NCBI RefSeq assembly: GCF_002563895.1
Contig: NZ_PDJB01000001.1
Coordinates: 231,501-295,500 of the forward strand
Reading direction: 5' to 3'
DNA length: 64,000 bases
From: Pseudomonas lurida
GTDB lineage: Bacteria; Pseudomonadota; Gammaproteobacteria; Pseudomonadales; Pseudomonadaceae
The position numbers were made by a program, and so were the translations under genes. Every line of letters starts with the position of its first letter. Positions within the stretch are counted from its first letter, which is position 1. The notes beneath the pieces are model-generated. The model ran no database searches and was not told the DNA's origin. It was given only the letters and a program-made list of their open reading frames with translations. Shown here in pieces: positions 1 through 64,000 of the stretch.

Positions 1-59
1 CGCCTTTCAACAACTCTAATTCGCTCCGCGTGCGCGCGGTGCTGTTAAGGAAAGCCGAC

Positions 60-1502
60 ATGCAGCTCAAAGATACCCAGTTGTTCCGCCAGCAAGCCTT
101 TATCGATGGCGCTTGGGTCGATGCGGACAACGGTCAGACCATCAAGGTCAACAACCCTGCCACGGGTGAGATTCTGGGCACTGTGCCGAAGATGGGCGCT
201 GCCGAAACCCGCCGCGCCATCGAAGCGGCCGACAAGGCCCTGCCGGCCTGGCGTGCGCTGACGGCCAAGGAGCGCGCCAACAAGCTGCGCCGTTGGTTCG
301 AGCTGCTGATCGAAAACCAGGAAGACCTCGGTCGCCTGATGACCCTCGAGCAAGGCAAGCCGCTGGCCGAAGCCAAGGGCGAGATCGTGTATGCCGCGTC
401 CTTTATCGAGTGGTTCGCCGAAGAAGCCAAGCGCATCTACGGCGACGTGATCCCTGGCCACCAGCCCGACAAGCGCCTGATCGTGATCAAGCAGCCGATC
501 GGTGTGACCGCCGCGATTACCCCGTGGAACTTCCCGGCCGCGATGATCACCCGTAAAGCCGGCCCGGCCCTGGCCGCTGGTTGCACCATGGTGATCAAGC
601 CGGCTTCGCAAACCCCGTTCTCGGCCCTGGCGCTGGTTGAGCTGGCGCACCGCGCCGGCATCCCCAAAGGCGTGCTGAGCGTGGTGACCGGCAGCGCTGG
701 CGATATCGGCGGCGAGCTGACCAGCAACCCGATCGTGCGCAAGTTGTCCTTCACCGGCTCTACCGAAATCGGTCGCCAACTGATGGCCGAGTGCGCCAAG
801 GACATCAAGAAAGTCTCGCTGGAACTGGGCGGTAACGCGCCGTTCATCGTGTTCGACGACGCGGACCTGGATAAGGCCGTCGAAGGCGCGATCATCTCCA
901 AGTACCGCAACAACGGCCAGACCTGCGTCTGCGCCAACCGCCTGTACATCCAGGATTCGGTGTACGACGCGTTCGCGGAAAAACTCAAAGTGGCGGTGGC
1001 CAAGCTCAAGATCGGCAACGGCCTGGAAGAAGGCACCACTACGGGCCCGTTGATCGACGAAAAAGCCGTGGCCAAGGTCCAGGAGCACATTGCTGATGCG
1101 TTGAGCAAAGGCGCCAAGCTGTTGGCCGGAGGCAAGGTGATGGAAGGCAACTTCTTCGAACCAACCATCCTGGTCGACGTGCCGAAGGACGCCGCCGTGG
1201 CGAAGGAAGAAACCTTCGGCCCATTGGCACCGCTGTTCCGCTTCAAAGATGAAGCCGAAGTGATCGCGATGTCCAACGACACCGAGTTCGGCCTGGCGTC
1301 CTACTTCTATGCCCGTGACCTGGGCCGTGTGTTCCGCGTGGCGGAAGCCCTCGAATACGGTATGGTCGGCGTCAACACCGGGTTGATCTCCAACGAAGTG
1401 GCGCCGTTCGGCGGCATCAAGGCCTCGGGCCTGGGCCGTGAAGGCTCCAAGTACGGGATCGAGGATTACCTGGAAATCAAATACCTCTGCCTGGGCATCT
1501 AA
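60..1502 (+). CDS. gabD: Succinate-semialdehyde dehydrogenase (NADP+)
   Basis: Oxidises succinate semialdehyde to succinate, the last step of GABA breakdown into the TCA cycle; cytoplasmic. The 480-residue protein has the usual aldehyde dehydrogenase layout: the TPWNFP oxyanion segment (Asn157), the general base in LELGGN (Glu255) and the nucleophile in GQTCVCANR (Cys289). A second Cys two residues on is typical of GabD. I chose the ATG at 60 because AAGGA lies just upstream and the protein begins MQLKDTQLFR as in GabD; an in-frame alternative start at 30 would add ten residues with no family match. gabT follows 185 bp downstream on the same strand, the usual gabDT pairing. Identification is firm. 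Confidence 0.96.
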   Translation: MQLKDTQLFRQQAFIDGAWVDADNGQTIKVNNPATGEILGTVPKMGAAETRRAIEAADKALPAWRALTAKERANKLRRWFELLIENQEDLGRLMTLEQGKPLAEAKGEIVYAASFIEWFAEEAKRIYGDVIPGHQPDKRLIVIKQPIGVTAAITPWNFPAAMITRKAGPALAAGCTMVIKPASQTPFSALALVELAHRAGIPKGVLSVVTGSAGDIGGELTSNPIVRKLSFTGSTEIGRQLMAECAKDIKKVSLELGGNAPFIVFDDADLDKAVEGAIISKYRNNGQTCVCANRLYIQDSVYDAFAEKLKVAVAKLKIGNGLEEGTTTGPLIDEKAVAKVQEHIADALSKGAKLLAGGKVMEGNFFEPTILVDVPKDAAVAKEETFGPLAPLFRFKDEAEVIAMSNDTEFGLASYFYARDLGRVFRVAEALEYGMVGVNTGLISNEVAPFGGIKASGLGREGSKYGIEDYLEIKYLCLGI

Positions 1503-1527
1503 CCCGTCCGGCAAGGCATTGCAGCAA

Positions 1528-1561
1528 ACGCAAAGGGCACGAGAGCGCTGACCCTTTGCGT
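1528..1561 (+). terminator. Hairpin between gabD and gabT
   Basis: Perfect 10-bp arms ACGCAAAGGG / CCCTTTGCGT around a 14-nt loop, followed only by a weak T-rich tail (GTTTC). It sits 25 bp after the gabD stop and could partially terminate or stabilise the gabD message, so gabT may have some independent expression. Confidence 0.5.
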
Positions 1562-1687
1562 GTTTCAAAACGTTATTCGTAGTGGCCGGGAAAGCTGTGG
1601 CAGTCGATCATCGCATGCTGCCGTAGTTGCCTCCCCGCCACGTATTCCTTGGACCACGCCACACGATGAGTGGCGAATGAGGACTTT

Positions 1688-2965
1688 ATGAGCAAGACCA
1701 ACGCATCCCTGATGAAACGCCGCGAAGCCGCTGTACCGCGCGGTGTTGGCCAGATTCACCCGATCTTCGCCGAATCCGCGAAGAACGCCACCGTGACCGA
1801 CGTTGAAGGTCGCGAGTTCATCGACTTCGCCGGCGGTATTGCCGTGCTGAACACCGGCCACGTGCACCCGAAAATCATCGCCGCCGTCACCGAGCAGTTG
1901 AACAAGCTGACCCACACTTGCTTCCAGGTCCTGGCCTACGAGCCCTACGTGGAACTGTGCGAGAAAGTGAACGCCAAGGTTCCAGGTGATTTCGCCAAGA
2001 AAACCCTGCTGGTCACCACCGGTTCCGAAGCCGTTGAGAACGCCGTGAAAATCGCCCGTGCCGCCACTGGCCGTGCCGGCGTCATCGCGTTTACCGGTGC
2101 CTACCACGGCCGCACCATGATGACCCTGGGCCTCACCGGTAAAGTCGTGCCTTACTCGGCCGGCATGGGCCTGATGCCAGGCGGCGTGTTCCGTGCGCTG
2201 TACCCGAACGAACTGCACGGTGTGAGCGTTGACGACTCCATCGCCAGCATCGAACGCATCTTCAAGAACGATGCCGAGCCCCGTGATATCGCGGCGATCA
2301 TCATCGAGCCAGTCCAGGGCGAAGGCGGTTTCTACGTCGCGCCTAAAGCTTTCATGAAGCGCCTGCGCGAGCTGTGCGACAAGCACGGCATCCTGCTGAT
2401 CGCCGACGAAGTGCAAACCGGTGCCGGCCGTACCGGTACCTTCTTTGCCATGGAACAGATGGGCGTTGCCGCCGACCTGACCACCTTCGCCAAATCCATC
2501 GCTGGTGGCTTCCCCCTGGCCGGTGTGTGTGGCAAGGCGGAATACATGGACGCCATCGCTCCAGGCGGCTTGGGCGGCACCTACGCCGGTAGCCCGATCG
2601 CTTGCGCGGCCGCGCTGGCGGTCATGGAGGTGTTCGAAGAAGAGCACCTGCTGGACCGCTGCAAAGCCGTCGGCGAGCGTCTGGTGACCGGTCTGAAAGC
2701 CATCCAGGCCAAGTACCCGGTGATCGGCGAAGTGCGTGCCTTGGGCGCGATGATTGCGGTCGAGCTGTTCGAAGATGGCGACAGCCACAAGCCGAACGCC
2801 GCTGCCGTTGCCTCCGTGGTCGCCAAGGCGCGCGACAAGGGCCTGATCCTGCTGTCCTGCGGCACCTACGGCAACGTCTTGCGCGTACTGGTCCCGCTGA
2901 CCTCGCCGGACGAGCAGTTGGACAAAGGCCTGGCGATCATCGAAGAGTGCTTCTCCGAGCTGTAA
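1688..2965 (+). CDS. gabT: 4-aminobutyrate (GABA) aminotransferase
   Basis: PLP enzyme that moves the amino group of GABA to 2-oxoglutarate, giving succinate semialdehyde for GabD. 425 residues, the normal length for class-III aminotransferases of this type. The PLP-binding aspartate is in ADEVQTGAGRTG (Asp240) and the Schiff-base lysine in TFAKSIAGG (Lys269); the C-terminal part keeps the G-T-Y-G-N-V-L-R substrate-carboxylate segment. The start MSKTNASL at 1688 follows GAGGAC; an in-frame upstream ATG at 1670 is possible but gives residues not expected for GabT. A strong terminator follows. Identification is firm. Confidence 0.96.
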   Translation: MSKTNASLMKRREAAVPRGVGQIHPIFAESAKNATVTDVEGREFIDFAGGIAVLNTGHVHPKIIAAVTEQLNKLTHTCFQVLAYEPYVELCEKVNAKVPGDFAKKTLLVTTGSEAVENAVKIARAATGRAGVIAFTGAYHGRTMMTLGLTGKVVPYSAGMGLMPGGVFRALYPNELHGVSVDDSIASIERIFKNDAEPRDIAAIIIEPVQGEGGFYVAPKAFMKRLRELCDKHGILLIADEVQTGAGRTGTFFAMEQMGVAADLTTFAKSIAGGFPLAGVCGKAEYMDAIAPGGLGGTYAGSPIACAAALAVMEVFEEEHLLDRCKAVGERLVTGLKAIQAKYPVIGEVRALGAMIAVELFEDGDSHKPNAAAVASVVAKARDKGLILLSCGTYGNVLRVLVPLTSPDEQLDKGLAIIEECFSEL

Positions 2966-2988
2966 CCGGAAGCTGACCTGGTCGACAG

Positions 2989-3015
2989 AAAAAACCCGCT
3001 TCGGCGGGTTTTTTT
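2989..3015 (+). terminator. Intrinsic terminator after gabT
   Basis: CCCGC-TTCG-GCGGG stem with a UUCG tetraloop, flanked by A-run and T-run so it could work in both directions; 24 bp after the gabT stop. Confidence 0.9.
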
Positions 3016-3104
3016 ATGCCGATTGCCGCCTATTCAGGCCGTGTTCATTGTACGTAGGCGCCTTCATTGTCTAAGGTTGCAGCATTGCCGATGGAGCGTG
3101 CTGG

Positions 3105-4313
3105 ATGACTGCTGTTGATTTACCTGCTGTACCCCGCGTGTTGATTGCCGAGGCGGACCCTTGGTCGCGGGACCTGCTCAAGCACGTGTTGTTGAATGTG
3201 CGCTGCGATGCGCGGCTGGATGTGTGTGCCGACGGGCAGCACGCCGCCACGTTGCTGCGGGAAAAGACCTATGACCTGATCCTGGCGGATTGGGAACTGC
3301 CGGGCATCGACGGCCTGAGCCTGCTGCGCAGCGTGCGCCAGAAGCGTCGCTCGCCCGCGCTGCCCTTCATTCTGCTCAGCAGCCGCAATGACAGCGCCAG
3401 CGTGCACGAAGCCTTGCCCCTGGCACCCACGGCCTACCTGAGCAAACCCCTGAACATGGAAGGCCTGACACAGCGTCTGCAAGACCTGTTGCTCAACGAA
3501 GGCGAAAACGTCTACTGCGAGATCCCACCCCTGGCGCCCGGCATGACCTTGCCGGTGTTCCTGGAGCGCCGCCGCGAAGCCTCGGATGGCGCGCCATTGC
3601 GCGTGGATGTGAAAGCCGCCGTGCAACACAGCCTTGGGCCTGATGGCCTGGACCTCAAGCATCTGGAAGACCAGGTGCGCATGGACCCCCAAATCACTGC
3701 CGTGTTGATCGCCGCCGCCAACAGCGCCGGCCATCACGGCACTCCGGTGCAAACCCTGCCCGCCGCCCTGCATAAGCTGGTGCCGGGGCAAAGCATGAAC
3801 CTGATCCTGGGCTTGGCACTCAAGCACAACGTCGTACTCGGTGACCCGGCGCTGGTGGCCTACGCCGAGCGCCACTGGCAATTGTCCCTGGACACGGCCG
3901 ACTACGCCCAACGCCTGGCGCGCATGCTGGAACTGGACGATGAGCGCTGCTACAGCGCCGGTATCCTCCATCGGTTGGGCGACCTGGCGCTGCTGCGTTG
4001 CCTGGAAGACTGGCGCCAGGGCGGTGGTGCGTTGGATGACGAAACGATTGGTGAGTCGCTGTACACCTTTGGCGCCGCCTATGGCTCGGCGCTGCGGGCG
4101 CGTTGGCGTTTGCCGTTGGAACTGCGGCAGTTGATTGCGGCGACCTATTCCCTGGAGGGTGGGGTGTATGGCCTCGATGCGCTGGTGATGAACCTCGCGG
4201 CGCAGATGGCGCGCTTGACCGAGCACGAAGGGCTGGAAGCGCTGGCGGCGGGCAAGACGGCGCGATTGCTCAAGGTCGGCTTGTCGGAACTCACACGGGT
4301 GCGCAAGGCCTAG
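3105..4313 (+). CDS. Response regulator with C-terminal HDOD domain
   Basis: 402 residues. Residues 10-130 form a CheY-like receiver with phosphoacceptor Asp62 (ILADWELPG), the Ser/Thr position in ILLSSR and the conserved Lys114 in YLSKPL. Residues about 160-385 match an HDOD output domain (an HD-fold relative without nuclease residues), seen in signalling proteins linked to cyclic-di-GMP and motility. No sensor kinase lies next to it; the neighbour on the opposite strand is a diguanylate cyclase, so a role in the same second-messenger network is possible but not shown. The last 23 bases of the gene, including the stop, form the first unit of a 105-bp tandem repeat. Confidence 0.85.
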   Translation: MTAVDLPAVPRVLIAEADPWSRDLLKHVLLNVRCDARLDVCADGQHAATLLREKTYDLILADWELPGIDGLSLLRSVRQKRRSPALPFILLSSRNDSASVHEALPLAPTAYLSKPLNMEGLTQRLQDLLLNEGENVYCEIPPLAPGMTLPVFLERRREASDGAPLRVDVKAAVQHSLGPDGLDLKHLEDQVRMDPQITAVLIAAANSAGHHGTPVQTLPAALHKLVPGQSMNLILGLALKHNVVLGDPALVAYAERHWQLSLDTADYAQRLARMLELDDERCYSAGILHRLGDLALLRCLEDWRQGGGALDDETIGESLYTFGAAYGSALRARWRLPLELRQLIAATYSLEGGVYGLDALVMNLAAQMARLTEHEGLEALAAGKTARLLKVGLSELTRVRKA

Positions 4314-4631
4314 AGCGTCCCGCACCCCAATGTGGGAGCGGGCTTGCCCGCGAAAGCGCCGTGTCAGTCGCCACATGTGTCACTGAGCCCCGCCTTCACA
4401 CGGGTGCGCAAGGCCCAGAGCGCCACGCACTCCAATGTGGGAGCGGGCTTGCCCGCGAAAGCGTCGTGTCAGTCGACATATGTGTCACTGAGCCCCGCCT
4501 TCACACGGGTACGCAAGGCCCAGAGCGCCACGCCCCCCAATGTGGGAGCGGGCTTGCCCGCGAAAGCGTCGTGTCAGTCGCCACATGTGTCACTGAGCCA
4601 CCGCCTTCGCGGGCAAGCCCGCTCCCACATT
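4291..4631. repeat. 105-bp tandem repeat (3 units) carrying REP elements, closed by an inverted REP
   Basis: Units begin at 4291, 4396 and 4501, exactly 105 bp apart. Each has the gene tail TCACACGGGTGCGCAAGGCC (one base changed in unit 3), then a linker, then the REP GTGGGAGCGGGCTTGCCCGCGA (REP starts at 4331, 4436, 4541). An inverted REP at about 4607-4631 completes a REPIN-like pair with the last unit. Unit 1 overlaps the end of the HDOD gene; in units 2 and 3 its TAG stop reads CAG. The 4314-4664 gap holds nothing else that I can see. Confidence 0.9.
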
Positions 4632-4664
4632 GGTGTTTACTGTTGCAGATGAAGGTGTTCGGGT

Positions 4665-5666
4665 TCAGCCCGCGATGACGCGGTTCTTGCCCAGGCGCTT
4701 GGCCTCGTACATGGCCGCATCGGCGCGGGCGAACAGGCTGTCCAGGGTTGAGTCTGCCTCGGTGAGGCTGGCCAGGCCCTGGCTGATGGTCACGCTGAAG
4801 GCCTGGCCTTCGTAGCTGAAACTCAGCTCCTGGATCTCTTTGCCCAATCGCTCGGCCACCTGCAACGCCATCTCTGGCGCGCAGCCGGGCAGCACCGCGG
4901 CGAATTCTTCGCCCCCAATACGCCCGAACAGGTCACCCCGGCGTAACACCCCGCGGCCGCTCTCGGCGATGCGTCGCAGCACCTGATCGCCCTCCAGGTG
5001 GCCGTAGGTGTCGTTGACGTCCTTGAAATCATCGATGTCCAGCAACAGGAAGGACAGCGGCGCGCCTTGGGCGCAGGCGCTGTCGAACGCCTGGTTGGCG
5101 CATTCGAAGAAGTGCCGGCGGTTGCTGCTCTGGGTCAGCACGTCGGTGGTCGCGAGACGGTGCAGCTCCAGTTCCATCTGTTTCTTTTCGGTGATGTCTT
5201 CGGCCATGCCCACCACGATCAGCGGCTCGCCTGGTTCGACCTGCTGGTTGATATAGCACTTGTCGCTCAACCAGCGAATCTGCCCGTCTGCGGTGATGAT
5301 GCGGTATTCGCGATCTTCCACGGCGGTCTGTTCCAGCACGCGGGCCAGGCTGTGCTCGGCATAGTCGAGGTCTTCGGGGTGAATGCTGTTGCGCCACTCC
5401 CGGTAGTCCGCCAGCAGCAGGGCGGAGGAGCGGCCGAACACCCGCTCGTAGGCCGGGCTTACGTACAGCACGCGGCGGGTTTCCCAGTCGATGGCCCACA
5501 GCACGGCGTTCACGCTGACCAGCATTGAGCTCAGCAGCTGCTCACGCTCGCTCAGTCGCTCGACTTCGCCCTGGGCATGCATCAACGCCAGCAGGGTCGC
5601 CGCCGCTGCTGGGCGGGGATGCTCAGCAATGGGGGCGTCGATTAAGGAGGACTTTTCGTGAACCAT
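4665..5666 (-). CDS. Diguanylate cyclase with PAS sensor domain
   Basis: Makes cyclic-di-GMP from two GTP. 333 residues: a PAS domain with PAC tail at about 45-165 (ends VVGMAEDITEKKQ) followed by a GGDEF domain at about 170-330 with an intact active-site GGEEF (251-255). An RxxD product-inhibition site (242-245) lies five residues before it, so feedback control is likely. No transmembrane segment, so it probably senses a cytoplasmic signal. The ATG at 5666 is preferred over a GTG two codons upstream because the purine-rich AGAGAG lies too close to the GTG. Confidence 0.9.
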   Translation of the reverse strand: MVHEKSSLIDAPIAEHPRPAAAATLLALMHAQGEVERLSEREQLLSSMLVSVNAVLWAIDWETRRVLYVSPAYERVFGRSSALLLADYREWRNSIHPEDLDYAEHSLARVLEQTAVEDREYRIITADGQIRWLSDKCYINQQVEPGEPLIVVGMAEDITEKKQMELELHRLATTDVLTQSSNRRHFFECANQAFDSACAQGAPLSFLLLDIDDFKDVNDTYGHLEGDQVLRRIAESGRGVLRRGDLFGRIGGEEFAAVLPGCAPEMALQVAERLGKEIQELSFSYEGQAFSVTISQGLASLTEADSTLDSLFARADAAMYEAKRLGKNRVIAG

Positions 5667-5854
5667 CGGCACAACTCTCTCTGGGCGCGCCGCTCATTGG
5701 AGCAGCGGTCACTACAAGGGGCCACCATGATGGCGAAGTGTTCATTGAGAGAGGCGAATTGCAGTGAAGTTCCGTCAACAGGACCGATTGCCGGTGACCG
5801 AGAAATGACGCCAAAAAGCTGATAGGCGGGAGGGGAACCCCTCCCGCCGCACTG

Positions 5855-7039
5855 TCAGACGGCTGCAGGACGCAGCGAATAGGTCTTCAGTTGGTGAGCA
5901 AAATCCCTCAGGGATTGGATGCCGCTGGCCTCGGCTTCGTGCACCCATTCCTTGATGGCCGCCAACATGTCGTGCCCGTTGGAGCTGGTCTTGAGCCAGA
6001 TCTGCTGCAGCGCCAGGCGCTTTTCATAGATCACTTTAAGGGCGTGGCTGTGTTCCAGCATGCTCTGGATACGCACGTGGTGGCGGTCATCCAGCAAGCT
6101 GGTTTCCCGCGACAACAGGCGCTTGGCACGGTGGAATTGGTGGCGAACCGAGTGATCGACCTTTTCCAGCTCCTGCTTGACCAGCGGGCCGATTACCAAC
6201 TTGCGGTACTGGGCCATGATCTGGAAGCGGTTGTTGAGGATCGCCATGGCAGTGTCCATGTCCAGGTGGCCCTTGCCTTCCACGCGGTGGGCGATCGGCG
6301 CGACGCGCTGGACCTTGGCCAGGCGCAGGAAACTGAACACCTTGATCCATGCCCAGCCCAGGTCGAACTCCCACTTCTTCACCGACAGTTTGGCGGAGTT
6401 GGGGTAGGTGTGGTGGTTGTTATGCAGCTCTTCGCCGCCGACGATGATGCCCCACGGCACGAGGTTGGTCGCTGCGTCACGGCATTCGAAGTTGCGATAG
6501 CCCACGGCATGCCCCAGGCCGTTGATTACGCCGGCCGCCCAGAACGGAATCCACATCATCTGGATCGCCCAGATGGTGATGCCGATGGTGCCGAACAGCA
6601 TCAGGTCGATCACGCCCATGATCGCCACGCCCAACAGCGGGTAGGGGGTGTAGAGCTTGCGCTCGATCCAGTCGTCCGGGCAGTTCTTGCCGTAGATGCG
6701 CAGGGTCTCGGGGTTTTCGGCCTCGGCGCGGTACAGCTCGGCGCCTTTGCGCAGGACAGTGGACAGGCCCTTGATGACCGGGCTGTGCGGGTCGTCGACG
6801 GTTTCGCACTTGGCGTGATGCTTGCGGTGGATAGCGGTCCACTCGCGGGTGTTCTGCGCCGTGGTCAGCCACAGCCAGAAGCGGAAGAAGTGTTTCAGGC
6901 CGGCATTGAGCTCCAGGGAGCGATGGGCTGAATAGCGGTGCAGATAGACCGTGACCGCAACAATGGTCACGTGGGTCATCAACAGAGTGACTGCCACCAG
7001 TTGCCAGGCTGACAAGTCAAGAAAACCGTTGTACCACAT
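5855..7039 (-). CDS. desA: Acyl-lipid fatty acid desaturase (DesA-like delta-9)
   Basis: Introduces a double bond into saturated acyl chains of membrane phospholipids, adjusting membrane fluidity; integral inner-membrane di-iron enzyme. 394 residues with the three histidine boxes HRYSAH (34-39), HRKHH (71-75) and HNNHH (206-210), and hydrophobic segments at about 10-35, 52-62 and 130-175. The C-terminal 100 residues are a soluble helical tail. The start MWYNGFLDL follows GAGGG about 11 bases upstream; a longer reading to 7078 is possible. The same order, desA next to a GGDEF/EAL gene and oscA-sbp-cysTWA, occurs at PA0286-PA0280 in P. aeruginosa, which supports the name. Confidence 0.92.
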   Translation of the reverse strand: MWYNGFLDLSAWQLVAVTLLMTHVTIVAVTVYLHRYSAHRSLELNAGLKHFFRFWLWLTTAQNTREWTAIHRKHHAKCETVDDPHSPVIKGLSTVLRKGAELYRAEAENPETLRIYGKNCPDDWIERKLYTPYPLLGVAIMGVIDLMLFGTIGITIWAIQMMWIPFWAAGVINGLGHAVGYRNFECRDAATNLVPWGIIVGGEELHNNHHTYPNSAKLSVKKWEFDLGWAWIKVFSFLRLAKVQRVAPIAHRVEGKGHLDMDTAMAILNNRFQIMAQYRKLVIGPLVKQELEKVDHSVRHQFHRAKRLLSRETSLLDDRHHVRIQSMLEHSHALKVIYEKRLALQQIWLKTSSNGHDMLAAIKEWVHEAEASGIQSLRDFAHQLKTYSLRPAAV

Positions 7040-7148
7040 AGGCTGTATGGCCCTCAGATAAAGAAAAGAACAGCTCACGCATTATCACTAAGCCTACACA
7101 GAAAACCAGCCACGCTTTCAGATAGGAGTGACTGGATGTTTCTTATTC

Positions 7149-7154
7149 TATAAT
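7149..7154 (+). promoter_or_regulatory. Possible -10 element (TATAAT)
   Basis: A perfect TATAAT hexamer about 50 bp before the GGDEF/EAL gene. No convincing -35 lies 16-18 bp upstream, so this is only a suggestion. Confidence 0.3.
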
Positions 7155-7204
7155 CCGCAGCCTTTGTAGGGCGATTCTGTTTTTGGGTAAGGATTACTGA
7201 CCAT

Positions 7205-9118
7205 ATGCTGTTTTCATACCGAGGTGCCCTGCGTGTGGGGCTGGTATACCTGCTGGTTTCCGTTCTGTGGATAGGCCTGACTCAGCGGTTATTGATCGAG
7301 TTTCTCGATAACCCGAGTGACCTGAACCACTGGCTGCAGGTGCGCGGCTACGTGTGGGTGGCCCTCAGTGCTCTGGCGATTTACCTGCTATGTGCACGGT
7401 TTGCGCGCGCCCACCAGCTGCAGCAGCCCCTGGAGGAAAACCGCGAACGCCTGCGCCAGGCCGCCGCCGTGTTCGATTGCACCCGCGAAGGCGTGCTGGT
7501 CACCGATGCCCGGGGACTGATCGTCCACGTCAATCGCGCATTCATGGAGATCACCGGCTATCGGCGCGAAGACGTCATGGGCCAGCAGCCCAGCCTGTTC
7601 AAGTCCGGTCGCCATTCGTCGAATTTCTACCAGCAGATGTTCCAGAGCCTGGAGCGCACGGGCGAATGGAGTGGTGAAATCTGGAACCGCCGCAAAAGCG
7701 GCGAGATTTATCCACAGTGGCAAACCATTCGTGTGATTCACGATGACCACGGCAAGGTCAGCCATTACGTCGCGGTGTTTTCCGATATCAGCGCCATCAA
7801 GGACTCCGAGCACGAACTGGCGCACCTCGCGCATCACGACCCGTTGACCGACTTGCCCAACCGCCTGCTGTTCACTGACCGCGCCGAGCAGGCGCTGGCC
7901 TCGGCGCAGATCCATAAGCGCGGTTGCGCCCTGCTGTTGCTGGACCTGGACCACTTCAAGATCATCAACGACAGCCTGGGCCATAACGTCGGCGACCAGT
8001 TGCTCAAACTGGTCGGCGAGCGGCTCCAGGCGCTGTTTGGCCCCGGCGTGACCCTGGCGCGCCTGGGTGGCGATGAATTCGCCGTGCTGGCGGAAAGTTG
8101 TCCACAGGTGGCGCAAGCGGCCGGCTTGGCGCAACGCATGCTGGATGCGATGAAACAACCATTCATCTTTGACGGCCATCAGCTGTTTATCAGTGCCAGT
8201 ATCGGTATCAGCCTCTTCCCCAACGACGCGCTCAGCGCCGAACAGTTGCTGCGCAACGCCGATTCCGCGCTGTTCAAGGCCAAGAGCGCTGGCCGCGAAA
8301 GCTACGCCTTGTACACCGAAGAACTGACTGCCCATGCACAGAACCGTGTGGAAATCGCCAGCGAGCTGCGCCGCGCCCTTGAGCAGCAAGAGCTGTGCGT
8401 CTACTACCAGCCGGTGCACGACCTCAACGGCAGCCGCCTGATCGGCGTCGAAGCGCTGGTGCGCTGGCAGCACCCGGAGCGAGGCCTGGTGCCGCCTGGT
8501 GAATTTATCCCGATTGCCGAGCGCACCGGGCTGATTGCCGACATCGACGCCTGGGTGATGGACCAGGCTTGCCGGCAGATGTGCGACTGGCTGGGGCAGG
8601 GCGCACCGTTGGGTTTTATCGCGATCAACGTGTCCAGCCGCCTGTTTGCCCGGCGCGAACTGTACGAACAGGTTGCCCAGGTCTTGCACCAGACCGGTCT
8701 GGACCCGGCCTTCCTGGAATTGGAAGTCACCGAAAGCGCAGTGATGGATGACCCGGAAGTGGCGCTGGAGCAACTGCACCGCCTGCGCGAACTGGGCCTG
8801 CGGCTGGCCATCGATGATTTTGGCACCGGTTATTCGTCGCTGTTGCGCCTCAAGCGCCTGCCGGTGCAGAAGCTCAAGATCGACCAAGGCTTTGTCGCCG
8901 GGTTGCCCTGGGATGAAGATGACGCCGCCATCGTGCGCGTGGTGATCGCCCTGGCCAAAAGCATGGGCATGCAGGTGCATGCCGAAGGGATCGAGCAGGT
9001 GGAGCAGGCGCGGTTCCTGCTCGACCAGCAGTGCGACATGGGGCAGGGGTATTGGTTTGGCCGGCCAGTGCCGGCGGGCGAGATCGATTGGTCGCGAGCA
9101 CCCGCCATTCGAGGGTGA
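7205..9118 (+). CDS. Membrane PAS-GGDEF-EAL cyclic-di-GMP protein
   Basis: 637 residues. Two N-terminal membrane segments (about 9-26 and 48-65) are followed by a PAS domain (about 85-205), a GGDEF domain with intact GGDEF (288-292) and an EAL domain with intact EAL (416-418) and the loop motif DDFGTGYSSL. The RxxD inhibition site before GGDEF is absent. Both catalytic centres look usable, so it may make or break down cyclic-di-GMP depending on its signal. It matches the position of PA0285 in P. aeruginosa, between desA and the sulfate genes. Net activity cannot be told from sequence. Confidence 0.9.
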   Translation: MLFSYRGALRVGLVYLLVSVLWIGLTQRLLIEFLDNPSDLNHWLQVRGYVWVALSALAIYLLCARFARAHQLQQPLEENRERLRQAAAVFDCTREGVLVTDARGLIVHVNRAFMEITGYRREDVMGQQPSLFKSGRHSSNFYQQMFQSLERTGEWSGEIWNRRKSGEIYPQWQTIRVIHDDHGKVSHYVAVFSDISAIKDSEHELAHLAHHDPLTDLPNRLLFTDRAEQALASAQIHKRGCALLLLDLDHFKIINDSLGHNVGDQLLKLVGERLQALFGPGVTLARLGGDEFAVLAESCPQVAQAAGLAQRMLDAMKQPFIFDGHQLFISASIGISLFPNDALSAEQLLRNADSALFKAKSAGRESYALYTEELTAHAQNRVEIASELRRALEQQELCVYYQPVHDLNGSRLIGVEALVRWQHPERGLVPPGEFIPIAERTGLIADIDAWVMDQACRQMCDWLGQGAPLGFIAINVSSRLFARRELYEQVAQVLHQTGLDPAFLELEVTESAVMDDPEVALEQLHRLRELGLRLAIDDFGTGYSSLLRLKRLPVQKLKIDQGFVAGLPWDEDDAAIVRVVIALAKSMGMQVHAEGIEQVEQARFLLDQQCDMGQGYWFGRPVPAGEIDWSRAPAIRG

Positions 9119-9423
9119 AATGCGGCCAGCAGGGGGGCGCGGGCGTGCTCGCCAATGCGGTGTTCCGGTAGGCGACGCGATGACCGAACGAGCGCTTTCG
9201 CGAGCCCGCCCGCTCCCACATCGGGAGCTGCTCAAGGCTTTATTTCATCACCCAAACACGAAAAACGTCCGCAACCCCACGCCGCACCAGAAAATTCTTT
9301 CTGGTTATATAAACATTCTTAAATAGTATTTTTAAGAATATCCGCGCTTATCTACTATCGCCCTCACGCCGCAAGCAGTGCCGCCACTGCAAGGCACGCA
9401 CTATTCATTTCAGGAGCGAGACC
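9119..9423. other. Intergenic region: one REP-like element and AT-rich upstream region of oscA
   Basis: A single REP half (GCGAGCCCGCCCGCTCCCAC) lies at about 9200-9220. The 9290-9360 stretch is strikingly AT-rich for this genome and holds the inverted repeat listed separately. No further gene is visible. Confidence 0.6.
9315..9339. promoter_or_regulatory. Inverted repeat upstream of oscA-sbp (candidate sulfur-regulator site)
   Basis: Perfect 9-bp arms ATTCTTAAA / TTTAAGAAT separated by 7 nt, 85 bp before the oscA start, in an AT-rich block. Sulfate uptake genes in this genus are controlled by CysB, so this is a plausible operator; the assignment is inference. Confidence 0.5.
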
Positions 9424-9606
9424 ATGAGCGCATCTCTACGTAGCGTCGACGGCCAGGACGAAGCAACCATTTTGCGTGAGATCCAGAGCGCCCTGCGCGA
9501 TCTGCGGTTTGGCGCAGTGGAAATCACCGTGCATAACGCGCAAGTGGTACAGATTGAACGCAAGGAAAAATTCCGTCTGCAGAACCCGGGTAACAAACCG
9601 AGCTAG
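9424..9606 (+). CDS. oscA: Small OscA-family protein (YezD/DUF2292)
   Basis: 60-residue protein. Its core, about residues 12-50 ([21 protein letters not shown] then a [10 protein letters not shown] strand), matches the YezD-like family. The same small gene precedes sbp in other pseudomonads, where oscA was linked to organosulfur use and resistance to chromate and oxidative stress. AGGAG lies 7 bases before the ATG. It is 74 bp from sbp on the same strand, so it is probably the first gene of the sulfate uptake operon. The biochemical role is unknown. Confidence 0.88.
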
Positions 9607-9680
9607 GCAAGAACGGCGATTCGCATGCTAGACCCGCAACTATAAGAAAAAGCCAACACCCCAGAATTTCAGGAGCTTCT

Positions 9681-10691
9681 ATGTCGTCGATTCGCCGTTA
9701 TGCCCTGGCCGCCCTGGCCAGCGCCGTGTTTGCAGGTTCCGCGGTTGCCAAGGACTACGAGTTGCTCAACGTCTCGTACGACCCTACCCGTGAGCTGTAC
9801 CAGGACTACAACGCGGAGTTCACCAACTTCTGGAAACAGTCCCACCCAGGTGACAACGTCAAGATCCAGCAATCCCACGGTGGTTCGGGCAAACAAGGCC
9901 GTGCCGTGATCGACGGCCTGCGCGCCGACGTGGTCACCCTGGCCCTGGCCGGCGACATCGACGAGATCGCCAAGCTGGGCAAGACCCTGCCCGAAAACTG
10001 GCAGACCCGCCTACCGGACGCCAGCACCCCGTACACCTCGACCATCGTGTTCCTGGTGCGCAAGGGCAACCCTAAAGGCATCAAGGATTGGGGCGACCTG
10101 GTCAAGAAAGACGTCTCTGTGATCACCCCCAACCCGAAAACCTCCGGCGGTGCCCGCTGGAACTTCCTCGCCGCCTGGGCCTACGGCCTCAAGGCAGGCG
10201 GCAGCGAAGCCAAGGCCCAGGAATACGTGAAAGAGCTGTTCAAGCACGTGCCTGTGCTGGACACCGGCGCGCGCGGTTCGACCATCACCTTCGTCAACAA
10301 CGGCCAGGGTGACGTATTGCTGGCCTGGGAAAACGAGGCGTTCCTGGCCCTGAAAGAAGACGGCGGCGCCGACAAGTTCGATATCGTCGTGCCTTCCCTG
10401 TCGATTCTCGCAGAGCCACCCGTGGCCGTGGTCGACAAGAACGCCGAGAAAAAGGGCAATACCGAAATCGCCACCGAATACCTGAAACACCTGTACAGCC
10501 CGGCTGGCCAGGAAATTGCGGCCAAGAACTTCTACCGCCCACGCGATGCAAAAGTGGCCGCCAAATACGCCCAGCAGTTCCCGAAACTGGACCTGGTGAC
10601 TATCGACAAAGACTTCGGCGGCTGGAAAACTGCCCAACCGAAATTCTTTAACGACGGCGGCGTGTTCGACCAGATTTACACCGCGCAATAA
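9681..10691 (+). CDS. sbp: Periplasmic sulfate-binding protein
   Basis: Captures sulfate (possibly thiosulfate) in the periplasm for the CysTWA transporter. 336 residues with a signal peptide ending near [10 protein letters not shown] (cleavage after about residue 23) and the family signatures [12 protein letters not shown] and SHGGSGKQ, where the Sbp sulfate pocket forms. GAGCTT precedes the ATG. Located between oscA and cysT; a REP pair separates it from cysT, so the permease genes may be expressed at a lower level than the binding protein. Confidence 0.95.
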
Positions 10692-10719
10692 CGCAATCTG
10701 GCGGCGCACGCTTTACCCT

Positions 10720-10804
10720 GTGGGAGCTGGCTTGCCTGCGATAGCATCACCGCGGTGTGACTGACATACCGAGGCGCTTGCATCGCCGGCAAGCCCGCTC
10801 CCAC
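10720..10804. repeat. REP doublet (inverted pair) between sbp and cysT
   Basis: GTGGGAGCTGGCTTGCCTGCGATAGC on the left and the inverted GGCAAGCCCGCTCCCACAG on the right, about 85 bp overall. The left arm is of the 'GCTGGCTTGCCTGCGA' subtype, the right of the 'GCGGGCTTGCCCGCGA' subtype. In an sbp-cysT transcript it could fold and protect the sbp message. Confidence 0.85.
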
Positions 10805-10849
10805 AGGACGTGTGTGCCTTCAGTGGTTTTCCCTTGACCAAGGACTCTT

Positions 10850-11668
10850 ATGTCGCGTCGTATCTCCCCCGTCATACCCGGCTTCGGGCTGACGCTGGGC
10901 TACACCGTGGTGTACCTCAGCCTGATCGTACTCATCCCCCTCGCGGCGATGTTTGTACACGCCGCTCAACTCACCTGGGATCAGTTCTGGAACATCATCT
11001 CCGCACCGCGTGTGCTGGCGGCGTTGCAACTGAGCTTCAGCACCGCGCTGTACGCCGCGCTGATCAACGGCGTGATTGGCACGCTGCTCGCCTGGGTGCT
11101 GGTGCGCTATACGTTCCCCGGCCGCAAGATCATCGATGCGATGATCGACCTGCCATTCGCCCTGCCCACCGCCGTCGCCGGTATCGCGTTGACGGCGCTC
11201 TACACGCCTAACGGCCTGGTTGGCCAGTTCGCCGCCGACCTGGGCTTCAAGATCGCCTACACCCCCTTGGGCATCACCCTGGCGCTGACCTTCGTCACCC
11301 TGCCGTTCGTGGTGCGCACGGTGCAGCCGGTATTGGCCGATATCCCTCGGGAAGTCGAAGAGGCCGCCGCCTGCCTGGGCGCCAAGCCGTTGCAGGTGTT
11401 CCGCTACATCCTTGTGCCTGCGTTGCTGCCTGCCTGGCTGACCGGCTTCGCCCTGGCGTTTGCCCGTGGTGTCGGTGAGTACGGTTCGGTGATCTTCATC
11501 GCCGGCAACATGCCGATGAAAACCGAGATCCTGCCGCTGCTGATCATGGTCAAGCTCGACCAGTACGACTACCGCGGCGCCACGTCCATCGGCGTGCTGA
11601 TGCTGGTGGTTTCCTTTGTCCTGCTGCTGCTGATCAACTTGCTGCAGCGGCGCATCGAACGTCCATAA
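10850..11668 (+). CDS. cysT: Sulfate/thiosulfate ABC transporter permease CysT
   Basis: One of two inner-membrane channel subunits of the sulfate importer. 272 residues with about six hydrophobic helices starting at 14-38, and an EAA loop ([19 protein letters not shown], about 180-198) for docking to CysA. The next gene, cysW, starts 13 bp downstream, so they are co-transcribed. Length and motif positions fit CysT (also called CysU). Confidence 0.95.
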
Positions 11669-11681
11669 GGAGGCGCGGAAC

Positions 11682-12554
11682 ATGTCCCAATCGTCTATTT
11701 CCGCCGCGTCCTCGGCCAACGCCGCCCGGCGTGGCAGTGCTGCATCCCGGCGCGTTCTGATCGGCCTTGGCTGGCTGGTGTTCGCCCTGTTCTTGCTGTT
11801 GCCGCTGTTTATCGTGGTCACCCAGGGCCTGAAAAACGGCCTCGGCGCGTTCTTCACCGCGATCCTCGAGCCGGACGCGCTGTCGGCGCTGAAACTCACG
11901 GTGATCGCCGTGGTGATTTCGGTGCCGCTCAACCTGGTGTTCGGCGTCAGCGCCGCGTGGTGCGTGAGCAAATACTCGTTCCGTGGCAAAAGCATCCTGG
12001 TGACACTCATCGACCTGCCGTTCTCGGTGTCGCCGGTGATCGCAGGCCTGGTCTATGTGCTGATGTTCGGTGCCCAGGGCTTCTTTGGCCCGTGGCTGCA
12101 GGACCACGACATCCAGATCGTGTTCGCCTTGCCTGGCATCGTGTTGGCGACCATCTTTGTCACCGTGCCCTTCGTGGCCCGTGAACTGATCCCGCTGATG
12201 CAGGAGCAGGGCACTCAGGAAGAAGAGGCCGCACGCCTGCTCGGTGCCAATGGCTGGCAGATGTTCTGGCATGTGACCGTGCCGAATATCAAGTGGGGCC
12301 TCATCTACGGCGTGGTGCTGTGTACCGCGCGGGCCATGGGTGAGTTCGGCGCGGTGTCGGTGGTGTCGGGCCACATTCGCGGCGTGACCAACACCCTGCC
12401 GCTGCATGTCGAGATTCTCTACAACGAATACAACCACGTTGCCGCGTTTGCGGTGGCGAGTCTGCTGCTGATCCTGGCGCTCTTCATCCTGCTGCTCAAG
12501 CAGTGGAGCGAGAACCGTATCAATCGCCTGCGCGCCGCTGCGGCTGAGGAATAA
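11682..12554 (+). CDS. cysW: Sulfate/thiosulfate ABC transporter permease CysW
   Basis: Second channel subunit of the sulfate importer, pairing with CysT. 290 residues: a Ser/Ala-rich cytoplasmic lead of about 25 residues, six hydrophobic helices, and the EAA loop [18 protein letters not shown] (about 185-202). A strong AAGGAGG lies just upstream of the ATG. cysA begins 3 bp after its stop, a tight operon arrangement. Confidence 0.95.
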
Positions 12555-12557
12555 GTC

Positions 12558-13538
12558 ATGTCGATCGAAGTCCGTAATGTCAGCAAGAACTTCAACGCCT
12601 TCAAGGCCCTGAACAGCATCAATCTGGACATCCAGAGTGGCGAGCTGGTGGCGTTGCTCGGCCCGTCCGGCTGCGGCAAGACCACCTTGTTGCGCATCAT
12701 CGCCGGCCTGGAAACCCCGGATGACGGCAGCATCGTGTTCCACGGTGAAGACGTGTCCGGTCACGACGTGCGTGATCGCAACGTCGGCTTTGTGTTCCAG
12801 CACTACGCGCTGTTCCGCCACATGACCGTGTTCGACAACGTAGCGTTCGGCCTGCGCATGAAACCGAAAAACCAGCGCCCGAGCGAAAGCCAGATCGCGG
12901 TCAAGGTGCATGAGCTGCTGAACATGGTGCAACTGGATTGGCTGTCCGATCGCTACCCGGAGCAGCTTTCCGGTGGCCAGCGCCAGCGTATCGCCCTGGC
13001 CCGCGCCCTGGCGGTGGAACCCAAAGTGCTGCTGCTGGACGAGCCCTTCGGCGCACTCGACGCCAAGGTGCGTAAAGAACTGCGCCGCTGGCTGGCACGG
13101 CTGCACGAAGACATCAACCTGACCTCGGTGTTCGTGACCCACGACCAGGAAGAGGCCATGGAAGTCGCCGACCGTATTGTGGTGATGAACAAGGGCGTGA
13201 TCGAGCAGATCGGCTCACCGGGCGACGTCTACGAAAACCCGGCCAGCGACTTTGTGTATCACTTCCTCGGCGACTCGAACCGCCTGCACTTGGGTGAAGA
13301 CAAGCACGTGCTGTTCCGCCCTCATGAAGTGTCGCTGTCGCGCCATGAACTGGAAGATCACCATGCGGCTGAAGTGCGTGATATTCGCCCGCTGGGCGCG
13401 ACGACGCGTGTGACGTTGAAGGTGGAAGGCCAAAGCGAGCTGATCGAAGCGGAAGTGGTAAAGGACCACGACAGCCTGACCGGCTTGGCGCGCGGCGAGA
13501 CCCTGTTCTTCAAGCCCAAGGTCTGGCAAAAAGCCTGA
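12558..13538 (+). CDS. cysA: Sulfate/thiosulfate ABC transporter ATPase CysA
   Basis: ATP-hydrolysing subunit driving sulfate import through CysTW. 326 residues: Walker A GPSGCGKT (35-42), Q-loop in VFQHYALF, signature LSGGQRQR, Walker [12 protein letters not shown] and the switch His in [10 protein letters not shown]. The last about 90 residues form the TOBE-like regulatory tail typical of CysA. Last gene of the operon; a REP pair follows. Confidence 0.96.
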
Positions 13539-13559
13539 GTCTACCAACACCGCAAAACC

Positions 13560-13657
13560 CCTGTGGGAGCCGGGCTTGCCCGCGATGGCGAACTGTCAGT
13601 CGACAATGATGTTGGCTGGCCCAGCGTCATCGCGGGCAAGCCCGGCTCCCACATTTG
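13560..13657. repeat. REP doublet downstream of cysA
   Basis: TGTGGGAGCCGGGCTTGCCCGCGATG and its inverted partner ATCGCGGGCAAGCCCGGCTCCCACA about 50 bp apart, between convergent genes. Both arms carry the same extra C (GAGCCGGG), so they have evolved together. Confidence 0.85.
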
Positions 13658-13671
13658 ATCTCCAGTGTCTG

Positions 13672-14196
13672 TTAGACCGTGGCGTTTTTCGCACGTACCG
13701 CCACCGGCCCCGACCGTTGCTCGATCTGCTGCTTGAGCCCCTGCCGCAACCCCAGCAGAAACGCCAGCTCCGCCACCACAAACAACGGCCCCACGATCAG
13801 CCCTGACACGTCGTCCACAAACGCCGGCTTCCTGCCTTCGTAGTAGTGCCCGACAAACTGGATCACCCAGCCCACCACAAACATACCGATGCCGCTGCCG
13901 AGCCACACCAGCGTGCTTTGTGCGGCCAGCGCATGCCCGGCCCACACCGACAGGCCCATCAGCACACTCATCAGTGCACCCAGCGCCCGTTCCAGGCGCA
14001 GGTAAAACCACGCCGCAAGCAGCGCGACAATCACGGCGGGCGAAACCCACAGGCTGCCCAGTGCCCATTCGGGGCGTGACAACAACACGGCCACCGCCAC
14101 CACAATCAGCGGAATGCCGATAAAGTGGCTGGCGATATTGCGCGGGTCGCGGTGGTAGGCGGCGTATTGACTGAGATGGTCGACGAGGCTTTTCAT
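13672..14196 (-). CDS. Mpo1-like (DUF962) membrane protein
   Basis: 174 residues. The N-terminus (SQYAAYHRDPRNIASHFIG) and four hydrophobic segments match the DUF962/YGL010w family, whose yeast member Mpo1 is an Fe(II)-dependent dioxygenase acting on 2-hydroxy fatty acids. The conserved His residues in YHRD and SHFIGIP and a second HYYEGRKPAF motif near 120-130 are present. AGGAGGAATAAC precedes the ATG at 14196; an in-frame start ten codons upstream lacks a site. Whether the bacterial protein has the Mpo1 activity is inference. Confidence 0.75.
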   Translation of the reverse strand: MKSLVDHLSQYAAYHRDPRNIASHFIGIPLIVVAVAVLLSRPEWALGSLWVSPAVIVALLAAWFYLRLERALGALMSVLMGLSVWAGHALAAQSTLVWLGSGIGMFVVGWVIQFVGHYYEGRKPAFVDDVSGLIVGPLFVVAELAFLLGLRQGLKQQIEQRSGPVAVRAKNATV

Positions 14197-14279
14197 TGTT
14201 ATTCCTCCTGTAGGATGTTTGATCATGCCCTGTCAGCCTCTGGCGCACTGTCAACTGGGCGACAATCTTCGGAGTTCAC

Positions 14280-14966
14280 ATGGATGCAGAACAATGGCGC
14301 TCCCGGTTGGCCACCGGTCACTGGTTCAGCCACCTGCCGGCGCCTTTTCAGCATAGCTTGCTGGCTCACGCCCGATTGAGACAGCTCACGGCGGGCCAGT
14401 ACTTGTTCAAGCGCGGCGACCCGCCCTGTGGCTTGTATGCGGTACTCGACGGCAGCCTGCGGGTCAGTGCAGTGAACGAGCAGGGCAAGGAAGCGATTCT
14501 CAGCCTGGTGGAGTCGCCCTTTTGGTTCGGTGAGATCTGCCTGTTCGATGGCTTGCCGCGTACCCACGATGCCTGCGCTGTCGGGCCGTGCACGCTGTTG
14601 CAGGTGCCCCAACAGGCGCTGCTGAACATCCTCGATGAGACACCCCGGTTCTGGCGTGACCTGGCGCTGCTGATGAGCCAGAAGCTGCGCCTGAGTTTTA
14701 TCAGCCTCGAACACCTCAGCCTGATGCCGGCCTCGGTTCGGTTGGCTCATCGTCTGTTGATGATTGTGGAAGGTTACGGCGATATCGAGCATTCAAAGCG
14801 TGTGCTGCAGCTGCCCCAGGAAGATCTGGCGGCGATGTTGAGCCTGTCACGCCAGACCACCAACGCCTTGCTCAAGGATCTGCAAGCCCTGGGGATCGTG
14901 CGCCTGGGCTACGGCGAGATCGAAATCCTCGATCCCCAGCGGCTTCGGGAGGCGGCGCACACCTGA
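14280..14966 (+). CDS. Crp/Fnr-family transcriptional regulator
   Basis: 228 residues. A cyclic-nucleotide-binding-like beta roll (about 15-125, with GDPPCGLYAVLDGSL) is joined by a long helix to a winged helix (about 150-220, recognition region LSLSRQTTNALLKDL). The beta roll lacks the full cAMP signature and there is no N-terminal cysteine cluster, so it is neither a clear Crp nor an Fnr; the ligand is unknown. It is divergent from the Mpo1-like gene 83 bp away, and a lone receiver gene starts 37 bp after its stop on the same strand. Confidence 0.85.
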   Translation: MDAEQWRSRLATGHWFSHLPAPFQHSLLAHARLRQLTAGQYLFKRGDPPCGLYAVLDGSLRVSAVNEQGKEAILSLVESPFWFGEICLFDGLPRTHDACAVGPCTLLQVPQQALLNILDETPRFWRDLALLMSQKLRLSFISLEHLSLMPASVRLAHRLLMIVEGYGDIEHSKRVLQLPQEDLAAMLSLSRQTTNALLKDLQALGIVRLGYGEIEILDPQRLREAAHT

Positions 14967-15003
14967 GGGTGTTAGCCTGCAGGCCTATCAATCGAGGTGT
15001 GTT

Positions 15004-15369
15004 ATGCGCGTGCTGTTAGTGGAACATGAATCCGAAGAAGCACAGCGGATGGCCCAGGGCCTGAACGAGGCCGGTTACAGCGTGGAAGTCGCGGCCAACG
15101 GCATGGCGGCGCAGCGGCTTGTCGAGAGCGCCGAGTACGACCTGGTGATCCTGGATGTGATGCTGCCGGGGCTCAATGCCTGGAAACTGCAGCAGGCCAT
15201 CCGGCAGAAAGGCCAGACGCCGCTGCTGTTCCTGACCACGCCCGGTGGGATTGAAGACCGCCTGCGCGGTTTGGAATTGCATGAGGATGACTACTTGCTC
15301 AAGCCGTTTGAGGCCAAGGCGTTGGTGGCGCGGGTCAAGAAGGTGTTGCGGCGCGATCGCGGGCGTTGA
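15004..15369 (+). CDS. Stand-alone receiver-domain protein
   Basis: 121 residues, a single CheY-like domain most like the receiver half of OmpR-type regulators (ends VARVKKVLRR, where OmpR proteins continue into the DNA-binding domain). Phosphoacceptor Asp51 (VILDVMLPG), Thr78-79 and Lys100 are present. The acidic pocket reads E7-H8 rather than the usual two acidic residues, so metal-dependent phosphorylation may be altered. It may be a truncated relic or a phosphate sink. It lies 37 bp after the Crp/Fnr gene and may share its transcript. Confidence 0.75.
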   Translation: MRVLLVEHESEEAQRMAQGLNEAGYSVEVAANGMAAQRLVESAEYDLVILDVMLPGLNAWKLQQAIRQKGQTPLLFLTTPGGIEDRLRGLELHEDDYLLKPFEAKALVARVKKVLRRDRGR

Positions 15370-15402
15370 TCGACCTGACATGCCCAGTGCTTGAACCTGC
15401 GC

Positions 15403-15470
15403 CTTCGCGAGCAAGCCCGCTCCCACACTTGGAATGCACTCCCCTGTGGGAGCGGGCTTGCCCGCGATAA
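15403..15470. repeat. REP doublet after the receiver gene
   Basis: Inverted arms TTCGCGAGCAAGCCCGCTCCCACA and TGTGGGAGCGGGCTTGCCCGCGA separated by only about 20 bp, in the opposite relative orientation to most other pairs in the window. Confidence 0.85.
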
Positions 15471-15496
15471 GGCCCTGGAAACCAGCACAAATCCTT

Positions 15497-16501
15497 CTAC
15501 CGCAACCCATCCCGAAACTGCCCCGGCGTGATCCCCGTCCAGCGCTTGAACGCGCGGTTGAAGCTGCTGGTATCGGCGAAGCCGAGCAAATGACTGATCT
15601 CGGCCAATGAGCACTGCGGGTCGCGCAAGTGCAGCAACGCCAGGTTTTCCCGGCACTCATTGAGCAACGTATCAAACCGACAGCCTTCATCCGCCAAGTG
15701 CCGCTGCAAGCTGCGCAGGCTCAGGTGCAGGGCCTGGGCGATGCGCTCGGCACTTGGCTCGCCATCCGGCAATTGCGCCTCGATGGCCGCGCGCACCTTG
15801 CGCTCCCAGGTCAGCGGTTGCAACTGGGCGAGGGTGCGCTTGAGCACGGTCTCGTTGTGCTCGGCCAGTTCGGGGTTGGCATCGTCCAGGTGGCTGTCGA
15901 AATCCCGTGCGGCGAACTCCAACCAGTCTTCCTCGGCGCCGAAAAACACCGGCGCCCGAAATACCGCGTGCCAGGGCTTGGGATCGGCCGGCTCCGGCCG
16001 GCGCAGGTGCACCGCCAGCGGCGCGTACTCGCGGCCCAGGCGGTTACGGCAGGTGCGCACGTAGATCGCGGCAAAGGCGTCGATGGCCTCCAATGCCGGC
16101 GCCGGACTGCCCGGGGGCTGCAGCAAGCGAAAACGGTAGCGCTCGCCCTCGCGACTCAGCTCCAGCGTCAGGGCATCGCTGACAACCTGGTGATACCGCA
16201 CGATGCGTTCGAACACCTCGCGCAGGCTGCCGCTGGCCACCAACGCATAGCCCAGCGCATGAAAGGTGGTGGGGCTGACAAACCGCGACACCCGCAAGCC
16301 AATCGAAGGGTCACCGCTGGCTTGCACCGCCAGCTCCCACAAGCGTGTCGTGGCCGAAAGCGGGTAGCGCGCATTGGGATCGTCCATCTGCTGCGGGTCG
16401 AGCCCGGCTTGCGCACACAACGCGGCGCTGTCGAGGCTCAGGGCGTCGAGCTGCTTGCGCAGGGCGCGGGTCCAACTGGCGAGGGACGTAGGTTCGGTCA
16501 T
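15497..16501 (-). CDS. AraC-family transcriptional regulator (OruR/ArgR-like architecture)
   Basis: 334 residues. Residues about 20-205 form the 'arabinose-binding-like' N-terminal domain found in OruR- and MmsR-like regulators; residues about 235-333 form two helix-turn-helix units, with the conserved SLAEISHLLGFADTSSFNRA and WTGITPGQFR segments. It starts 101 bp from a divergent desaturase gene, its likely target. The effector is unknown; a fatty acid or hydrophobic signal would fit the neighbour but is inference. Confidence 0.85.
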   Translation of the reverse strand: MTEPTSLASWTRALRKQLDALSLDSAALCAQAGLDPQQMDDPNARYPLSATTRLWELAVQASGDPSIGLRVSRFVSPTTFHALGYALVASGSLREVFERIVRYHQVVSDALTLELSREGERYRFRLLQPPGSPAPALEAIDAFAAIYVRTCRNRLGREYAPLAVHLRRPEPADPKPWHAVFRAPVFFGAEEDWLEFAARDFDSHLDDANPELAEHNETVLKRTLAQLQPLTWERKVRAAIEAQLPDGEPSAERIAQALHLSLRSLQRHLADEGCRFDTLLNECRENLALLHLRDPQCSLAEISHLLGFADTSSFNRAFKRWTGITPGQFRDGLR

Positions 16502-16602
16502 GGCAATTGGCGCTTGCGGTCAACAGGTTGGCGTGTGGGGCTAGCATCCTGCGACATCGCTTGGGGCAGGATGTGAGCATCAATAAGCAAGAGGATGGAA
16601 GC

Positions 16603-17697
16603 ATGGACGGTACTTCTGCAAGTCCCCAGCAGATGAACGCACAACAGCGTTCGGCGCATATCCGCGAAGTGGTGCTGGCCGAGGGCGTGCGCTTGCGCCA
16701 GCAACACCCCTGGTTGCTGCACCAGGACGCATTGGGCGCGGGCATCCTGGCGTTTGCGCTGGTCGGCATGCTCGGCTCGGCGGCGCTCTACATCAGCGGT
16801 CATATGGCGTGGTGGGTGTGTCTGTTGCTGAACGCGTTCTTTGCCTCGCTGACCCACGAGCTGGAACATGACTTGATCCACAGCATGTACTTTCGCAAGC
16901 AGCGCCTGCCCCACAACCTGATGATGGGCCTGGTGTGGCTGGCGCGGCCGAGCACCATCAACCCTTGGGTGCGCCGGCACCTGCACCTCAACCACCACAA
17001 GGTGTCGGGCACCGAAACCGACATGGAAGAACGCGCCATCACCAACGGTGAACCCTGGGGGTTTGCGCGCTTGCTGATGGTCGGTGATAACGTCATGTCG
17101 GCGTTTATCCGCATCCTGCGGGCCAGGACCTGGAAGCACAAACTGAACATCCTCAAGCGCTCGCTGCTGGTGTATGCGCCGCTGGCGCTGCTGCACTGGG
17201 GGGCGTGGTATGTGTTCCTCGGCTTTCATGCCGCCAATGGCATCGCCAGCCTGCTGGGCGCGCCAGTCGAATGGTCAGCCGGCACCCTGCAGATAATGCA
17301 GGTGATCGATATCGCCGCCGTGGTGATCATCGGCCCGAATGTGCTGCGCACCTTTTGCCTGCATTTTGTCAGCTCCAACATGCACTACTACGGCGATGTG
17401 GAACTGGGCAACGTGATCCAGCAGACCCAGGTATTGAACCCGTGGTGGATGTGGCCGCTGCAAGCGTTCTGCTTCAACTTCGGCAGCACCCATGGCATCC
17501 ACCATTTCGTGGTGAAGGAGCCGTTCTACATTCGCCAGATGACCACCAAGGTGGCGCACAAGGTCATGGCCGAGATGGGCGTGCGCTTCAATGATTTCGG
17601 CACGTTTGCGCGGGCCAATCGGCTTGGTTTTCCACCGCCTGCAGGGTTTCGATCAGCGCCTTCGCCGCAGGCGACAAGCGCACCCCAGCGCGGCTGA
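16603..17697 (+). CDS. Fatty acid desaturase-superfamily membrane enzyme
   Basis: 364 residues, di-iron membrane oxygenase/desaturase fold. Histidine clusters: HELEHDLIH (about 84-92), RRHLHLNHHK (about 125-134) and HGIHHFV (about 297-303). Hydrophobic helices at about 45-80 and 190-255. It resembles acyl desaturases/hydroxylases, not DesA closely; the substrate is unknown. The ATG at 16603 has GAGGATGG upstream; readings further upstream run into the AraC start region. Divergent from an AraC regulator. Its 3' end overlaps the convergent LysR gene by 110 bp, so its C-terminal tail of about 36 residues is coded opposite the LysR C-terminus. Confidence 0.82.
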   Translation: MDGTSASPQQMNAQQRSAHIREVVLAEGVRLRQQHPWLLHQDALGAGILAFALVGMLGSAALYISGHMAWWVCLLLNAFFASLTHELEHDLIHSMYFRKQRLPHNLMMGLVWLARPSTINPWVRRHLHLNHHKVSGTETDMEERAITNGEPWGFARLLMVGDNVMSAFIRILRARTWKHKLNILKRSLLVYAPLALLHWGAWYVFLGFHAANGIASLLGAPVEWSAGTLQIMQVIDIAAVVIIGPNVLRTFCLHFVSSNMHYYGDVELGNVIQQTQVLNPWWMWPLQAFCFNFGSTHGIHHFVVKEPFYIRQMTTKVAHKVMAEMGVRFNDFGTFARANRLGFPPPAGFRSAPSPQATSAPQRG

Positions 17698-18523
17698 TCA
17701 CTGCGCAGCGGTTGTTCAGACTGTCCAGGGCGTGAGGCATGTTGCGCCAGTGCAGCACCTGCAGTTCGCCACGGGCGAATGCGTCGACGAAGGCTTCCTC
17801 GGCGCCCAGGCCAATGGCGTCGGATTGCTGCACGATAGTGGCCAGCGCGGCAAACTGCTCAAGCTCGATCGCGGGGGCAAAGTCGATGCGCCCGCTGAGA
17901 TTGGCCAGCAGTTTGCGAATCCCCGGCGCGATCAGCGGTGTGGCGAGTGGGTAGCCGAACAGGTCGTTGGTCGACAGGCTGTCCTTGGCCAGCAGCGGAT
18001 GCCCTGTGCGGCAAAAAAACACGCTGCGCCGTGGCGTCAGGGCCTGGGTCTGAAAGTTCGGGTCAGCCTCGAAGTGACGCACATCGGCGATAAAGAATTC
18101 GATCTCTTCACGGTTCAGGCTGCGCCCGAGTTTTTCCCAGTTATCCACCTGCAAGGCGGTGCGTACCTTGGGGTAGGTGGAGATAAAACGCGCCATGGCC
18201 TGGGGCACCAGGTTCACGGCAGCCACGGCGTCGCTGCCGAAACGCACTTCGCCAGCATCGAGTTTGGTCATGCGCGTGACTTCATGGCTCAGCAATGCCG
18301 CGCCTTGCACCAGGCTCAAGGCGTGTTGCAGGACCACCTGGCCTTCGGGCGTGGGGCGCAGGTCTTTTGAGGCGCGGTCGACCAGCACGCAACCGAATTC
18401 CTGCTCCAGGCCCTGGATGCTGCGGCTGAACGCAGGCTGCGTGATTCCCATGGCGTCCGCCGCACGTACGAAACTGCGGTGCTCATTGAGCGCGATGAAG
18501 TAGCGCAGTTGGCGAAGGTCCAT
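17588..18523 (-). CDS. LysR-family transcriptional regulator
   Basis: 311 residues. Winged HTH in residues 1-60 (ITQPAFSRSIQGLEQEFG) and a periplasmic-binding-like effector domain from about 90. No gene is divergent from its start; the gene upstream on the same strand is a CynX-type transporter ending 98 bp away, so its target is not obvious. Convergent with and overlapping the desaturase by 110 bp. Confidence 0.88.
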   Translation of the reverse strand: MDLRQLRYFIALNEHRSFVRAADAMGITQPAFSRSIQGLEQEFGCVLVDRASKDLRPTPEGQVVLQHALSLVQGAALLSHEVTRMTKLDAGEVRFGSDAVAAVNLVPQAMARFISTYPKVRTALQVDNWEKLGRSLNREEIEFFIADVRHFEADPNFQTQALTPRRSVFFCRTGHPLLAKDSLSTNDLFGYPLATPLIAPGIRKLLANLSGRIDFAPAIELEQFAALATIVQQSDAIGLGAEEAFVDAFARGELQVLHWRNMPHALDSLNNRCAVISRAGVRLSPAAKALIETLQAVENQADWPAQTCRNH

Positions 18524-18620
18524 GGTGTGCCCGGCATCCTGTTGGGGAACCGGGATTTTAAGGTGACTGCTTATTCCGTCAATGAAGCATGTTTGTTTTA
18601 TCTAGACCTTAAATGCATAT

Positions 18621-19790
18621 CTATAGAGCAGGCGCCGTGCGATAGGAGGCGGGGCTGAACACCCGTGTCACCACCAGCATCGCGACCGCCGTCACCGTGA
18701 GTACCACCCAGGCGCTGACAAAGCTGCCGGTGAGTTCACGCAGCCAGCCGGTCAGCCATGGCGAAATCGCATTGATCAAAAAGCCTACGCCCTGGACGAA
18801 GGCCGCCAGTTGCCCGGCTTGGCGAGGGTCGCGGTGATGGTCCAGGGTCAGCAGCAGGCTCAGGGCAAAACACGCCCCCAGGCCGAAGCCGCACAGCGCC
18901 ACCCACAGGTGGGGAAACTGCAACGGCGCGAGCAGCAGGCCGAGATAGCCGATGGTCTGGGCCAGCAGGCTGATCCACAGCAATGGCCGGCGGTCGATCC
19001 CGCGTTGCGCCAACACCGGCATCAACAGCGCGGCGATCACCTGGAAGATGGTCATGAAGGCCAGCAATGAACCACTGGGCAGTACCCCCCAGCCCAATTG
19101 CTGGTAGTACGCCGGCAACCACGCCACCATGCTCATATAGCCGCAATTGACCAGCCCGAAGTACAGCGCCAGCAGCCAGGCGCGGCGGTTGCGCAGGCCC
19201 TGGAATGCAGGCGCTACCCGTGGGTTTTTCGCCGCGCCCAGCGGCAACCAGGCCCACAGCAGCAACGCCGCCAATGCTGGCAACCACCACACGCCGAGCC
19301 CGGCTTGCCATTGCTGGAAGTGGCTGGCCGCCACCGGGCTGAGCAGGGCCGCCAGGCCGCCACCGGCCATCAACGACGCCGAATACACACCCATTGCCAC
19401 TGGCACGCGGTGATGGAACTCACGCTTGATCATCGCCGGCACCAACGCCTGGATCAGCGCTACGCCGGCACCGCCGAGCAAGGCCGTGACCAGCAAGACG
19501 GAGCCTTGGCCCATCAGCCAGCGAGCCAGGCACGCCAGCAGAATCATCACCAGGCCCAGGGCGATGCCTCGTCGCTCACCCAACTGCGCTTCAACGCGCA
19601 CGCCCACCAGCGCCACCAGGCCCATGCACACCACCGGCAAGCTGGTGAGCAGTGCACTGCTCTGGAAGCTCAGGCCGGTGGCCTGGCGTATCTCGCCGAG
19701 CAACGGGCTGATGGAACTGAGGATAGGGCGCAGGTTAAGTCCCAGGACCACCAGCAGGCCCCAGCCAGCGAGGGATTTATTCAGGGGCAT
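18621..19790 (-). CDS. MFS transporter, CynX/NimT family
   Basis: 389 residues with about twelve hydrophobic helices. The opening NLRPILSSISPLLGEIRQATGLS and the SALLTSLPVVCMG stretch are hallmarks of the CynX (cyanate) / NimT (nitroimidazole) branch of the major facilitator superfamily. The real substrate is unknown. Its start overlaps the end of the upstream deaminase gene by 14 bp, so the two form an operon, perhaps importing or exporting a nitrogen-containing substrate of the deaminase. Confidence 0.85.
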   Translation of the reverse strand: MPLNKSLAGWGLLVVLGLNLRPILSSISPLLGEIRQATGLSFQSSALLTSLPVVCMGLVALVGVRVEAQLGERRGIALGLVMILLACLARWLMGQGSVLLVTALLGGAGVALIQALVPAMIKREFHHRVPVAMGVYSASLMAGGGLAALLSPVAASHFQQWQAGLGVWWLPALAALLLWAWLPLGAAKNPRVAPAFQGLRNRRAWLLALYFGLVNCGYMSMVAWLPAYYQQLGWGVLPSGSLLAFMTIFQVIAALLMPVLAQRGIDRRPLLWISLLAQTIGYLGLLLAPLQFPHLWVALCGFGLGACFALSLLLTLDHHRDPRQAGQLAAFVQGVGFLINAISPWLTGWLRELTGSFVSAWVVLTVTAVAMLVVTRVFSPASYRTAPAL

Positions 19791-20238
19791 GCAGGGTTTT
19801 CCACTCGCGATACAGGGCGGTCATGGCCGCGTCGGGCAGATGCTGGATGTTCAGGCGTTGTTCGCTCAATGGCAGCCCTACTTGCTGACCGATCGCCGCC
19901 GTTGACAGGCCAAACGGCTCGGCCATGGCGTTGCTGGCGGCAAACACTACCCGCTCCACGCCGCACAGGTACATGGCGCTCAGGCACATCGGGCAGGGTT
20001 GGCCGCTGGCATAGATCACACAGCCGTCCAGGCGCGCCCCGAGCAGCTTGCTCGCCGCACGGATCGCCAGCAGCTCGGCGTGGGCGGTGGGGTCCTGGGT
20101 CAGGTGGATTTCATTCACGGCGTCCACCAGCACTTCGCCGTTGCGCGTCAACACTGCGCCAAACGGCCGGCCACCATGGGCGACATTGGCCTGGGCCAGT
20201 CGGATGGCGCGTTGCAGGTGCAGGTGATCGTCGGTCAT
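19777..20238 (-). CDS. Cytidine/guanine-type zinc deaminase
   Basis: 153 residues, CDA fold. Zinc ligands and catalytic glutamate are in HAE (53-55) and PCPMC (81-85). Overall pattern (GGRPFGAVL near the start, ASGQPCPMCLSAMY, AASNAMAEPFGL) resembles guanine deaminase GuaD-type nucleobase deaminases more than tRNA adenosine deaminase TadA. First gene of a two-gene operon with the CynX-type transporter and divergent (106 bp) from a LysR regulator, which probably controls it. Confidence 0.85.
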   Translation of the reverse strand: MTDDHLHLQRAIRLAQANVAHGGRPFGAVLTRNGEVLVDAVNEIHLTQDPTAHAELLAIRAASKLLGARLDGCVIYASGQPCPMCLSAMYLCGVERVVFAASNAMAEPFGLSTAAIGQQVGLPLSEQRLNIQHLPDAAMTALYREWKTLHAPE

Positions 20239-20344
20239 GGGGATCCCTCGGGGCAGGATGAAAGGTGAAGTATGGGCAGCCGTCGAGGTATTCTGAAATT
20301 AAATATAACCATGCCAACCAGTGGCAAATGGAATGGTGAGCGCC

Positions 20345-21196
20345 ATGTTCGATCCCGTGTTGTTGCGCAGCTTTGTTGCCGTGGTGGATTGCGGCAATTT
20401 CACCCGCGCCGCCGAGCGCTTGCACTTGACCCAGTCCACCGTCAGCCAGCAGATCCGCCGTCTGGAGGAGGCGGTGGCGTGCCAGTTACTGGACCGTGAC
20501 CAGCGTCGCGTGGTCGCCACGGCCGAGGGCGAGCGGTTGCTGGCTTATGCGCGGCGCATCCTCGCACTGCATGAAGAGGCTGCCGATGTATTGATCAACC
20601 AGCAAAGCGATGGCGTGTTGCGCCTCGGCGTGCCGGAAGACTTTGCCGCCGAACGCTTGATGCCTCTGCTTTCGTCTTTTGTGCTGGCCTATCCGCGGGT
20701 GCGCCTGGAGGTCACCAGTGGCCTTGGTCCGGAGTTGCAGCGCCAGTATCGCAGCGGTGAGTTCGATGTACTGCTGGTCAAGCAGATGGGCGACAGCGAT
20801 GACTGCGTGGCCTCGTGGCCGGAGCCGTTGTGCTGGGTCGACAGCCGCAGCACGCCGTCCCTGGGCCGCGACCCTTTGCCGTTGGTGGCCTTCCCGGTGG
20901 GTGGCCTGTACCGCAATGAAATGCTCCAGCACCTGGAAGTGGGTGGCTGGCGTTGGCGCATCGGTTACTCCAGCGCGAGCCTGGCCAGTGTGTGTTCAGC
21001 GGTGGCGGCGGGATTGGGCATCAGTTTGCTGCCCCGCCGAGTCGTGCAGCCGGGGCATGTGGTGCTGGGCCCGGACAGCGGTTTGCCGAAGGTCCAAGGT
21101 GTACGGTTAGCGTTGTATGGGCGCAGCGGTCTGGGCGCGGCGGGGCAGACATTACAGCGCCAATTGCTCGATTTGTGCGCAAACAGCCCTGCCTGA
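20345..21196 (+). CDS. LysR-family transcriptional regulator
   Basis: 283 residues with an N-terminal winged HTH (FTRAAERLHLTQSTVSQQIRRLEE) and a LysR effector domain. I took the ATG at 20345 (MFDPVLLRSFV), which has GGTGAG upstream; a start eight codons earlier lacks a site. Divergent from the deaminase-transporter pair, the classic arrangement for a LysR gene and its target. Its effector is likely related to that pair's substrate (inference). Confidence 0.87.
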   Translation: MFDPVLLRSFVAVVDCGNFTRAAERLHLTQSTVSQQIRRLEEAVACQLLDRDQRRVVATAEGERLLAYARRILALHEEAADVLINQQSDGVLRLGVPEDFAAERLMPLLSSFVLAYPRVRLEVTSGLGPELQRQYRSGEFDVLLVKQMGDSDDCVASWPEPLCWVDSRSTPSLGRDPLPLVAFPVGGLYRNEMLQHLEVGGWRWRIGYSSASLASVCSAVAAGLGISLLPRRVVQPGHVVLGPDSGLPKVQGVRLALYGRSGLGAAGQTLQRQLLDLCANSPA

Positions 21197-21375
21197 GCCA
21201 TGCCTTTGCTGAATATTTTGTATGCCTGAAAAGCATTGAGAAAACGCCTCTGGTCGCCAGGCCGCGCAGGACGCGGGCTGGGCGTTTCGGGAGTTTTATT
21301 TATGCAATTTAGATCTATGTATAACTTTAAATATTACTTTAAGAGATAAGCGTCTGGCCCCGATGATTCAGCCCT

Positions 21376-21408
21376 CGACGGCCTCCAGGCAGGCCTGTCG
21401 GTTTTTTG
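21376..21408 (+). terminator. Probable intrinsic terminator before tonB
   Basis: GACGGCCT-CCAGGC-AGGCCTGTC imperfect stem (one bulge) followed by a run of six T. It would end transcription from the LysR gene; it sits about 25 bp before tonB, so the tonB promoter may lie upstream and be attenuated by it. Confidence 0.45.
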
Positions 21409-21433
21409 TTTCAAAACCGTAGGGAGTGAATCA

Positions 21434-22246
21434 ATGGGCAATGTCCAGACCGCCGCCGGTGCACACGAGGCGCAATGGCGCCAGGCACCGAGTGGTGAGT
21501 TGGTCGACCTTGGCCGGGCGCACCGCGCGCCGTTGGGGCAACTGCGAACGCAGAAGACGCCAAAGCGTTTCTCAAGCCGTCGCGAAGGGATCCTGCTCGG
21601 TCTGCTGGTGCTGGCACTGCACGGTGCGGTGATCTACTGGGTGAGCCAGAAGCCCACCCCGGTGCTGCCGATCGTGCCGCCTGAAATCCCGCCGATGACC
21701 ATCGAATTTGCCCAGCCAGCGCCGCCGGTGGTGGAACCTCCACCGCCTGTGCCGCCACCCCCACCGCCGCCGGTGGTCGAGCCACCGCCGCCGGTCGTGG
21801 ATGAGTTGGCTGCCAAGCCGGCGCCGCCCAAGCCGATTCCAAAACCCAAGCCCAAGCCGGTCCCAAAACCTGAGCCCAAGCCTGCACCGAAGCCGATCGA
21901 GCAGCCGCCTGCGCCACCGACACCTGCGCCGCCTGCGCCCCCAGCTCCACCTGCGCCGGCTCCGGTAACGCCGGCTTCGGCCAACGCCGCGTACCTGAAG
22001 AACCCGGCGCCGGAGTACCCGTCACTGGCCCAGCGTCGCGGTTGGGAAGGCACGGTGTTGTTGCGGGTGAAGGTACTGGCCAGCGGCAAGCCGGGCGAGA
22101 TCCAGGTCCAGAAGAGCAGCGGTCGCCAGCAACTCGATGACGCCGCACTGGCCGCCGTGAAGCGTTGGAGCTTCGTGCCTGCCAAGCAAGGCGATGTGGC
22201 CCAGGACGGCTGGGTCAGCGTACCGATCGATTTCAAGATTCACTAA
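21434..22246 (+). CDS. tonB: TonB energy-transducing protein
   Basis: Spans the periplasm to couple the inner-membrane proton motive force to TonB-dependent outer-membrane receptors (siderophores and other substrates). 270 residues: an extended cytoplasmic N-terminus of about 50 residues, one membrane anchor (about 53-72), a long Pro-rich spacer (about 80-180 with PKPKPKP and PPAPP runs) and the C-terminal TonB fold (YPSLAQRRGWEGTVLLRVKV ... AALAAVKRWSFVPA). GGGAGTG precedes the ATG. Heads a tonB-exbB-exbD operon like tonB2-exbB1-exbD1 of P. aeruginosa. Confidence 0.94.
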   Translation: MGNVQTAAGAHEAQWRQAPSGELVDLGRAHRAPLGQLRTQKTPKRFSSRREGILLGLLVLALHGAVIYWVSQKPTPVLPIVPPEIPPMTIEFAQPAPPVVEPPPPVPPPPPPPVVEPPPPVVDELAAKPAPPKPIPKPKPKPVPKPEPKPAPKPIEQPPAPPTPAPPAPPAPPAPAPVTPASANAAYLKNPAPEYPSLAQRRGWEGTVLLRVKVLASGKPGEIQVQKSSGRQQLDDAALAAVKRWSFVPAKQGDVAQDGWVSVPIDFKIH

Positions 22247-22300
22247 CTATTCGGCTGCGGTGTGTTGCACACGCCGCGACCTGCACAGAGGGAAAACATC

Positions 22301-23020
22301 ATGGCATTAGCATCTCCACTTGAATCCATCGAAAGCGCGGTGATCTGGCTGCTGGTGGTTTTTTCGGTCGCGACCTGGGGCCTGGCCCTGCTCAAGGGTG
22401 TGCAGTTCGGTCGCCTCAAGGCGCAGGATCGCAAGTTCCATAAACAGTTCTGGGCGGCCTCGAGTCTCGACTCTGCCGCCGAGTTAGCCGAAACGCAGCC
22501 AGGCGCTGCGGCGCGTGTCGCCCAGGCCGGCTATGCCGCGATCCAGGTTGGCGAGGCACCCCACGCCGCCGACCTGAGCCAGGCGATCAACCATCAAGAC
22601 CGCCTCGAACGTGCCCTGCGCCAGCAAATCGTGCGTGAGCGCCGCTCACTGGAAACCGGCCTGGCCGTGGTCGCCAGTATCGGCAGCACCTCGCCGTTTA
22701 TCGGCCTGTTCGGCACCGTGTGGGGCATCATGGAAGCGCTCAAGGGCATCAGCGCCGCCGGTTCCGCCAGCCTGGAAACCGTGGCCGGCCCGATCGGTGC
22801 GGCACTGGTCGCAACGGGCGTCGGCATCGCCGTCGCGGTCCCGGCGGTGCTGGTCTACAACTACTTCCTGCGTCGCTTGAAGCTGACGGCTGCAGACCTG
22901 GACGACTTCGCCCACGACTTCTACAGCCTGGCGCAGAAGAACGCGTTCCGCGTGCTGTTGCACCCGGCCCTGACCAAGAATGCGACCGGCAACCCGCAGA
23001 AAGTGAAGGAGGCATCCTGA
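22301..23020 (+). CDS. exbB: Biopolymer transport protein ExbB
   Basis: Proton-channel scaffold that energises TonB with ExbD. 239 residues with three membrane helices: about 10-30, 127-150 (SIGSTSPFIGLFGTVWGIMEA) and 170-195 (GAALVATGVGIAVAVPAVLV), the MotA/TolQ/ExbB signature regions. The ATG at 22301 has GAGGGAAAAC before it. Its stop overlaps none of exbD, which begins 1 bp after, so expression is tightly coupled. Confidence 0.95.
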   Translation: MALASPLESIESAVIWLLVVFSVATWGLALLKGVQFGRLKAQDRKFHKQFWAASSLDSAAELAETQPGAAARVAQAGYAAIQVGEAPHAADLSQAINHQDRLERALRQQIVRERRSLETGLAVVASIGSTSPFIGLFGTVWGIMEALKGISAAGSASLETVAGPIGAALVATGVGIAVAVPAVLVYNYFLRRLKLTAADLDDFAHDFYSLAQKNAFRVLLHPALTKNATGNPQKVKEAS

Positions 23021-23021
23021 A

Positions 23022-23423
23022 ATGGCCTTCTCCACCCAAGACAGCGATGAGGTGCTGAGCGAGATCAACGTGACGCCGCTGGTGGACGTGATGCTGGTAC
23101 TGCTGGTGGTGTTTATCGTCACCGCGCCGCTGCTGACCAACGCGATTCCGATCAACCTGCCCAAGACCGAGGCCGTGGCTCCGGTCGAGCAGAAGGACCC
23201 GCTGGTGGTGAGCATCGACGGCGCCGGCAAACTGTTTATCAACAAGGACGAAATCCAGCCGGACCTGCTGGAATTCAACCTGCAGGCGGCCAAGGCCAAG
23301 GACCCCGATGTGCGGGTGCAACTGCAGGCTGACGATGGAGTGAACTACGGCGAAGTGGCGCGAGCCATGGCGTCTATCGAGCGCGCGGGCATTACCAAGT
23401 TGTCGGTGATTACCGCACGTTAG
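23022..23423 (+). CDS. exbD: Biopolymer transport protein ExbD
   Basis: Partner of ExbB in the TonB motor. 133 residues with one N-terminal membrane helix carrying the essential Asp in INVTPLVDVMLVLLVVF (Asp24 or so) and a periplasmic domain after it. GGAGGC lies upstream inside the end of exbB. A terminator follows. Identification is firm. Confidence 0.95.
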   Translation: MAFSTQDSDEVLSEINVTPLVDVMLVLLVVFIVTAPLLTNAIPINLPKTEAVAPVEQKDPLVVSIDGAGKLFINKDEIQPDLLEFNLQAAKAKDPDVRVQLQADDGVNYGEVARAMASIERAGITKLSVITAR

Positions 23424-23447
23424 TGGCAAATGCCTCGACAATTTTTT

Positions 23448-23481
23448 GGCCGTTTCCTTGGCAGGGTGCGGCCTTTTTTTT
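23448..23481 (+). terminator. Intrinsic terminator after exbD
   Basis: GGCCG (23448-23452) pairs with CGGCC (23469-23473) across a 16-nt loop and is followed by eight T. Confidence 0.7.
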
Positions 23482-23519
23482 GCCTGAAATTGCGTTGAAG
23501 CGCGATGTGAAATGAGGTC

Positions 23520-23611
23520 TATGTGGGAGTGGGCTTGCCCGCGAATGCGGTGGGTCAGTAACAGCCGCGCTGGCGGCTACACCGCATTCGCGGGCAAGCC
23601 CGCTCCCACCT
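23520..23611. repeat. REP doublet upstream of the hydrolase
   Basis: TGTGGGAGTGGGCTTGCCCGCGAATG and inverted CATTCGCGGGCAAGCCCGCTCCCACC, about 90 bp overall. Confidence 0.85.
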
Positions 23612-23730
23612 TTCGATCTTCGTCGGATTTGAGATTTTGGTTATTAATAAATAGCTTCTTATTCCTTAACGAATATAACCCCCGTCCCTATACTGTTCAG
23701 CAACGTTAAACGCTGCAGGAGGGCACACCC

Positions 23731-24312
23731 ATGCACAGCGAGTCGATTCGTTATCTGATCGTGCCGGGCTGGCAAGGATCGCCAGAAGATCATTGGCAAA
23801 GTCATTGGCAGAACAGCCTGCCCAACAGCGCGCGGGTGGAGCAGGCCGACTGGCTTACCCCGCGCCGCGAAGACTGGGTGGCCGCACTGGCCGAGGCCAT
23901 TGCGGCCGACAGCACGCCGGTGATCCTGATCGCCCATAGCCTGGGCTGCATCACCGTGGCGCATTGGGCGGCCACCGCGCCGGTGCAGTTTTTGCGACAG
24001 GTGCGTGGCGCGTTGCTGGTGGCGCCGGCGGATGTCGAACGTCCCGCTTGTGCTCCGGCCTTGCGTAATTTCGCGCCTATTCCAACCGACCTGCTGCCGT
24101 TTCCGAGCCAGGTGGTCAGCTCCGACAACGACAGCGCCGTCAGCGCCACGCGCGCCCTGGAACTGGCCCGCAACTGGGGGGCCGAAGCCGGCGTTCTGTC
24201 CGGGGCCGGGCATATCAACGTGAAGTCCGGCCACCAGCGCTGGGAGCAGGGGTTTGCGTACCTCTATCGCCTGCAAAGCCGCCTCGAGCATCACGCCCGG
24301 CGCACTGCCTGA
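23731..24312 (+). CDS. RBBP9/YdeN-family serine hydrolase
   Basis: 193 residues, small alpha/beta hydrolase. It opens with VPGWQGSPEDHWQSHW, the RBBP9/YdeN hallmark. The nucleophile is in AHSLGC (Ser70), the acid probably in SSDND and the catalytic His in GAGHIN near residue 160. Substrate unknown; some family members have esterase or aminopeptidase-like activity. It is followed after 49 bp by the sigma-54 activator gene on the same strand. Confidence 0.85.
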   Translation: MHSESIRYLIVPGWQGSPEDHWQSHWQNSLPNSARVEQADWLTPRREDWVAALAEAIAADSTPVILIAHSLGCITVAHWAATAPVQFLRQVRGALLVAPADVERPACAPALRNFAPIPTDLLPFPSQVVSSDNDSAVSATRALELARNWGAEAGVLSGAGHINVKSGHQRWEQGFAYLYRLQSRLEHHARRTA

Positions 24313-24361
24313 CTAATTTTCAACGCCCCGTCCCTGAGTGGATTTGGGGCGGGAGCCTGCC

Positions 24362-25282
24362 ATGAGCCTGCATGAAACCTACGGCCAGCCACTGCTGACC
24401 TTCCCCGACGCGGAAAAAAGCCCGCTGAGCATCCGCGCCAAGGCGCTGGTGTTCGTTGATCCCCGTTCGCGGCAACTGCGCGAAGACCTGGAAAGCCTCG
24501 CGCCCCGCGCCCTGCCGGTGTTGATTCGCGGCGAGACCGGTAGCGGTAAAGAGCTGCTGGCCCGGCATATCCACCGTGGCAGCGATCGCACCGGCTTGTT
24601 TGTCTCGGTCAATTGCGGCGCCATCAGCCCGACCTATGCCGATGCCGAACTGTTCGGTTATGCCGCCGGCGCCCACAGTGGCGCGGCCAGCAGCCGGGCA
24701 GGGTGGTTCGGGTCGGCGAATGGCGGCACCTTGTACCTGGATGAGATCGGCGACTTGCCGCTGCCGATCCAGGTGAAACTGCTGGCCGCCCTGGAAAACC
24801 ACGAAGTCACCCGCGTGGGTGCCCATCAGCCAAGCCCGGTGGATGTGCGCCTGGTGGCGGCCACCAGCATCGACCTGGCCCAGGCCGTGGCCGCCGGGAA
24901 GTTCCATGAGCGCCTGTTCCATTACTTGAGTGAAGGCCAGCTGGACTTGCCCGCACTGCGCGAGCGTGTCGGGGACATCCTGTCCCTGGCCGAGTACTTC
25001 CTCGGTATCTACAGCCAACGCCTCGACCTGCCGGTGCCGCTGATCAGCGATGCCGCCCAGCGGGTGCTGGAACACCACAGCTGGCCGGGCAATACCCGTG
25101 AGCTGGAAAACGTTATTCACTTTGCGTTACTGGTCAGCAGCGGCGACGAGATTTTGCCCGAGCACCTGAACCTGCCCGTGGCCGGCTCGCCGTTGGAGCA
25201 AGTGCAGCGGATTTTTGAGCGCGCCAGCCCTGCCGAGCGGGAAGCCTTGCGCAGCTTTCTGCATGACCAAGCGGCGACATGA
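24362..25282 (+). CDS. Sigma-54 activator ATPase without DNA-binding domain
   Basis: 306 residues, almost entirely an AAA+ sigma-54 interaction domain: Walker A GETGSGKE (57-64), Walker B GGTLYLDEIG (121-130), sensor II region WPGNTRELENV (about 248-258). Two departures from the family: the sigma-54-contacting loop is GAHSGA (103-108) rather than GAFTGA, and the protein ends at ...REALRSFLHD, where a Fis-type helix-turn-helix normally begins. There is also no N-terminal sensor domain. Its setting next to sulfur-type transporters recalls SfnR, a sigma-54 activator of sulfone use, but that parallel is inference. The ATG at 24362 follows GCGGGAGCC. Confidence 0.82.
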   Translation: MSLHETYGQPLLTFPDAEKSPLSIRAKALVFVDPRSRQLREDLESLAPRALPVLIRGETGSGKELLARHIHRGSDRTGLFVSVNCGAISPTYADAELFGYAAGAHSGAASSRAGWFGSANGGTLYLDEIGDLPLPIQVKLLAALENHEVTRVGAHQPSPVDVRLVAATSIDLAQAVAAGKFHERLFHYLSEGQLDLPALRERVGDILSLAEYFLGIYSQRLDLPVPLISDAAQRVLEHHSWPGNTRELENVIHFALLVSSGDEILPEHLNLPVAGSPLEQVQRIFERASPAEREALRSFLHDQAAT

Positions 25283-25430
25283 ATAAAATGGAATATCAAC
25301 GTGAATAAAAGATATTGTTCGGGAATAAAAAATCTAGGTATTGTCCCTCCCACGCCGCGATAGCACTTCGCTGGCACACCTCATAAGAACGGTCGTCAGA
25401 GACGCCCCGGAATTTCGATAAGGACACTGC

Positions 25431-26213
25431 ATGAAAAAGGTTCTGTTGTTTACCGCACTGGCGGCTGCCCTGACTGCAAGCTTCGCCCAGGCCAACGAGA
25501 AACTGGTGGTTGCCGCCACCCCGATCCCGCACGCCGAGATCCTCGAACTGGTCAAGCCAACCCTCGCCAAAGAAGGCGTGGACCTGGAAATCAAAGTCTT
25601 CACCGACTACGTACAGCCCAACGTGCAAGTGGCCGAGAAACGCCTGGACGCCAACTACTTCCAGACCCTGCCGTACCTGGAAAACTTCAACAAGGGCAAG
25701 GGCACCAACCTGGTCACCGTGGTCGGTGTACACGTTGAGCCCTTCGGCGGTTACTCGAAAAAGATCAAGAACATCTCCGAGCTTAAAGATGGCGCCACCG
25801 TTGCCATTCCAAACGAAGGCTCCAACAGCGGTCGCGCCCTGTTGTTGCTGCAAAAAGCCGGTGTGATCACCCTGAAAGACCCGACCAACGCCCTCGCTAC
25901 GCCAAAAGACATCAAGGACAACCCCAAGCACCTGAAATTCAAGGAGCTGGAGTCGGCCCTGCTGCCACGCGTGCTGGACCAGGTTGACCTGGACCTGATC
26001 AACACCAACTACGCCCTGGAAGCTGGCCTCAACCCAGCGAAAGACGCACTGATCATCGAAGACGCCAAGTCGCCCTACGTGAACTTCCTGGTGGCTCGCC
26101 CGGACAACAAGGACAGCGACGCTATCCAGAAACTCTCCAAGGCCCTGACCAGCCCGGAAGTCAAAGCCTTCATCGAGAAGAAGTACAACGGCGCGGTAGT
26201 GCCTGCGTTCTGA
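25431..26213 (+). CDS. MetQ/NlpA-family substrate-binding protein (orphan)
   Basis: 260 residues, NlpA (methionine-binding) family: signal peptide to about residue 22 (SFAQAN), then LVVAATPIPHAEILE, YVQPNVQVAEKRLDANYFQ and AIPNEGSNSGRALLLLQKAG. There is no lipobox cysteine, so it is probably a soluble periplasmic protein rather than a lipoprotein. No MetN or MetI partner is beside it; the next genes form a different, amino-acid-type transporter. The nearest Met-type ATPase and permease are at 40.6-42.4 kb. Likely binds methionine or a related sulfur compound. A terminator follows. Confidence 0.88.
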   Translation: MKKVLLFTALAAALTASFAQANEKLVVAATPIPHAEILELVKPTLAKEGVDLEIKVFTDYVQPNVQVAEKRLDANYFQTLPYLENFNKGKGTNLVTVVGVHVEPFGGYSKKIKNISELKDGATVAIPNEGSNSGRALLLLQKAGVITLKDPTNALATPKDIKDNPKHLKFKELESALLPRVLDQVDLDLINTNYALEAGLNPAKDALIIEDAKSPYVNFLVARPDNKDSDAIQKLSKALTSPEVKAFIEKKYNGAVVPAF

Positions 26214-26241
26214 TGTAGACAAAACCCCCTTCAAGGTTTGA

Positions 26242-26275
26242 ACGCCGACGGCTTGCATTGCGTCGGCGTTTTTTT
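26242..26275 (+). terminator. Intrinsic terminator after the MetQ-like gene
   Basis: Perfect 9-bp stem ACGCCGACG / CGTCGGCGT with a 10-nt loop followed by seven T. Confidence 0.92.
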
Positions 26276-26303
26276 ATGCCTGGAATTTGGCATGCAATAA
26301 AAA

Positions 26304-26333
26304 TGTGGGAGGGGGGCATGCCCCCCTCCCACA
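26304..26333. repeat. Perfect 30-bp palindrome (REP-like)
   Basis: TGTGGGAGGGGGGCA followed by its exact reverse complement, with no loop base. It shares the TGTGGGAG edge with REP elements but has a G-run core. It lies between the terminator and a small reverse ORF. Confidence 0.8.
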
Positions 26334-26367
26334 GTTGATCTTCCTCTCGAAATGGATGTTCAGTGGC

Positions 26368-26454
26368 TCAGAGCGCGCGGCTATTGATCGCCCTGCGCAA
26401 CGCCACCAACCACTTCACCAGCTCCTGCGGATCAATCGGTTTCCCTTCGTTCAT
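26368..26454 (-). CDS. Possible 28-residue small protein
   Basis: A reverse-strand ORF of 28 codons starting ATG and beginning MNEGKPIDPQ, with GAGG nine bases upstream of the start. The peptide would be a Pro-Gln-Glu lead followed by an amphipathic helix (LVKWLVALRRAI) rich in Leu and Arg. The reading frame and ribosome site are convincing, but such short ORFs also occur by chance. I do not recognise it. It is antisense to nothing and lies in the 26214-26664 gap, whose remaining part is AT-rich upstream region of the ABC operon. Confidence 0.4.
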   Translation of the reverse strand: MNEGKPIDPQELVKWLVALRRAINSRAL

Positions 26455-26664
26455 GGTTCAATCCCTCGAATCTCAGACCCCCCAACCATAGCCGTCACCC
26501 GGCAAACCCGCGAATCCGGGGGTTATCTTTTTGGGTGATATCAATATGCTATTTGGGTATTTAAATTTTGCTTTTTATACCTTTAAAGTTCGCGCTACCC
26601 AGCGTTACCCACGCCGGACCCGATCGCGCTCGCTGCATTACCCTTGCGGCGTCATGGACTCAAG

Positions 26665-27330
26665 ATGACCTTCGATTTCGCGTTTATCCTCAGCACCCTG
26701 CCGGCGTTTCTAAAGGCCGTAGGGGTCACGCTGCAAGTGGGGCTGATCGCCATTGCCACCTCCTTGCTGGTGGCGCTGATCAACGCAGCCTTGCTGGTGT
26801 TTCGCACACCGTACCTGTCGCGCCTGGTGGCGCTGTATGTGGAGCTGGCACGTAACACGCCGCTGCTGATCCAACTGTTCTTCGTGTACTTCGCACTGCC
26901 GGCCCTGGGTTTCAATATCTCCGGGTTCTGGGCGGCGATCATTACCATGACCTTCCTCGGTGGTGCCTACCTCACCGAAGTGCTACGCGCCGGTGTGGAA
27001 GCCGTGCCGCTGGCACAGATCGAGTCGGGCAAATCCATCGGCCTGTCCGACTGGCAGCTGCTGCGCCACGTGATCCTGCCGCAGGCCGGCATCCTCAGCC
27101 TGCCGGCGTTGTTCGCCAACTTTATCTTCCTGCTCAAGGAGACCACCGTGGTGTCCGCCGTGGCGGTGCCGGAGATTCTCTACACCACCAAGAGCTACAT
27201 CGCCCTCTACTACAAGACCTACGAAATGCTTGCCGTGCTGACGCTGATTTGCGTGCTGCTGTTCTTGCCGCTGTCGCTGCTGCTCTGCCGCCTGGAAAGG
27301 AGGCTCCAGCATGGCCAGTTCGGGTCTTGA
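26665..27330 (+). CDS. Polar amino-acid ABC transporter permease (first)
   Basis: 221 residues from the ATG at 26665 (MTFDFAFIL); a TTG seven codons earlier is an alternative. HisM-type permease with about five hydrophobic helices and the EAA-like loop SGKSIGLSDWQLLRHVILPQA (about 114-134). Overlaps the second permease gene by 20 bp. Together with that gene, an ATPase and a lipoprotein it forms a complete importer; substrate unknown, a polar or sulfur amino acid is likely from family and setting. Confidence 0.85.
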   Translation: MTFDFAFILSTLPAFLKAVGVTLQVGLIAIATSLLVALINAALLVFRTPYLSRLVALYVELARNTPLLIQLFFVYFALPALGFNISGFWAAIITMTFLGGAYLTEVLRAGVEAVPLAQIESGKSIGLSDWQLLRHVILPQAGILSLPALFANFIFLLKETTVVSAVAVPEILYTTKSYIALYYKTYEMLAVLTLICVLLFLPLSLLLCRLERRLQHGQFGS

Positions 27331-27970
27331 GTTGTTGTGGGTGTCGTTGCCGCAGCTGGGCAAGGGCGCTGCGCAGACTTTGTCGATTTCGTTCTTGAGC
27401 ATCGCCTTCAGCACTGTCGGCGGCGTGTTGTATGGCGTGCTGCGCACCTTGAACAACTCGCTGATCAACGCTGTGCTGCGCGTGTACCTGGAGCTGTTTC
27501 GCGCAATCCCGGTGCTGGTGTGGTTGTACCTGCTGTTTTTTGGCCTGCCGATTTTCTTTGGCCTGAGCATTCCAAGCTTCTGGTGCGCGGTGCTGGTGCT
27601 GTCGCTGTGGGGCGCCAGTGAGGTCGGCGAAGTGGTGCGCGGCGCGTTGCATTCACTTCCCCGTGGGCAGCGCGAAGCAGGGTTGTCGATTGGCCTGTCC
27701 GACCCGCAGCTGTACGGCTACGTGTTGCTGCCGCAGGCTCTTAAACGCATGACGCCACCGACCATCAACGTCTACACGCGCATCATCAAGACCAGCTCCC
27801 TGGCGGTGCTGATCGGCGTAGTGGACGTGATCAAGGTCGGCCAGCAAATCATCGAGCGCACCTATGAGTCCGTGTTGATCTACGGCGTGCTGTTCCTGTT
27901 TTTCTTCTTTATCTGCTACCCGTTGTCGGCCGCCTCCAAGGTGCTGGAACGGCGCTGGGCCCAAGCATGA
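27311..27970 (+). CDS. Polar amino-acid ABC transporter permease (second)
   Basis: 219 residues, HisM-type permease with the EAA-like loop REAGLSIGLSDPQLYGYVLL (about 118-137) and a very hydrophobic C-terminal helix (LFLFFFFICYPL). Partner of the preceding permease; its start lies inside the end of that gene and its stop overlaps the ATPase start by 4 bp (ATGA), so the four genes are translationally coupled. Confidence 0.86.
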   Translation: MASSGLELLWVSLPQLGKGAAQTLSISFLSIAFSTVGGVLYGVLRTLNNSLINAVLRVYLELFRAIPVLVWLYLLFFGLPIFFGLSIPSFWCAVLVLSLWGASEVGEVVRGALHSLPRGQREAGLSIGLSDPQLYGYVLLPQALKRMTPPTINVYTRIIKTSSLAVLIGVVDVIKVGQQIIERTYESVLIYGVLFLFFFFICYPLSAASKVLERRWAQA

Positions 27971-28743
27971 GCGCATTGATCGAGTTCCAGGGTTTCAACA
28001 AATTCTTCGGCGACCAGCAGGTGCTCAAGGGCATCGACCTGAGCGTGCAAAGCGGCGAAGTGGTGGTGATCCTCGGCCCCAGCGGCTGCGGCAAAAGCAC
28101 CTTGCTGCGTTGCCTCAATGGCCTGGAAGTCGCGCACAGCGGCAGCCTGCGTTTTGCCGGCAAACAGCTTTTGGACAAAAGCACCGACTGGCGCCAAGTG
28201 CGCCAGGACATCGGCATGGTGTTCCAGAGCTACCACTTGTTCCCGCACATGAGTGTGCTCGACAACATCCTGCTCGGCCCCTTGAAGGTGCAAAAGCGCG
28301 ACCCCCGTGAAGCCCGCGAGCAGGCAGAGAGGCTGCTGGACCGTGTAGGCCTGGCCGACAAGCGCGACGCCTTCCCGCGCCAGCTGTCCGGTGGCCAGCA
28401 GCAACGCATCGCCATCGTTCGCTCGCTGTGCATGAACCCCCAGGTCATGCTGTTTGACGAAGTCACCGCCGCCCTCGACCCAGAGATGGTCAAGGAGGTG
28501 CTGGAAGTGATCCAGGGCCTGGCCCGCGATGGCATGACCCTGTTGATCGTCACCCACGAAATGGCCTTTGCCCGCGCCGTCGCCGACCGCGTGGTGTTCA
28601 TGGAGGCCGGTCGGATCCTCGAACACAACACCCCCGAAGAATTCTTTACGAACCCGCAAACCGCACGCGCGCAGCAGTTCCTGGAGAAGTTCTCCTTTGT
28701 TTCAACACTGCCCAAAAAGACCAAGGAACTGGAGCTGATATGA
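27967..28743 (+). CDS. Polar amino-acid ABC transporter ATPase
   Basis: 258 residues, GlnQ/HisP type: Walker A GPSGCGKS (37-44), Q-loop MVFQSYHLF, signature LSGGQQQR, Walker B VMLFDEVTAALDPE (the usual Pro of DEPT is Val here, while the catalytic Glu is kept) and switch His in IVTHEM. Powers import through the two permeases upstream; overlaps the next gene by 4 bp. Confidence 0.9.
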   Translation: MSALIEFQGFNKFFGDQQVLKGIDLSVQSGEVVVILGPSGCGKSTLLRCLNGLEVAHSGSLRFAGKQLLDKSTDWRQVRQDIGMVFQSYHLFPHMSVLDNILLGPLKVQKRDPREAREQAERLLDRVGLADKRDAFPRQLSGGQQQRIAIVRSLCMNPQVMLFDEVTAALDPEMVKEVLEVIQGLARDGMTLLIVTHEMAFARAVADRVVFMEAGRILEHNTPEEFFTNPQTARAQQFLEKFSFVSTLPKKTKELELI

Positions 28744-29594
28744 AAAAGTTACTGCTGCCACTGTTTGCCGTCGCGTTACTGGCCGGCTGCGACAAAAAGG
28801 CCGAAGAGCCCACCAAACCGGCGGCTGCCGCCGTGAGCTACATCGACAAGATCAAGGCGCGGGACAAGCTGATTGTCGGCGTCTTCACCGACAAGCCGCC
28901 GTTCGGCTTCGTCAACGAAGCCGGCCGCTATGTCGGCTTCGATACCGACATCGGCCGCCAATTCGCCAAGGACCTGCTGGGTGATGAAAACAAGGTGGAG
29001 TTTGTCGCCGTCGAGCCGGCCAGCCGTATTCCTTTCCTGCAAAGCGACAAGGTCGACTTGATCCTCGCCAACATGACCGTGACCCCGGAGCGCAAGGAAG
29101 CGGTGGACTTCACCAACCCCAACCTGAAAGTCGCGGTACAGGCCCTGGTGCCAAAGGACAGCGCAGTGAAAAGCCTGGATGACCTGGCTACCCGCACCAC
29201 CATCGTGACCACCGGCACCACGGCCGACATCTGGCTGACCAAGAACCACCCGGACTGGAAACTGCTCAAGTTCGAGAAAAACTCCGAGTCGCTGCAAGCG
29301 CTGTCGGCCGGGCGTGGCGATGCTTATGCCCAGGACAACCTGGTGCTGTTCAGCTGGGCCAAGCAGAATCCCGGTTACCGTGTGCTGGAAGAGAAGCTCG
29401 GTGATGAAGCGCCGATTGCGCCCGCTGTGAAGAAGGGCAACATCGAACTGCGCGACTGGGTGAATGCCGAGTTGGCGAAGTTGGGTGAGGAGAAATTCTT
29501 GCTCAAGCTGTACGACCAATATGTGCGTAAGGAATTGAGCGACGATACGAAGCCTGAGAGTGTGATTGTTGAAGGCGGTAAGTGGCAGGGCTGA
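28740..29594 (+). CDS. Polar amino-acid ABC transporter binding lipoprotein
   Basis: 284 residues. Lipoprotein signal with lipobox LLAGC (Cys19), then the family-3 binding fold: DKLIVGVFTDKPPFGFVNE, GFDTDIGRQFAKDLLGD, RIPFLQSDKVDLILANMTVTPERKEAVDF. This set resembles PEB1/cystine/glutamate-type binding proteins. Having the binding protein last and lipid-anchored is unusual for Gram-negative amino-acid systems of this kind, where it is normally soluble and encoded first. Ligand not assignable by eye. Confidence 0.85.
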   Translation: MKKLLLPLFAVALLAGCDKKAEEPTKPAAAAVSYIDKIKARDKLIVGVFTDKPPFGFVNEAGRYVGFDTDIGRQFAKDLLGDENKVEFVAVEPASRIPFLQSDKVDLILANMTVTPERKEAVDFTNPNLKVAVQALVPKDSAVKSLDDLATRTTIVTTGTTADIWLTKNHPDWKLLKFEKNSESLQALSAGRGDAYAQDNLVLFSWAKQNPGYRVLEEKLGDEAPIAPAVKKGNIELRDWVNAELAKLGEEKFLLKLYDQYVRKELSDDTKPESVIVEGGKWQG

Positions 29595-29652
29595 TAACGT
29601 TATCGCCGGCTTGCAGGCCGACCCCTATCTGACGGTAACCCGCGCTCCAAAA

Positions 29653-30060
29653 TGTGGGAGCGGGCTTGCCCGCGAAGGCGCCCTGACAGCCAACCACCAT
29701 CTTCCTGACACCCCGCGACCCAAAACTGTGGGAGCGGGCTTGCCCGCGAAAGCGCCCTGACAGCCAACCACTCTCTTCCTGACACCCCACGATCCGAAAA
29801 TGTGGGAGCGGGCTTGCCCGCGAAGGCGGCCCGACAGCCAACCACAATCTTCCTGACACCCCGCGACCCAAAAATGTGGGAGCGGGCTTGCTCGCGAAAG
29901 CGCCCTGACAGCCAACCACTCTCTTCCTGACACCCCACGATCCAAAAATGTGGGAGCGGGCTTGCTCGCGAAAGCTGCCTGACAGCCAACCACTCTCTTC
30001 CTGACACCCCGCGATCCAACTGTGGGAGCGGGCTTGCCCGCGAAGGCGGCCTTACAGCCG
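29653..30060. repeat. Six-copy 74-bp tandem REP array
   Basis: TGTGGGAGCGGGCTTG(C/T)(C/T)CGCGAA begins at 29653, 29727, 29801, 29875, 29949 and 30021 (spacings 74, 74, 74, 74, 72). The linkers are nearly the same in each unit (GACAGCCAACCAC and TCTTCCTGACACCCC), so whole units were duplicated in tandem. All copies face the same way, unlike the inverted pairs elsewhere. The last unit leads directly into the long dispersed repeat. Confidence 0.95.
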
Positions 30061-30476
30061 ACCTGGATGTTGGATCAGACCGGGTACATATCCGTTATTT
30101 AGGTTACGGCTGATATTGGTTCCGCTCTTACAGCGGGTCACTTTGGAAAAGAGCCCCAAAGTAACCAAAAGGCTCTTGCCCCAACACTCGGCACCTCGCC
30201 TAGGCTCGGTGTGCCCGTCATCCGACAGGGATTTGGGGGGCCGCCGCCACGCGCCCTCCATGGCGCGGGGCGGCTAAACCGGCATCCCTGCCGGTTTACC
30301 CCCCAAATCCCTGTCGAATTCCGGCCAGCGTGTTTGATGGGGCGCCTGAGATCAAAAGCACGATCAAGATCAAGATCAAGATCAAGATCAAGATCAAGAT
30401 CAAGATCAAGATCAAGATCAAGATCAAGATCAAGATCAAGATCAAGATCAAGAGCGGCTCGCTTCGCATCGTGGTT
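30006..30476. repeat. Long dispersed intergenic repeat, copy A (with 15 x GATCAA)
   Basis: About 470 bp nearly identical to 39503-39905 in the same orientation. Shared landmarks in order: a REP, GGGTACATATCCGTTATTTAGG, a GCCCCAAAGTAACC segment within inverted arms (AAGAGCCC ... GGCTCTT), CACTCGGCACCTCGC, the GGCGCGGGGCGG block, AAACCGGCATCCCTGCCGGTTT (hairpin), GTCGAATTCCGGCCAGCGTG, then a hexanucleotide GATCAA tract of 15 units (30362-30451) and GAGCGGCTCGCTTCGCATCG. Similar intergenic elements are widespread in fluorescent pseudomonads. The 29595-30510 gap holds no gene I can support. Confidence 0.9.
30362..30451. repeat. GATCAA hexanucleotide microsatellite, 15 units
   Basis: Fifteen perfect tandem units of GATCAA, 90 bp, against three units in copy B. 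Read in frame on either strand it gives only low-complexity dipeptide runs (for example Ile-Lys or Asp-Leu), so it is not coding. Confidence 0.95.
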
Positions 30477-30510
30477 GGGGTTGGGGTTGGGGGTGGTGGA
30501 CAGGCTACTG

Positions 30511-31671
<1,161 letters not shown>

Positions 31672-31792
31672 GGGTATTCAGTCGGCTTGGGAACCATTGG
31701 AGTATGGGAGCCTCCATGCAGATAAGGAACCCTGAACTAAGCTCACAGTCGCATACACACTGGCAACTCGGCATCACGCAAAAGGAGCCTGC

Positions 31793-32875
31793 ATGGGCGG
31801 TCGCACCTCACTATTTTTACTCAGCCTTGGCCTGGTGGCGCTGCTGAGCGGCTGTGGCGAAGAAAAGGCTGAACCCAAGGCCCATTCACGGGTATTTGTG
31901 CAGACGGTGCAGCCGGCGGACTTTGCCGCGGCGGTGACGCTGACGGGGGATATCCAGGCGCGGGTGCAAACCGACCTGTCCTTTCGCGTCGGCGGCAAGA
32001 TCATCCAGCGCATGGTGGACGTGGGAGACCGTGTGACGGCCAAGCAAGTGCTGGCCAAGCTCGACCCCAAGGATCTGCAGACCAACGTCGATTCCGCCCA
32101 GGCCCAGGTCGTGGCCGAGCAGGCGCGGGTCAAGCAAACCGCGGCCGCCTTCGTGCGCCAGGAAAAACTCCTGCCCAAGGGCTACACCAGCCGCAGTGAA
32201 TACGATTCCGCCCAGGCCGCGCTGCGCAGTAGCCAAAGTGCCCTGGCGGCTGCCCAGGCCCAGTTGGCGAACGCCCGCGAACAACTTGGCTATACCTCGC
32301 TGATTGCCGAAGCGCCTGGCGTGATTACCGCGCGCCAGGCCGAGGTCGGCCAGGTGGTGCAGGCCACGGTGCCGATTTTCAGCCTCGCGCGCGATGGCGA
32401 GCGCGATGCGGTGTTCAACGTGTATGAATCCCTGCTGGTGGAGCCACCACCGGATGCGCCGATCACCGTCAGCCTGCTGGATAACCCAAGCATCAAGGTC
32501 CAGGGCACCGTGCGTGAAGTCACGCCTGCCGTGGCTGCCAACACCGGCACGGTGCAGGTCAAGATCGCCCTGCAGGCCCTGCCCAAGGGCATGGAACTGG
32601 GCTCCGTCGTGAGCGCCACCGCCAGCGGCCCGGCCAAAGCCAGTATCGAACTGCCTTGGGCGGCGTTGACCAAAGACCTCAGCGAACCTGCGGTGTGGTT
32701 GATCGACGGCGACGGCAAGGCGCAGTTGCATAAGGTCACCGTGGCGCGTTACCTCACCGGCAAAGTCATCATTGGCGACGGCCTCAAGGGCGGCGAAAAA
32801 GTCGTGGTGGCCGGTGGGCAATTGCTGCACCCCGGCATGCTGGTCGAGATCGCCCAGCAAGGAGCGCAGCCATGA
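31793..32875 (+). CDS. triA: RND efflux adaptor lipoprotein TriA-like
   Basis: First of two periplasmic membrane-fusion subunits of a tripartite RND pump. 360 residues: lipoprotein signal (LLSGC, Cys19), a lipoyl half-motif (TDLSFRVGGKIIQRMVDVGDRV), a central alpha-hairpin rich in Ala-Gln (about 95-170), the second lipoyl half and beta-barrel/membrane-proximal domains. It overlaps the next adaptor gene by 4 bp. Two successive adaptor genes before one RND gene is the distinctive layout of TriABC (triclosan efflux, with OpmH as outer-membrane channel) of P. aeruginosa. Confidence 0.85.
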   Translation: MGGRTSLFLLSLGLVALLSGCGEEKAEPKAHSRVFVQTVQPADFAAAVTLTGDIQARVQTDLSFRVGGKIIQRMVDVGDRVTAKQVLAKLDPKDLQTNVDSAQAQVVAEQARVKQTAAAFVRQEKLLPKGYTSRSEYDSAQAALRSSQSALAAAQAQLANAREQLGYTSLIAEAPGVITARQAEVGQVVQATVPIFSLARDGERDAVFNVYESLLVEPPPDAPITVSLLDNPSIKVQGTVREVTPAVAANTGTVQVKIALQALPKGMELGSVVSATASGPAKASIELPWAALTKDLSEPAVWLIDGDGKAQLHKVTVARYLTGKVIIGDGLKGGEKVVVAGGQLLHPGMLVEIAQQGAQP

Positions 32876-33942
32876 AGCGCCTGACAGGGATACTTGCCGC
32901 CAGCCTGTTGCTGGTGGCGTGCTCCAAGGAAGAGCCGCCGCCCGAGCCCGTGCGCCCGGTGCTGTCCATGGAAGTGACATCCGAGGACCAGGAAAACCTC
33001 GGCCGTTTTGCCGGCACCATCCAGGCCCGCTATGAGAGCAACCTGGGCTTTCGCGTGCCCGGCCGTATTGCCCGCCGTGCCGTGGACGTGGGCGCCGAGG
33101 TGGAGCAGGGCGCCCTGCTCGCCGTGCTCGACCCCACCGACCAACAGAACCAATTGCGCTCGGCCCAGGGCGATCTGGCCCGGGTGCAAGCGCAATTCAT
33201 CAATGCCCAGGCCAACGCCCGTCGCCAGCAGGAGCTGTTCAACCGTGGCGTCGGCGCCCAGGCCCAGCTGGATATCGCCCAGACCGACCTGAAGACCACC
33301 CAGGCCACCCTCGACCAGGCGAAAGCCTCGGTCAACCAGGCCAAAGATCAACTCAACTATGCCCAATTGCGCACCGACCACGCCGGTATCGTCACCGCCT
33401 GGAATGCCGAGGCCGGCCAGGTGGTCAGTGCCGGCCAGCAAGTGGTGACCCTGGCGCGCCCGGATATCAAGGAAGCGGTGATCGACCTGCCTGCCGGCCT
33501 TGCTGAGCGTCTGCCGCTGGACGTGGTGTTCCTGGTCGCCGGGCAACTCGATCCCAACGTGAACACCACGGCCATCGTGCGCGAGATCGAGCCCCAGGCC
33601 CAGAGCGCCACGCGCACCCGTCGTGCACGTTTGACCCTGGCCGAAACACCGCCCGCGTTCCGCCTGGGCACGGCGATCAGCGTGACGCTGAGCACGGCCA
33701 TTGCCCCGCGCATCGAACTGCCCCTGAGCGCCTTGCAGGAAGTCGACGGCAAGACCCGTATCTGGCTGCTCGATACACAGAACCAGACTGTGCAGCCGCG
33801 CGACATTACCGTGATCAGCCGTGACGCCGACAGCGCCGTGCTCAACGGTGGCGTCAAGCCCGGCGAGCGCATCGTCACCGCCGGCGTGAACAGCCTGAAA
33901 CCCGGGCAGAAAGTCAAAATCGACGAGGACAGCCCGCGATGA
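32872..33942 (+). CDS. triB: RND efflux adaptor lipoprotein TriB-like
   Basis: Second membrane-fusion subunit. 356 residues: lipobox LLLVAC (Cys17), lipoyl part SNLGFRVPGRIARRAVDVG, alpha-hairpin about 85-165 (QAQLDIAQTDLKTTQATLDQ), then beta domains ending PGQKVKIDED. It differs clearly from the upstream adaptor and pairs with it in TriABC-type pumps, where both are needed. Overlaps the RND gene by 4 bp. Confidence 0.85.
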   Translation: MKRLTGILAASLLLVACSKEEPPPEPVRPVLSMEVTSEDQENLGRFAGTIQARYESNLGFRVPGRIARRAVDVGAEVEQGALLAVLDPTDQQNQLRSAQGDLARVQAQFINAQANARRQQELFNRGVGAQAQLDIAQTDLKTTQATLDQAKASVNQAKDQLNYAQLRTDHAGIVTAWNAEAGQVVSAGQQVVTLARPDIKEAVIDLPAGLAERLPLDVVFLVAGQLDPNVNTTAIVREIEPQAQSATRTRRARLTLAETPPAFRLGTAISVTLSTAIAPRIELPLSALQEVDGKTRIWLLDTQNQTVQPRDITVISRDADSAVLNGGVKPGERIVTAGVNSLKPGQKVKIDEDSPR

Positions 33943-36900
33943 AAGGGAGCTTCAACTTATCCGACTGGGCCCTCAAGCATCAGTCCTTTGTCTGGTACCT
34001 GATGTTCGTCGCGCTGCTGATGGGCGTGTTCTCCTACATGAACCTGGGCCGCGAGGAAGACCCTTCGTTCACCATCAAGACCATGGTGATCCAGACTCGC
34101 TGGCCGGGTGCGACCCAGGAAGAAACCCTCAGGCAGGTCACTGACCGCATCGAGAAAAAACTTGAGGAGCTGGACTCCCTCGACTACGTGAAAAGCTACA
34201 CCCGACCCGGTGAGTCCACCGTATTCGTCTTCCTCAAGGACACCACCAGCGCCAAGGCTATCCCGGAGATCTGGTACCAGGTCCGCAAGAAGATCGACGA
34301 TATTCGCGGCACTTTCCCCCAGGGCTTGCAGGGGCCGTCGTTCAACGACGAGTTCGGTGACGTATTTGGCTCGGTGTACGCCTTTACCGGTGACGGCCTG
34401 TCGATGCGCCAGCTGCGCGACTACGTGGAGCAGGTGCGCGCCGAGATCCGTTCGGTGCCGGGGCTGGGCAAGGTCGAGATGATCGGCCAGCAAGACGAAG
34501 TGATTTACCTGAATTTCTCTACACGCAAACTGGCAGCCCTGGGCATTGATCAACGCCAGGTCGTGCAAAGCCTGCAATCGCAAAACGCAGTGACGCCCGC
34601 CGGGGTGATCGAGGCCGGCCCGGAACGGATTTCGGTGCGCACCTCCGGGCAGTTCGCCTCGGAGAAAGACCTGGCCAACGTCAACCTGCGGCTCAATGAC
34701 CGTTTCTATCGGCTGGCGGACATTGCCGACATCAGCCGTGGCTATGTGGACCCGGCGCGGCCCATGTTCCGATTCAACGGCAAGCCGGCGATTGGCCTGG
34801 CGATTGCCATGCAGAAGGGCGGCAATATCCAGTCGTTCGGCAAGGCCCTGCACACGCGCATGGACGAGCTGACCGCCGACCTCCCGGTGGGCGTCGGCGT
34901 GCACAAGGTGTCCGACCAGGCCGAGGTGGTGGAGGAGGCCGTTGGCGGCTTTACCAGTGCACTGTTTGAAGCGGTGATCATCGTGCTGGTGGTGAGCTTT
35001 ATCAGCCTGGGCATGCGCGCGGGGCTGGTGGTGGCGTGCTCGATTCCGCTGGTGCTGGCGCTGGTGTTCGTGTTCATGGAATACAGCGGCATCACCATGC
35101 AGCGGGTGTCGCTGGGCGCGCTGATCATCGCCCTCGGCCTGTTGGTGGACGACGCGATGATCACCGTCGAGATGATGATCACGCGCCTGGAAAAAGGCGA
35201 AACCAAGGAACAGGCGGCGACGTACGCGTATACCTCCACGGCATTCCCGATGCTGACCGGTACGCTGGTGACCGTGGCGGGCTTTGTGCCGATCGGCCTC
35301 AACGCCAGCTCGGCGGGCGAGTACACCTTCACCCTGTTCGCGGTGATTGCCGTGGCGATGCTGGTGTCGTGGGTGGTGGCGGTCCTGTTTGCACCCGTCA
35401 TTGGTGTGCATATCCTCAGCGCCAACGTGAAACCCCACGCTGCAGAGCCGGGGCGCATAGGCCGCGCCTTCAATGGCGGCATGCTGTGGGCCATGCGCAA
35501 CCGCTGGTGGGCAATCGGTATCACCGTGGCGCTGTTCGTGGCGTCGGTGTTTTCCATGCAGTTTGTGCAGAACCAGTTCTTCCCCTCGTCGGACCGCCCG
35601 GAGATCCTCGTCGACCTGAACCTGCCGCAGAACGCTTCGATCAACGAGACGCGCAAGGCCGTCGACCGCCTTGAAGCGATCATCAAGGACGACCCGGACA
35701 TTGCCCGCTGGAGCACCTATATCGGCCAGGGCGCGATCCGTTTCTACCTGCCTCTGGACCAGCAATTGGAAAACCCCTACTACGCGCAGTTGGTCATCGT
35801 GAGTAAGGGCCTGGAAGAGCGCGGCGAGCTGATCGCCCGCTTGCAAAAGCGCCTGCGCGATGACTTCGTAGGGATCGGCAGTTTCGTGCAACCGCTGGAG
35901 ATGGGCCCACCCGTGGGGCGGCCGATCCAGTATCGCGTCTCAGGCAAAGACACTGACCAGGTGCGCAAGCACGCCATCGAACTGGCGACCTTGCTGGATA
36001 AGAACAGCCACCTGGGCGAGATCATCTACGACTGGAACGAGCCCGGCAAAGTGCTGCGCATCGACATCGCCCAGGACAAGGCGCGCCAATTGGGGCTGTC
36101 GTCGGAAGATGTGGCGCAGTTGATGAACAGCGTGGTCAGTGGTGCCTCGGTAACCCAGGTGCACGACGATATCTACTTGATCAACGTGGTTGGCCGTGCC
36201 GAAGACGCCGAACGCGGTACGCCGGAAACCTTGCAGAACCTGCAGATCGTCACGCCCAACGGTACTTCGATTCCACTGTTGGCCTTCGCCACGGTGCGCT
36301 ATGAACTGGAACAGCCGCTGGTGTGGCGTCGCGATCGCAAGCCGACCATTACCATCAAGGCGTCGGTGCGCGATGAGATGCAACCGACGGACCTGGTGAA
36401 GCAACTCAAGCCTGAAATCGACAAATTCAGCGCCGGCCTGCCGGTGGGCTACAAAGTCGCCACCGGTGGTACCGTGGAAGAAAGCGGCAAGGCCCAGGGC
36501 CCGATTGCGAGCGTGGTGCCGCTGATGCTGTTCCTGATGGCGACGTTCCTGATGATCCAGTTGCACAGCGTGCAGAAGATGTTCCTGGTGGCCAGCGTGG
36601 CGCCGCTGGGGTTGATTGGCGTAGTGCTGGCGCTGATCCCCACGGGCACGCCCATGGGCTTTGTGGCGATCCTGGGTATTCTGGCGTTGATCGGCATCAT
36701 CATCCGTAACTCGGTGATCCTGGTGACGCAGATTCATGAATATGAGGTAGCAGGCTATACGCCGTGGGATGCGGTAGTGGAAGCCACCGAGCATCGGCGC
36801 CGGCCGATCCTGCTGACGGCGGCCGCTGCGAGCCTGGGCATGATCCCCATCGCCCGCGAAGTGTTCTGGGGGCCGATGGCGTATGCGATGATCGGCGGGA

Positions 36901-37004
36901 TCATCATCGCTACCTTGCTGACGCTGTTGTTCCTGCCAGCGCTGTATGTGGCCTGGTACAAAATCCGCGAGCCCCAGCAGGAACAGCAGGAACAACGCCA
37001 TTAA
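33939..37004 (+). CDS. triC: RND inner-membrane efflux transporter TriC-like
   Basis: Proton-driven drug exporter of the inner membrane. 1021 residues, typical RND length, with helix 1 at about 12-32, a large periplasmic loop, helices 2-6 from about 335, and a second loop after about 560. Helix 4 carries the proton-relay acidic pair (LIIALGLLVDDAMITVEMMI). The N-terminus MKGSFNLSDWALKHQSFVWY matches TriC/hydrophobic-substrate RND subgroup rather than MexB. No outer-membrane channel gene follows, as expected for TriABC which uses unlinked OpmH. Substrate range here is inferred from the layout. Confidence 0.88.
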   Translation: MKGSFNLSDWALKHQSFVWYLMFVALLMGVFSYMNLGREEDPSFTIKTMVIQTRWPGATQEETLRQVTDRIEKKLEELDSLDYVKSYTRPGESTVFVFLKDTTSAKAIPEIWYQVRKKIDDIRGTFPQGLQGPSFNDEFGDVFGSVYAFTGDGLSMRQLRDYVEQVRAEIRSVPGLGKVEMIGQQDEVIYLNFSTRKLAALGIDQRQVVQSLQSQNAVTPAGVIEAGPERISVRTSGQFASEKDLANVNLRLNDRFYRLADIADISRGYVDPARPMFRFNGKPAIGLAIAMQKGGNIQSFGKALHTRMDELTADLPVGVGVHKVSDQAEVVEEAVGGFTSALFEAVIIVLVVSFISLGMRAGLVVACSIPLVLALVFVFMEYSGITMQRVSLGALIIALGLLVDDAMITVEMMITRLEKGETKEQAATYAYTSTAFPMLTGTLVTVAGFVPIGLNASSAGEYTFTLFAVIAVAMLVSWVVAVLFAPVIGVHILSANVKPHAAEPGRIGRAFNGGMLWAMRNRWWAIGITVALFVASVFSMQFVQNQFFPSSDRPEILVDLNLPQNASINETRKAVDRLEAIIKDDPDIARWSTYIGQGAIRFYLPLDQQLENPYYAQLVIVSKGLEERGELIARLQKRLRDDFVGIGSFVQPLEMGPPVGRPIQYRVSGKDTDQVRKHAIELATLLDKNSHLGEIIYDWNEPGKVLRIDIAQDKARQLGLSSEDVAQLMNSVVSGASVTQVHDDIYLINVVGRAEDAERGTPETLQNLQIVTPNGTSIPLLAFATVRYELEQPLVWRRDRKPTITIKASVRDEMQPTDLVKQLKPEIDKFSAGLPVGYKVATGGTVEESGKAQGPIASVVPLMLFLMATFLMIQLHSVQKMFLVASVAPLGLIGVVLALIPTGTPMGFVAILGILALIGIIIRNSVILVTQIHEYEVAGYTPWDAVVEATEHRRRPILLTAAAASLGMIPIAREVFWGPMAYAMIGGIIIATLLTLLFLPALYVAWYKIREPQQEQQEQRH

Positions 37005-37007
37005 AAA

Positions 37008-37097
37008 TGTGGGAGCGGGCTTGCCCGCGAAGGCGGTATGTCAGTCGCACACCTGCTGGCTGACCCACCGCAATCGCGGGCAAGCCCGCTCCCACAT
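37008..37097. repeat. REP doublet after triC
   Basis: ATGTGGGAGCGGGCTTGCCCGCGAAG and inverted ATCGCGGGCAAGCCCGCTCCCACAT about 90 bp overall. Confidence 0.88.
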
Positions 37098-37214
37098 AAT
37101 GGTTCTCCACCCGCCTCAAGGGATGTATGAAACGTCCCGAATGACCTTGGGTACCTCCTGCAAGCCATCAAGTGTACTACCCTCCCGACTTTCACCTCGT
37201 TCGGGTCCAATCCC

Positions 37215-39392
37215 ATGCGCTACCTGCGATCTATTGTGCTGCTCTATGGTTTCTTCCTCTCGCCGCCGACGTTCGCCACCGTGTTGGAAAACGCCTTCTG
37301 GCGAGTCGAGCTCGACCCGGCCACCCTGGCCATCCGCGTTACACCGAAGGGTCAACCGGCGATACAAGCCTCCAGCGGCGTAGCGGCCCGTGCCGTCAGC
37401 CAACTTGAACACAGCAGTCAGCAAGCGAGCTGGCAATGGGATGACGGCGCCTTTCGGGTGAGTGCCAGCCTTGAGCAACGTGACCTGGCGTTAGCCGTCA
37501 CGGCGCGGCAAGCGGGTGAGCTGCCGATCCTCGTGCAACCGGCCAGTGCGCTGGGCAGGGGCCTGATGTGGCCGCTGGCCGAGGGGCATTACGTGCCCAC
37601 CGGGAATGCCCTGTGGAAGGATTTCCTGCTGGAGCAAGGTGACGTCAACACTACCCAGGATCTGAGCTTGCCGCTGTGGGGTGTCGATCACGGCGCGGTG
37701 ACCCTCAGCTGGTTATTGACCAACCCCTACAACAACCGCCTGCGCTGGCAGGAAACCCAGGCCCTGTCACTGGCCCATGAGTTCACCGCCCTCGACCCTG
37801 GCGCGCCCATGACCCTGCTGTTGCACCTGGGAGAGGCTGATCCGTTGTCCGGCGCCAAGCGCTACCGCCAATGGCTGGTTGAGCGCGGCCGTTATGAGCC
37901 GTTGACGGACAAACTGCGGCAGACCCCCGAGGCCGAGAAGTTGCTGGGCGCCAGCCATGTCTACCTGTGGGGCAATGACTTGCTGGCCCCCGAAGATGTG
38001 CGCGATTGGCCGCTGTTGCTCAAGCGCTTGCGTGGGCATGCACTCCAGGGCTTGCTGGACAAGGAGTCCGCCAAGATCGTTGCGCAGGGTTCCCCGTTGA
38101 ATCGCTATGAGCAGACGGTCGTGCTCCGTGGCCTGAATGCGGCGATCAACCAACAGGCTCGGCAGCGTTGGCAGGTGGAAGAACCTGACATGACCCAGCT
38201 CGCCGCGCGCTATGGCGAGCTGCGTCGCGAACTGGCCGTGGATTTTGCCGGGGCCTTGAGTGACACCCCCGCACATTGGGGCAGCCAGGTGATCCAGTCA
38301 CTGCGCGGCTCAGGTCTGCCGCGCTTGCTGCTGACCCTGGGCGAGGGCTGGGAAGGCGGCCTCTGGCACCCGGAGGCGATCCGGGCCGGCGTCGACGCGG
38401 GTTTCCTGATGGCGCCCTACGACTCCTATGAAACCGCGTTGTCCGCCACGGAAAATCCGGATTGGACCACCGCTCACCTGGGCGCCAGGGCCTACCGCGA
38501 GTGCGCGATTGTGCTGAAGGACGGCAAGCTGAAAACCGGCTTCCAGCAGTCTGGGCACTACACCGACCCGCGCTGCGTGCGGCCGCTGTTGGAGGCCCGC
38601 GTAAAGGCTATCCAGGCAAAGGCTGGCTTCAACGCCTGGTTCCTCGATGCCTATGCCACCAGCATGGTGTTCGACAGCTACCGGGACGGCGCCCGCATGA
38701 CCCAGGCGCAGAACGCCGAAGGCAACATCGACGCCTCGCGCTGGCTCAGTACCGCACTCAAGTTGCCCGCCGGTTCGGAAGACGGCAACGCCATCACAGC
38801 CGAAGGCATCCTGTTCGCGCATGGCATGCAGACGCCCGTGATGGGCTGGGGTGATCACGCCATGACCCAAGACAAGCAATCACCCTATTACGTCGGTAAC
38901 TGGTACCCACCGCAGCAACCGACCGTGTTCTTCAAGCCGGTGCCGCTGAACGAGCCGTTTCGCACGGTGTATTTCGAGCCGACCATGCGCCTGCCTTTGT
39001 ACCAGGCGGTGTTCCACGGCTCGGTGATCACCACTCATCACTGGCTGTTCGACAGCCTGAAGCTGAGCAATGTGCGGGCTGAGAATGAGCTGGTGCAGCT
39101 GCTCTACAACGTGCCGCCGCTGTATCACTTGAGTGCTTCTACGATTAAGCAGCGGCTGCCGGTGATCCAGCGCCAGGACCGGTTTTTCCGGCCCTTGCAC
39201 CAGCGGTTGGCCACCCAGGCGATGACGGGGTTTCGTTGGTTGACTTCGGATAGGCAGTTGCAGGAAACCACCTTTGCCGATGGGACGCGGTTGGTGGCGA
39301 ATTTTGCCGTAGAGGAGAAAGCGGGGTTTACCGGGCGCAGTGTGACGGTGTTGGTCGTGGGTGAGGAGCCTGTGGTGTATCGGGTGAAATAG
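37215..39392 (+). CDS. Putative secreted glycoside hydrolase
   Basis: 725 residues with a signal peptide (about 1-21, ends PPTFAT). The N-terminal part (about 25-230) is beta-rich like a galactose-mutarotase-type domain; the central part has barrel-like segments including GWEGGLWHPEAI, AYDSYETA-like loops and GFNAWFLDAYATSM, where the Asp could be the catalytic nucleophile of an alpha-glycosidase barrel; the C-terminal 90 residues are beta-rich. It resembles proteins loosely related to GH101/DUF5696 endo-glycosidases, but I could not place it in a family with certainty. It stands alone, with repeats on both sides and no sugar genes nearby. Confidence 0.6.
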   Translation: MRYLRSIVLLYGFFLSPPTFATVLENAFWRVELDPATLAIRVTPKGQPAIQASSGVAARAVSQLEHSSQQASWQWDDGAFRVSASLEQRDLALAVTARQAGELPILVQPASALGRGLMWPLAEGHYVPTGNALWKDFLLEQGDVNTTQDLSLPLWGVDHGAVTLSWLLTNPYNNRLRWQETQALSLAHEFTALDPGAPMTLLLHLGEADPLSGAKRYRQWLVERGRYEPLTDKLRQTPEAEKLLGASHVYLWGNDLLAPEDVRDWPLLLKRLRGHALQGLLDKESAKIVAQGSPLNRYEQTVVLRGLNAAINQQARQRWQVEEPDMTQLAARYGELRRELAVDFAGALSDTPAHWGSQVIQSLRGSGLPRLLLTLGEGWEGGLWHPEAIRAGVDAGFLMAPYDSYETALSATENPDWTTAHLGARAYRECAIVLKDGKLKTGFQQSGHYTDPRCVRPLLEARVKAIQAKAGFNAWFLDAYATSMVFDSYRDGARMTQAQNAEGNIDASRWLSTALKLPAGSEDGNAITAEGILFAHGMQTPVMGWGDHAMTQDKQSPYYVGNWYPPQQPTVFFKPVPLNEPFRTVYFEPTMRLPLYQAVFHGSVITTHHWLFDSLKLSNVRAENELVQLLYNVPPLYHLSASTIKQRLPVIQRQDRFFRPLHQRLATQAMTGFRWLTSDRQLQETTFADGTRLVANFAVEEKAGFTGRSVTVLVVGEEPVVYRVK

Positions 39393-39545
39393 CACTCGCC
39401 GGCAAGCCGGCTGCCACAGCTGTCTTATTGTAGGCCGCGATCCGACTGTGGGAGCGGGCTTGCCCGCGAAGACGCCCCGACAGCCGCCCGCTATCTAACT
39501 GTCACCCCGCGATCCAACTGTGGGAGCGGGCTTGCCCGCGAAGGC
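39388..39545. repeat. REP elements after the glycosidase gene
   Basis: A GCCGGCAAGCCGGCTGCCACAG variant at 39397-39420 and two same-facing REPs starting at about 39448 and 39519 (71 bp apart), with linkers like those of the six-copy array. The second is the start of long repeat copy B. Confidence 0.85.
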
Positions 39546-39905
39546 GGCCTGACAGCCGGCCTGGATGTCGGATCAGGCCGGGTACATATCCGTTATTTAG
39601 GTAACGGCTGCTATGGGTTCCGCCCTTACGGCGGGTCACTTTTGGAAAAGAGCCCCAAAAGTAACCAAAAGGGCTCTTGCCCCAACACTCGGCACCTCGC
39701 TCACGCTCGGTGTGCCCGTAATCCGACAGTGATTTGGGGGGCCGCCGCCACGCGCCATCCATGGCGCGGGGCGGCTAAACCGGCATCCCTGCCGGTTTAC
39801 CCCCCAAATCCCTGTCGAATTCCGGCCAGCGTGTTTGATGGGGCGCCTGAGATCAAAAGCACGATCAAGATCAAGATCAAGAGCGGCTCGCTTCGCATCG
39901 TGGTT
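39503..39905. repeat. Long dispersed intergenic repeat, copy B (with 3 x GATCAA)
   Basis: About 400 bp, same orientation and landmarks as copy A at 30006-30476, with a few substitutions and small indels and only three GATCAA units (39863-39880). It ends about 60 bp from a reverse-strand gene, as copy A does. The 39393-39963 gap contains only these repeats. Confidence 0.9.
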
Positions 39906-39963
39906 AGGGTTAGGTTGGGGTTGGGGCTGCAAAGTTTTTCTAGGTTGGTCCGGTCATTCAGCC

Positions 39964-40590
39964 CTACCGTTTGCGCCACACACTGGCTAACCAAGGTTGT
40001 TGCTCCCGAGGCAAGCCTGCGGGACGGTAGTAGTGCTCCAGTTCCACAAACCCTGCTTGCGTCAGCAGCGCTTGCCACGCCTCCAAGTCGTGGTAAGCCC
40101 CATACCGAGGTCCATTCCAGCCTTCTTGGTTCTCACCCCTAGGGTTGGAGCTGAACAGTACGCCTCCCGGCTTCAACGCGCCCTGTAACTGCTTGAGCAC
40201 ACGCGGCAGTTCCTGCTTGGGAATATGGAACAGCACCGCGTTGGCGAAAATCCCGTCGAAGCGTTCGGCAGGCAGGTCCAGCTTCAGGAAGTCCTGCTGC
40301 ATCACTTCGCAACCACTGTCTTCGCGCGCCATCTGTGCAAACCGCTCCGAGCCATCCAGCCCGACGGCGATATGCCCCATGCGGGTAAAGGTCTGCAAGT
40401 CGCGCCCCGGCCCGCAGCCGAAATCGAGCACGGTAAACGGCGCCGAACCTTGGATATGCCGCAGCAGCGCGTCGATGTTCTGGCTCACATCGTGGTCGCG
40501 GGTGCCTTCGCGGAAGTCCTCGGCCACGCTGTTGTAGTGGCCGAGGGTGGTGGCGGTGATGGTGTTGAGGTCGTCGGGCTTGAGGGTCAT
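39964..40590 (-). CDS. Class I SAM-dependent methyltransferase
   Basis: 208 residues. Motif I LDFGCGPGRD (56-64 region), the acidic residue after strand 2 (AVGLDGSERF) and post-motif II FDGIFANAVLFHIPKQ give a Rossmann methyltransferase of the ubiquinone/tellurite-resistance type. Its substrate is unknown. It begins 41 bp after the metI-like stop on the same strand and may be the last gene of the sulfur operon, but a separate unit is equally possible. Confidence 0.85.
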   Translation of the reverse strand: MTLKPDDLNTITATTLGHYNSVAEDFREGTRDHDVSQNIDALLRHIQGSAPFTVLDFGCGPGRDLQTFTRMGHIAVGLDGSERFAQMAREDSGCEVMQQDFLKLDLPAERFDGIFANAVLFHIPKQELPRVLKQLQGALKPGGVLFSSNPRGENQEGWNGPRYGAYHDLEAWQALLTQAGFVELEHYYRPAGLPREQQPWLASVWRKR

Positions 40591-40630
40591 GACGGGTAGT
40601 ACCGGGCGTCTTCGATGGCCCGACTATACC

Positions 40631-41275
40631 TCACCTCTTGTTCAGCACCCGGGCCAGGCGATCACCACCGAGTTGAATCACCGCCACCAGGATCACCAGC
40701 AGCACAATCACGGTCAGCATGATCTGCGTATCAAAACGCTGGTAGCCGTAGCGGTAGGCAATATCCCCCAGCCCGCCCGCACCGATCGCGCCCGCCATGG
40801 CCGACGAGTTGATCATGGTCACCAGGGTGATGGTGAACCCGCCGACAATCCCCGGCAGCGCTTCCGGCAACAGCACGTGCCAAATGATGTGCCAGCGGCG
40901 GCAGCCCATGGCCTGCGCGGCTTCGATAAGGCCGTGGTCGACCTCGCGCAGGCTCACCTCGGCAATGCGTGCAAAAAACGGTGTGGCGGCGATGGTCAGC
41001 GGTACGACGGCAGCCCATACGCCGTAGGTGGTGCCGACGATCAGCCGGGTGAACGGGATCAACGCCACCATCAGGATCAGGAACGGAATCGAACGGAACA
41101 GGTTGACGAACGCCCCCAGTACGCGGTTCCACGCCGGCGCCTGGTAGATGCCGCCTTTGTCGCTGGTGACCAGGAACACTGCCAGCGGAATCCCCACCAG
41201 CAGCGCGATCAGCGACGACACGCCGACCATCAGCAAGGTGTCGATGGCGCCCTGCACTAAACGATCAAACCACAT
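40631..41275 (-). CDS. metI: Methionine-type ABC transporter permease
   Basis: 214 residues, MetI family with five hydrophobic helices, the EAA loop [19 protein letters not shown] (about 134-152) and the [27 protein letters not shown] segment typical of D-methionine permeases. It overlaps metN by 11 bp. In this operon the transported compound is probably an organosulfur substrate for the oxygenases upstream rather than methionine itself (inference). Confidence 0.88.
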
Positions 41276-42380
41276 GGCCCAGCACCTCCACCTGTTGTGC
41301 CCAATGGCCGGCGCGCTTGCGCAGTTCTTCGGCGCCGTGGGGTGAGCCGTTCACCGCCAGCAGCAGTTGCCCGAGGGCATGCCCCTGGATGCGCTCCACG
41401 CCGCCTTGCAGCAAGCGCACGCGCCCGCCGAGGGCGCTGAACAGCGCGGCCAGGTCCGGCTCGTCGGTGTCGCTGCCGGTGAACTGCAAGCGCAGCACAA
41501 TCGCCGCGTCCGCAGATCCAGGTGTGGGTTGCAAACGGCTTTGCAACTCTTCCGGCAACCCATGCTGCAGCGGTGCCAGCAGGGTCTTGCTGACCTCATG
41601 TTGCGGGTTGCCGAACACTTGCCATACCGGGCCTTGCTCGACGATACGGCCATGCTCCAGCACCACCACGCGGTCGCAGATCTCGCGGATCACCGCCATC
41701 TCGTGGGTGATCAATACGATGGTCAGGCCCAGGCGCTGGTTGATCTCGCGCAGCAAGCCGAGAATCGATTGGGTGGTCTCCGGATCGAGCGCCGACGTGG
41801 CCTCGTCGCACAGCAGGATCTGCGGGTCATGCACCAACGATCGGGCGATGCCCACGCGCTGTTTCTGCCCGCCGGACAGCTGCGCCGGGTAAGCCGTGTG
41901 TTTGTCCTGCAGGCCCACCAGTTCCAGCAGCTCGCGCACCTTTTGCTCACGCTCGGGCTTGGGTACGCCAGCGACTTTCAGCGGCAACTCGACGTTCTGC
42001 CACACGGTCTTGGCCGACATCAGGTTGAAGTGCTGGAAGATCATGCCGATGCGCCGACGCAGCGCCACCAGGCGGTCTTCATCGAAGTCGCCAATGTCGA
42101 CCTGATCGATCAGCACGCGTCCGCTGCTCGGTTGCTCGAGGCGGTTGATGGTGCGGATCAGCGACGACTTGCCGGCGCCGCTGCGGCCAATGATGCCGAA
42201 CACTTCACCGCGCTGGATCGCCAGGTCGATGCCTTGCAAGGCATGCACGCTGCCGTCGTAGGTCTTGCCCAGGTTGATAAAGCGTACATGGGCACGGTTC
42301 AGGTCAGGGTGCAGTTCTGTCTGCTCGGCGTCCCTGGGCGGCAAGCCCAGGTCGCGCAGTTGAGAGTGGGCGGCGGTCAT
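41265..42380 (-). CDS. metN: Methionine-type ABC transporter ATPase
   Basis: 371 residues: about 30 extra N-terminal residues, Walker A GRSGAGKS (65-72), signature LSGGQKQR, Walker [15 protein letters not shown] and switch His in LITHEM. The C-terminal about 90 residues match the NIL ligand-sensing domain of MetN, which binds methionine to inhibit transport; here it may sense a different sulfur compound. Overlaps metQ by 4 bp and metI by 11 bp. Confidence 0.9.
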
Positions 42381-43192
42381 TTTTTATCTTCCCAGCCGAC
42401 CTGGTAGAGCTTGCCGAGGGACTTGTCCAGTGCAGCACGAACGACCGGCGAGTGCCGGTAGATGTCGACAAACTTGATCACCCGCGGGTCGGTTTTGCTC
42501 TTGGGCTGGATCACGAACTGGATCACGTACTCCGGATGGTCGAGGCCGTCGAATAGCAGCGCCGACTCGGCATCGAAGGTCTTGGACAGGCGGATATACG
42601 CCGGGTAGCCCTGTACCAGGTCGGCATCGTCATAGGCGCGCACCAGTTGCACGGCCTCGACTTGCAGGATCTTGATGTTCTTGGGGTTGGTGACGATGTC
42701 TTCTTCGGTGGCCTTGTAGCCCACGCCTGGCTTGAGGGTGATCAAGCCCGCCTTGGCCAGCAACTGCAGGCCGCGACCGCTGTTGATCGGGTCGTTGGCA
42801 ATCGCCACGCTGGCGCCTTCGGGCAGGTCACTGATGCTCTTGTACTTCTTCGAATACAGGCCAACGTTGTTGATGATGCCCGGCGCATACGGCACCAGGT
42901 CAAAGCCGGCGGCGGCCTTGGCGTTTTCCAGGAACGGGATGTGCTGGAAGTAGTTCACGTCGATATCGCCAGCCGCCAGGCTGACGTTGGGCGCGATCCA
43001 GTCGGTGAACTCCACCAGCTCGACCTTCAGGCCTTGCTTGCCGGCCTCAGCAACAGCGGCTTCGAGGGGAATGGCGAAGGCGGCGGTGGTGCCGATCTTC
43101 AACGGTGCATCGGCGGCGAACACCGCCGAGCTGAACAGTCCGAAAGCCAGGGCCAGTGCTTTGACTGGGTGGGCGAGCAGGTTTTTTTTCAT
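42377..43192 (-). CDS. metQ: MetQ/NlpA-family substrate-binding protein
   Basis: 271 residues. Signal peptide to about residue 28 ([10 protein letters not shown]), no lipobox Cys, then [33 protein letters not shown] and [20 protein letters not shown] of the NlpA family. The start at 43192 ([10 protein letters not shown]) has GGAAA upstream; a start twelve codons earlier is unlikely. It pairs with the metNI genes downstream and follows the LLM monooxygenase gene by 57 bp. Confidence 0.9.
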
Positions 43193-43248
43193 GGTCAATT
43201 TCCAGTCATGGGGTGTTGGTGCAAACAATCGAGTTCCAGCGTTCTGCT

Positions 43249-44601
43249 TCAGTGGCGGTAGGTGGACCCGGTGTGTTGTTCGGGCAGGCGAGCGCGGCCG
43301 TGGAAAACTTTTTCCCGCAGTGTTCCCTGTTCATATTCAGTCTTGTACGAGCCACGCTTTTGCAGCTCCGGCACCACCAGGTCGATAAAGTCCACGTAGC
43401 TTTCCGGCGTGACGATGCGCGTGAGGTTGAAGCCGTCCAGGCCGGTTTCGCTGATCCAGGATTCAAGTTCGTCAGCGACTTGTTCGGGCGAGCCGACCAG
43501 GGTGATATAGCGTCCGCCGAGGGCGTGCTGTTCCAGCAACTTGCGCCGGGTCCAGTCGTTGTTCTGCAGGTTCTTGGTGGCTGACTGGATCGCGTTGCTC
43601 TTCACGTACTGGATCGGCTCGTCCAGTGCGTACTGGGCAAAGTCGATGGCGGTGGAGGCCGAGAAATGCGCCACGCCGGCTTCCGGGCTGGCGTAGCTCA
43701 GGTACTCGGCATGCTTGGCCCAGGCGAGTTCTTCAGTGGCGCCCACGATCACGTTGAGGCCCATGAACACTTTGATGTCATCCGGATTGCGCCCGGCCTC
43801 GACCGCGCTGGCGCGCACTTTATCTACCTGGGCCTTGGTCGCGGCCTTGTTCTGGCCGCTGATGAAGACGCACTCGGCATGGCGCCCGGCGAACAGCAGG
43901 CCGCGGTCCGAACTGCCGGCCTGGAACAGCACCGGCGTGCGTTGCGGCGAGGGTTCGCACAGGTGATACCCCTCCACCTGGTAGAACTCGCCGTGGTGCT
44001 CGACCTTGTGCACCTTGCCCGGCTGCGCATACACCCGCGCCTGCGGATCATTGAGCACTGCATCGTCTTCCCAGCTGCCTTCCCAGAGTTTGTAGAGCAC
44101 CTCCAGGTACTCATCGGCCTGGTCGTAACGGCGGTCATGCTCGACCTGCTCGGTGAGGCCCATGGCCTTGGCGGCGCTGTCGAGGTAGCCGGTGACAATG
44201 TTCCAACCCACTCGGCCGCGGCTCAGGTGGTCCAGAGTGGACATGCGCCGGGCGAACAGATACGGCGGTTCGTAGGTGAGGTTGGCGGTGAGGCCAAAGC
44301 CGAGATGGCGGGTGACCGCAGCCATGGCCGAGACCAGCAGCAAGGGGTCATTGACCGGCAGCTGGATCGACTCCTTGAGCGGCACGTCGATCGAGTCCTG
44401 GTACACATCGTAGACGCCGACGATATCGGCAATGAACAAGCCGTCGAACAGCCCGCGTTCCAGGGTTCTGGCCAGGTCGGTCCAGTACTCGAGGGTCTTG
44501 TACTGGGTGGACGTGTCCCGTGGATGGGTCCACAGGCCATGGTTGATGTGCCCGATGCAGTTCATGTTGAAGGCATTGAGCAGGATTTTTTTCTTCGCCA
44601 T
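43249..44601 (-). CDS. LLM flavin-dependent monooxygenase (NtaA/SnaA/DszA family)
   Basis: 450 residues, bacterial-luciferase-like TIM barrel of the long NtaA/SnaA/DszA subfamily: NAFNMNCIGHINHGLW at the start, AAVTRHLGFGLTANLTYE, LSRGRVGWNIVTGYLDSAAKAMG and QAGSSDRGLLFAGRHAECVF. Members oxidise nitrilotriacetate, dibenzothiophene sulfone or dimethyl sulfide using FMNH2 from a separate reductase; no reductase gene is visible here. Start and stop overlap the upstream SfnB-like gene (TGATG). The substrate is unknown; the context points to an organosulfur compound. Confidence 0.88.
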   Translation of the reverse strand: MAKKKILLNAFNMNCIGHINHGLWTHPRDTSTQYKTLEYWTDLARTLERGLFDGLFIADIVGVYDVYQDSIDVPLKESIQLPVNDPLLLVSAMAAVTRHLGFGLTANLTYEPPYLFARRMSTLDHLSRGRVGWNIVTGYLDSAAKAMGLTEQVEHDRRYDQADEYLEVLYKLWEGSWEDDAVLNDPQARVYAQPGKVHKVEHHGEFYQVEGYHLCEPSPQRTPVLFQAGSSDRGLLFAGRHAECVFISGQNKAATKAQVDKVRASAVEAGRNPDDIKVFMGLNVIVGATEELAWAKHAEYLSYASPEAGVAHFSASTAIDFAQYALDEPIQYVKSNAIQSATKNLQNNDWTRRKLLEQHALGGRYITLVGSPEQVADELESWISETGLDGFNLTRIVTPESYVDFIDLVVPELQKRGSYKTEYEQGTLREKVFHGRARLPEQHTGSTYRH

Positions 44602-45794
44602 CAGATGGTCCCCCGCAGTGGCGGGTTTTCATCGTTGAGGTAGTAATTGCCCACCGCGTGATACTTCCAGCGCACCGGGTCGTGCAGGGTGTGCACGCGG
44701 GCGTTGCGCCAGTGGCGGTCGAGACCGTGCTCGGCCAGGGTTGCCTGGCTGCCGGCGAGTTCGAACAGGGTACTGCCGGCGGCCAGCGAGATTTCGGTGC
44801 TCAAGGCGCGCACTTCGGCGACGGCGATCGAGGCGGCCGCAACGGTCTCGGCATTGCTGTCGGCCTGGGCGCGGTCGAGGAATTCGCCCGAGCGTTCCAG
44901 CAACGCCTCGGCGGCGTGCAGGCGGATGCTCAGGTGGCCGAAGCTTTTCAGGGTCAGTGGGTCTTCGCTGGCTTTGTCGCTGCTGGCGTCGATCCACGGA
45001 CGGGTCTTGGTGCGCACAAAGTGCAGCGCGTCTTCAAAGGCGGCGCGGGCAATACCGGTGTCGATGGCGGCGTGCAGAATCTGCGCCAGGGGCCCGACCG
45101 TGGTCGGGCGCTCGAAGGCGCTCTGGAACGGGATCACATCCTGGGCGGCGACCCACACGTTGTCGAACACCACCGACCCGCTGCCGGTGGTGCGCTGGCC
45201 GAAGCCGCTCCAGTCGTCGATCACGCTCAAGCCTTCGCTGTGGCGCGGGACAAAAGCAAGTTGCTGCACCCCGTGTTCATCCACCACTGAGGTGGGGATA
45301 CGCTGGGCGTAGATCGCCCCTGTGGAATAGAACTTGCGCCCGCTGATACGCAGACCGTCACCGTCGCGGGTGAGTGTGGTGACGCGATCATGGGCCGTTT
45401 TGGTGCCCAACTCTGCCAGGGCGTTGCCGAAGCGTTGACCTGCCAATACCTCGGCATACAGGCGGCGTTGCTGCGCCGGGCTGCCATTCACGCGCAGCAC
45501 TTCCAGGGCATAGAAATGATTTTGCGGGATCTGGCCCAGGGAAGCGTCCGCCTGCGCGATCAAGGCGATGACCTTGGCCAGGGTGACATTGGAAACGCCC
45601 GCACCACCGTACTCCTTGGGCACGCTGATACCCCACAGGCCGGAGCGCGAAAACGCGTCCAGTTCGGGCAAGGGCAGGCGGCGCTCGCGGTCGCGCTGTG
45701 CGCTGTCGCGGCGAAAGTCTTCGGCCAGGTCGCTGGCGACAATAAGGGCTTGTTCGTCGCTGGTGATAACCGCGACGTGAGTAGAGACAGTCAT
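44601..45794 (-). CDS. sfnB: SfnB-family sulfur acquisition flavoprotein (second paralog)
   Basis: 397 residues, acyl-CoA-dehydrogenase fold of the SfnB/DszC type (flavin monooxygenases, not dehydrogenases). Landmarks: GLWGISVPKEYGGAGVSNVTLA, IAQADASLGQIPQNHFYALE, KFYSTGAIYAQRIPTSV, DDWSGFGQRTTGSGSVVFDNV and the C-terminal HWRNARVHTLHDPVRWKYHA. GGAG lies upstream of the ATG. SfnB is linked to use of dimethyl sulfone in P. putida. It overlaps the LLM gene by 1 bp and lies 40 bp after the first SfnB paralog. Confidence 0.88.
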   Translation of the reverse strand: MTVSTHVAVITSDEQALIVASDLAEDFRRDSAQRDRERRLPLPELDAFSRSGLWGISVPKEYGGAGVSNVTLAKVIALIAQADASLGQIPQNHFYALEVLRVNGSPAQQRRLYAEVLAGQRFGNALAELGTKTAHDRVTTLTRDGDGLRISGRKFYSTGAIYAQRIPTSVVDEHGVQQLAFVPRHSEGLSVIDDWSGFGQRTTGSGSVVFDNVWVAAQDVIPFQSAFERPTTVGPLAQILHAAIDTGIARAAFEDALHFVRTKTRPWIDASSDKASEDPLTLKSFGHLSIRLHAAEALLERSGEFLDRAQADSNAETVAAASIAVAEVRALSTEISLAAGSTLFELAGSQATLAEHGLDRHWRNARVHTLHDPVRWKYHAVGNYYLNDENPPLRGTI

Positions 45795-45834
45795 GTTGTT
45801 CTCCAGAAGCTCGTGGAAAAAGTGTTCTGGTCGG

Positions 45835-47076
45835 TTAAATCCAGGAGTGACGAGCGGGCAATGTGCCGTTCAATCGATAGGCGCCGATGGCGTGATACTT
45901 CCAGCGCACGGGGTCATGCAGGGTGTGCACGCGCGCGTTGCGCCAGTGGCGGTCGAGGTTGAATTCGGCGAGGGTGGCGCGGCTGCCGGCCAGTTCGAAG
46001 AGCTTTTCGCTGACCAGCAGCGACACTTCGGTGGTCAGCACCTTGGCCTCGGCCACCGCGATGGATGCCCGCGCAGCAGACTGCGCAGTGATCGGCGCGG
46101 CGCTGACGTGGTCCAGCACCTGGCCGGCCTTGCGCAGCAGGGCTTCGGCGGCGTGCAGTTCGATCTTCAGCCTGCCGATGTCGGCGATCACGTACAGGTC
46201 ATCGCTGGCGCGTTCGACCTTGGCGTCGATCCATGGGCGCGAGCGCTCACGCACGAATGCAAGGGTGTCATCCAGTGCTCCACGGGCGATGCCGGCGTCG
46301 ATGGCCGCCTGGATCAACTGCGAGACAGCGCCCTGGACCGTCGGTGTTTCGCCGATACGCCAGTTTTCGATCACCAGTTCGGCGTCCACCGGCACCTGGT
46401 CCAGCAGCACGGTGCCGCTGGCAGTGGTGCGCTGGCCGAAGCCGGACCAGTCATCGACGATGCGCAGCCCTTGGGTGCCACGGCGTACGAACGCCATGAC
46501 CTGCTTGCCGTCATCGTTCAGCGCTTTCACCGCGACCCAGTGTGCAAACAACGCGCCGGTGGAATAGAACTTCTGGCCGCTGATCACATAGCCGTCACCT
46601 TCGGCGGTGATGCGTGCCTTGAGCTCCAGGGTGTTTTTGGTGCCGCGTTCCGGGCCGCCATTGCCGATGCGCCAGCCGTCGAGGACGCTCTGGAACAGCT
46701 GCTTTTTCTGGCGCTCGGTGGCGGCGCCCTGCAACAGCTGCAGGATACCGAAATGATTCTGCGGGATCTGCCCGAGGGCCGGGTCTGCCGCGCTGATGAT
46801 CGCGAATACCTCGGCCAGGGTCACGAAGGACACCTGCGGGCCGCCGTACTCACGGGGAATGGAAATACTGCCCAGCCCACTGCGGGTGAACTGCTCGATC
46901 TGTGCCCACGGCAGCTTGCGCTGCTGGTCGCGCCTGGCGGCTTGCAGGCGCGCAGCCTGGGCCAGCTCATGGGCAGCCTTCAGCGCCTCTGCATCGTTGC
47001 GCAGCACGGCGGCCGGCAACAGCAGGGGGGCTACATCCAGATCACTCTGGGGGGGTGTTAGAGCCAAGTTAGACAT
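45835..47076 (-). CDS. sfnB: SfnB-family sulfur acquisition flavoprotein (first paralog)
   Basis: 413 residues, same architecture as the next gene: GLGSISIPREYGGPQVSFVTLA, ISAADPALGQIPQNHFGILQ, KFYSTGALFAHWVAVKA, DDWSGFGQRTTASGTVLLDQV and HWRNARVHTLHDPVRWKYHA at the end. The two proteins are clearly diverged tandem duplicates with nearly identical C-terminal coding DNA. AAGGAG eight bases before the start lies inside a 20-codon leader ORF whose stop overlaps the ATG (TGATG), so translation may be coupled. Probably the first enzyme gene of a sulfur-source operon running down to metI. Confidence 0.88.
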   Translation of the reverse strand: MSNLALTPPQSDLDVAPLLLPAAVLRNDAEALKAAHELAQAARLQAARRDQQRKLPWAQIEQFTRSGLGSISIPREYGGPQVSFVTLAEVFAIISAADPALGQIPQNHFGILQLLQGAATERQKKQLFQSVLDGWRIGNGGPERGTKNTLELKARITAEGDGYVISGQKFYSTGALFAHWVAVKALNDDGKQVMAFVRRGTQGLRIVDDWSGFGQRTTASGTVLLDQVPVDAELVIENWRIGETPTVQGAVSQLIQAAIDAGIARGALDDTLAFVRERSRPWIDAKVERASDDLYVIADIGRLKIELHAAEALLRKAGQVLDHVSAAPITAQSAARASIAVAEAKVLTTEVSLLVSEKLFELAGSRATLAEFNLDRHWRNARVHTLHDPVRWKYHAIGAYRLNGTLPARHSWI

Positions 47077-47138
47077 CAGCGCCGCTCCTTGGCTGCACGT
47101 AATGCCCTGGCGTTACGCACCGGGGTAATCCTGACCAT
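47076..47138 (-). CDS. 20-codon leader ORF overlapping the sfnB start
   Basis: ATG GTC AGG ... CGC TGA, encoding MVRITPVRNARALRAAKERR. GAGG lies five bases before its ATG and its TGA shares a base with the sfnB ATG. The peptide has seven Arg or Lys residues plus further Ala, no Cys or Met beyond the start, so it is not a simple cysteine/methionine attenuator. The spacing, strong ribosome site and stop-start overlap argue for real translation. Function unknown. Confidence 0.5.
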   Translation of the reverse strand: MVRITPVRNARALRAAKERR

Positions 47139-47242
47139 ACCGACCTCGCATTCAATGAAATAAAAACAGAAAAATCAGCGATGTCCGGTGGTCCGGTGCA
47201 TATACCCTAAGCTTGTTAAATATTTAAATAAACTAACTTTTG

Positions 47243-47251
47243 GGAATATGC
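47243..47251 (-). promoter_or_regulatory. GCATATTCC motif upstream of the sfnB operon
   Basis: The 9-mer GCATATTCC on the transcribed strand, at the edge of an AT-rich block about 105 bp before the leader ORF. The same 9-mer lies upstream of the cystine transporter (50761-50769) and a shorter GGAATAT before the orphan MetQ-like gene. Candidate CysB or other sulfur-regulator contact; speculative. Confidence 0.3.
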
Positions 47252-47301
47252 ATAGAAGGTCTGTCACCCAGGTCGCCGGGTGAGCCCGGTGCGCGCGGCT
47301 G

Positions 47302-48027
47302 CTAGATCCGCGCGGCCCCGGCCGCTCGGGCTGGTGCCTCGGCGGCAATGCGCAAGGTACGGGCTGGCGCCCAGCGTGAATTGTTGCCGACACGATCCAG
47401 AATGCAGTACGTCACCTCCAGCCGGCAGTCGTCGCCGGCCTCGGTGATGAGCGCCGACGGCACCCACACCTGCACTGCAAGGCCCACGTCCCGGGCCTGG
47501 AGCTTCGGCAGGTCCAGGCGCGCATCGCCCCAGCGCACGGTGATGGCGTCGCCGCAGGTCATATTCAGGTACGGTTCGATGGTCAGGGGGATACCGCGCC
47601 GCACCTGGCTGGCGTTGACGCCGTAGCGGCGGATGGTGTCGGGCAAGCCTACGGGGGCAAGGTTCTGGTTCTCATCGCGGTACAGGGACGAGGGCTGGCC
47701 GCCTGGAGGGTGGGTCTTCACGCGCAGGTGCGCCATGGCCGAGCGTGTAGGCGCACGCCCGATTTGCATGACCCGGTAGTGCACCCGGGCCGGGCCCTCC
47801 AGCACGAAACTCTCCGGGATGCGCAGGCGTGTAACCGTGCCGATCTTGCAGGCGGTGACGCGGCGCGAGGCGGCGAAGCAGTTGTTCCAGAACAGCTCGA
47901 CCAGGTCGCCTTCATCCATGCCGGGATACGGCGCAATGTCGACCTGCAGGTGTGTGGCGGCGAGGGCATTGATGCCATTGCCGATGGCCTGGGGCAGTGT
48001 CGGTGCGGTGAGCAGGGGGTGCGTCAT
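47302..48027 (-). CDS. Hypothetical protein with beta-sandwich repeats
   Basis: 241 residues, no signal peptide or membrane helix. Two successive domains with alternating hydrophobic strands: about 20-130 and 130-235. The second contains GDAITVRWGDARLDLP and CRLEVTYCILDRVGNNSRW, a pattern seen in Ig-like repeat modules of larger Pseudomonas surface and toxin-like proteins. Each domain has the 'GD-x-V/I-x-L/V-x-W' strand. GGAG precedes the ATG. It sits alone between two sulfur operons and its function is unknown. Confidence 0.6.
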   Translation of the reverse strand: MTHPLLTAPTLPQAIGNGINALAATHLQVDIAPYPGMDEGDLVELFWNNCFAASRRVTACKIGTVTRLRIPESFVLEGPARVHYRVMQIGRAPTRSAMAHLRVKTHPPGGQPSSLYRDENQNLAPVGLPDTIRRYGVNASQVRRGIPLTIEPYLNMTCGDAITVRWGDARLDLPKLQARDVGLAVQVWVPSALITEAGDDCRLEVTYCILDRVGNNSRWAPARTLRIAAEAPARAAGAARI

Positions 48028-48300
48028 AAGTATCTCCTTGATGCAGCCAGCAGCAATCGCTCCGGACCGTTGGCGCAGGTGTGCGCGGCGGGCCGAACGG
48101 GACGATTCAGTGAGTAGCCGGGATAGGATCCAATCCTTTGGACGTTAGATAAGAGGGTTGGCCGAGGGGCGTCAATGGCGGCAAAGGGCTAAACGGCGGT
48201 GTTGGAGAGATTCAGAATGGTCTGACTGGGAAGGGGCTTTTCAGAAGGGGGGACCAGGGTGTTTTACGGTGCGTAATGAGCATGCATTGTAGGAACGCCC

Positions 48301-48392
48301 TCGTGGGAGCGCTGGCTTGCCTGCGATAGCCTCGATGCGGTGAGACGGACACTCAGGGGTGCCTGCATCGCGGCCAAGCCAGCGCCCAAAAA
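48301..48392. repeat. REP doublet upstream of the cystine transporter 3' end
   Basis: GTGGGAGCGCTGGCTTGCCTGCGATAG and the inverted CGCGGCCAAGCCAGCGCC, of the CTGGCTTGCC subtype. The remaining 48028-48300 stretch is the upstream region of the hypothetical gene plus sequence in which I see no feature. Confidence 0.8.
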
Positions 48393-48396
48393 AGCC

Positions 48397-49143
48397 TCAG
48401 TGAGCCAGGAATTTACTCAGGAACTGCTTGGTGCGCTCTTCCTTGGGGTTGGCGAACAGCGCCTTGGCTTCGCCTTGTTCCACGATCACACCCTTGTCGA
48501 AGAAGATCACCCGGTTGGCGACATCGCGGGCGAAGCTCATCTCGTGAGTGACAATGACCATGGTGCGGTTTTCTTCGGCGAGGCTGCGAATGGTCGCCAG
48601 CACTTCACCCACCAGTTCGGGGTCGAGGGCCGAGGTGGGTTCGTCGAACAGGATCACTTCCGGCTCCATGGCCAACGCCCTGGCAATCGCCACGCGCTGC
48701 TGTTGGCCACCGGACAGGCGCCGTGGGTAGGCGTCTTCCTTGCCCGCCAGGCCGACCCTGGCCAGCAGCTTGCGCCCCAGCGCCACGGCGGCTTCGCGCG
48801 GTATCTTCTTGACCACGATGGGGCCTTCGATGACGTTTTCCAACGCGGTGCGGTGGGGGAACAGGTTGAAGCTCTGGAACACAAAACCCACGTGCTGGCG
48901 CAGGCGCCGCACCAGGCTTTGTTGCTGGTTGATCGGCTTGCTGGTGTCGATCTCGATGTCACCCACCTTGATGCGGCCACTGGTGGGTTGTTCGAGGAAG
49001 TTCAGGCAGCGCAGGAAGGTGGTCTTGCCGGAACCACTGGGGCCGATGATGGCGATGACTTCGCCTTCCTTGACCTCAAGGTCGATGCCGTTGAGCACCA
49101 CCTGGCCCTTGAATTGTTTGGTCAGTTTTTCAACCACGATCAT
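48397..49143 (-). CDS. tcyN: Cystine/cysteine ABC transporter ATPase
   Basis: 248 residues, TcyN/YecC type: Walker A GPSGSGKT (34-41), Q-loop [18 protein letters not shown], signature LSGGQQQR, Walker [14 protein letters not shown], switch His VTHEMSFA. Last gene of a three-gene operon (binding protein, permease, ATPase). Together they import L-cystine and related sulfur amino acids. Confidence 0.9.
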
Positions 49144-49146
49144 GCT

Positions 49147-49812
49147 TCAGGACTCCAGGTCATGCCGGTTGACCCGGTCTTCCAGACGATTCTGCAAATG
49201 CGCCAGGATGCTCGCCAGGATCCAGTAGATCAGGGCTGCGGACAGATACATGGTGAAGATTTCGAAGGTCCGTGCAGACACCAGTTGTGCCTGGCGGAAC
49301 AGCTCGGGCACCTGGATGGTGGCGGCCAGCGCCGTGTCCTTGACCAGCGAAATAAAGCTGTTGCCCAGCGGTGGCAGGGCCGTGCGCATCGCCTGCGGCA
49401 GGATGGCCCGGCGCAGGGTTTGCGCGCGGGTCATGCCGATACTGGCGGCGGCTTCCCACTGGCCACGCTCGATGGAGCCGATGGCGGCGCGCAGGATTTC
49501 ACAGGCGTAGGCGGCCATGTTCAGCGAAAAGCCGATCATGGCCGCCGGGATCGGATCCAGCTCGATGCCCACTTGCGGCAAGCCGTAGTAGATCAGAAAC
49601 AGCTGTACCAGCAAGGGCGTGCCGCGAAAGAACGACACGTAGACTCGGGCGAGCCAGCTCACCAGCTTGAAGCGCGACAGGCGCATCAAGGCCAGGCCGA
49701 AGCCCAGCAGCAAACCGAAAAACATCCCGCCGAGGCTGAGGATCACCGTGTAGTACGCGCCCTTGAGCAGAAAGGGCGCAGAGTCCAGCGCGAGTTGGAA
49801 ACCTGCTTCCAT
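49147..49812 (-). CDS. tcyL: Cystine/cysteine ABC transporter permease
   Basis: 221 residues, TcyL/YecS type with about five hydrophobic helices and the EAA-like loop WEAAASIGMTRAQTLRRAIL (about 118-137). The start overlaps the stop of the binding-protein gene by 1 bp (TAATG) and its end is 3 bp from the ATPase gene, so the three are co-translated. Confidence 0.9.
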   Translation of the reverse strand: MEAGFQLALDSAPFLLKGAYYTVILSLGGMFFGLLLGFGLALMRLSRFKLVSWLARVYVSFFRGTPLLVQLFLIYYGLPQVGIELDPIPAAMIGFSLNMAAYACEILRAAIGSIERGQWEAAASIGMTRAQTLRRAILPQAMRTALPPLGNSFISLVKDTALAATIQVPELFRQAQLVSARTFEIFTMYLSAALIYWILASILAHLQNRLEDRVNRHDLES

Positions 49813-50606
49813 TATTGAGTGACGTCAGCGTTGAAGTACTTCTCGGACAGCTTCTTCAAGGTGCCATCGGCGCGCAGCTTGTCGAGGGCCTTGTTCACGG
49901 CGGCCAGCAGTTCAGGCTCGCCCTTGCGCAGGGCAATACCGGCTTCCTGGCGGGAGAAGGCCGCACCTGCAGCAGCGGTGTCCTTGGCTTTCTTGGCGTA
50001 TTCCAGCGCGGCCAGGCGGTCGATCAGGATGGCGTCGACACGGCCGATGCGCAGGTCCTGGAACTTGGTAGGGTCATCGTTGTAGGTTTTGACGATGGCC
50101 TTTGGTTGGTTTTCCTTGAGCCATTGTTCGTAGTTGGTGCCCAGGCCCACGCCGACTTTCTTGCCCGCCAGGTCGTCGGCGGTCTTGATGGTGTCGACGT
50201 TTTTCGCCAGGGTCAGCGCCTGGATACCAGAGATGGTGTAAGGCGTGGAGAAGTCATACTTTTGCTTGCGTGCGTCGGAGATGGTCACTTGGTTGACCAC
50301 GGCGTCCAGACGCTTGGATTCCAGGGCCGCGAGGATGCCGTCCCATGGTGTGGCCTGCAGCTTGACCTTCACGCCCAGCTCCTTGGCCAGCGCTTCGGAC
50401 AGCTCCACTTCGAAACCGGTGAGCTTGCCGCTCTCATCGACAAAGCTGAACGGTGGGTAGGTGCCTTCCAGGCCGATCTTGATCTCGCCCGCTTTCTTGA
50501 TGTTATCCAGCTGTTCGCCAGCCACTGCCTGGCCCAGCAGGCCAGCCCCGAGCGCCAGGCCCAAAGTGCCAACCAACAACGTGCGACGGAATACGGAAAT
50601 AGTCAT
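49812..50606 (-). CDS. tcyJ: Cystine-binding periplasmic protein
   Basis: 264 residues, FliY/TcyJ family: signal peptide to about residue 30 (GQAVAGEQLD), then GEIKIGLEGTYPPFSFVDESGKLTGFEVELSEALA split over strands, LDAVVNQVTISDARKQKYDFSTPYTIS and VGVGLGTNYEQWLKEN. First gene of the cystine uptake operon. The upstream region (50607-50780) is AT-rich near 50730-50770 and carries the GCATATTCC motif also found before the sfnB operon. The D-cysteine desulfhydrase gene lies upstream on the same strand. Confidence 0.92.
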   Translation of the reverse strand: MTISVFRRTLLVGTLGLALGAGLLGQAVAGEQLDNIKKAGEIKIGLEGTYPPFSFVDESGKLTGFEVELSEALAKELGVKVKLQATPWDGILAALESKRLDAVVNQVTISDARKQKYDFSTPYTISGIQALTLAKNVDTIKTADDLAGKKVGVGLGTNYEQWLKENQPKAIVKTYNDDPTKFQDLRIGRVDAILIDRLAALEYAKKAKDTAAAGAAFSRQEAGIALRKGEPELLAAVNKALDKLRADGTLKKLSEKYFNADVTQ

Positions 50607-50779
50607 GAAGAGCCCCTGTGTTTTTTATGTTGAGCGAAGCAGGTGACGCAGTAGTCGTATCCTGCCTTAAAGCGCGTAGCGCGTCTTCGCCTACGGCGCG
50701 ACTATAGAGTGTGTTTTTAAGACTTGAAAATAATATAAATCTAAATTGATATTCTATTGTGGAATATGCGGCGAATTCA

Positions 50780-50872
50780 ATGTGAGAGCTGGCTTGCCTG
50801 CGATAGCGGTGGAACCGTCAGCACATCGGTAGCTGACAGACCGCCATCGCAGGCAAGCCAGCTCCCACACTT
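50780..50872. repeat. REP doublet between tcyJ and dcyD
   Basis: GTGAGAGCTGGCTTGCCTGCGATAGC and inverted ATCGCAGGCAAGCCAGCTCCCACAC, the CTGGCTTGCC subtype, about 92 bp overall. Confidence 0.88.
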
Positions 50873-50887
50873 TTAATCCGCGTTTAT

Positions 50888-51883
50888 TCAGTTAAAAACC
50901 GAATGGTAAGCAAACAACGCCGGTGCCCCGCCGGTGTGCAGGAAAATGATCGGGCCGTCCTCAAAGCGCTGGCGTCCGATGCCGTCCAGCAAGCCAGCCA
51001 TGGCCTTGCCCGTGTAGACCGGGTCCAGCAGCAGGCCTTCCTGGCTCGCCAGTAACTTGACCGCAGACAGCGTGCCGGCGTTCGGTTCGCCATAGCGCGG
51101 GCCGAAGTATTCATCCCACAGGATCACCTTGAAGGCCTCGGGAATGTCCACACCTAAGAGCTCGGCGGTGCGCTCGGCCAGGCCCTGCACTTTCGGGCGC
51201 TGGGCTTCGTCGGTGCGGGACACGGTGACGCCAATCACCGGCAGGTTTGGCAGCGCTTCGCTCAACGCCAGCGCGAGGCCACTGTGGGTCCCCGCGCTGC
51301 CGGACGCGAGGACCACGGCGGCGAATTCGATCCCGCTGTCTTCGATCTGTCCGGCCAGCTCCAGCCCGGCGCGCACATACCCCAGGGCCCCGAGGGCATT
51401 GGAGCCACCAATAGGCACCAGGTAAGGCTGCTTGCCGTTGCTGCGCAGGCGGTCGGCGAGGGCGTTGAGCTGGTCGTCGACGTTGTCGAGGTTCTCCACC
51501 AATTCCACCTTGGCGTCGAACAGCTCCAGCAGCAGGCGGTTGCCGTTCCCGAGGTAGTTGGGGTCGTCGGTGCCGGTGGGGTTTTCCAGAAGGGCGACGC
51601 AGCCCAGGCCGAGCTTCGCGGCCAGCGCAGCGGTCTGGCGCACGTGGTTGGACTGGATGGCACCGGCGGTCACCAACGTATCGGCGCCTTGCGCGAGGGC
51701 ATCGGCGGCGAGGTATTCGAGTTTGCGCAGCTTGTTGCCGCCCATGGCCAGTGGAGTGGTGTCGTCGCGCTTGACGTAGATATCCCTGCCCAACCAAGCC
51801 GACAGCCGCTCGAGTTTTTCCAGGGCAGTGGCACCGCCCAGCAGTTCCAGGCGGTTAAAACGGTCGAGCTGTTGTTTGATCAT
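50888..51883 (-). CDS. dcyD: D-cysteine desulfhydrase
   Basis: PLP enzyme releasing H2S, ammonia and pyruvate from D-cysteine. 331 residues in the ACC-deaminase/D-cysteine desulfhydrase family: [12 protein letters not shown] (PLP Lys51), [19 protein letters not shown] and the phosphate-binding [13 protein letters not shown]. The N-terminus [22 protein letters not shown] is close to DcyD. Its neighbours are the cystine importer on the same strand and a divergent serine acetyltransferase, a coherent cysteine-handling cluster. Confidence 0.9.
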
Positions 51884-51964
51884 GGCTGCGCACGGTTGAG
51901 GAGTGTGGGGCGACTATAGGCAGGCACTTTTCATCGGGCAACCGTCAATCGCTTATTCCGCAGA

Positions 51965-51992
51965 GTTCTTAGTAGTGCACCATTGGTTCTTA
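51965..51992. promoter_or_regulatory. Direct GTTCTTA repeats between dcyD and epsC
   Basis: GTTCTTA at 51965-51971 and again at 51986-51992, 21 bp apart (two helical turns on the same face), in the shared divergent promoter region. The motif resembles the TTCTTA arms before oscA and one copy before tauA. Candidate binding sites; inference. Confidence 0.4.
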
Positions 51993-52048
51993 AGGGCGGC
52001 CAGGGTGCATACCGTAAAGTGAGCGCCATTACGTCAGGAGTGAATACT

Positions 52049-52975
52049 GTGAGTGAGCGTTCCAGTCATTGGCAATTACAGACCATCGTCAGCCAACTGC
52101 GCGGTGCGCGGGACCAGTGGCGAGCGCGCAATGGCCGCTTGAGTGGCGAACATGGCGGCCGTGAGTTGCCGTCCCGCGAGGCGGTGGCGCAGATTCTTGA
52201 AGCGCTGTGCGGTGCGCTGTTCCCTATGCGCCTGGGACCGGTGGACCTGCGTGAAGAAAGCGAAGATTTTTACGTCGGCCACACCCTGGATGTGGCGCTC
52301 AATGCGCTGCTCGCCCAAGCCCGCCTGGAACTGCGCTACGCCGCGCGCCAAGGTGGCCAGGATGACAGCGCGGTCGACGCTCATGCCATCCGCCTGATCC
52401 AGGATTTCGCCCTGGCCCTGCCTTCCCTGCGCAGCCTGCTGGACACCGACGTGCTGGCTGCTTACCACGGTGACCCGGCGGCGCGCAGCGTGGATGAAGT
52501 GCTGCTGTGCTATCCCGGCATCCTGGCGGTGATCCACCACCGCCTGGCGCATCATCTGTACCGCGCCGGTTTGCCGCTGTTGGCGCGGATCAGCGCGGAG
52601 ATCGCCCACTCGGCGACGGGCATCGATATTCACCCCGGCGCGCAGATCGGCCCAAGTTTCTTTATCGACCACGGGACCGGCGTGGTGATTGGCGAAACCG
52701 CGATCATTGGCGAGCGCGTGCGCATCTACCAGGCCGTGACCCTGGGCGCCAAGCGCTTCCCGGCAGATGAGGACGGGCAGTTGCAGAAGGGCCACCCGCG
52801 CCACCCGATTGTCGAAGACGACGTGGTGATCTACGCGGGCGCGACCATCCTGGGGCGCATCACCATCGGCAAGGGCTCGACCATTGGCGGCAACGTGTGG
52901 CTGACCCGCAGCGTGCCGGCGGGGGCGAACATCACCCAGGCGAACCTGCAGCATGATGACGGGGCGCAGAAGTAA
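52049..52975 (+). CDS. epsC: Serine O-acetyltransferase (EpsC type)
   Basis: Makes O-acetylserine from serine and acetyl-CoA, the carbon skeleton for cysteine. 308 residues from a GTG start at 52049, chosen because AGGAG lies eight bases upstream; an earlier in-frame ATG at 51983 lacks a site. An N-terminal helical domain (about 1-180) is followed by left-handed beta-helix hexapeptide repeats (IDIHPGAQIGPSFFIDHGTG ... VVIGETAIIGERVRIYQAVTLG ... IGKGSTIGGNVWLT) with the catalytic His pair. The family name EpsC marks the long N-terminal variant distinct from CysE. Confidence 0.9.
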   Translation: MSERSSHWQLQTIVSQLRGARDQWRARNGRLSGEHGGRELPSREAVAQILEALCGALFPMRLGPVDLREESEDFYVGHTLDVALNALLAQARLELRYAARQGGQDDSAVDAHAIRLIQDFALALPSLRSLLDTDVLAAYHGDPAARSVDEVLLCYPGILAVIHHRLAHHLYRAGLPLLARISAEIAHSATGIDIHPGAQIGPSFFIDHGTGVVIGETAIIGERVRIYQAVTLGAKRFPADEDGQLQKGHPRHPIVEDDVVIYAGATILGRITIGKGSTIGGNVWLTRSVPAGANITQANLQHDDGAQK

Positions 52976-52993
52976 TCCCTGGCTAACACCCAT

Positions 52994-53090
52994 CACCTGC
53001 GGGAGCTGGCTTGCCTGCGATAGCTGTCTGTCAGCAACCGATGTGTTGACGGATACTGCGCGATCGCAGGCAAGCCAGCTCCGCCATTTT
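52994..53090. repeat. REP doublet after epsC
   Basis: GCGGGAGCTGGCTTGCCTGCGATAGC and inverted GATCGCAGGCAAGCCAGCTCC, CTGGCTTGCC subtype, about 95 bp overall. The rest of the 52976-53336 gap is the betT promoter region with its operator. Confidence 0.85.
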
Positions 53091-53215
53091 TTGTCCGTAT
53101 TTCAACGCCAAGTGGCTGAACGATTTGTCTCTCGCGCCCGTCATACCAGTCCTTGAGCTAGTGTAGGAATTACCTACCACTCAGCCGTGCGATTAGTCCC
53201 AGACCGCCTTCGTAT

Positions 53216-53245
53216 GTTTAACTTGAATGTTCGTTCAAGTTAAAC
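53216..53245. promoter_or_regulatory. Candidate BetI operator upstream of betT
   Basis: Perfect 12-bp arms GTTTAACTTGAA / TTCAAGTTAAAC around a 6-nt spacer TGTTCG, 92 bp before betT. BetI (a TetR-family choline sensor) recognises TTGAAC/GTTCAA-type palindromes near bet genes; the core TTGAA...TTCAA fits. The betI gene itself is not in the window. Confidence 0.65.
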
Positions 53246-53336
53246 CGGTGGTTCGCTGCCCGCTCACAACAGGAGGCTTACCTTTGCTGAGTCCGTTATT
53301 TACAGCCACATCCGACACCTTCGGGGTGCATCGTCC

Positions 53337-55337
53337 ATGAGTGCATCGTCCACCCCCTCCAGCGGACTGGTGCGCATGAATGCGCCCGTCTTCTATTTTG
53401 CCGCGTCCTTTATCCTGCTGTTCGGGATCACTGTCATCGCTATCCCGCAACAGGCCGGTGCCTGGCTGCTGGCAGCGCAAAACTGGGCGGCCAATACGGT
53501 CGGCTGGTACTACATGCTGGCGATGACCCTGTATCTGGTCTTCGTGGTGGTCACCGCGCTATCGGGCTACGGCAAGATAAAACTCGGTGCCGACCACGAC
53601 GAGCCCGAATTCAGTTACCTGTCCTGGGCCGGCATGCTGTTCGCCGCCGGGATCAGCATCACGCTGTTTTTCTTCTGCGTTTCCGAGCCGCTGACGCACC
53701 TGGTGCAACCGCCCCAGGGCGCGCCGATGAACGCCGATGCCGCGCGCCAGGCCATGCAGATTCTGTTTCTGCACTGGGGCCTGCACGGTTGGGGCGTGTT
53801 CGCCTTCGTCGGCATGGCCCTGGCGTACTTCGCCTACCGGCATAACCTGCCGCTGGCGTTGCGCTCGGCGCTGTACCCGCTGATCGGCAAGCGCATCAAT
53901 GGCCCCATCGGCTACGCGGTGGATGGCTTTGGCATCATCGCCACGGTGTTCGGCCTCGGCGCCGATATGGGTTTTGGTGTGTTGCACCTCAACTCCGGGC
54001 TCGATTACCTGTTTGGTATTGCCCACACCCAGTGGATTCAGGTCGGCCTGATCACCTTGATGATGGGCGCGGCGATCCTGGTCGCCGTCTCCGGCGTCGA
54101 CAAGGGCGTGCGGGTGATGTCCGACATCAACATGCTGCTGGCCTGTGCGCTGCTGCTGTTCGTGCTGTTCGCCGGGCCCACCCAGCACTTGCTCAACACG
54201 CTGATCCAGAACATCGGTGATTACCTGGGCGCCTTGCCGACCAAGAGTTTCGACGTGTACGCCTACGACAAACCCAGCGACTGGCTGGGCGGCTGGACGG
54301 TGTTCTACTGGGCCTGGTGGATCGCGTGGTCGCCGTTCGTGGGCCTGTTCATCGCGCGTATTTCCCGTGGCCGCACCATTCGCGAATTCGTGTTCGGCGT
54401 GCTGCTGATCCCGCTGGGTTTCACCCTGGCGTGGATGTCGATCTTCGGCAACAGCGCTATCGACCAGGTGCTCAACCACGGGCTGACAGCGTTAGGCCAG
54501 TCGGCTATCGATGACCCGTCGATGAGCCTCTACCTGCTGCTGGAAACCTACCCGTGGAGCAAGACCGTCATCGCGGTCACGGTGTTTATCAGCTTCGTGT
54601 TCTTCGTCACTTCCGCCGACTCCGGCACCGTGGTGCTGTCGACCCTGTCGTCCAAGGGCGGCAACGCCGATGAAGACGGGCCGAAGTGGCTGCGGGTGTT
54701 CTGGGGCGCGATGACCGCGTTGGTCACCAGCGCCCTGTTGTTCGCCGGCAGTATCGACTCGCTCAAGTCAGCGGTGGTGCTCACCTCGTTGCCGTTCTCG
54801 ATGATCCTGTTGCTGATGATGTGGGGGCTGCACAAGGCGTTCTACCTCGAGTCGCAAAAGCAGATCGCCCAACTGCACTCGTTGGCGCCGGTGTCGGGCT
54901 CACGCAAGGGCACGGGCGGTTGGCGCCAGCGCTTGAGCCAGGCCGTGCATTTCCCGTCACGGGACGAGGTGTACCGGTTCCTTGAGACCACGGTGCGCCC
55001 TGCGATTGAAGAGGTGACGGCGGTGTTTGTCGAAAAAGGCCTCAGCGTGGTTACCCAGCCCGACCCGTCCAATGACAGCGTCAGCCTGGAAATCGGCCAC
55101 GGCGAAGAGCATCCGTTCGTTTATCAGGTGCAGATGCGCGGCTATTTCACGCCGTCCTTTGCACGCGGTGGCATGGGGTCCAAGCAGCTCAACAACCGTC
55201 GCTACTACCGTGCGGAAGTGCATCTGAGCGAGGGTAGCCAGGACTACGATCTGGTCGGCTACACCAAGGAGCAGATCATCAACGACATCCTCGACCAGTA
55301 CGAGCGGCACCTGCAGTTCCTGCACTTGGTGCGCTGA
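53337..55337 (+). CDS. betT: BCCT-family choline transporter BetT
   Basis: Imports choline by proton symport for glycine betaine synthesis. 666 residues with about twelve membrane helices; the BCCT core segment WTVFYWAWWIAWSPFVGLFIARISRGRTIREF (quoted in parts: WAWWIAWSPF, FIARISRGRT) is intact. The last 150 residues are a long cytoplasmic C-terminal domain, typical of the osmotically tuned BetT proteins. Start chosen at the ATG preceded by GGGG; a 12-nt segment (GTGCATCGTCCA) is directly repeated 15 bp apart across the start. A BetI-like operator lies upstream. Confidence 0.92.
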   Translation: MSASSTPSSGLVRMNAPVFYFAASFILLFGITVIAIPQQAGAWLLAAQNWAANTVGWYYMLAMTLYLVFVVVTALSGYGKIKLGADHDEPEFSYLSWAGMLFAAGISITLFFFCVSEPLTHLVQPPQGAPMNADAARQAMQILFLHWGLHGWGVFAFVGMALAYFAYRHNLPLALRSALYPLIGKRINGPIGYAVDGFGIIATVFGLGADMGFGVLHLNSGLDYLFGIAHTQWIQVGLITLMMGAAILVAVSGVDKGVRVMSDINMLLACALLLFVLFAGPTQHLLNTLIQNIGDYLGALPTKSFDVYAYDKPSDWLGGWTVFYWAWWIAWSPFVGLFIARISRGRTIREFVFGVLLIPLGFTLAWMSIFGNSAIDQVLNHGLTALGQSAIDDPSMSLYLLLETYPWSKTVIAVTVFISFVFFVTSADSGTVVLSTLSSKGGNADEDGPKWLRVFWGAMTALVTSALLFAGSIDSLKSAVVLTSLPFSMILLLMMWGLHKAFYLESQKQIAQLHSLAPVSGSRKGTGGWRQRLSQAVHFPSRDEVYRFLETTVRPAIEEVTAVFVEKGLSVVTQPDPSNDSVSLEIGHGEEHPFVYQVQMRGYFTPSFARGGMGSKQLNNRRYYRAEVHLSEGSQDYDLVGYTKEQIINDILDQYERHLQFLHLVR

Positions 55338-55347
55338 GGCTCGGGTA

Positions 55348-55482
55348 TGACCTGCGGGGCGCCAATTGTCCCTGCAGGTCAGACCCTCCCGCCAGGCGCG
55401 TTACCGGGCCATCGAGCTGTCCATCAGCGAGGCAGGCCGGTTTGTCGACGGGCTCGCCAAAAACTTCGAAAATGCCCGCTAA
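55348..55482 (+). pseudogene. Possible gene remnant (43 codons, no start)
   Basis: A stop-to-stop open stretch directly after betT that lacks a good start codon but reads like a real C-terminus: RQARYRAIELSISEAG then a basic tail ending at TAA 55480. Codon use is GC-rich at third positions as in real genes. It may be the end of a lost gene; I cannot name it. The 55338-55616 gap is otherwise upstream region of the porin gene. Confidence 0.3.
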
Positions 55483-55622
55483 GCCGCGTAGTAGAAGGGT
55501 TTCTTAAATTTAATTTCATCCGTCCACGTCGCTGTTTGACGCGCAACTGTCATCTGGCCACTGCGTAATTGTGTGAAGCGTTTGACGCTTTCATTTCAGA
55601 ACAGTGACGGAGACAGGTGCCC

Positions 55623-56972
55623 ATGAAGACGTTATTAAGCCCCATGGTGGGTGTTGCCGTGGCGAGCTTTATGCTGTCCGCCCATGCCGATTTTGCCGAT
55701 GACAGCCACGCCGATGTGACCCTGCTCAATCGCTATCTCAACCAGCAGGGGCGTGATGTGGTGAACAGCAACGCCAAGGCCCACAGCATTCGTGATTGGG
55801 GCCAGGGTTTCGAGTTCAACTTCAAGTCCGGCTACACCGAGGGGCCCGTGGGCTTGGGCCTGGACCTGCAGGCGTTCTATGGGTTGAAGCTGGACTCGGG
55901 TGGCGACCTCAACGACAAGGATCATCAAGGCCGTTACCCCGGCAGCATGTTCCCGCTGGACAACGGCAAGTCCGCCGACCAGTTCGGCGTGTTGAGCCCG
56001 ACGTTCAAGATGCGGTTTGCCAAGGATGAGTTGCGCGTTGGTACGCTCTACGGCAACAACCCGGTGTTAGCCAATACCGACGGGCGCCTGTACCAGCAGA
56101 CCAACACGGGTGTGCAGCTGGTGTCCAAGGACCTCAGTGACTTCACCTTCACCGGCGGCGACATCTTCAAGACCAAGATCCGCAATGAAACCGGCGACCA
56201 AGGCATGATCACCGCCGGCGGCACCCAGCAGAGCGACCGTTTCCTGTTCGGCGGTGCGGACTACACCGGCATCCAGAACACCACGGTCAGCCTGTGGTAT
56301 TCCAACCTTGAGGATTACTACCAGCAGTTCTTCCTCGGCGCCAAGCGGCATGACGCCTTGTCCGTGGGCGCCATCGACACCGATGTGCGCGTTTTCCGCA
56401 GCCTGGGTGTGGGCGGCAACGCCGACGGTGACAACGATTTCGCCGCGGCTGGCCTTTACGGGGACGGCGCGGGCAAGGGCCGCATCAACCAGACCACCGC
56501 CAGCGTGCTTGAGAGCTACAGCCTGGACGGCCACACCGTTGGCTTGGGTATCCAGAAAAACAGCGGTGACAGCGACTTCCCGTATCTGGATTCCGGCCTG
56601 AACAGCGGCGACAACCGCCAGGGACCAGGCTCAGGTGCCGATACGCCGGCGCTGACCAACATGCAGTTGAACAAATTCCAGCACGCCGGCGAGCGCACCT
56701 GGCTGGCGCAGTACAAATATGACTTGGGCAAGCTCGGCCTGACCGGCCTGACATTCTCCGCCGCCTACGCCCATGGCGATGACATTCGCACGGCGCAGGG
56801 CACTACCAGCGAATGGGAACGTAACGTCGCCGTCGCCTATCAAGTGCCCACCGGCACCCTCAAAGGCCTCGGCGTGACCTGGAAAAACGCCCACGCCAGC
56901 CCGGACATTACCGGCGCCACCGTGCAAGATGAAAACCGCTTTTATGTCAGCTATGTCGTTCCACTCTGGTAG
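55623..56972 (+). CDS. OprD-family outer-membrane porin
   Basis: 449 residues. Signal peptide (about 1-22, SAHADFADDS), then the OprD landmarks: DSHADVTLLNRYLNQQ, RDWGQGFEFNFKSGYTEGPVG, GVLSPTFKMRFAKDELRVG and a C-terminal aromatic residue (VPLW) for outer-membrane insertion. Members take up specific small acids or amino acids; specificity cannot be read here. GGAGA lies upstream of the ATG at 55623. It stands next to betT, so choline-related or aromatic/carboxylate uptake are both open. Confidence 0.9.
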   Translation: MKTLLSPMVGVAVASFMLSAHADFADDSHADVTLLNRYLNQQGRDVVNSNAKAHSIRDWGQGFEFNFKSGYTEGPVGLGLDLQAFYGLKLDSGGDLNDKDHQGRYPGSMFPLDNGKSADQFGVLSPTFKMRFAKDELRVGTLYGNNPVLANTDGRLYQQTNTGVQLVSKDLSDFTFTGGDIFKTKIRNETGDQGMITAGGTQQSDRFLFGGADYTGIQNTTVSLWYSNLEDYYQQFFLGAKRHDALSVGAIDTDVRVFRSLGVGGNADGDNDFAAAGLYGDGAGKGRINQTTASVLESYSLDGHTVGLGIQKNSGDSDFPYLDSGLNSGDNRQGPGSGADTPALTNMQLNKFQHAGERTWLAQYKYDLGKLGLTGLTFSAAYAHGDDIRTAQGTTSEWERNVAVAYQVPTGTLKGLGVTWKNAHASPDITGATVQDENRFYVSYVVPLW

Positions 56973-57021
56973 GAAATTGCTGTAAAACGGACAGGCAGAC
57001 TTAAGCGATTCAGCTGGTTAA

Positions 57022-57053
57022 AAGGCCTGGGAATATCGTTATTCCCAGGCCTT
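57022..57053. terminator. Hairpin between the porin and yghZ-like genes
   Basis: Perfect 13-bp arms AAGGCCTGGGAAT / ATTCCCAGGCCTT with a 6-nt loop. There is no long T-run after it, but the stem strength suggests termination or mRNA 3' protection of the porin message. Confidence 0.65.
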
Positions 57054-57080
57054 ATTTGCCTACGTCCAAGAGAGGATTCG

Positions 57081-58118
57081 ATGACTTACATTGCTGCCGA
57101 AAACCGCTATGAATCTATTCCGTATCGCCGCGTCGGTCGCAGTGGATTGGTGCTGCCTGCACTGTCCCTGGGCCTGTGGCACAACTTTGGCGACAGCACC
57201 CCGATCGACACCCAGCGCGCCCTCCTGCGCACCGCGTTCGACTTGGGGATCAACCACTTCGACCTGGCCAACAACTACGGCCCGCCGTACGGCAGTGCCG
57301 AGATCAACTTCGGCCGTCTGCTGCGCGAAGACTTCAAGCACTACCGCGACGAATTGATCATCTCCAGCAAGGCGGGCTGGGACATGTGGCCCGGCCCTTA
57401 CGGCCAGGGCGGCGGTTCGCGCAAATACGTACTGGCCAGCCTCGACCAGAGCCTGCAGCGCCTGGGTGTCGACTACGTGGATATCTTCTACTCCCACCGC
57501 TTCGACGCCGATACCCCACTGGAAGAAACCGCCAGCGCCCTGGCCACTGCGGTGCAACAAGGCAAGGCGTTGTACATCGGTATCTCGTCCTACTCAGGCG
57601 TAAAAACCCGCGACATCGCCGCCCTGCTCAACGAGTGGAAAGTGCCGCTACTGATCCACCAGCCGGCCTATAACCTGCTCAACCGCTGGGTGGAAAAAGA
57701 CCTGTTGGACACCACCGAAGAACTCGGTGCCGGGGTGATTGCCTTCACACCGCTAGCCCAAGGGCTGCTGACCGACAAATACCTCAACGGTGTGCCGGCC
57801 GATGCACGCGTGAATCGGCCGGGTGGCGGTTCGTTGCAGGCCAAGCACCTGTCCGAGGCCAACATTGCCCACGTGCGTGCGCTGAATGAAATCGCCCAGC
57901 GTCGTGGCCAGAGCCTGGCGCAACTGGCATTGGCCTGGACGCTGCGTGACCCTCGGGTGACCAGTGCGCTGATCGGTGCCAGCCGACCGGAGCAGATCAT
58001 CGAGAACGTAGGGGCGTTGAAGAACTTGAGCTTCAGTGCCGAAGAACTGGCGGAGATTGATCGCTTTGCGCAGGAAGGCGGCATCAACCTGTGGGAAAAG
58101 CCTTCGACCGCTGAATAA
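57081..58118 (+). CDS. yghZ: L-glyceraldehyde 3-phosphate reductase-type aldo/keto reductase
   Basis: 345 residues, AKR14 (YghZ) family: YRRVGRSGLVLPALSLGLWHNFGD at the start (quoted in parts YRRVGRSGLV and LGLWHNFGD), catalytic Asp and Tyr in HFDLANNYGP, Lys in IISSKAGWDMWPGPYG, His in IFYSHRFD, and the NADPH site near the end (ALIGASRPEQIIENVGAL). YghZ reduces L-glyceraldehyde 3-phosphate and methylglyoxal. GAGAGGA lies before the ATG. A REP-like hairpin follows its stop. Confidence 0.88.
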   Translation: MTYIAAENRYESIPYRRVGRSGLVLPALSLGLWHNFGDSTPIDTQRALLRTAFDLGINHFDLANNYGPPYGSAEINFGRLLREDFKHYRDELIISSKAGWDMWPGPYGQGGGSRKYVLASLDQSLQRLGVDYVDIFYSHRFDADTPLEETASALATAVQQGKALYIGISSYSGVKTRDIAALLNEWKVPLLIHQPAYNLLNRWVEKDLLDTTEELGAGVIAFTPLAQGLLTDKYLNGVPADARVNRPGGGSLQAKHLSEANIAHVRALNEIAQRRGQSLAQLALAWTLRDPRVTSALIGASRPEQIIENVGALKNLSFSAEELAEIDRFAQEGGINLWEKPSTAE

Positions 58119-58140
58119 CCCGACACCACTCGATCAACCT

Positions 58141-58166
58141 GGGGGAGCGGGCTTGCCCGCTCCCCC
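58141..58166. repeat. Perfect hairpin between convergent yghZ-like and tauD genes
   Basis: GGGGGAGCGGGC-TT-GCCCGCTCCCCC: a REP core converted to a near-complete palindrome, sitting 22 bp after one stop and 20 bp before the other. It may act as a two-way barrier. Confidence 0.8.
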
Positions 58167-58185
58167 ATTTGAACTTCACGAGGGT

Positions 58186-59022
58186 TTAGAACGGCACGTC
58201 GCCCAAGATCGTCGCTCGATGCATCACCCGTCGCTGCGGCCGGTAGTCATCCACCGCGTAATGCTGGGTCACGCGGTTGTCCCAGAACGCCACGTCATTT
58301 TCCTGCCAGCGCCAGCGGATGGTGAATTCCGGACGTGTCGCGTGGGCAAACAAGAGCTTCAAGATTGCTTCACTCTCCGCCGGCTCAAGCTCATTGATCC
58401 GGGTGGTAAACCCATCACTCACAAACAGCGACTTGCGCCCACTCACCGGATGCGTACGCACCACCGGGTGCGACAACGGTGGGTTCTTCTTGCGGGTTTC
58501 TTCCCAGCGCGCCAGGTCTTCGGCGGTGTTGCCAAAGCGCTCCAGCGGAAAGGACTTGGTGAAGTCATGGGTAGCCGTCAGCCCGTCGAGCAAGCGCTTC
58601 AACGGCTCGGACAGTGCCTCATACGCTGCAATACCACTGGCCCACAACGTGTCGCCGCCAAACGCCGGCAGCAGCTTGGCGCTGAGCACCGCGCCGAGCG
58701 CCGGGGTGGGCAGGAAGGTCACGTCGGTGTGCCACACCGCGTTGTCGCGCACGTCGGTGACGGCGGTGTCGAGGATCAGCACTTCGGGCTGTTCCGGCAC
58801 GTTGGGGTAGATCGGGTGGATGTGCAGGTCACCGAAGTTCGCCGCAAACCGCGCCTGTTGTTGCGGGTTGATTTCTTGGCCACGGAAGAACAACACCGAG
58901 TGGGCGAGCAACGCGTGTTCGATGGCGTCGCGGTGTTCGGGGTTCAGCGGCTGGGTGATGTCGACGCCACTGATCTGGGCGCCCAGTGCGCTGCTTAATG
59001 GGGTAACGGTCAGGCTGCTCAT
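58186..59022 (-). CDS. tauD: Taurine dioxygenase
   Basis: Fe(II)/2-oxoglutarate enzyme that splits taurine to sulfite and aminoacetaldehyde. 278 residues. Iron ligands His98 and Asp100 ([10 protein letters not shown]) and His254 ([10 protein letters not shown]); 2-oxoglutarate-binding Arg265 and Arg269 nearby, all at positions matching E. coli TauD. The ATG at 59022 ([10 protein letters not shown]) has TGAGAAC upstream; a longer reading to 59055 is unlikely. Last gene of tauABCD. Confidence 0.95.
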
Positions 59023-59033
59023 GCTGTTCTCAC

Positions 59034-59870
59034 TCAATGTGCCTGGCCATGCCAAGGCACTAATTTACGCTGCAGGGCACGCAAGCCCATTTCCATGGCG
59101 AAGGCGATCAGGGCGATGACCAGGATCCCCAGCACGACCACATCGGTGACCAGGAACTGCGCCGCCGATTGCACCATGAAGCCCAGGCCGCTGGTGGCCG
59201 CAATCAATTCTGCTGCGACCAGTGTCGACCAGCCCACACCCAGCCCGATGCGCACGCCGGTGAGGATGTCGGGCAGGGCGCTCGGCAGGATTACATGGCG
59301 AATCAGTTGGGCGCGGGTGGCGCCCAGCGACTGCGCGGCGCGCAGTTTGGCCGGGTCGACCGTGCGCACGCCCGTGGCGGTGGCGATGGCAATCGGCGCA
59401 AAGATCGCCAGGTAAATCAGCAGCACCTTGGACAGCTCGCCAATGCCGCACCAGATCACGATCAACGGCAGGTAGGCCAACGGCGGAATCGGCCGGTAGA
59501 ACTCGATCAGTGGGTCGAGTACTCCCCGTGCGATACGATTGGCACCGATGGCAATGCCCACCGGCACGGCGGTCAGCACGGCAAAGCCCAGGCCCAGGCC
59601 GATACGGCTGAGGCTCGCGCCAAGATGCTGCCAGAGGGTGGAGTCCATGTAGCCCGTGGTCGCCAGCAGCCAGCCTTTTTGCAGCACGGCAGACGGCGGC
59701 GGCAGGAACAGCGGCTCTATGAGGCCGGTGGCGGTGACGGCCCACCAGATGACCAGCAAGGCGACCAGGGTCAGCAGGCTGATCCAGCGCGTGCTCAGGC
59801 TGCGACGTACCGGGATAACCGTGTGCGTCACCGTTTGGGTGGCGGTAGCGGGGAGTTCGTAGCTGCTCAT
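59034..59870 (-). CDS. tauC: Taurine ABC transporter permease
   Basis: 278 residues, TauC/SsuC family: long cytoplasmic N-terminus (about 30 residues), six hydrophobic helices, and the EAA loop [20 protein letters not shown] (about 173-192). Overlaps tauB by 4 bp; tauD starts 11 bp after its stop. Confidence 0.95.
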
Positions 59871-60646
59871 GCGGACACCTGCCGTTGGGAGAACACCTTG
59901 CCCAGCACGTGTTCGCGGGTTTCGATAAAACGCGGGTCGGACTTGATCGCCCGCGCCGACTCACCGGCGGCGTAGCGTTGGCCGAAATCCAGGCTCAGGC
60001 GCTCGACGATCTGGCCGGGGTTGGGCGCCAGCAGGATCAGGTCGGTGGCGAGAAATACCGCCTCTTCGATGTCGTGGGTAATCAGGAACACCGGCTTGGC
60101 CGTGCGCCGCCAGACTTGCAGCAGCAGTTCCTGCATCTGTTCGCGGGTGAAGGCATCGAGCGCGCCGAAGGGTTCGTCCATCAGCAACACGCGTGGGTCG
60201 GCCGCCAGTGCGCGGGCCAGGCCGACACGTTGCTTCTGGCCGCCGGAAAGCTGCCAGATGCGGCGGCTGTCGAAACCGGCCAGGTCGACCAGCGCGAGCA
60301 TTTCCTGGGCGCGGATTTCGCGTTGCGCCTTGGGCACGCCGGCCAGCTCCAGGCCGAAACCGACGTTGGCCAGCACATCTTGCCAGGGCAGCAGGGCGTC
60401 GTCCTGGAACACCACACCGCGTTCGGCGCTGGGGCCTTTGACCGGCACGCCATCGAGGGTGATGCGCCCGGCAGACGGTTCGACAAAGCCGGCGATCAGG
60501 TTCAACAGCGAAGTCTTGCCACTGCCGGACGGGCCGAGGGCCACCAGCAATTGCTGGGGCCCCAGGTCGAGTGAAATGTCTGACAGTACCGGTTCTGTGG
60601 CGCCTGGGTACTGTGCGCTGATGCGCTCCAGCTGTAGCAAGGCCAT
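59867..60646 (-). CDS. tauB: Taurine ABC transporter ATPase
   Basis: 259 residues: Walker A GPSGSGKT (38-45), Q-loop [15 protein letters not shown], signature LSGGQKQR, Walker [13 protein letters not shown], switch His LITHDIEEA. TauB/SsuB family; assigned to taurine by the adjacent tauA and tauD. 17 bp from tauA and overlapping tauC. Confidence 0.95.
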
Positions 60647-60663
60647 CGCAATGAACTCCCGAA

Positions 60664-61641
60664 TCAGTGGGTGATGAATTTGGCGCTGACGTAAGGGGCG
60701 TAGTCCGGCAGCACCGCTTCGACCTTGCCTTGTTCCTTCAGGAACGCAGCGGTATCGGTCACGGCCTTGGTGGTGGGTGCGCCCAGCAGGGTCACCTGGT
60801 CGGCCGCCAGCGGGTAGACGTTGCCTTGCAGCAGCAAGGGGATATCACTGGCCTTGGCGCCGGACAGTTTCACCAGTTTGTCGACGTTGCCTGTGTCGGC
60901 GAGCCAGGCTTGTGGGTCTTTGCGGTATGCGGCGTAGGCATCCAGGGTGACTTTGGCGAACGCGGTGACGATTTCCGGGTGCTTCTCGGCGAAGTCCTTG
61001 CGCACGATCCAGGCATCAAAGGTCGGCGCACCGAACTTGGCCAGTTCACCAGAGGTGATCAGCACCTTGCCGTTCTCTTTGGCGACGCCCAGGGCTGGGT
61101 CCCACACGTAGGTCGCGTCGATATCGCCGCGTTTCCAGGCGGCGATGATTGCCGGTGGCGCGAGGTTGAGGATGGTCACTTTGGACGGGTCGATGTTCCA
61201 GTGCTTCAGCGCGGCCAGCAGGCTGTAGTGCCCGGTGGACACGAAGGGTACGGCGATCTTTTTGCCGATCAGGTCCTGAGGGCCGTTGATCCCGGAGCCG
61301 TCGCGTGCCACCAGCGCTTCGGCGCCGCCGATCTGGGTGGCGACGAGGAAGGTTTCCACCGGCACTTTACGGGTGATCGCCGCGGTCAGCGGGCTGGAAC
61401 CGAGGTAGCCGATCTGCACGTCGCCGGAAGCGATGGCGGCGATGATGTCGGCGCCATTGTCGAATTTGCGCCAGTCGATCTTGGCGTGGGTGGCTTTCTC
61501 GTAGGCACCGTCGGCCTGGGCGACTTTGGCCGGGTCCACGGTGGTCTGGTAAGCGATGGTCACATCCGCCGCCTGGGCAAACAGGCTGGCACCGGCCAGG
61601 GACAATGCGGCCAGGAGGCGCAGAGGGGTTAGCAGTTTCAA
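60664..61641 (-). CDS. tauA: Taurine-binding periplasmic protein
   Basis: 325 residues with a signal peptide (to about residue 25, FAQAADVTI) and the family landmarks [33 protein letters not shown] and [17 protein letters not shown]. The start is a TTG at 61641 with GAGGAG eight bases upstream; there is no in-frame ATG that keeps the signal peptide. First gene of the tau operon; an inverted repeat and AT-rich stretch lie 60-90 bp upstream. Confidence 0.95.
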
Positions 61642-61702
61642 GGGGGAAGCTCCTCAATCAGGCGGCCGAGGGTCGGCGTGTGAGGAGACTAAATGATCTA
61701 AG

Positions 61703-61731
61703 AATTCGAAAATAAATAACATTTTCGAATT
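61703..61731. promoter_or_regulatory. Inverted repeat upstream of tauA
   Basis: Perfect 10-bp arms AATTCGAAAA / TTTTCGAATT with a 9-nt AT spacer, 62-90 bp before tauA. One arm edge reads ATTCTTAG on the transcribed strand, similar to motifs before oscA and epsC. Candidate operator for a sulfur-responsive regulator such as CysB; inference. Confidence 0.55.
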
Positions 61732-61774
61732 AGCTTATTAGTAGAAGTGAACGTGGATCTTGAAGGCGCACAGG

Positions 61775-61867
61775 CCATGTGGCGGCGGGCTCGCTCGCGA
61801 ACACGCAGTGTCAGTCGCCGGGAATATCGACTGATCCACCGCATTCGCGAGCAAGCCCGCGCCCACC
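61775..61867. repeat. REP doublet between gshA and tauA
   Basis: TGGCGGCGGGCTCGCTCGCGAAC and inverted ATTCGCGAGCAAGCCCGCGCCCAC, about 90 bp overall; slightly diverged from the consensus. Confidence 0.82.
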
Positions 61868-61885
61868 AGGTTTTGCGTAGGGTTA

Positions 61886-63469
61886 TCAGTTGCTGATGGC
61901 GAGGATGCTGGCCTGGTAGGAACCGACGAACACATCGAAATCGCCCACTTCGTTCTGCTCCAGCTCCGCTTGTTGCGCCAGCGATGTGCGCGCCAGCTCT
62001 TCAAAACGGGCCTGCTCTTGCGCCGGCAGCGGTTCCTTGCGGAAATGCTCGGCGTGCAGCTGGCTCTGGTGCAGGGAGAACTGCGCAAAACTTTCCTTAC
62101 GCTCGGCCATCGCTGCCAGCACCTGGGCCGAAGGGGTCATGGACGGGTCCTTGACCTTGGCCAACTGAGCGTCCAGCGCCTGGCTGTGCTCTGTGATGCC
62201 GTGGCTCTCATCCAGCAAGGCGGCCAGCGGCGCGATCTGCTCCAGCAGCTCGGCAGCCCATTCCTTCATGTCCACCGCTTGGCCCTGGCGCTGCAATTGC
62301 AGTCCCGGGCGACGGCCTTCCTTGACCACACTGAGGAAGTTGGAGGTGGCGTTGCCGCACTCGTTGTTGGCGAACAGTGGGCTGTCGTTCAGCGCGCAGT
62401 AGAGCAAGAAGGCGTCGAGGAAGCGCGACTCTTGCAGGTCGATGCCCATCGGCAAGAACGGGTTGATGTCCAGGCAGCGCACTTCGATGTACTGGATGCC
62501 ACGGGCCATCAACGCCTGGATCGGCCGCTCGCCGGTGTAGGTCACGCGCTTGGGGCGGATGTTGGAGTAGTACTCGTTTTCGATCTGCAGGATGTTGGTG
62601 TTGAGCTGCACCCACTCACCATCCTTGTGCGTGCCGACTTCGACGTACGGCGCGTAGGGCGTTGCCACCGCTTCGCGCAGGCTGTCGGTGTAGCTGCTCA
62701 GGTCGTTGTAGCACGGCGTGAGGCCGGCCTGGGCGTTGCTCTGGTAACCCAGGTCGCTCATGCGCAGGCTGGTAGCGTACGGCAGGTACAGGGTGTCGGC
62801 GTCCAATACTTCCAACTGGTGCGAACGCCCGCGCAAGAAGCCCGCGTCCAGGGCCGGTGACGCACCGAACAGGTACATCAACAGCCAGCTGTAGCGACGG
62901 AAGTTACGGATCAGCGCGATGTAGGCGGTGGACTGGTAGTCGCGGTCGGTGCCGACAAACCCTTCAGTCTCCTTGAGCAACGGCCACAACTGTTCCGGCA
63001 GGGAAAAGTTGTAGTGGATGCCGGCGATGCACTGCATGGTCTTGCCGTAACGCAGGGCCAGGCCCTTACGGTACACGTACTTCAGCTGGCCGATATTGGA
63101 GGTGCCGTAGTAGGCAATCGGAATATCTTCCTCGGCCGGCAACGGGCACGGCATCGAGGGGCTCCACAGGTATTCGTTGCCGAGCTTGGTGTAGGCAAAA
63201 CGGTGGATCTTATCCAGGCTGCTCAGGGTATCGGCCGGGTTGGGCAGCGCGGGAGTGATGAACTCCAGCAGCGATTCCGAGTAGTCGGTAGTGATCTGTT
63301 CATGGGTCAACGCGGCGCCCAGGGCTTCAGGGTGCGGCGTTTGCGCCAGTCGACCCTCACCGGTGACACGCAGGCATTCGCGCTCGATGCCGTGCAAGCA
63401 CTGCTCTAGCAGGGAGAGGTGTTCGCGCTTGCCGAGCAGGGCCAGGCGGCGGTTGAGAAGTTCGCTCAA
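61886..63469 (-). CDS. gshA: Glutamate-cysteine ligase
   Basis: First step of glutathione synthesis: joins glutamate and cysteine using ATP. 527 residues from a TTG start at 63469 (reads [13 protein letters not shown]), preferred because AAGGA lies seven bases upstream; a GTG five codons earlier (63484) is possible. The proteobacterial GshA landmarks are present: [45 protein letters not shown] (in parts), [12 protein letters not shown] and [12 protein letters not shown]. It draws on the cysteine supplied by the sulfur genes around it. The thioesterase upstream is on the same strand, the order seen at PA5202-PA5203. Confidence 0.95.
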
Positions 63470-63683
63470 GTTGGATTCCTTCACGCGTCAGTCGCCCCAA
63501 TATGGGGGTGGGCAGGACGGTCTACAAGGGTGAAGTTAAAACTGGCGTGATCGCCTGGTTTAGAGTCAATTTGACCCGTTCTGAAAATGCCGACTTCACT
63601 CCATGAATTTGGCTACAGCGCAGCGAGAAAATTCCGACGCCGTTGCTGCAGCGCCGAAATTAACTCAAATCGGGGGTGGGGAG

Positions 63684-64000
63684 CTATAGGACAGCGAAGG
63701 TGCCCTGTGCTTTTGCGACAAGTCGTTCGTCCTGATACACATCCGCCTCGACCACCAGCGTGCGGCGGCCGGCATGAATCACCCGGCTGGTGCACAGCAC
63801 GTCGCCGTCAGACACGGCGCGGATGTAGTTGATCTTGCACTCGATGGTCGCGCTCTGCTGGTCGAAACCATGGGCGCTGGAACAGGCCAGCCCCATCGTA
63901 ATGTCCACCAGGCTGAAAATCGCCCCGCCATGGAGCTTGCCCGCGCGATTACGCAGCTGGGGCTCCAGGGTCAGGGCCACCTCGGCAACGCCTTCTTCAA
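63684..64000 (-). CDS. PaaI-family thioesterase (5' end beyond window)
   Basis: At least 105 residues visible; the start lies past the window edge because the frame stays open (…GVAEVALTLEPQL). Hotdog-fold thioesterase: RNRAGKLHGGAIFSLVDITMG carries the catalytic-site HGG and the Asp of the active site, followed by ATIECKINYIRAVSDGDVLC. Family members hydrolyse acyl-CoA thioesters. An internal ATG at 63980 would give a truncated protein and is unlikely to be the start. Confidence 0.88.
   Translation of the reverse strand, partial: EEGVAEVALTLEPQLRNRAGKLHGGAIFSLVDITMGLACSSAHGFDQQSATIECKINYIRAVSDGDVLCTSRVIHAGRRTLVVEADVYQDERLVAKAQGTFAVL

Follow-up and report, generated by a model that had tools for sequence, protein, structure and literature searches.

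Dms1, Dms2 and Dms3 of Acinetobacter baylyi ADP1 belong to the Group D flavin monooxygenases; MsuE drives them, and they are induced when sulfate is missing. S-oxidation of both DMS and DMSO has been measured for Dms1 (PMC13352529). The dszABC (4S) pathway joins a DszC-fold S-oxygenase to an LLM enzyme that cleaves C-S bonds, the msuEDC and ssuEADCB operons scavenge sulfur by means of FMNH2 monooxygenases, and the MetNIQ methionine importer consists of an NlpA-fold binding protein, the MetI permease and the MetN ATPase with its NIL domain. In the ytm operon of Bacillus subtilis, the LLM monooxygenase YtnJ is found together with a cystine-type (amino-acid-type) importer.

The locus described here, from a 64,000-nucleotide stretch of Pseudomonas lurida DNA (the window), shares features with each of these systems. 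It encodes SfnB-family proteins like Dms1, but lies at another locus and in other clades; unlike dszABC it includes an ABC importer, with no desulfinase gene among its six genes. The msuEDC and ssuEADCB operons differ in using sulfonates and another binding-protein family, and the ytm operon in lacking an SfnB pair and in having an importer of another family.

Layout and conservation of the operon

The features of the locus are as follows.

45835..47076, minus strand: SfnB1, SfnB-family flavin monooxygenase (acyl-CoA dehydrogenase fold), 413 aa; TIGR04022, 604.6 bits
44601..45794, minus strand: SfnB2, another flavin monooxygenase of the SfnB family, 397 aa; TIGR04022, 621.0 bits
43249..44601, minus strand: LLM, NtaA/DmoA-family FMN-dependent monooxygenase, 450 aa; TIGR03860, 562.6 bits
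42377..43228, minus strand: MetQ-like NlpA-fold binding protein with an altered ligand site; PF03180, 235 bits
41265..42380, minus strand: MetN-like ABC ATPase with NIL domain; TIGR02314, 355 bits, and PF09383, 45.6 bits
40631..41275, minus strand: MetI-like ABC permease; NF008049, 231.1 bits (cut-off 212)
39964..40590, minus strand: class I methyltransferase, adjoining, non-core; Methyltransf_25/11
47076..47138, minus strand: 20-codon upstream ORF preceded by a GAGGT site, the stop codon of the ORF overlapping the SfnB1 start (TGATG)
47183..47258, minus strand: conserved AT-rich promoter/leader block 5' of SfnB1, from the alignment of Pseudomonas upstream regions

An ORF check of the window confirmed the six-gene operon SfnB1-SfnB2-LLM-MetQ-MetN-MetI at the positions originally predicted, all on the minus strand. 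The original prediction of gaps of 57 bp or less with several overlaps held, the largest gap being 56 bp: SfnB1 and SfnB2 are 40 bp apart, SfnB2 and LLM overlap by 1, LLM and MetQ are separated by 56 (counted from the MetQ ATG at 43192, a likelier start than the TTG at 43228), and MetQ/MetN and MetN/MetI overlap by 4 and 11, respectively. Position 47138, considered as the SfnB1 start, was rejected; SfnB1 begins with the ATG at 47076, and 47138 is the ATG of the 20-codon upstream ORF.

The six-gene order was kept in all 80 loci fetched by similarity to SfnB2 alone, so the arrangement is not due to chance. These comprise 57 loci from Acinetobacter/Moraxellaceae (one being the query's own contig) and 23 from Pseudomonas. 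Two contigs were retrieved twice (L044 = L054 and L053 = L130). Pseudomonas otitidis (L114) is among the carriers. Outside the taxonomic order, the operon genes also occur rearranged and with one to four MetQ copies (L176-L179), and of two distant relatives one has the three enzymes and no importer (L175) and the other a canonical-type MetQ (INADY, Cys at 229) between the three enzymes (L180). No relative turned up in one scan of viral contigs. The methyltransferase, 40 bp from MetI and proposed as a possible seventh gene, proved variable: it was found in none of the 57 Acinetobacter/Moraxellaceae stretches and in 12 of the 23 from Pseudomonas, within 200 nt of MetI in four, and was rejected as a core gene.

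Two SfnB clades and the LLM enzyme

Both SfnBs lie above the curated TIGR04022 cut-off of 430.9 bits, while against the DszC model NF043015 they reached 227.2 and 206.5 bits with a cut-off of 850. The LLM protein exceeded the TIGR03860 cut-off (279.7), in agreement with the proposed NtaA type, but a close likeness to DszA was not borne out, as DszA reached 275 bits against 516 for the DMS monooxygenase 6ak1 and 515 for LadA. Its nearest solved chains are 6ak1 and 3b9n, and YtnJ (1tvl) is among its structure matches.

SfnB1 and SfnB2 form two distinct clades. That of SfnB1 has a support of 1.0 with 32 members; that of SfnB2 has 0.995 with 28 members, and 0.913 after the addition of four sequences from L176-L178 and L180. 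As the clades are separate and each spans Pseudomonas, Acinetobacter and more distant genomes, an old duplication retained as a pair is indicated. SfnB2 contains neither Cys nor internal Met, and the two proteins together have a single Cys/Met among 808 residues past the start; by rank within the window, the six genes together are borderline poor in these residues (p = 0.054).

The likeness to Dms1 raises the question of whether the pair assimilates DMS or DMSO, with SfnB1 and SfnB2 taking DMS to dimethyl sulfone as Dms1 would and the importer serving an incidental compound. SfnB1 and SfnB2 are 53% and 51% identical to A. baylyi Dms1, SfnB1 falls in one clade with Dms1 (support 0.904) and has many invariant residues in common with it, and sfnG and msuE stand directly 5' of the operon in one Moraxellaceae genome (L044/L054). 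Nevertheless, the second and third residues after a conserved Asn are clade-specific (GNGGPE, GNALAE, GNAFSE), an ABC importer would be superfluous for DMS, and Dms1 (ACIAD0427 by map position) is not the ortholog of either protein, both being in other clades; it groups with SfnB3 of this genome (55% identity), although with a clade support of only 0.775. With rpoB taken as ACIAD0307 and gyrA as ACIAD2652 to anchor the map, the probable operon copies in A. baylyi are, by position, ACIAD2064/2065 and dms1/dms2 are a different pair, so that identity between the two pairs was rejected. By the same positional assignment, Dms2 and Dms3 fall under the SfnB cut-off (275 and 272 bits), and no MetQNI relative was found in the Dms stretches L156 and L157. 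The ACIAD2064/2065 proteins formed inclusion bodies and could not be assayed in the June 2026 study, in which a dms1-dms2-dms3 mutant hardly grew on DMSO (PMC13352529). As the operon copies were presumably intact, and perhaps expressed, in that mutant, DMS or DMSO is probably not the main substrate of ACIAD2064/2065, and we regard this explanation as quite unlikely.

A bulkier thioether, thiophene or aryl sulfide acid, handled in a DszC/DszA-like manner, or an anionic sulfinate or sulfonate held by an Arg, was considered as well. The nearest solved relative of both SfnBs by bits is indeed DszC (194 and 183), L047 and L191 have taurine-type genes in the neighbourhood of the operon, and a 312-fold rise of an sfnB gene on dibenzothiophene versus sulfate has been described for Gordonia alkanivorans 135, a strain without dsz (PMC11852219); this rise may only report starvation because the comparison also removes sulfate. 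Against such substrates stand the low scores with the DszC model and the residues of the small MetQ pocket, F86 and H88, which are kept in 79 and 80, respectively, of 80 first-copy MetQs, although second copies have Gln at 88 (29/29). On balance, a bulky or anionic substrate seems rather unlikely.

The altered ligand site of MetQ

The presence of an NlpA-fold protein, a MetN with its NIL domain and a MetI above its cut-off agrees with the complete Met-type importer that had been proposed; a plainly Met-type ligand does not follow. The operon MetQ misses the TIGR00363 cut-off (143 versus 228.85 bits), whereas the metQ product of a separate metQ-metI-metN set in the same genome (L041) passes it with 235. 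Seven residues of MetQ contact methionine (PMC6739813), and all seven are kept in E. coli MetQ and in the L041 protein. Of the ligands of the methionine backbone (R144, N202 and N229, E. coli numbers), the 110 aligned operon MetQs all retain the Arg and have replaced both Asn, N229 by Ile and the INTxY motif by [YF]PxY (GYPAY in the window), while most of the thioether pocket is retained. The N238A/N229A change alone has been reported to weaken binding of L-Met by a factor of more than 10,000. On the other side, part of the importer's selectivity comes from MetNI.

These replacements bear on the use of methionine, D-Met or Met sulfoxide/sulfone as sulfur source through a MetQNI paralogue. The fold and domain make-up of the importer favors it, as does the TIGR02314 score of the operon MetN, close to that of the L041 MetN (372.9 bits). 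Both scores are below the cut-off of 499.7; since the L041 protein also misses it, the low score of the operon MetN says nothing about methionine, and this argument was dropped. The loss of both asparagines in every operon MetQ and the existence of the L041 set with its intact MetQ make this reading improbable.

Because the Arg and most of the thioether pocket are kept and the backbone grip is lost, our leading candidate, offered tentatively, is a thioether (methylthio) carboxylate lacking the alpha-amino group; examples are 3-methylthiopropionate and the keto and hydroxy acids of methionine. No paper on the operon's substrate was found in the open-licence literature searched, in agreement with the initial view that none had been assigned; the ligand class is deduced from the MetQ sequence.

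Regulation, flavin supply and a proposed pathway

Among 17 Pseudomonas upstream sequences (18 were picked and one, without the ATG, was left out), 47 of the 76 columns of the 47183..47258 block are invariant, versus 1 of 82 columns in the flank 5' of it, and the 6.3 Mb genome has a single copy of the core of the block with up to three mismatches allowed. The arrangement with the 20-codon ORF was present in 14 of 31 Pseudomonas sequences, with a variant in four, and in none of the 57 Acinetobacter/Moraxellaceae loci; purifying selection on this ORF is weakly supported. Upstream regions were scanned with the -24/-12 consensus of sigma-54 and the SfnR-type palindrome. The window's operon showed no -24/-12 site within four mismatches and a best palindrome four mismatches off, so a sigma-54/SfnR promoter was rejected for it; in the same scan, msuE, the Dms2-like gene and SfnB3 of this genome had sites two mismatches off. 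The strict pattern was absent from all 30 upstream regions, but L114 (P. otitidis) has a site two mismatches off, at -80. A search for a motif shared with the sequences 5' of tau, ssu, msu and sfn genes found none.

In agreement with the prediction that the operon borrows its flavin reductase, a candidate is encoded away from it, at L039: MsuE (TIGR03566, 253.9 bits; cut-off 212.5). At this locus, model checks covered MsuE, the alkanesulfonate monooxygenase and SfnG, while MsuC and SfnR were named by identity and neighbourhood. Near the operon and on its strand, msuE occurs with sfnG in the Moraxellaceae genome mentioned above, the only case among the 80 loci (three more, L103, L105 and L108, have it nearby on the opposite strand), and also in a more distant family, in two of its genera (L176 and L177); in L176, relatives of msuD-sfnR-msuC-msuE are in line with the operon genes. 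Moreover, the predicted sulfur-scavenging role gains from published expression data, in which probably orthologous SfnB pairs of P. protegens and A. baumannii move with sulfur-starvation genes.

We therefore favor, with a probability of roughly 0.53, a sulfur-starvation operon that imports a small organosulfur acid, strips its sulfur oxidatively by SfnB1, SfnB2 and LLM, and leaves the last steps to Msu/Ssu enzymes. MetQ-MetNI would import a small thioether acid without an alpha-amino group, and by analogy with Dms1 the two SfnBs would oxidise its sulfur from sulfide to sulfoxide and sulfone with reduced flavin from MsuE. The LLM enzyme could then cleave the C-S bond to give an aldehyde and a sulfinate, as DmoA and 4S (DszA) chemistry would predict. 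Gene neighbourhoods suggest that MsuC and MsuD/SsuD, encoded elsewhere, may carry the product to the sulfonate and then to sulfite. Of the import, successive oxidations and sulfite release originally envisaged, import and successive flavin monooxygenations are thus supported; for the release of sulfite, Msu/Ssu enzymes encoded elsewhere are likelier than the operon itself to perform the last steps. A more specific version, a possibility that we consider doubtful, is a new pathway widespread in Pseudomonas and Acinetobacter, in which a new MetQ subfamily for non-amino-acid thioethers would deliver deaminated methionine-type thioether acids (3-methylthiopropionate, methylthio keto acids) to the SfnB pair and LLM for conversion to methanesulfinate.

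SfnB-family genes above the cut-off were present in 240 of 298 sampled genomes of this genus, and to our knowledge Dms1 is the only family member with a measured reaction. The altered site of MetQ is a warning that an NlpA-family protein beside MetNI need not bind methionine. If its ligand were found, this could uncover a sulfur source common among bacteria of soils and plant surfaces, together with the function of both SfnB clades.

Organization and distribution of the operon

In the single-contig, 6.31 Mb genome of P. lurida (window at 231501-295500), the six genes are separated by intergenic gaps of at most 56 bp, with three overlaps:

45835-47076, minus strand, SfnB1 (SfnB-family flavin monooxygenase)
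44601-45794, minus strand, SfnB2 (SfnB-family flavin monooxygenase)
43249-44601, minus strand, LLM (NtaA/DmoA-type monooxygenase)
42377 to 43192 or 43228 (two possible starts), minus strand, MetQ
41265-42380, minus strand, MetN
40631-41275, minus strand, MetI

The end coordinate had been placed at 47138, where a 20-codon upstream ORF begins rather than SfnB1. To assess conservation, named genomes were scanned with one Moraxellaceae SfnB2; of at least 586 relatives, the best 80 were used, a sample skewed toward the query's close relatives. Of these loci, 23 are from Pseudomonas and 57 from Acinetobacter/Moraxellaceae, one of the latter being on the contig of the query itself. The operon prediction was confirmed and strengthened. 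The order SfnB1-SfnB2-LLM-MetQ-MetN-MetI was found on a single strand in all 80, of which 29 also contain a second MetQ. A methyltransferase gene 40 bp beyond the operon end had been proposed as a possible seventh member; its presence in 12 of the 23 Pseudomonas loci (less than 200 nt from MetI in four) and in 0 of the 57 Acinetobacter/Moraxellaceae loci of these best 80 argues against this.

In wider samples, SfnB was detected above cut-off in 240 of 298 genomes at genus level, in 10 of 293 at order level and in 30 of 398 at phylum level. Among 18 further genomic stretches (L-numbers), the standard order is present in L179 and L191, L176-L178 have the operon genes rearranged with three or four MetQs, L175 has the three enzyme genes without importer, and the rearranged set of L180 includes a different type of MetQ; the remaining 11 hold single SfnBs, scattered relatives or pairs of the type of SfnB3, a further SfnB of P. 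lurida (L034). A tandem second module, SfnB-LLM-MetI-MetQ, was observed upstream of the operon in L045, L046, L053, L117-L119, L125 and L130 (L053 and L130 are the same contig); Asn229 is replaced by Glu in its MetQ, which perhaps binds another ligand.

Upstream of the operon, the same strand carries a family-less conserved gene, a cystine-type ABC importer and a D-cysteine desulfhydrase. This conserved gene, a 241 aa ORF (47302-48027, minus strand), lies directly upstream, with 49-81% identity in 13 of the 23 named Pseudomonas loci. TwoAYGGAY RNA matches (Rfam RF01731) were detected directly past the methyltransferase on the operon strand (39707-39833, minus) and at 30204-30335 (minus), and a gabT RNA match (RF01738) at 1581-1642 (plus).

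The binding site of the importer

In N. meningitidis MetQ, R156, N213 and N238 have been described to hold the amino-acid backbone and Y81, F98, H100 and Y103 the thioether, and the N238A change weakens L-Met affinity from 0.2 nM to 78 uM (PMC6739813); for E. coli MetQ N229A, 300 uM versus 6.6 nM was reported (PMC12357092). We aligned 110 operon MetQs (80 first copies, 29 second copies and that of the window) by E. coli numbering. All 110 have Ile at 229, [YF]PxY in place of INTxY, and Arg144 retained; a two-residue insertion in E. coli shifts the alignment at N202, and both motif Asn are lost whichever placement is used. The thioether pocket is partly altered: among the first copies, position 69 is Trp in 79 of 80 (one gapped), 91 is Phe in 80 of 80 and His88 is retained in 80 of 80, but all 29 second copies carry Gln at 88. 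In the L176-L179 MetQs, Ile occupies 229 in 10 of 11 and Met in one. All seven methionine-contact residues are retained in E. coli MetQ and in the MetQ of the other metQ-metI-metN set of P. lurida (L041).

With both motif Asn replaced and Arg144 kept in 110/110, the methionine label on the importer is probably wrong. These residues are most simply read as fitting a ligand that would carry an acid group and end in a small thioether, without an alpha-amino group. Model scores were less helpful than residues: against the TIGR00363 cut-off of 228.85, the L041 MetQ scores 235 and that of the operon 143, and both MetNs fall below the methionine cut-off of 499.7 (operon, 355; L041, 372.9).

The second MetQ of the window itself (25431) retains six of the seven contact residues, with Thr at 88, and contains zero Cys and zero internal Met. 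Beside it, within 24362-26213 (plus strand), lies a short sigma-54-type activator with 52% identity over 262 residues to the L039 activator next to an MsuC relative.

Relationship of the SfnB pair to the Dms enzymes

Identity to Dms1 is 53% for SfnB1 and 51% for SfnB2; to Dms2, Dms3 and MsuC it is 29-33%. In a tree of 100 sequences they fall into separate clades (SfnB1, 32 members, support 1.0; SfnB2, 28 members, 0.995, or 32 with L176-L178 and L180, 0.913), both of which include Pseudomonas and Acinetobacter sequences as well as more distant ones. Support for the Dms1/SfnB3 clade (8 members) is only 0.775, and the SfnB1 clade joins it at 0.904. Eight positions are at least 90% fixed within each of the three SfnB clades yet differ between them, two of them lying two and three places past a conserved Asn (GNGGPE, GNALAE, GNAFSE). 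In P. lurida, the Dms2 relative (L040, 57%) adjoins sfnG, and SfnB3 adjoins another LLM enzyme gene. Between SfnB3 and this partner, an ORF of 112-145 aa resembling the SfnB C-terminal part is kept in three genomes:

L034:10578-10916, minus strand, SfnB-C-terminal-like ORF
L051:1674-2111, minus strand, SfnB-C-terminal-like ORF
L192:1798, minus strand, SfnB-C-terminal-like ORF

In A. baylyi, Dms1 (ACIAD0427), Dms2 (0428) and Dms3 (2537) oxidize DMS and DMSO with MsuE (PMC13352529). The operon pair was initially read as Dms1/Dms2, a reading overturned by map positions in this species, whose type strain has two adjacent SfnB-type pairs of this sort, one on C2 and the operon pair on C7. The C2 pair lies 119 kb from rpoB, which we take to be ACIAD0307, matching a difference of 120 locus numbers, so it is most likely dms1-dms2. 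On C7, a group D gene about 111 kb from gyrA (presumably ACIAD2652) is consistent with ACIAD2537, 115 numbers away. The operon pair lies 447 kb from that gene, in the direction away from gyrA, consistent with ACIAD2064/2065 (472 numbers), positions and the rpoB and gyrA anchors being the basis of this mapping rather than the ADP1 record itself. ACIAD2064 and ACIAD2065 formed inclusion bodies and were left out of the assays, and DMSO growth was nearly abolished in the triple dms mutant (PMC13352529). Provided that this mapping is correct, the operon enzymes would not substitute for Dms1-Dms3 and probably have another substrate.

Not counting the initiator residue, SfnB2 lacks Cys and Met altogether and SfnB1 contains a single Met (1 in 808 residues). 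The six operon proteins together contain 22 Cys/Met in 2122 residues, and the remaining 50 predicted proteins of the window contain 360 in 16367 (Fisher p = 0.0002). Comparison by rank gave p = 0.054, in part since TcyJ, TauA and the window's second MetQ are just as poor. No notable Cys/Met depletion is seen in LLM, MetN or MetI.

Expression and a candidate reductase

A 76 bp block (47183-47258) has 47 invariant columns among 17 Pseudomonas sequences versus 1/82 in the flank; allowing up to 3 mismatches, the genome contains the core of this block once. The strict sigma-54 pattern was found in 0 of 30 upstream regions. A looser scan gave sites two mismatches off at three P. lurida loci (msuE, SfnB3 and the Dms2-like gene) and none upstream of the window's operon; the P. 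otitidis operon (L114) has a -24/-12-like site at -80 from SfnB1, 2 mismatches from the consensus. Pseudomonas groups may therefore differ in how the operon is controlled. The palindrome CTGTTGCC..GGCAACAG is exact upstream of msuE (L039) and of the Dms2-like/sfnG pair (L040), with 2 mismatches upstream of SfnB3 and 4 in the operon's best match. An upstream ORF ending TGATG across the SfnB1 start is present in 14 of 31 Pseudomonas sequences (a variant in 4) and in 0 of the 57 Acinetobacter/Moraxellaceae loci; coding selection on it is weakly supported, as there are just four distinct 22-codon versions, one divergent at many codons.

In a P. protegens gacS mutant, PFL_0244/0245, two SfnB genes, are among the sulfur genes decreased up to 300-fold, with oscA and cysP (PMC12892942), and vitamin B12 raised ABUW_2335/2336 of A. 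baumannii alongside sfnG, msuE and ssu genes (PMC12892962). As two adjacent SfnB genes, we infer that both pairs correspond to that of the operon. Genes of the sfnB family also rose in an A. baumannii cysteine-biosynthesis mutant (PMC13344012). A bulkier thioether, thiophene or aryl sulfide acid, or a sulfinate or sulfonate, would be an alternative substrate: an sfnB gene of Gordonia alkanivorans 135 rose 312-fold on dibenzothiophene (PMC11852219), which favours either a bulky substrate or plain starvation.

As for the flavin reductase, msuE and sfnG, both above cut-offs, lie directly upstream of the operon in L044/L054 (same contig), the only same-strand msuE among the best 80 of at least 586 (opposite strand in L103, L105 and L108). 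In L176 and L177, which represent two genera of one family, msuE relatives lie near operon genes, with msuC, msuD and sfnR relatives also in line in L176. At L039, P. lurida groups msuE with genes for an alkanesulfonate monooxygenase, an MsuC relative and a sigma-54 activator. These neighbourhoods make MsuE as reductase and a hand-over to Msu/Ssu enzymes plausible.

The operon thus represents a widespread variant among flavin-monooxygenase systems for sulfur scavenging, this being the likely class of its chemistry, and its MetQ site points to a candidate non-methionine ligand of thioether acid type.
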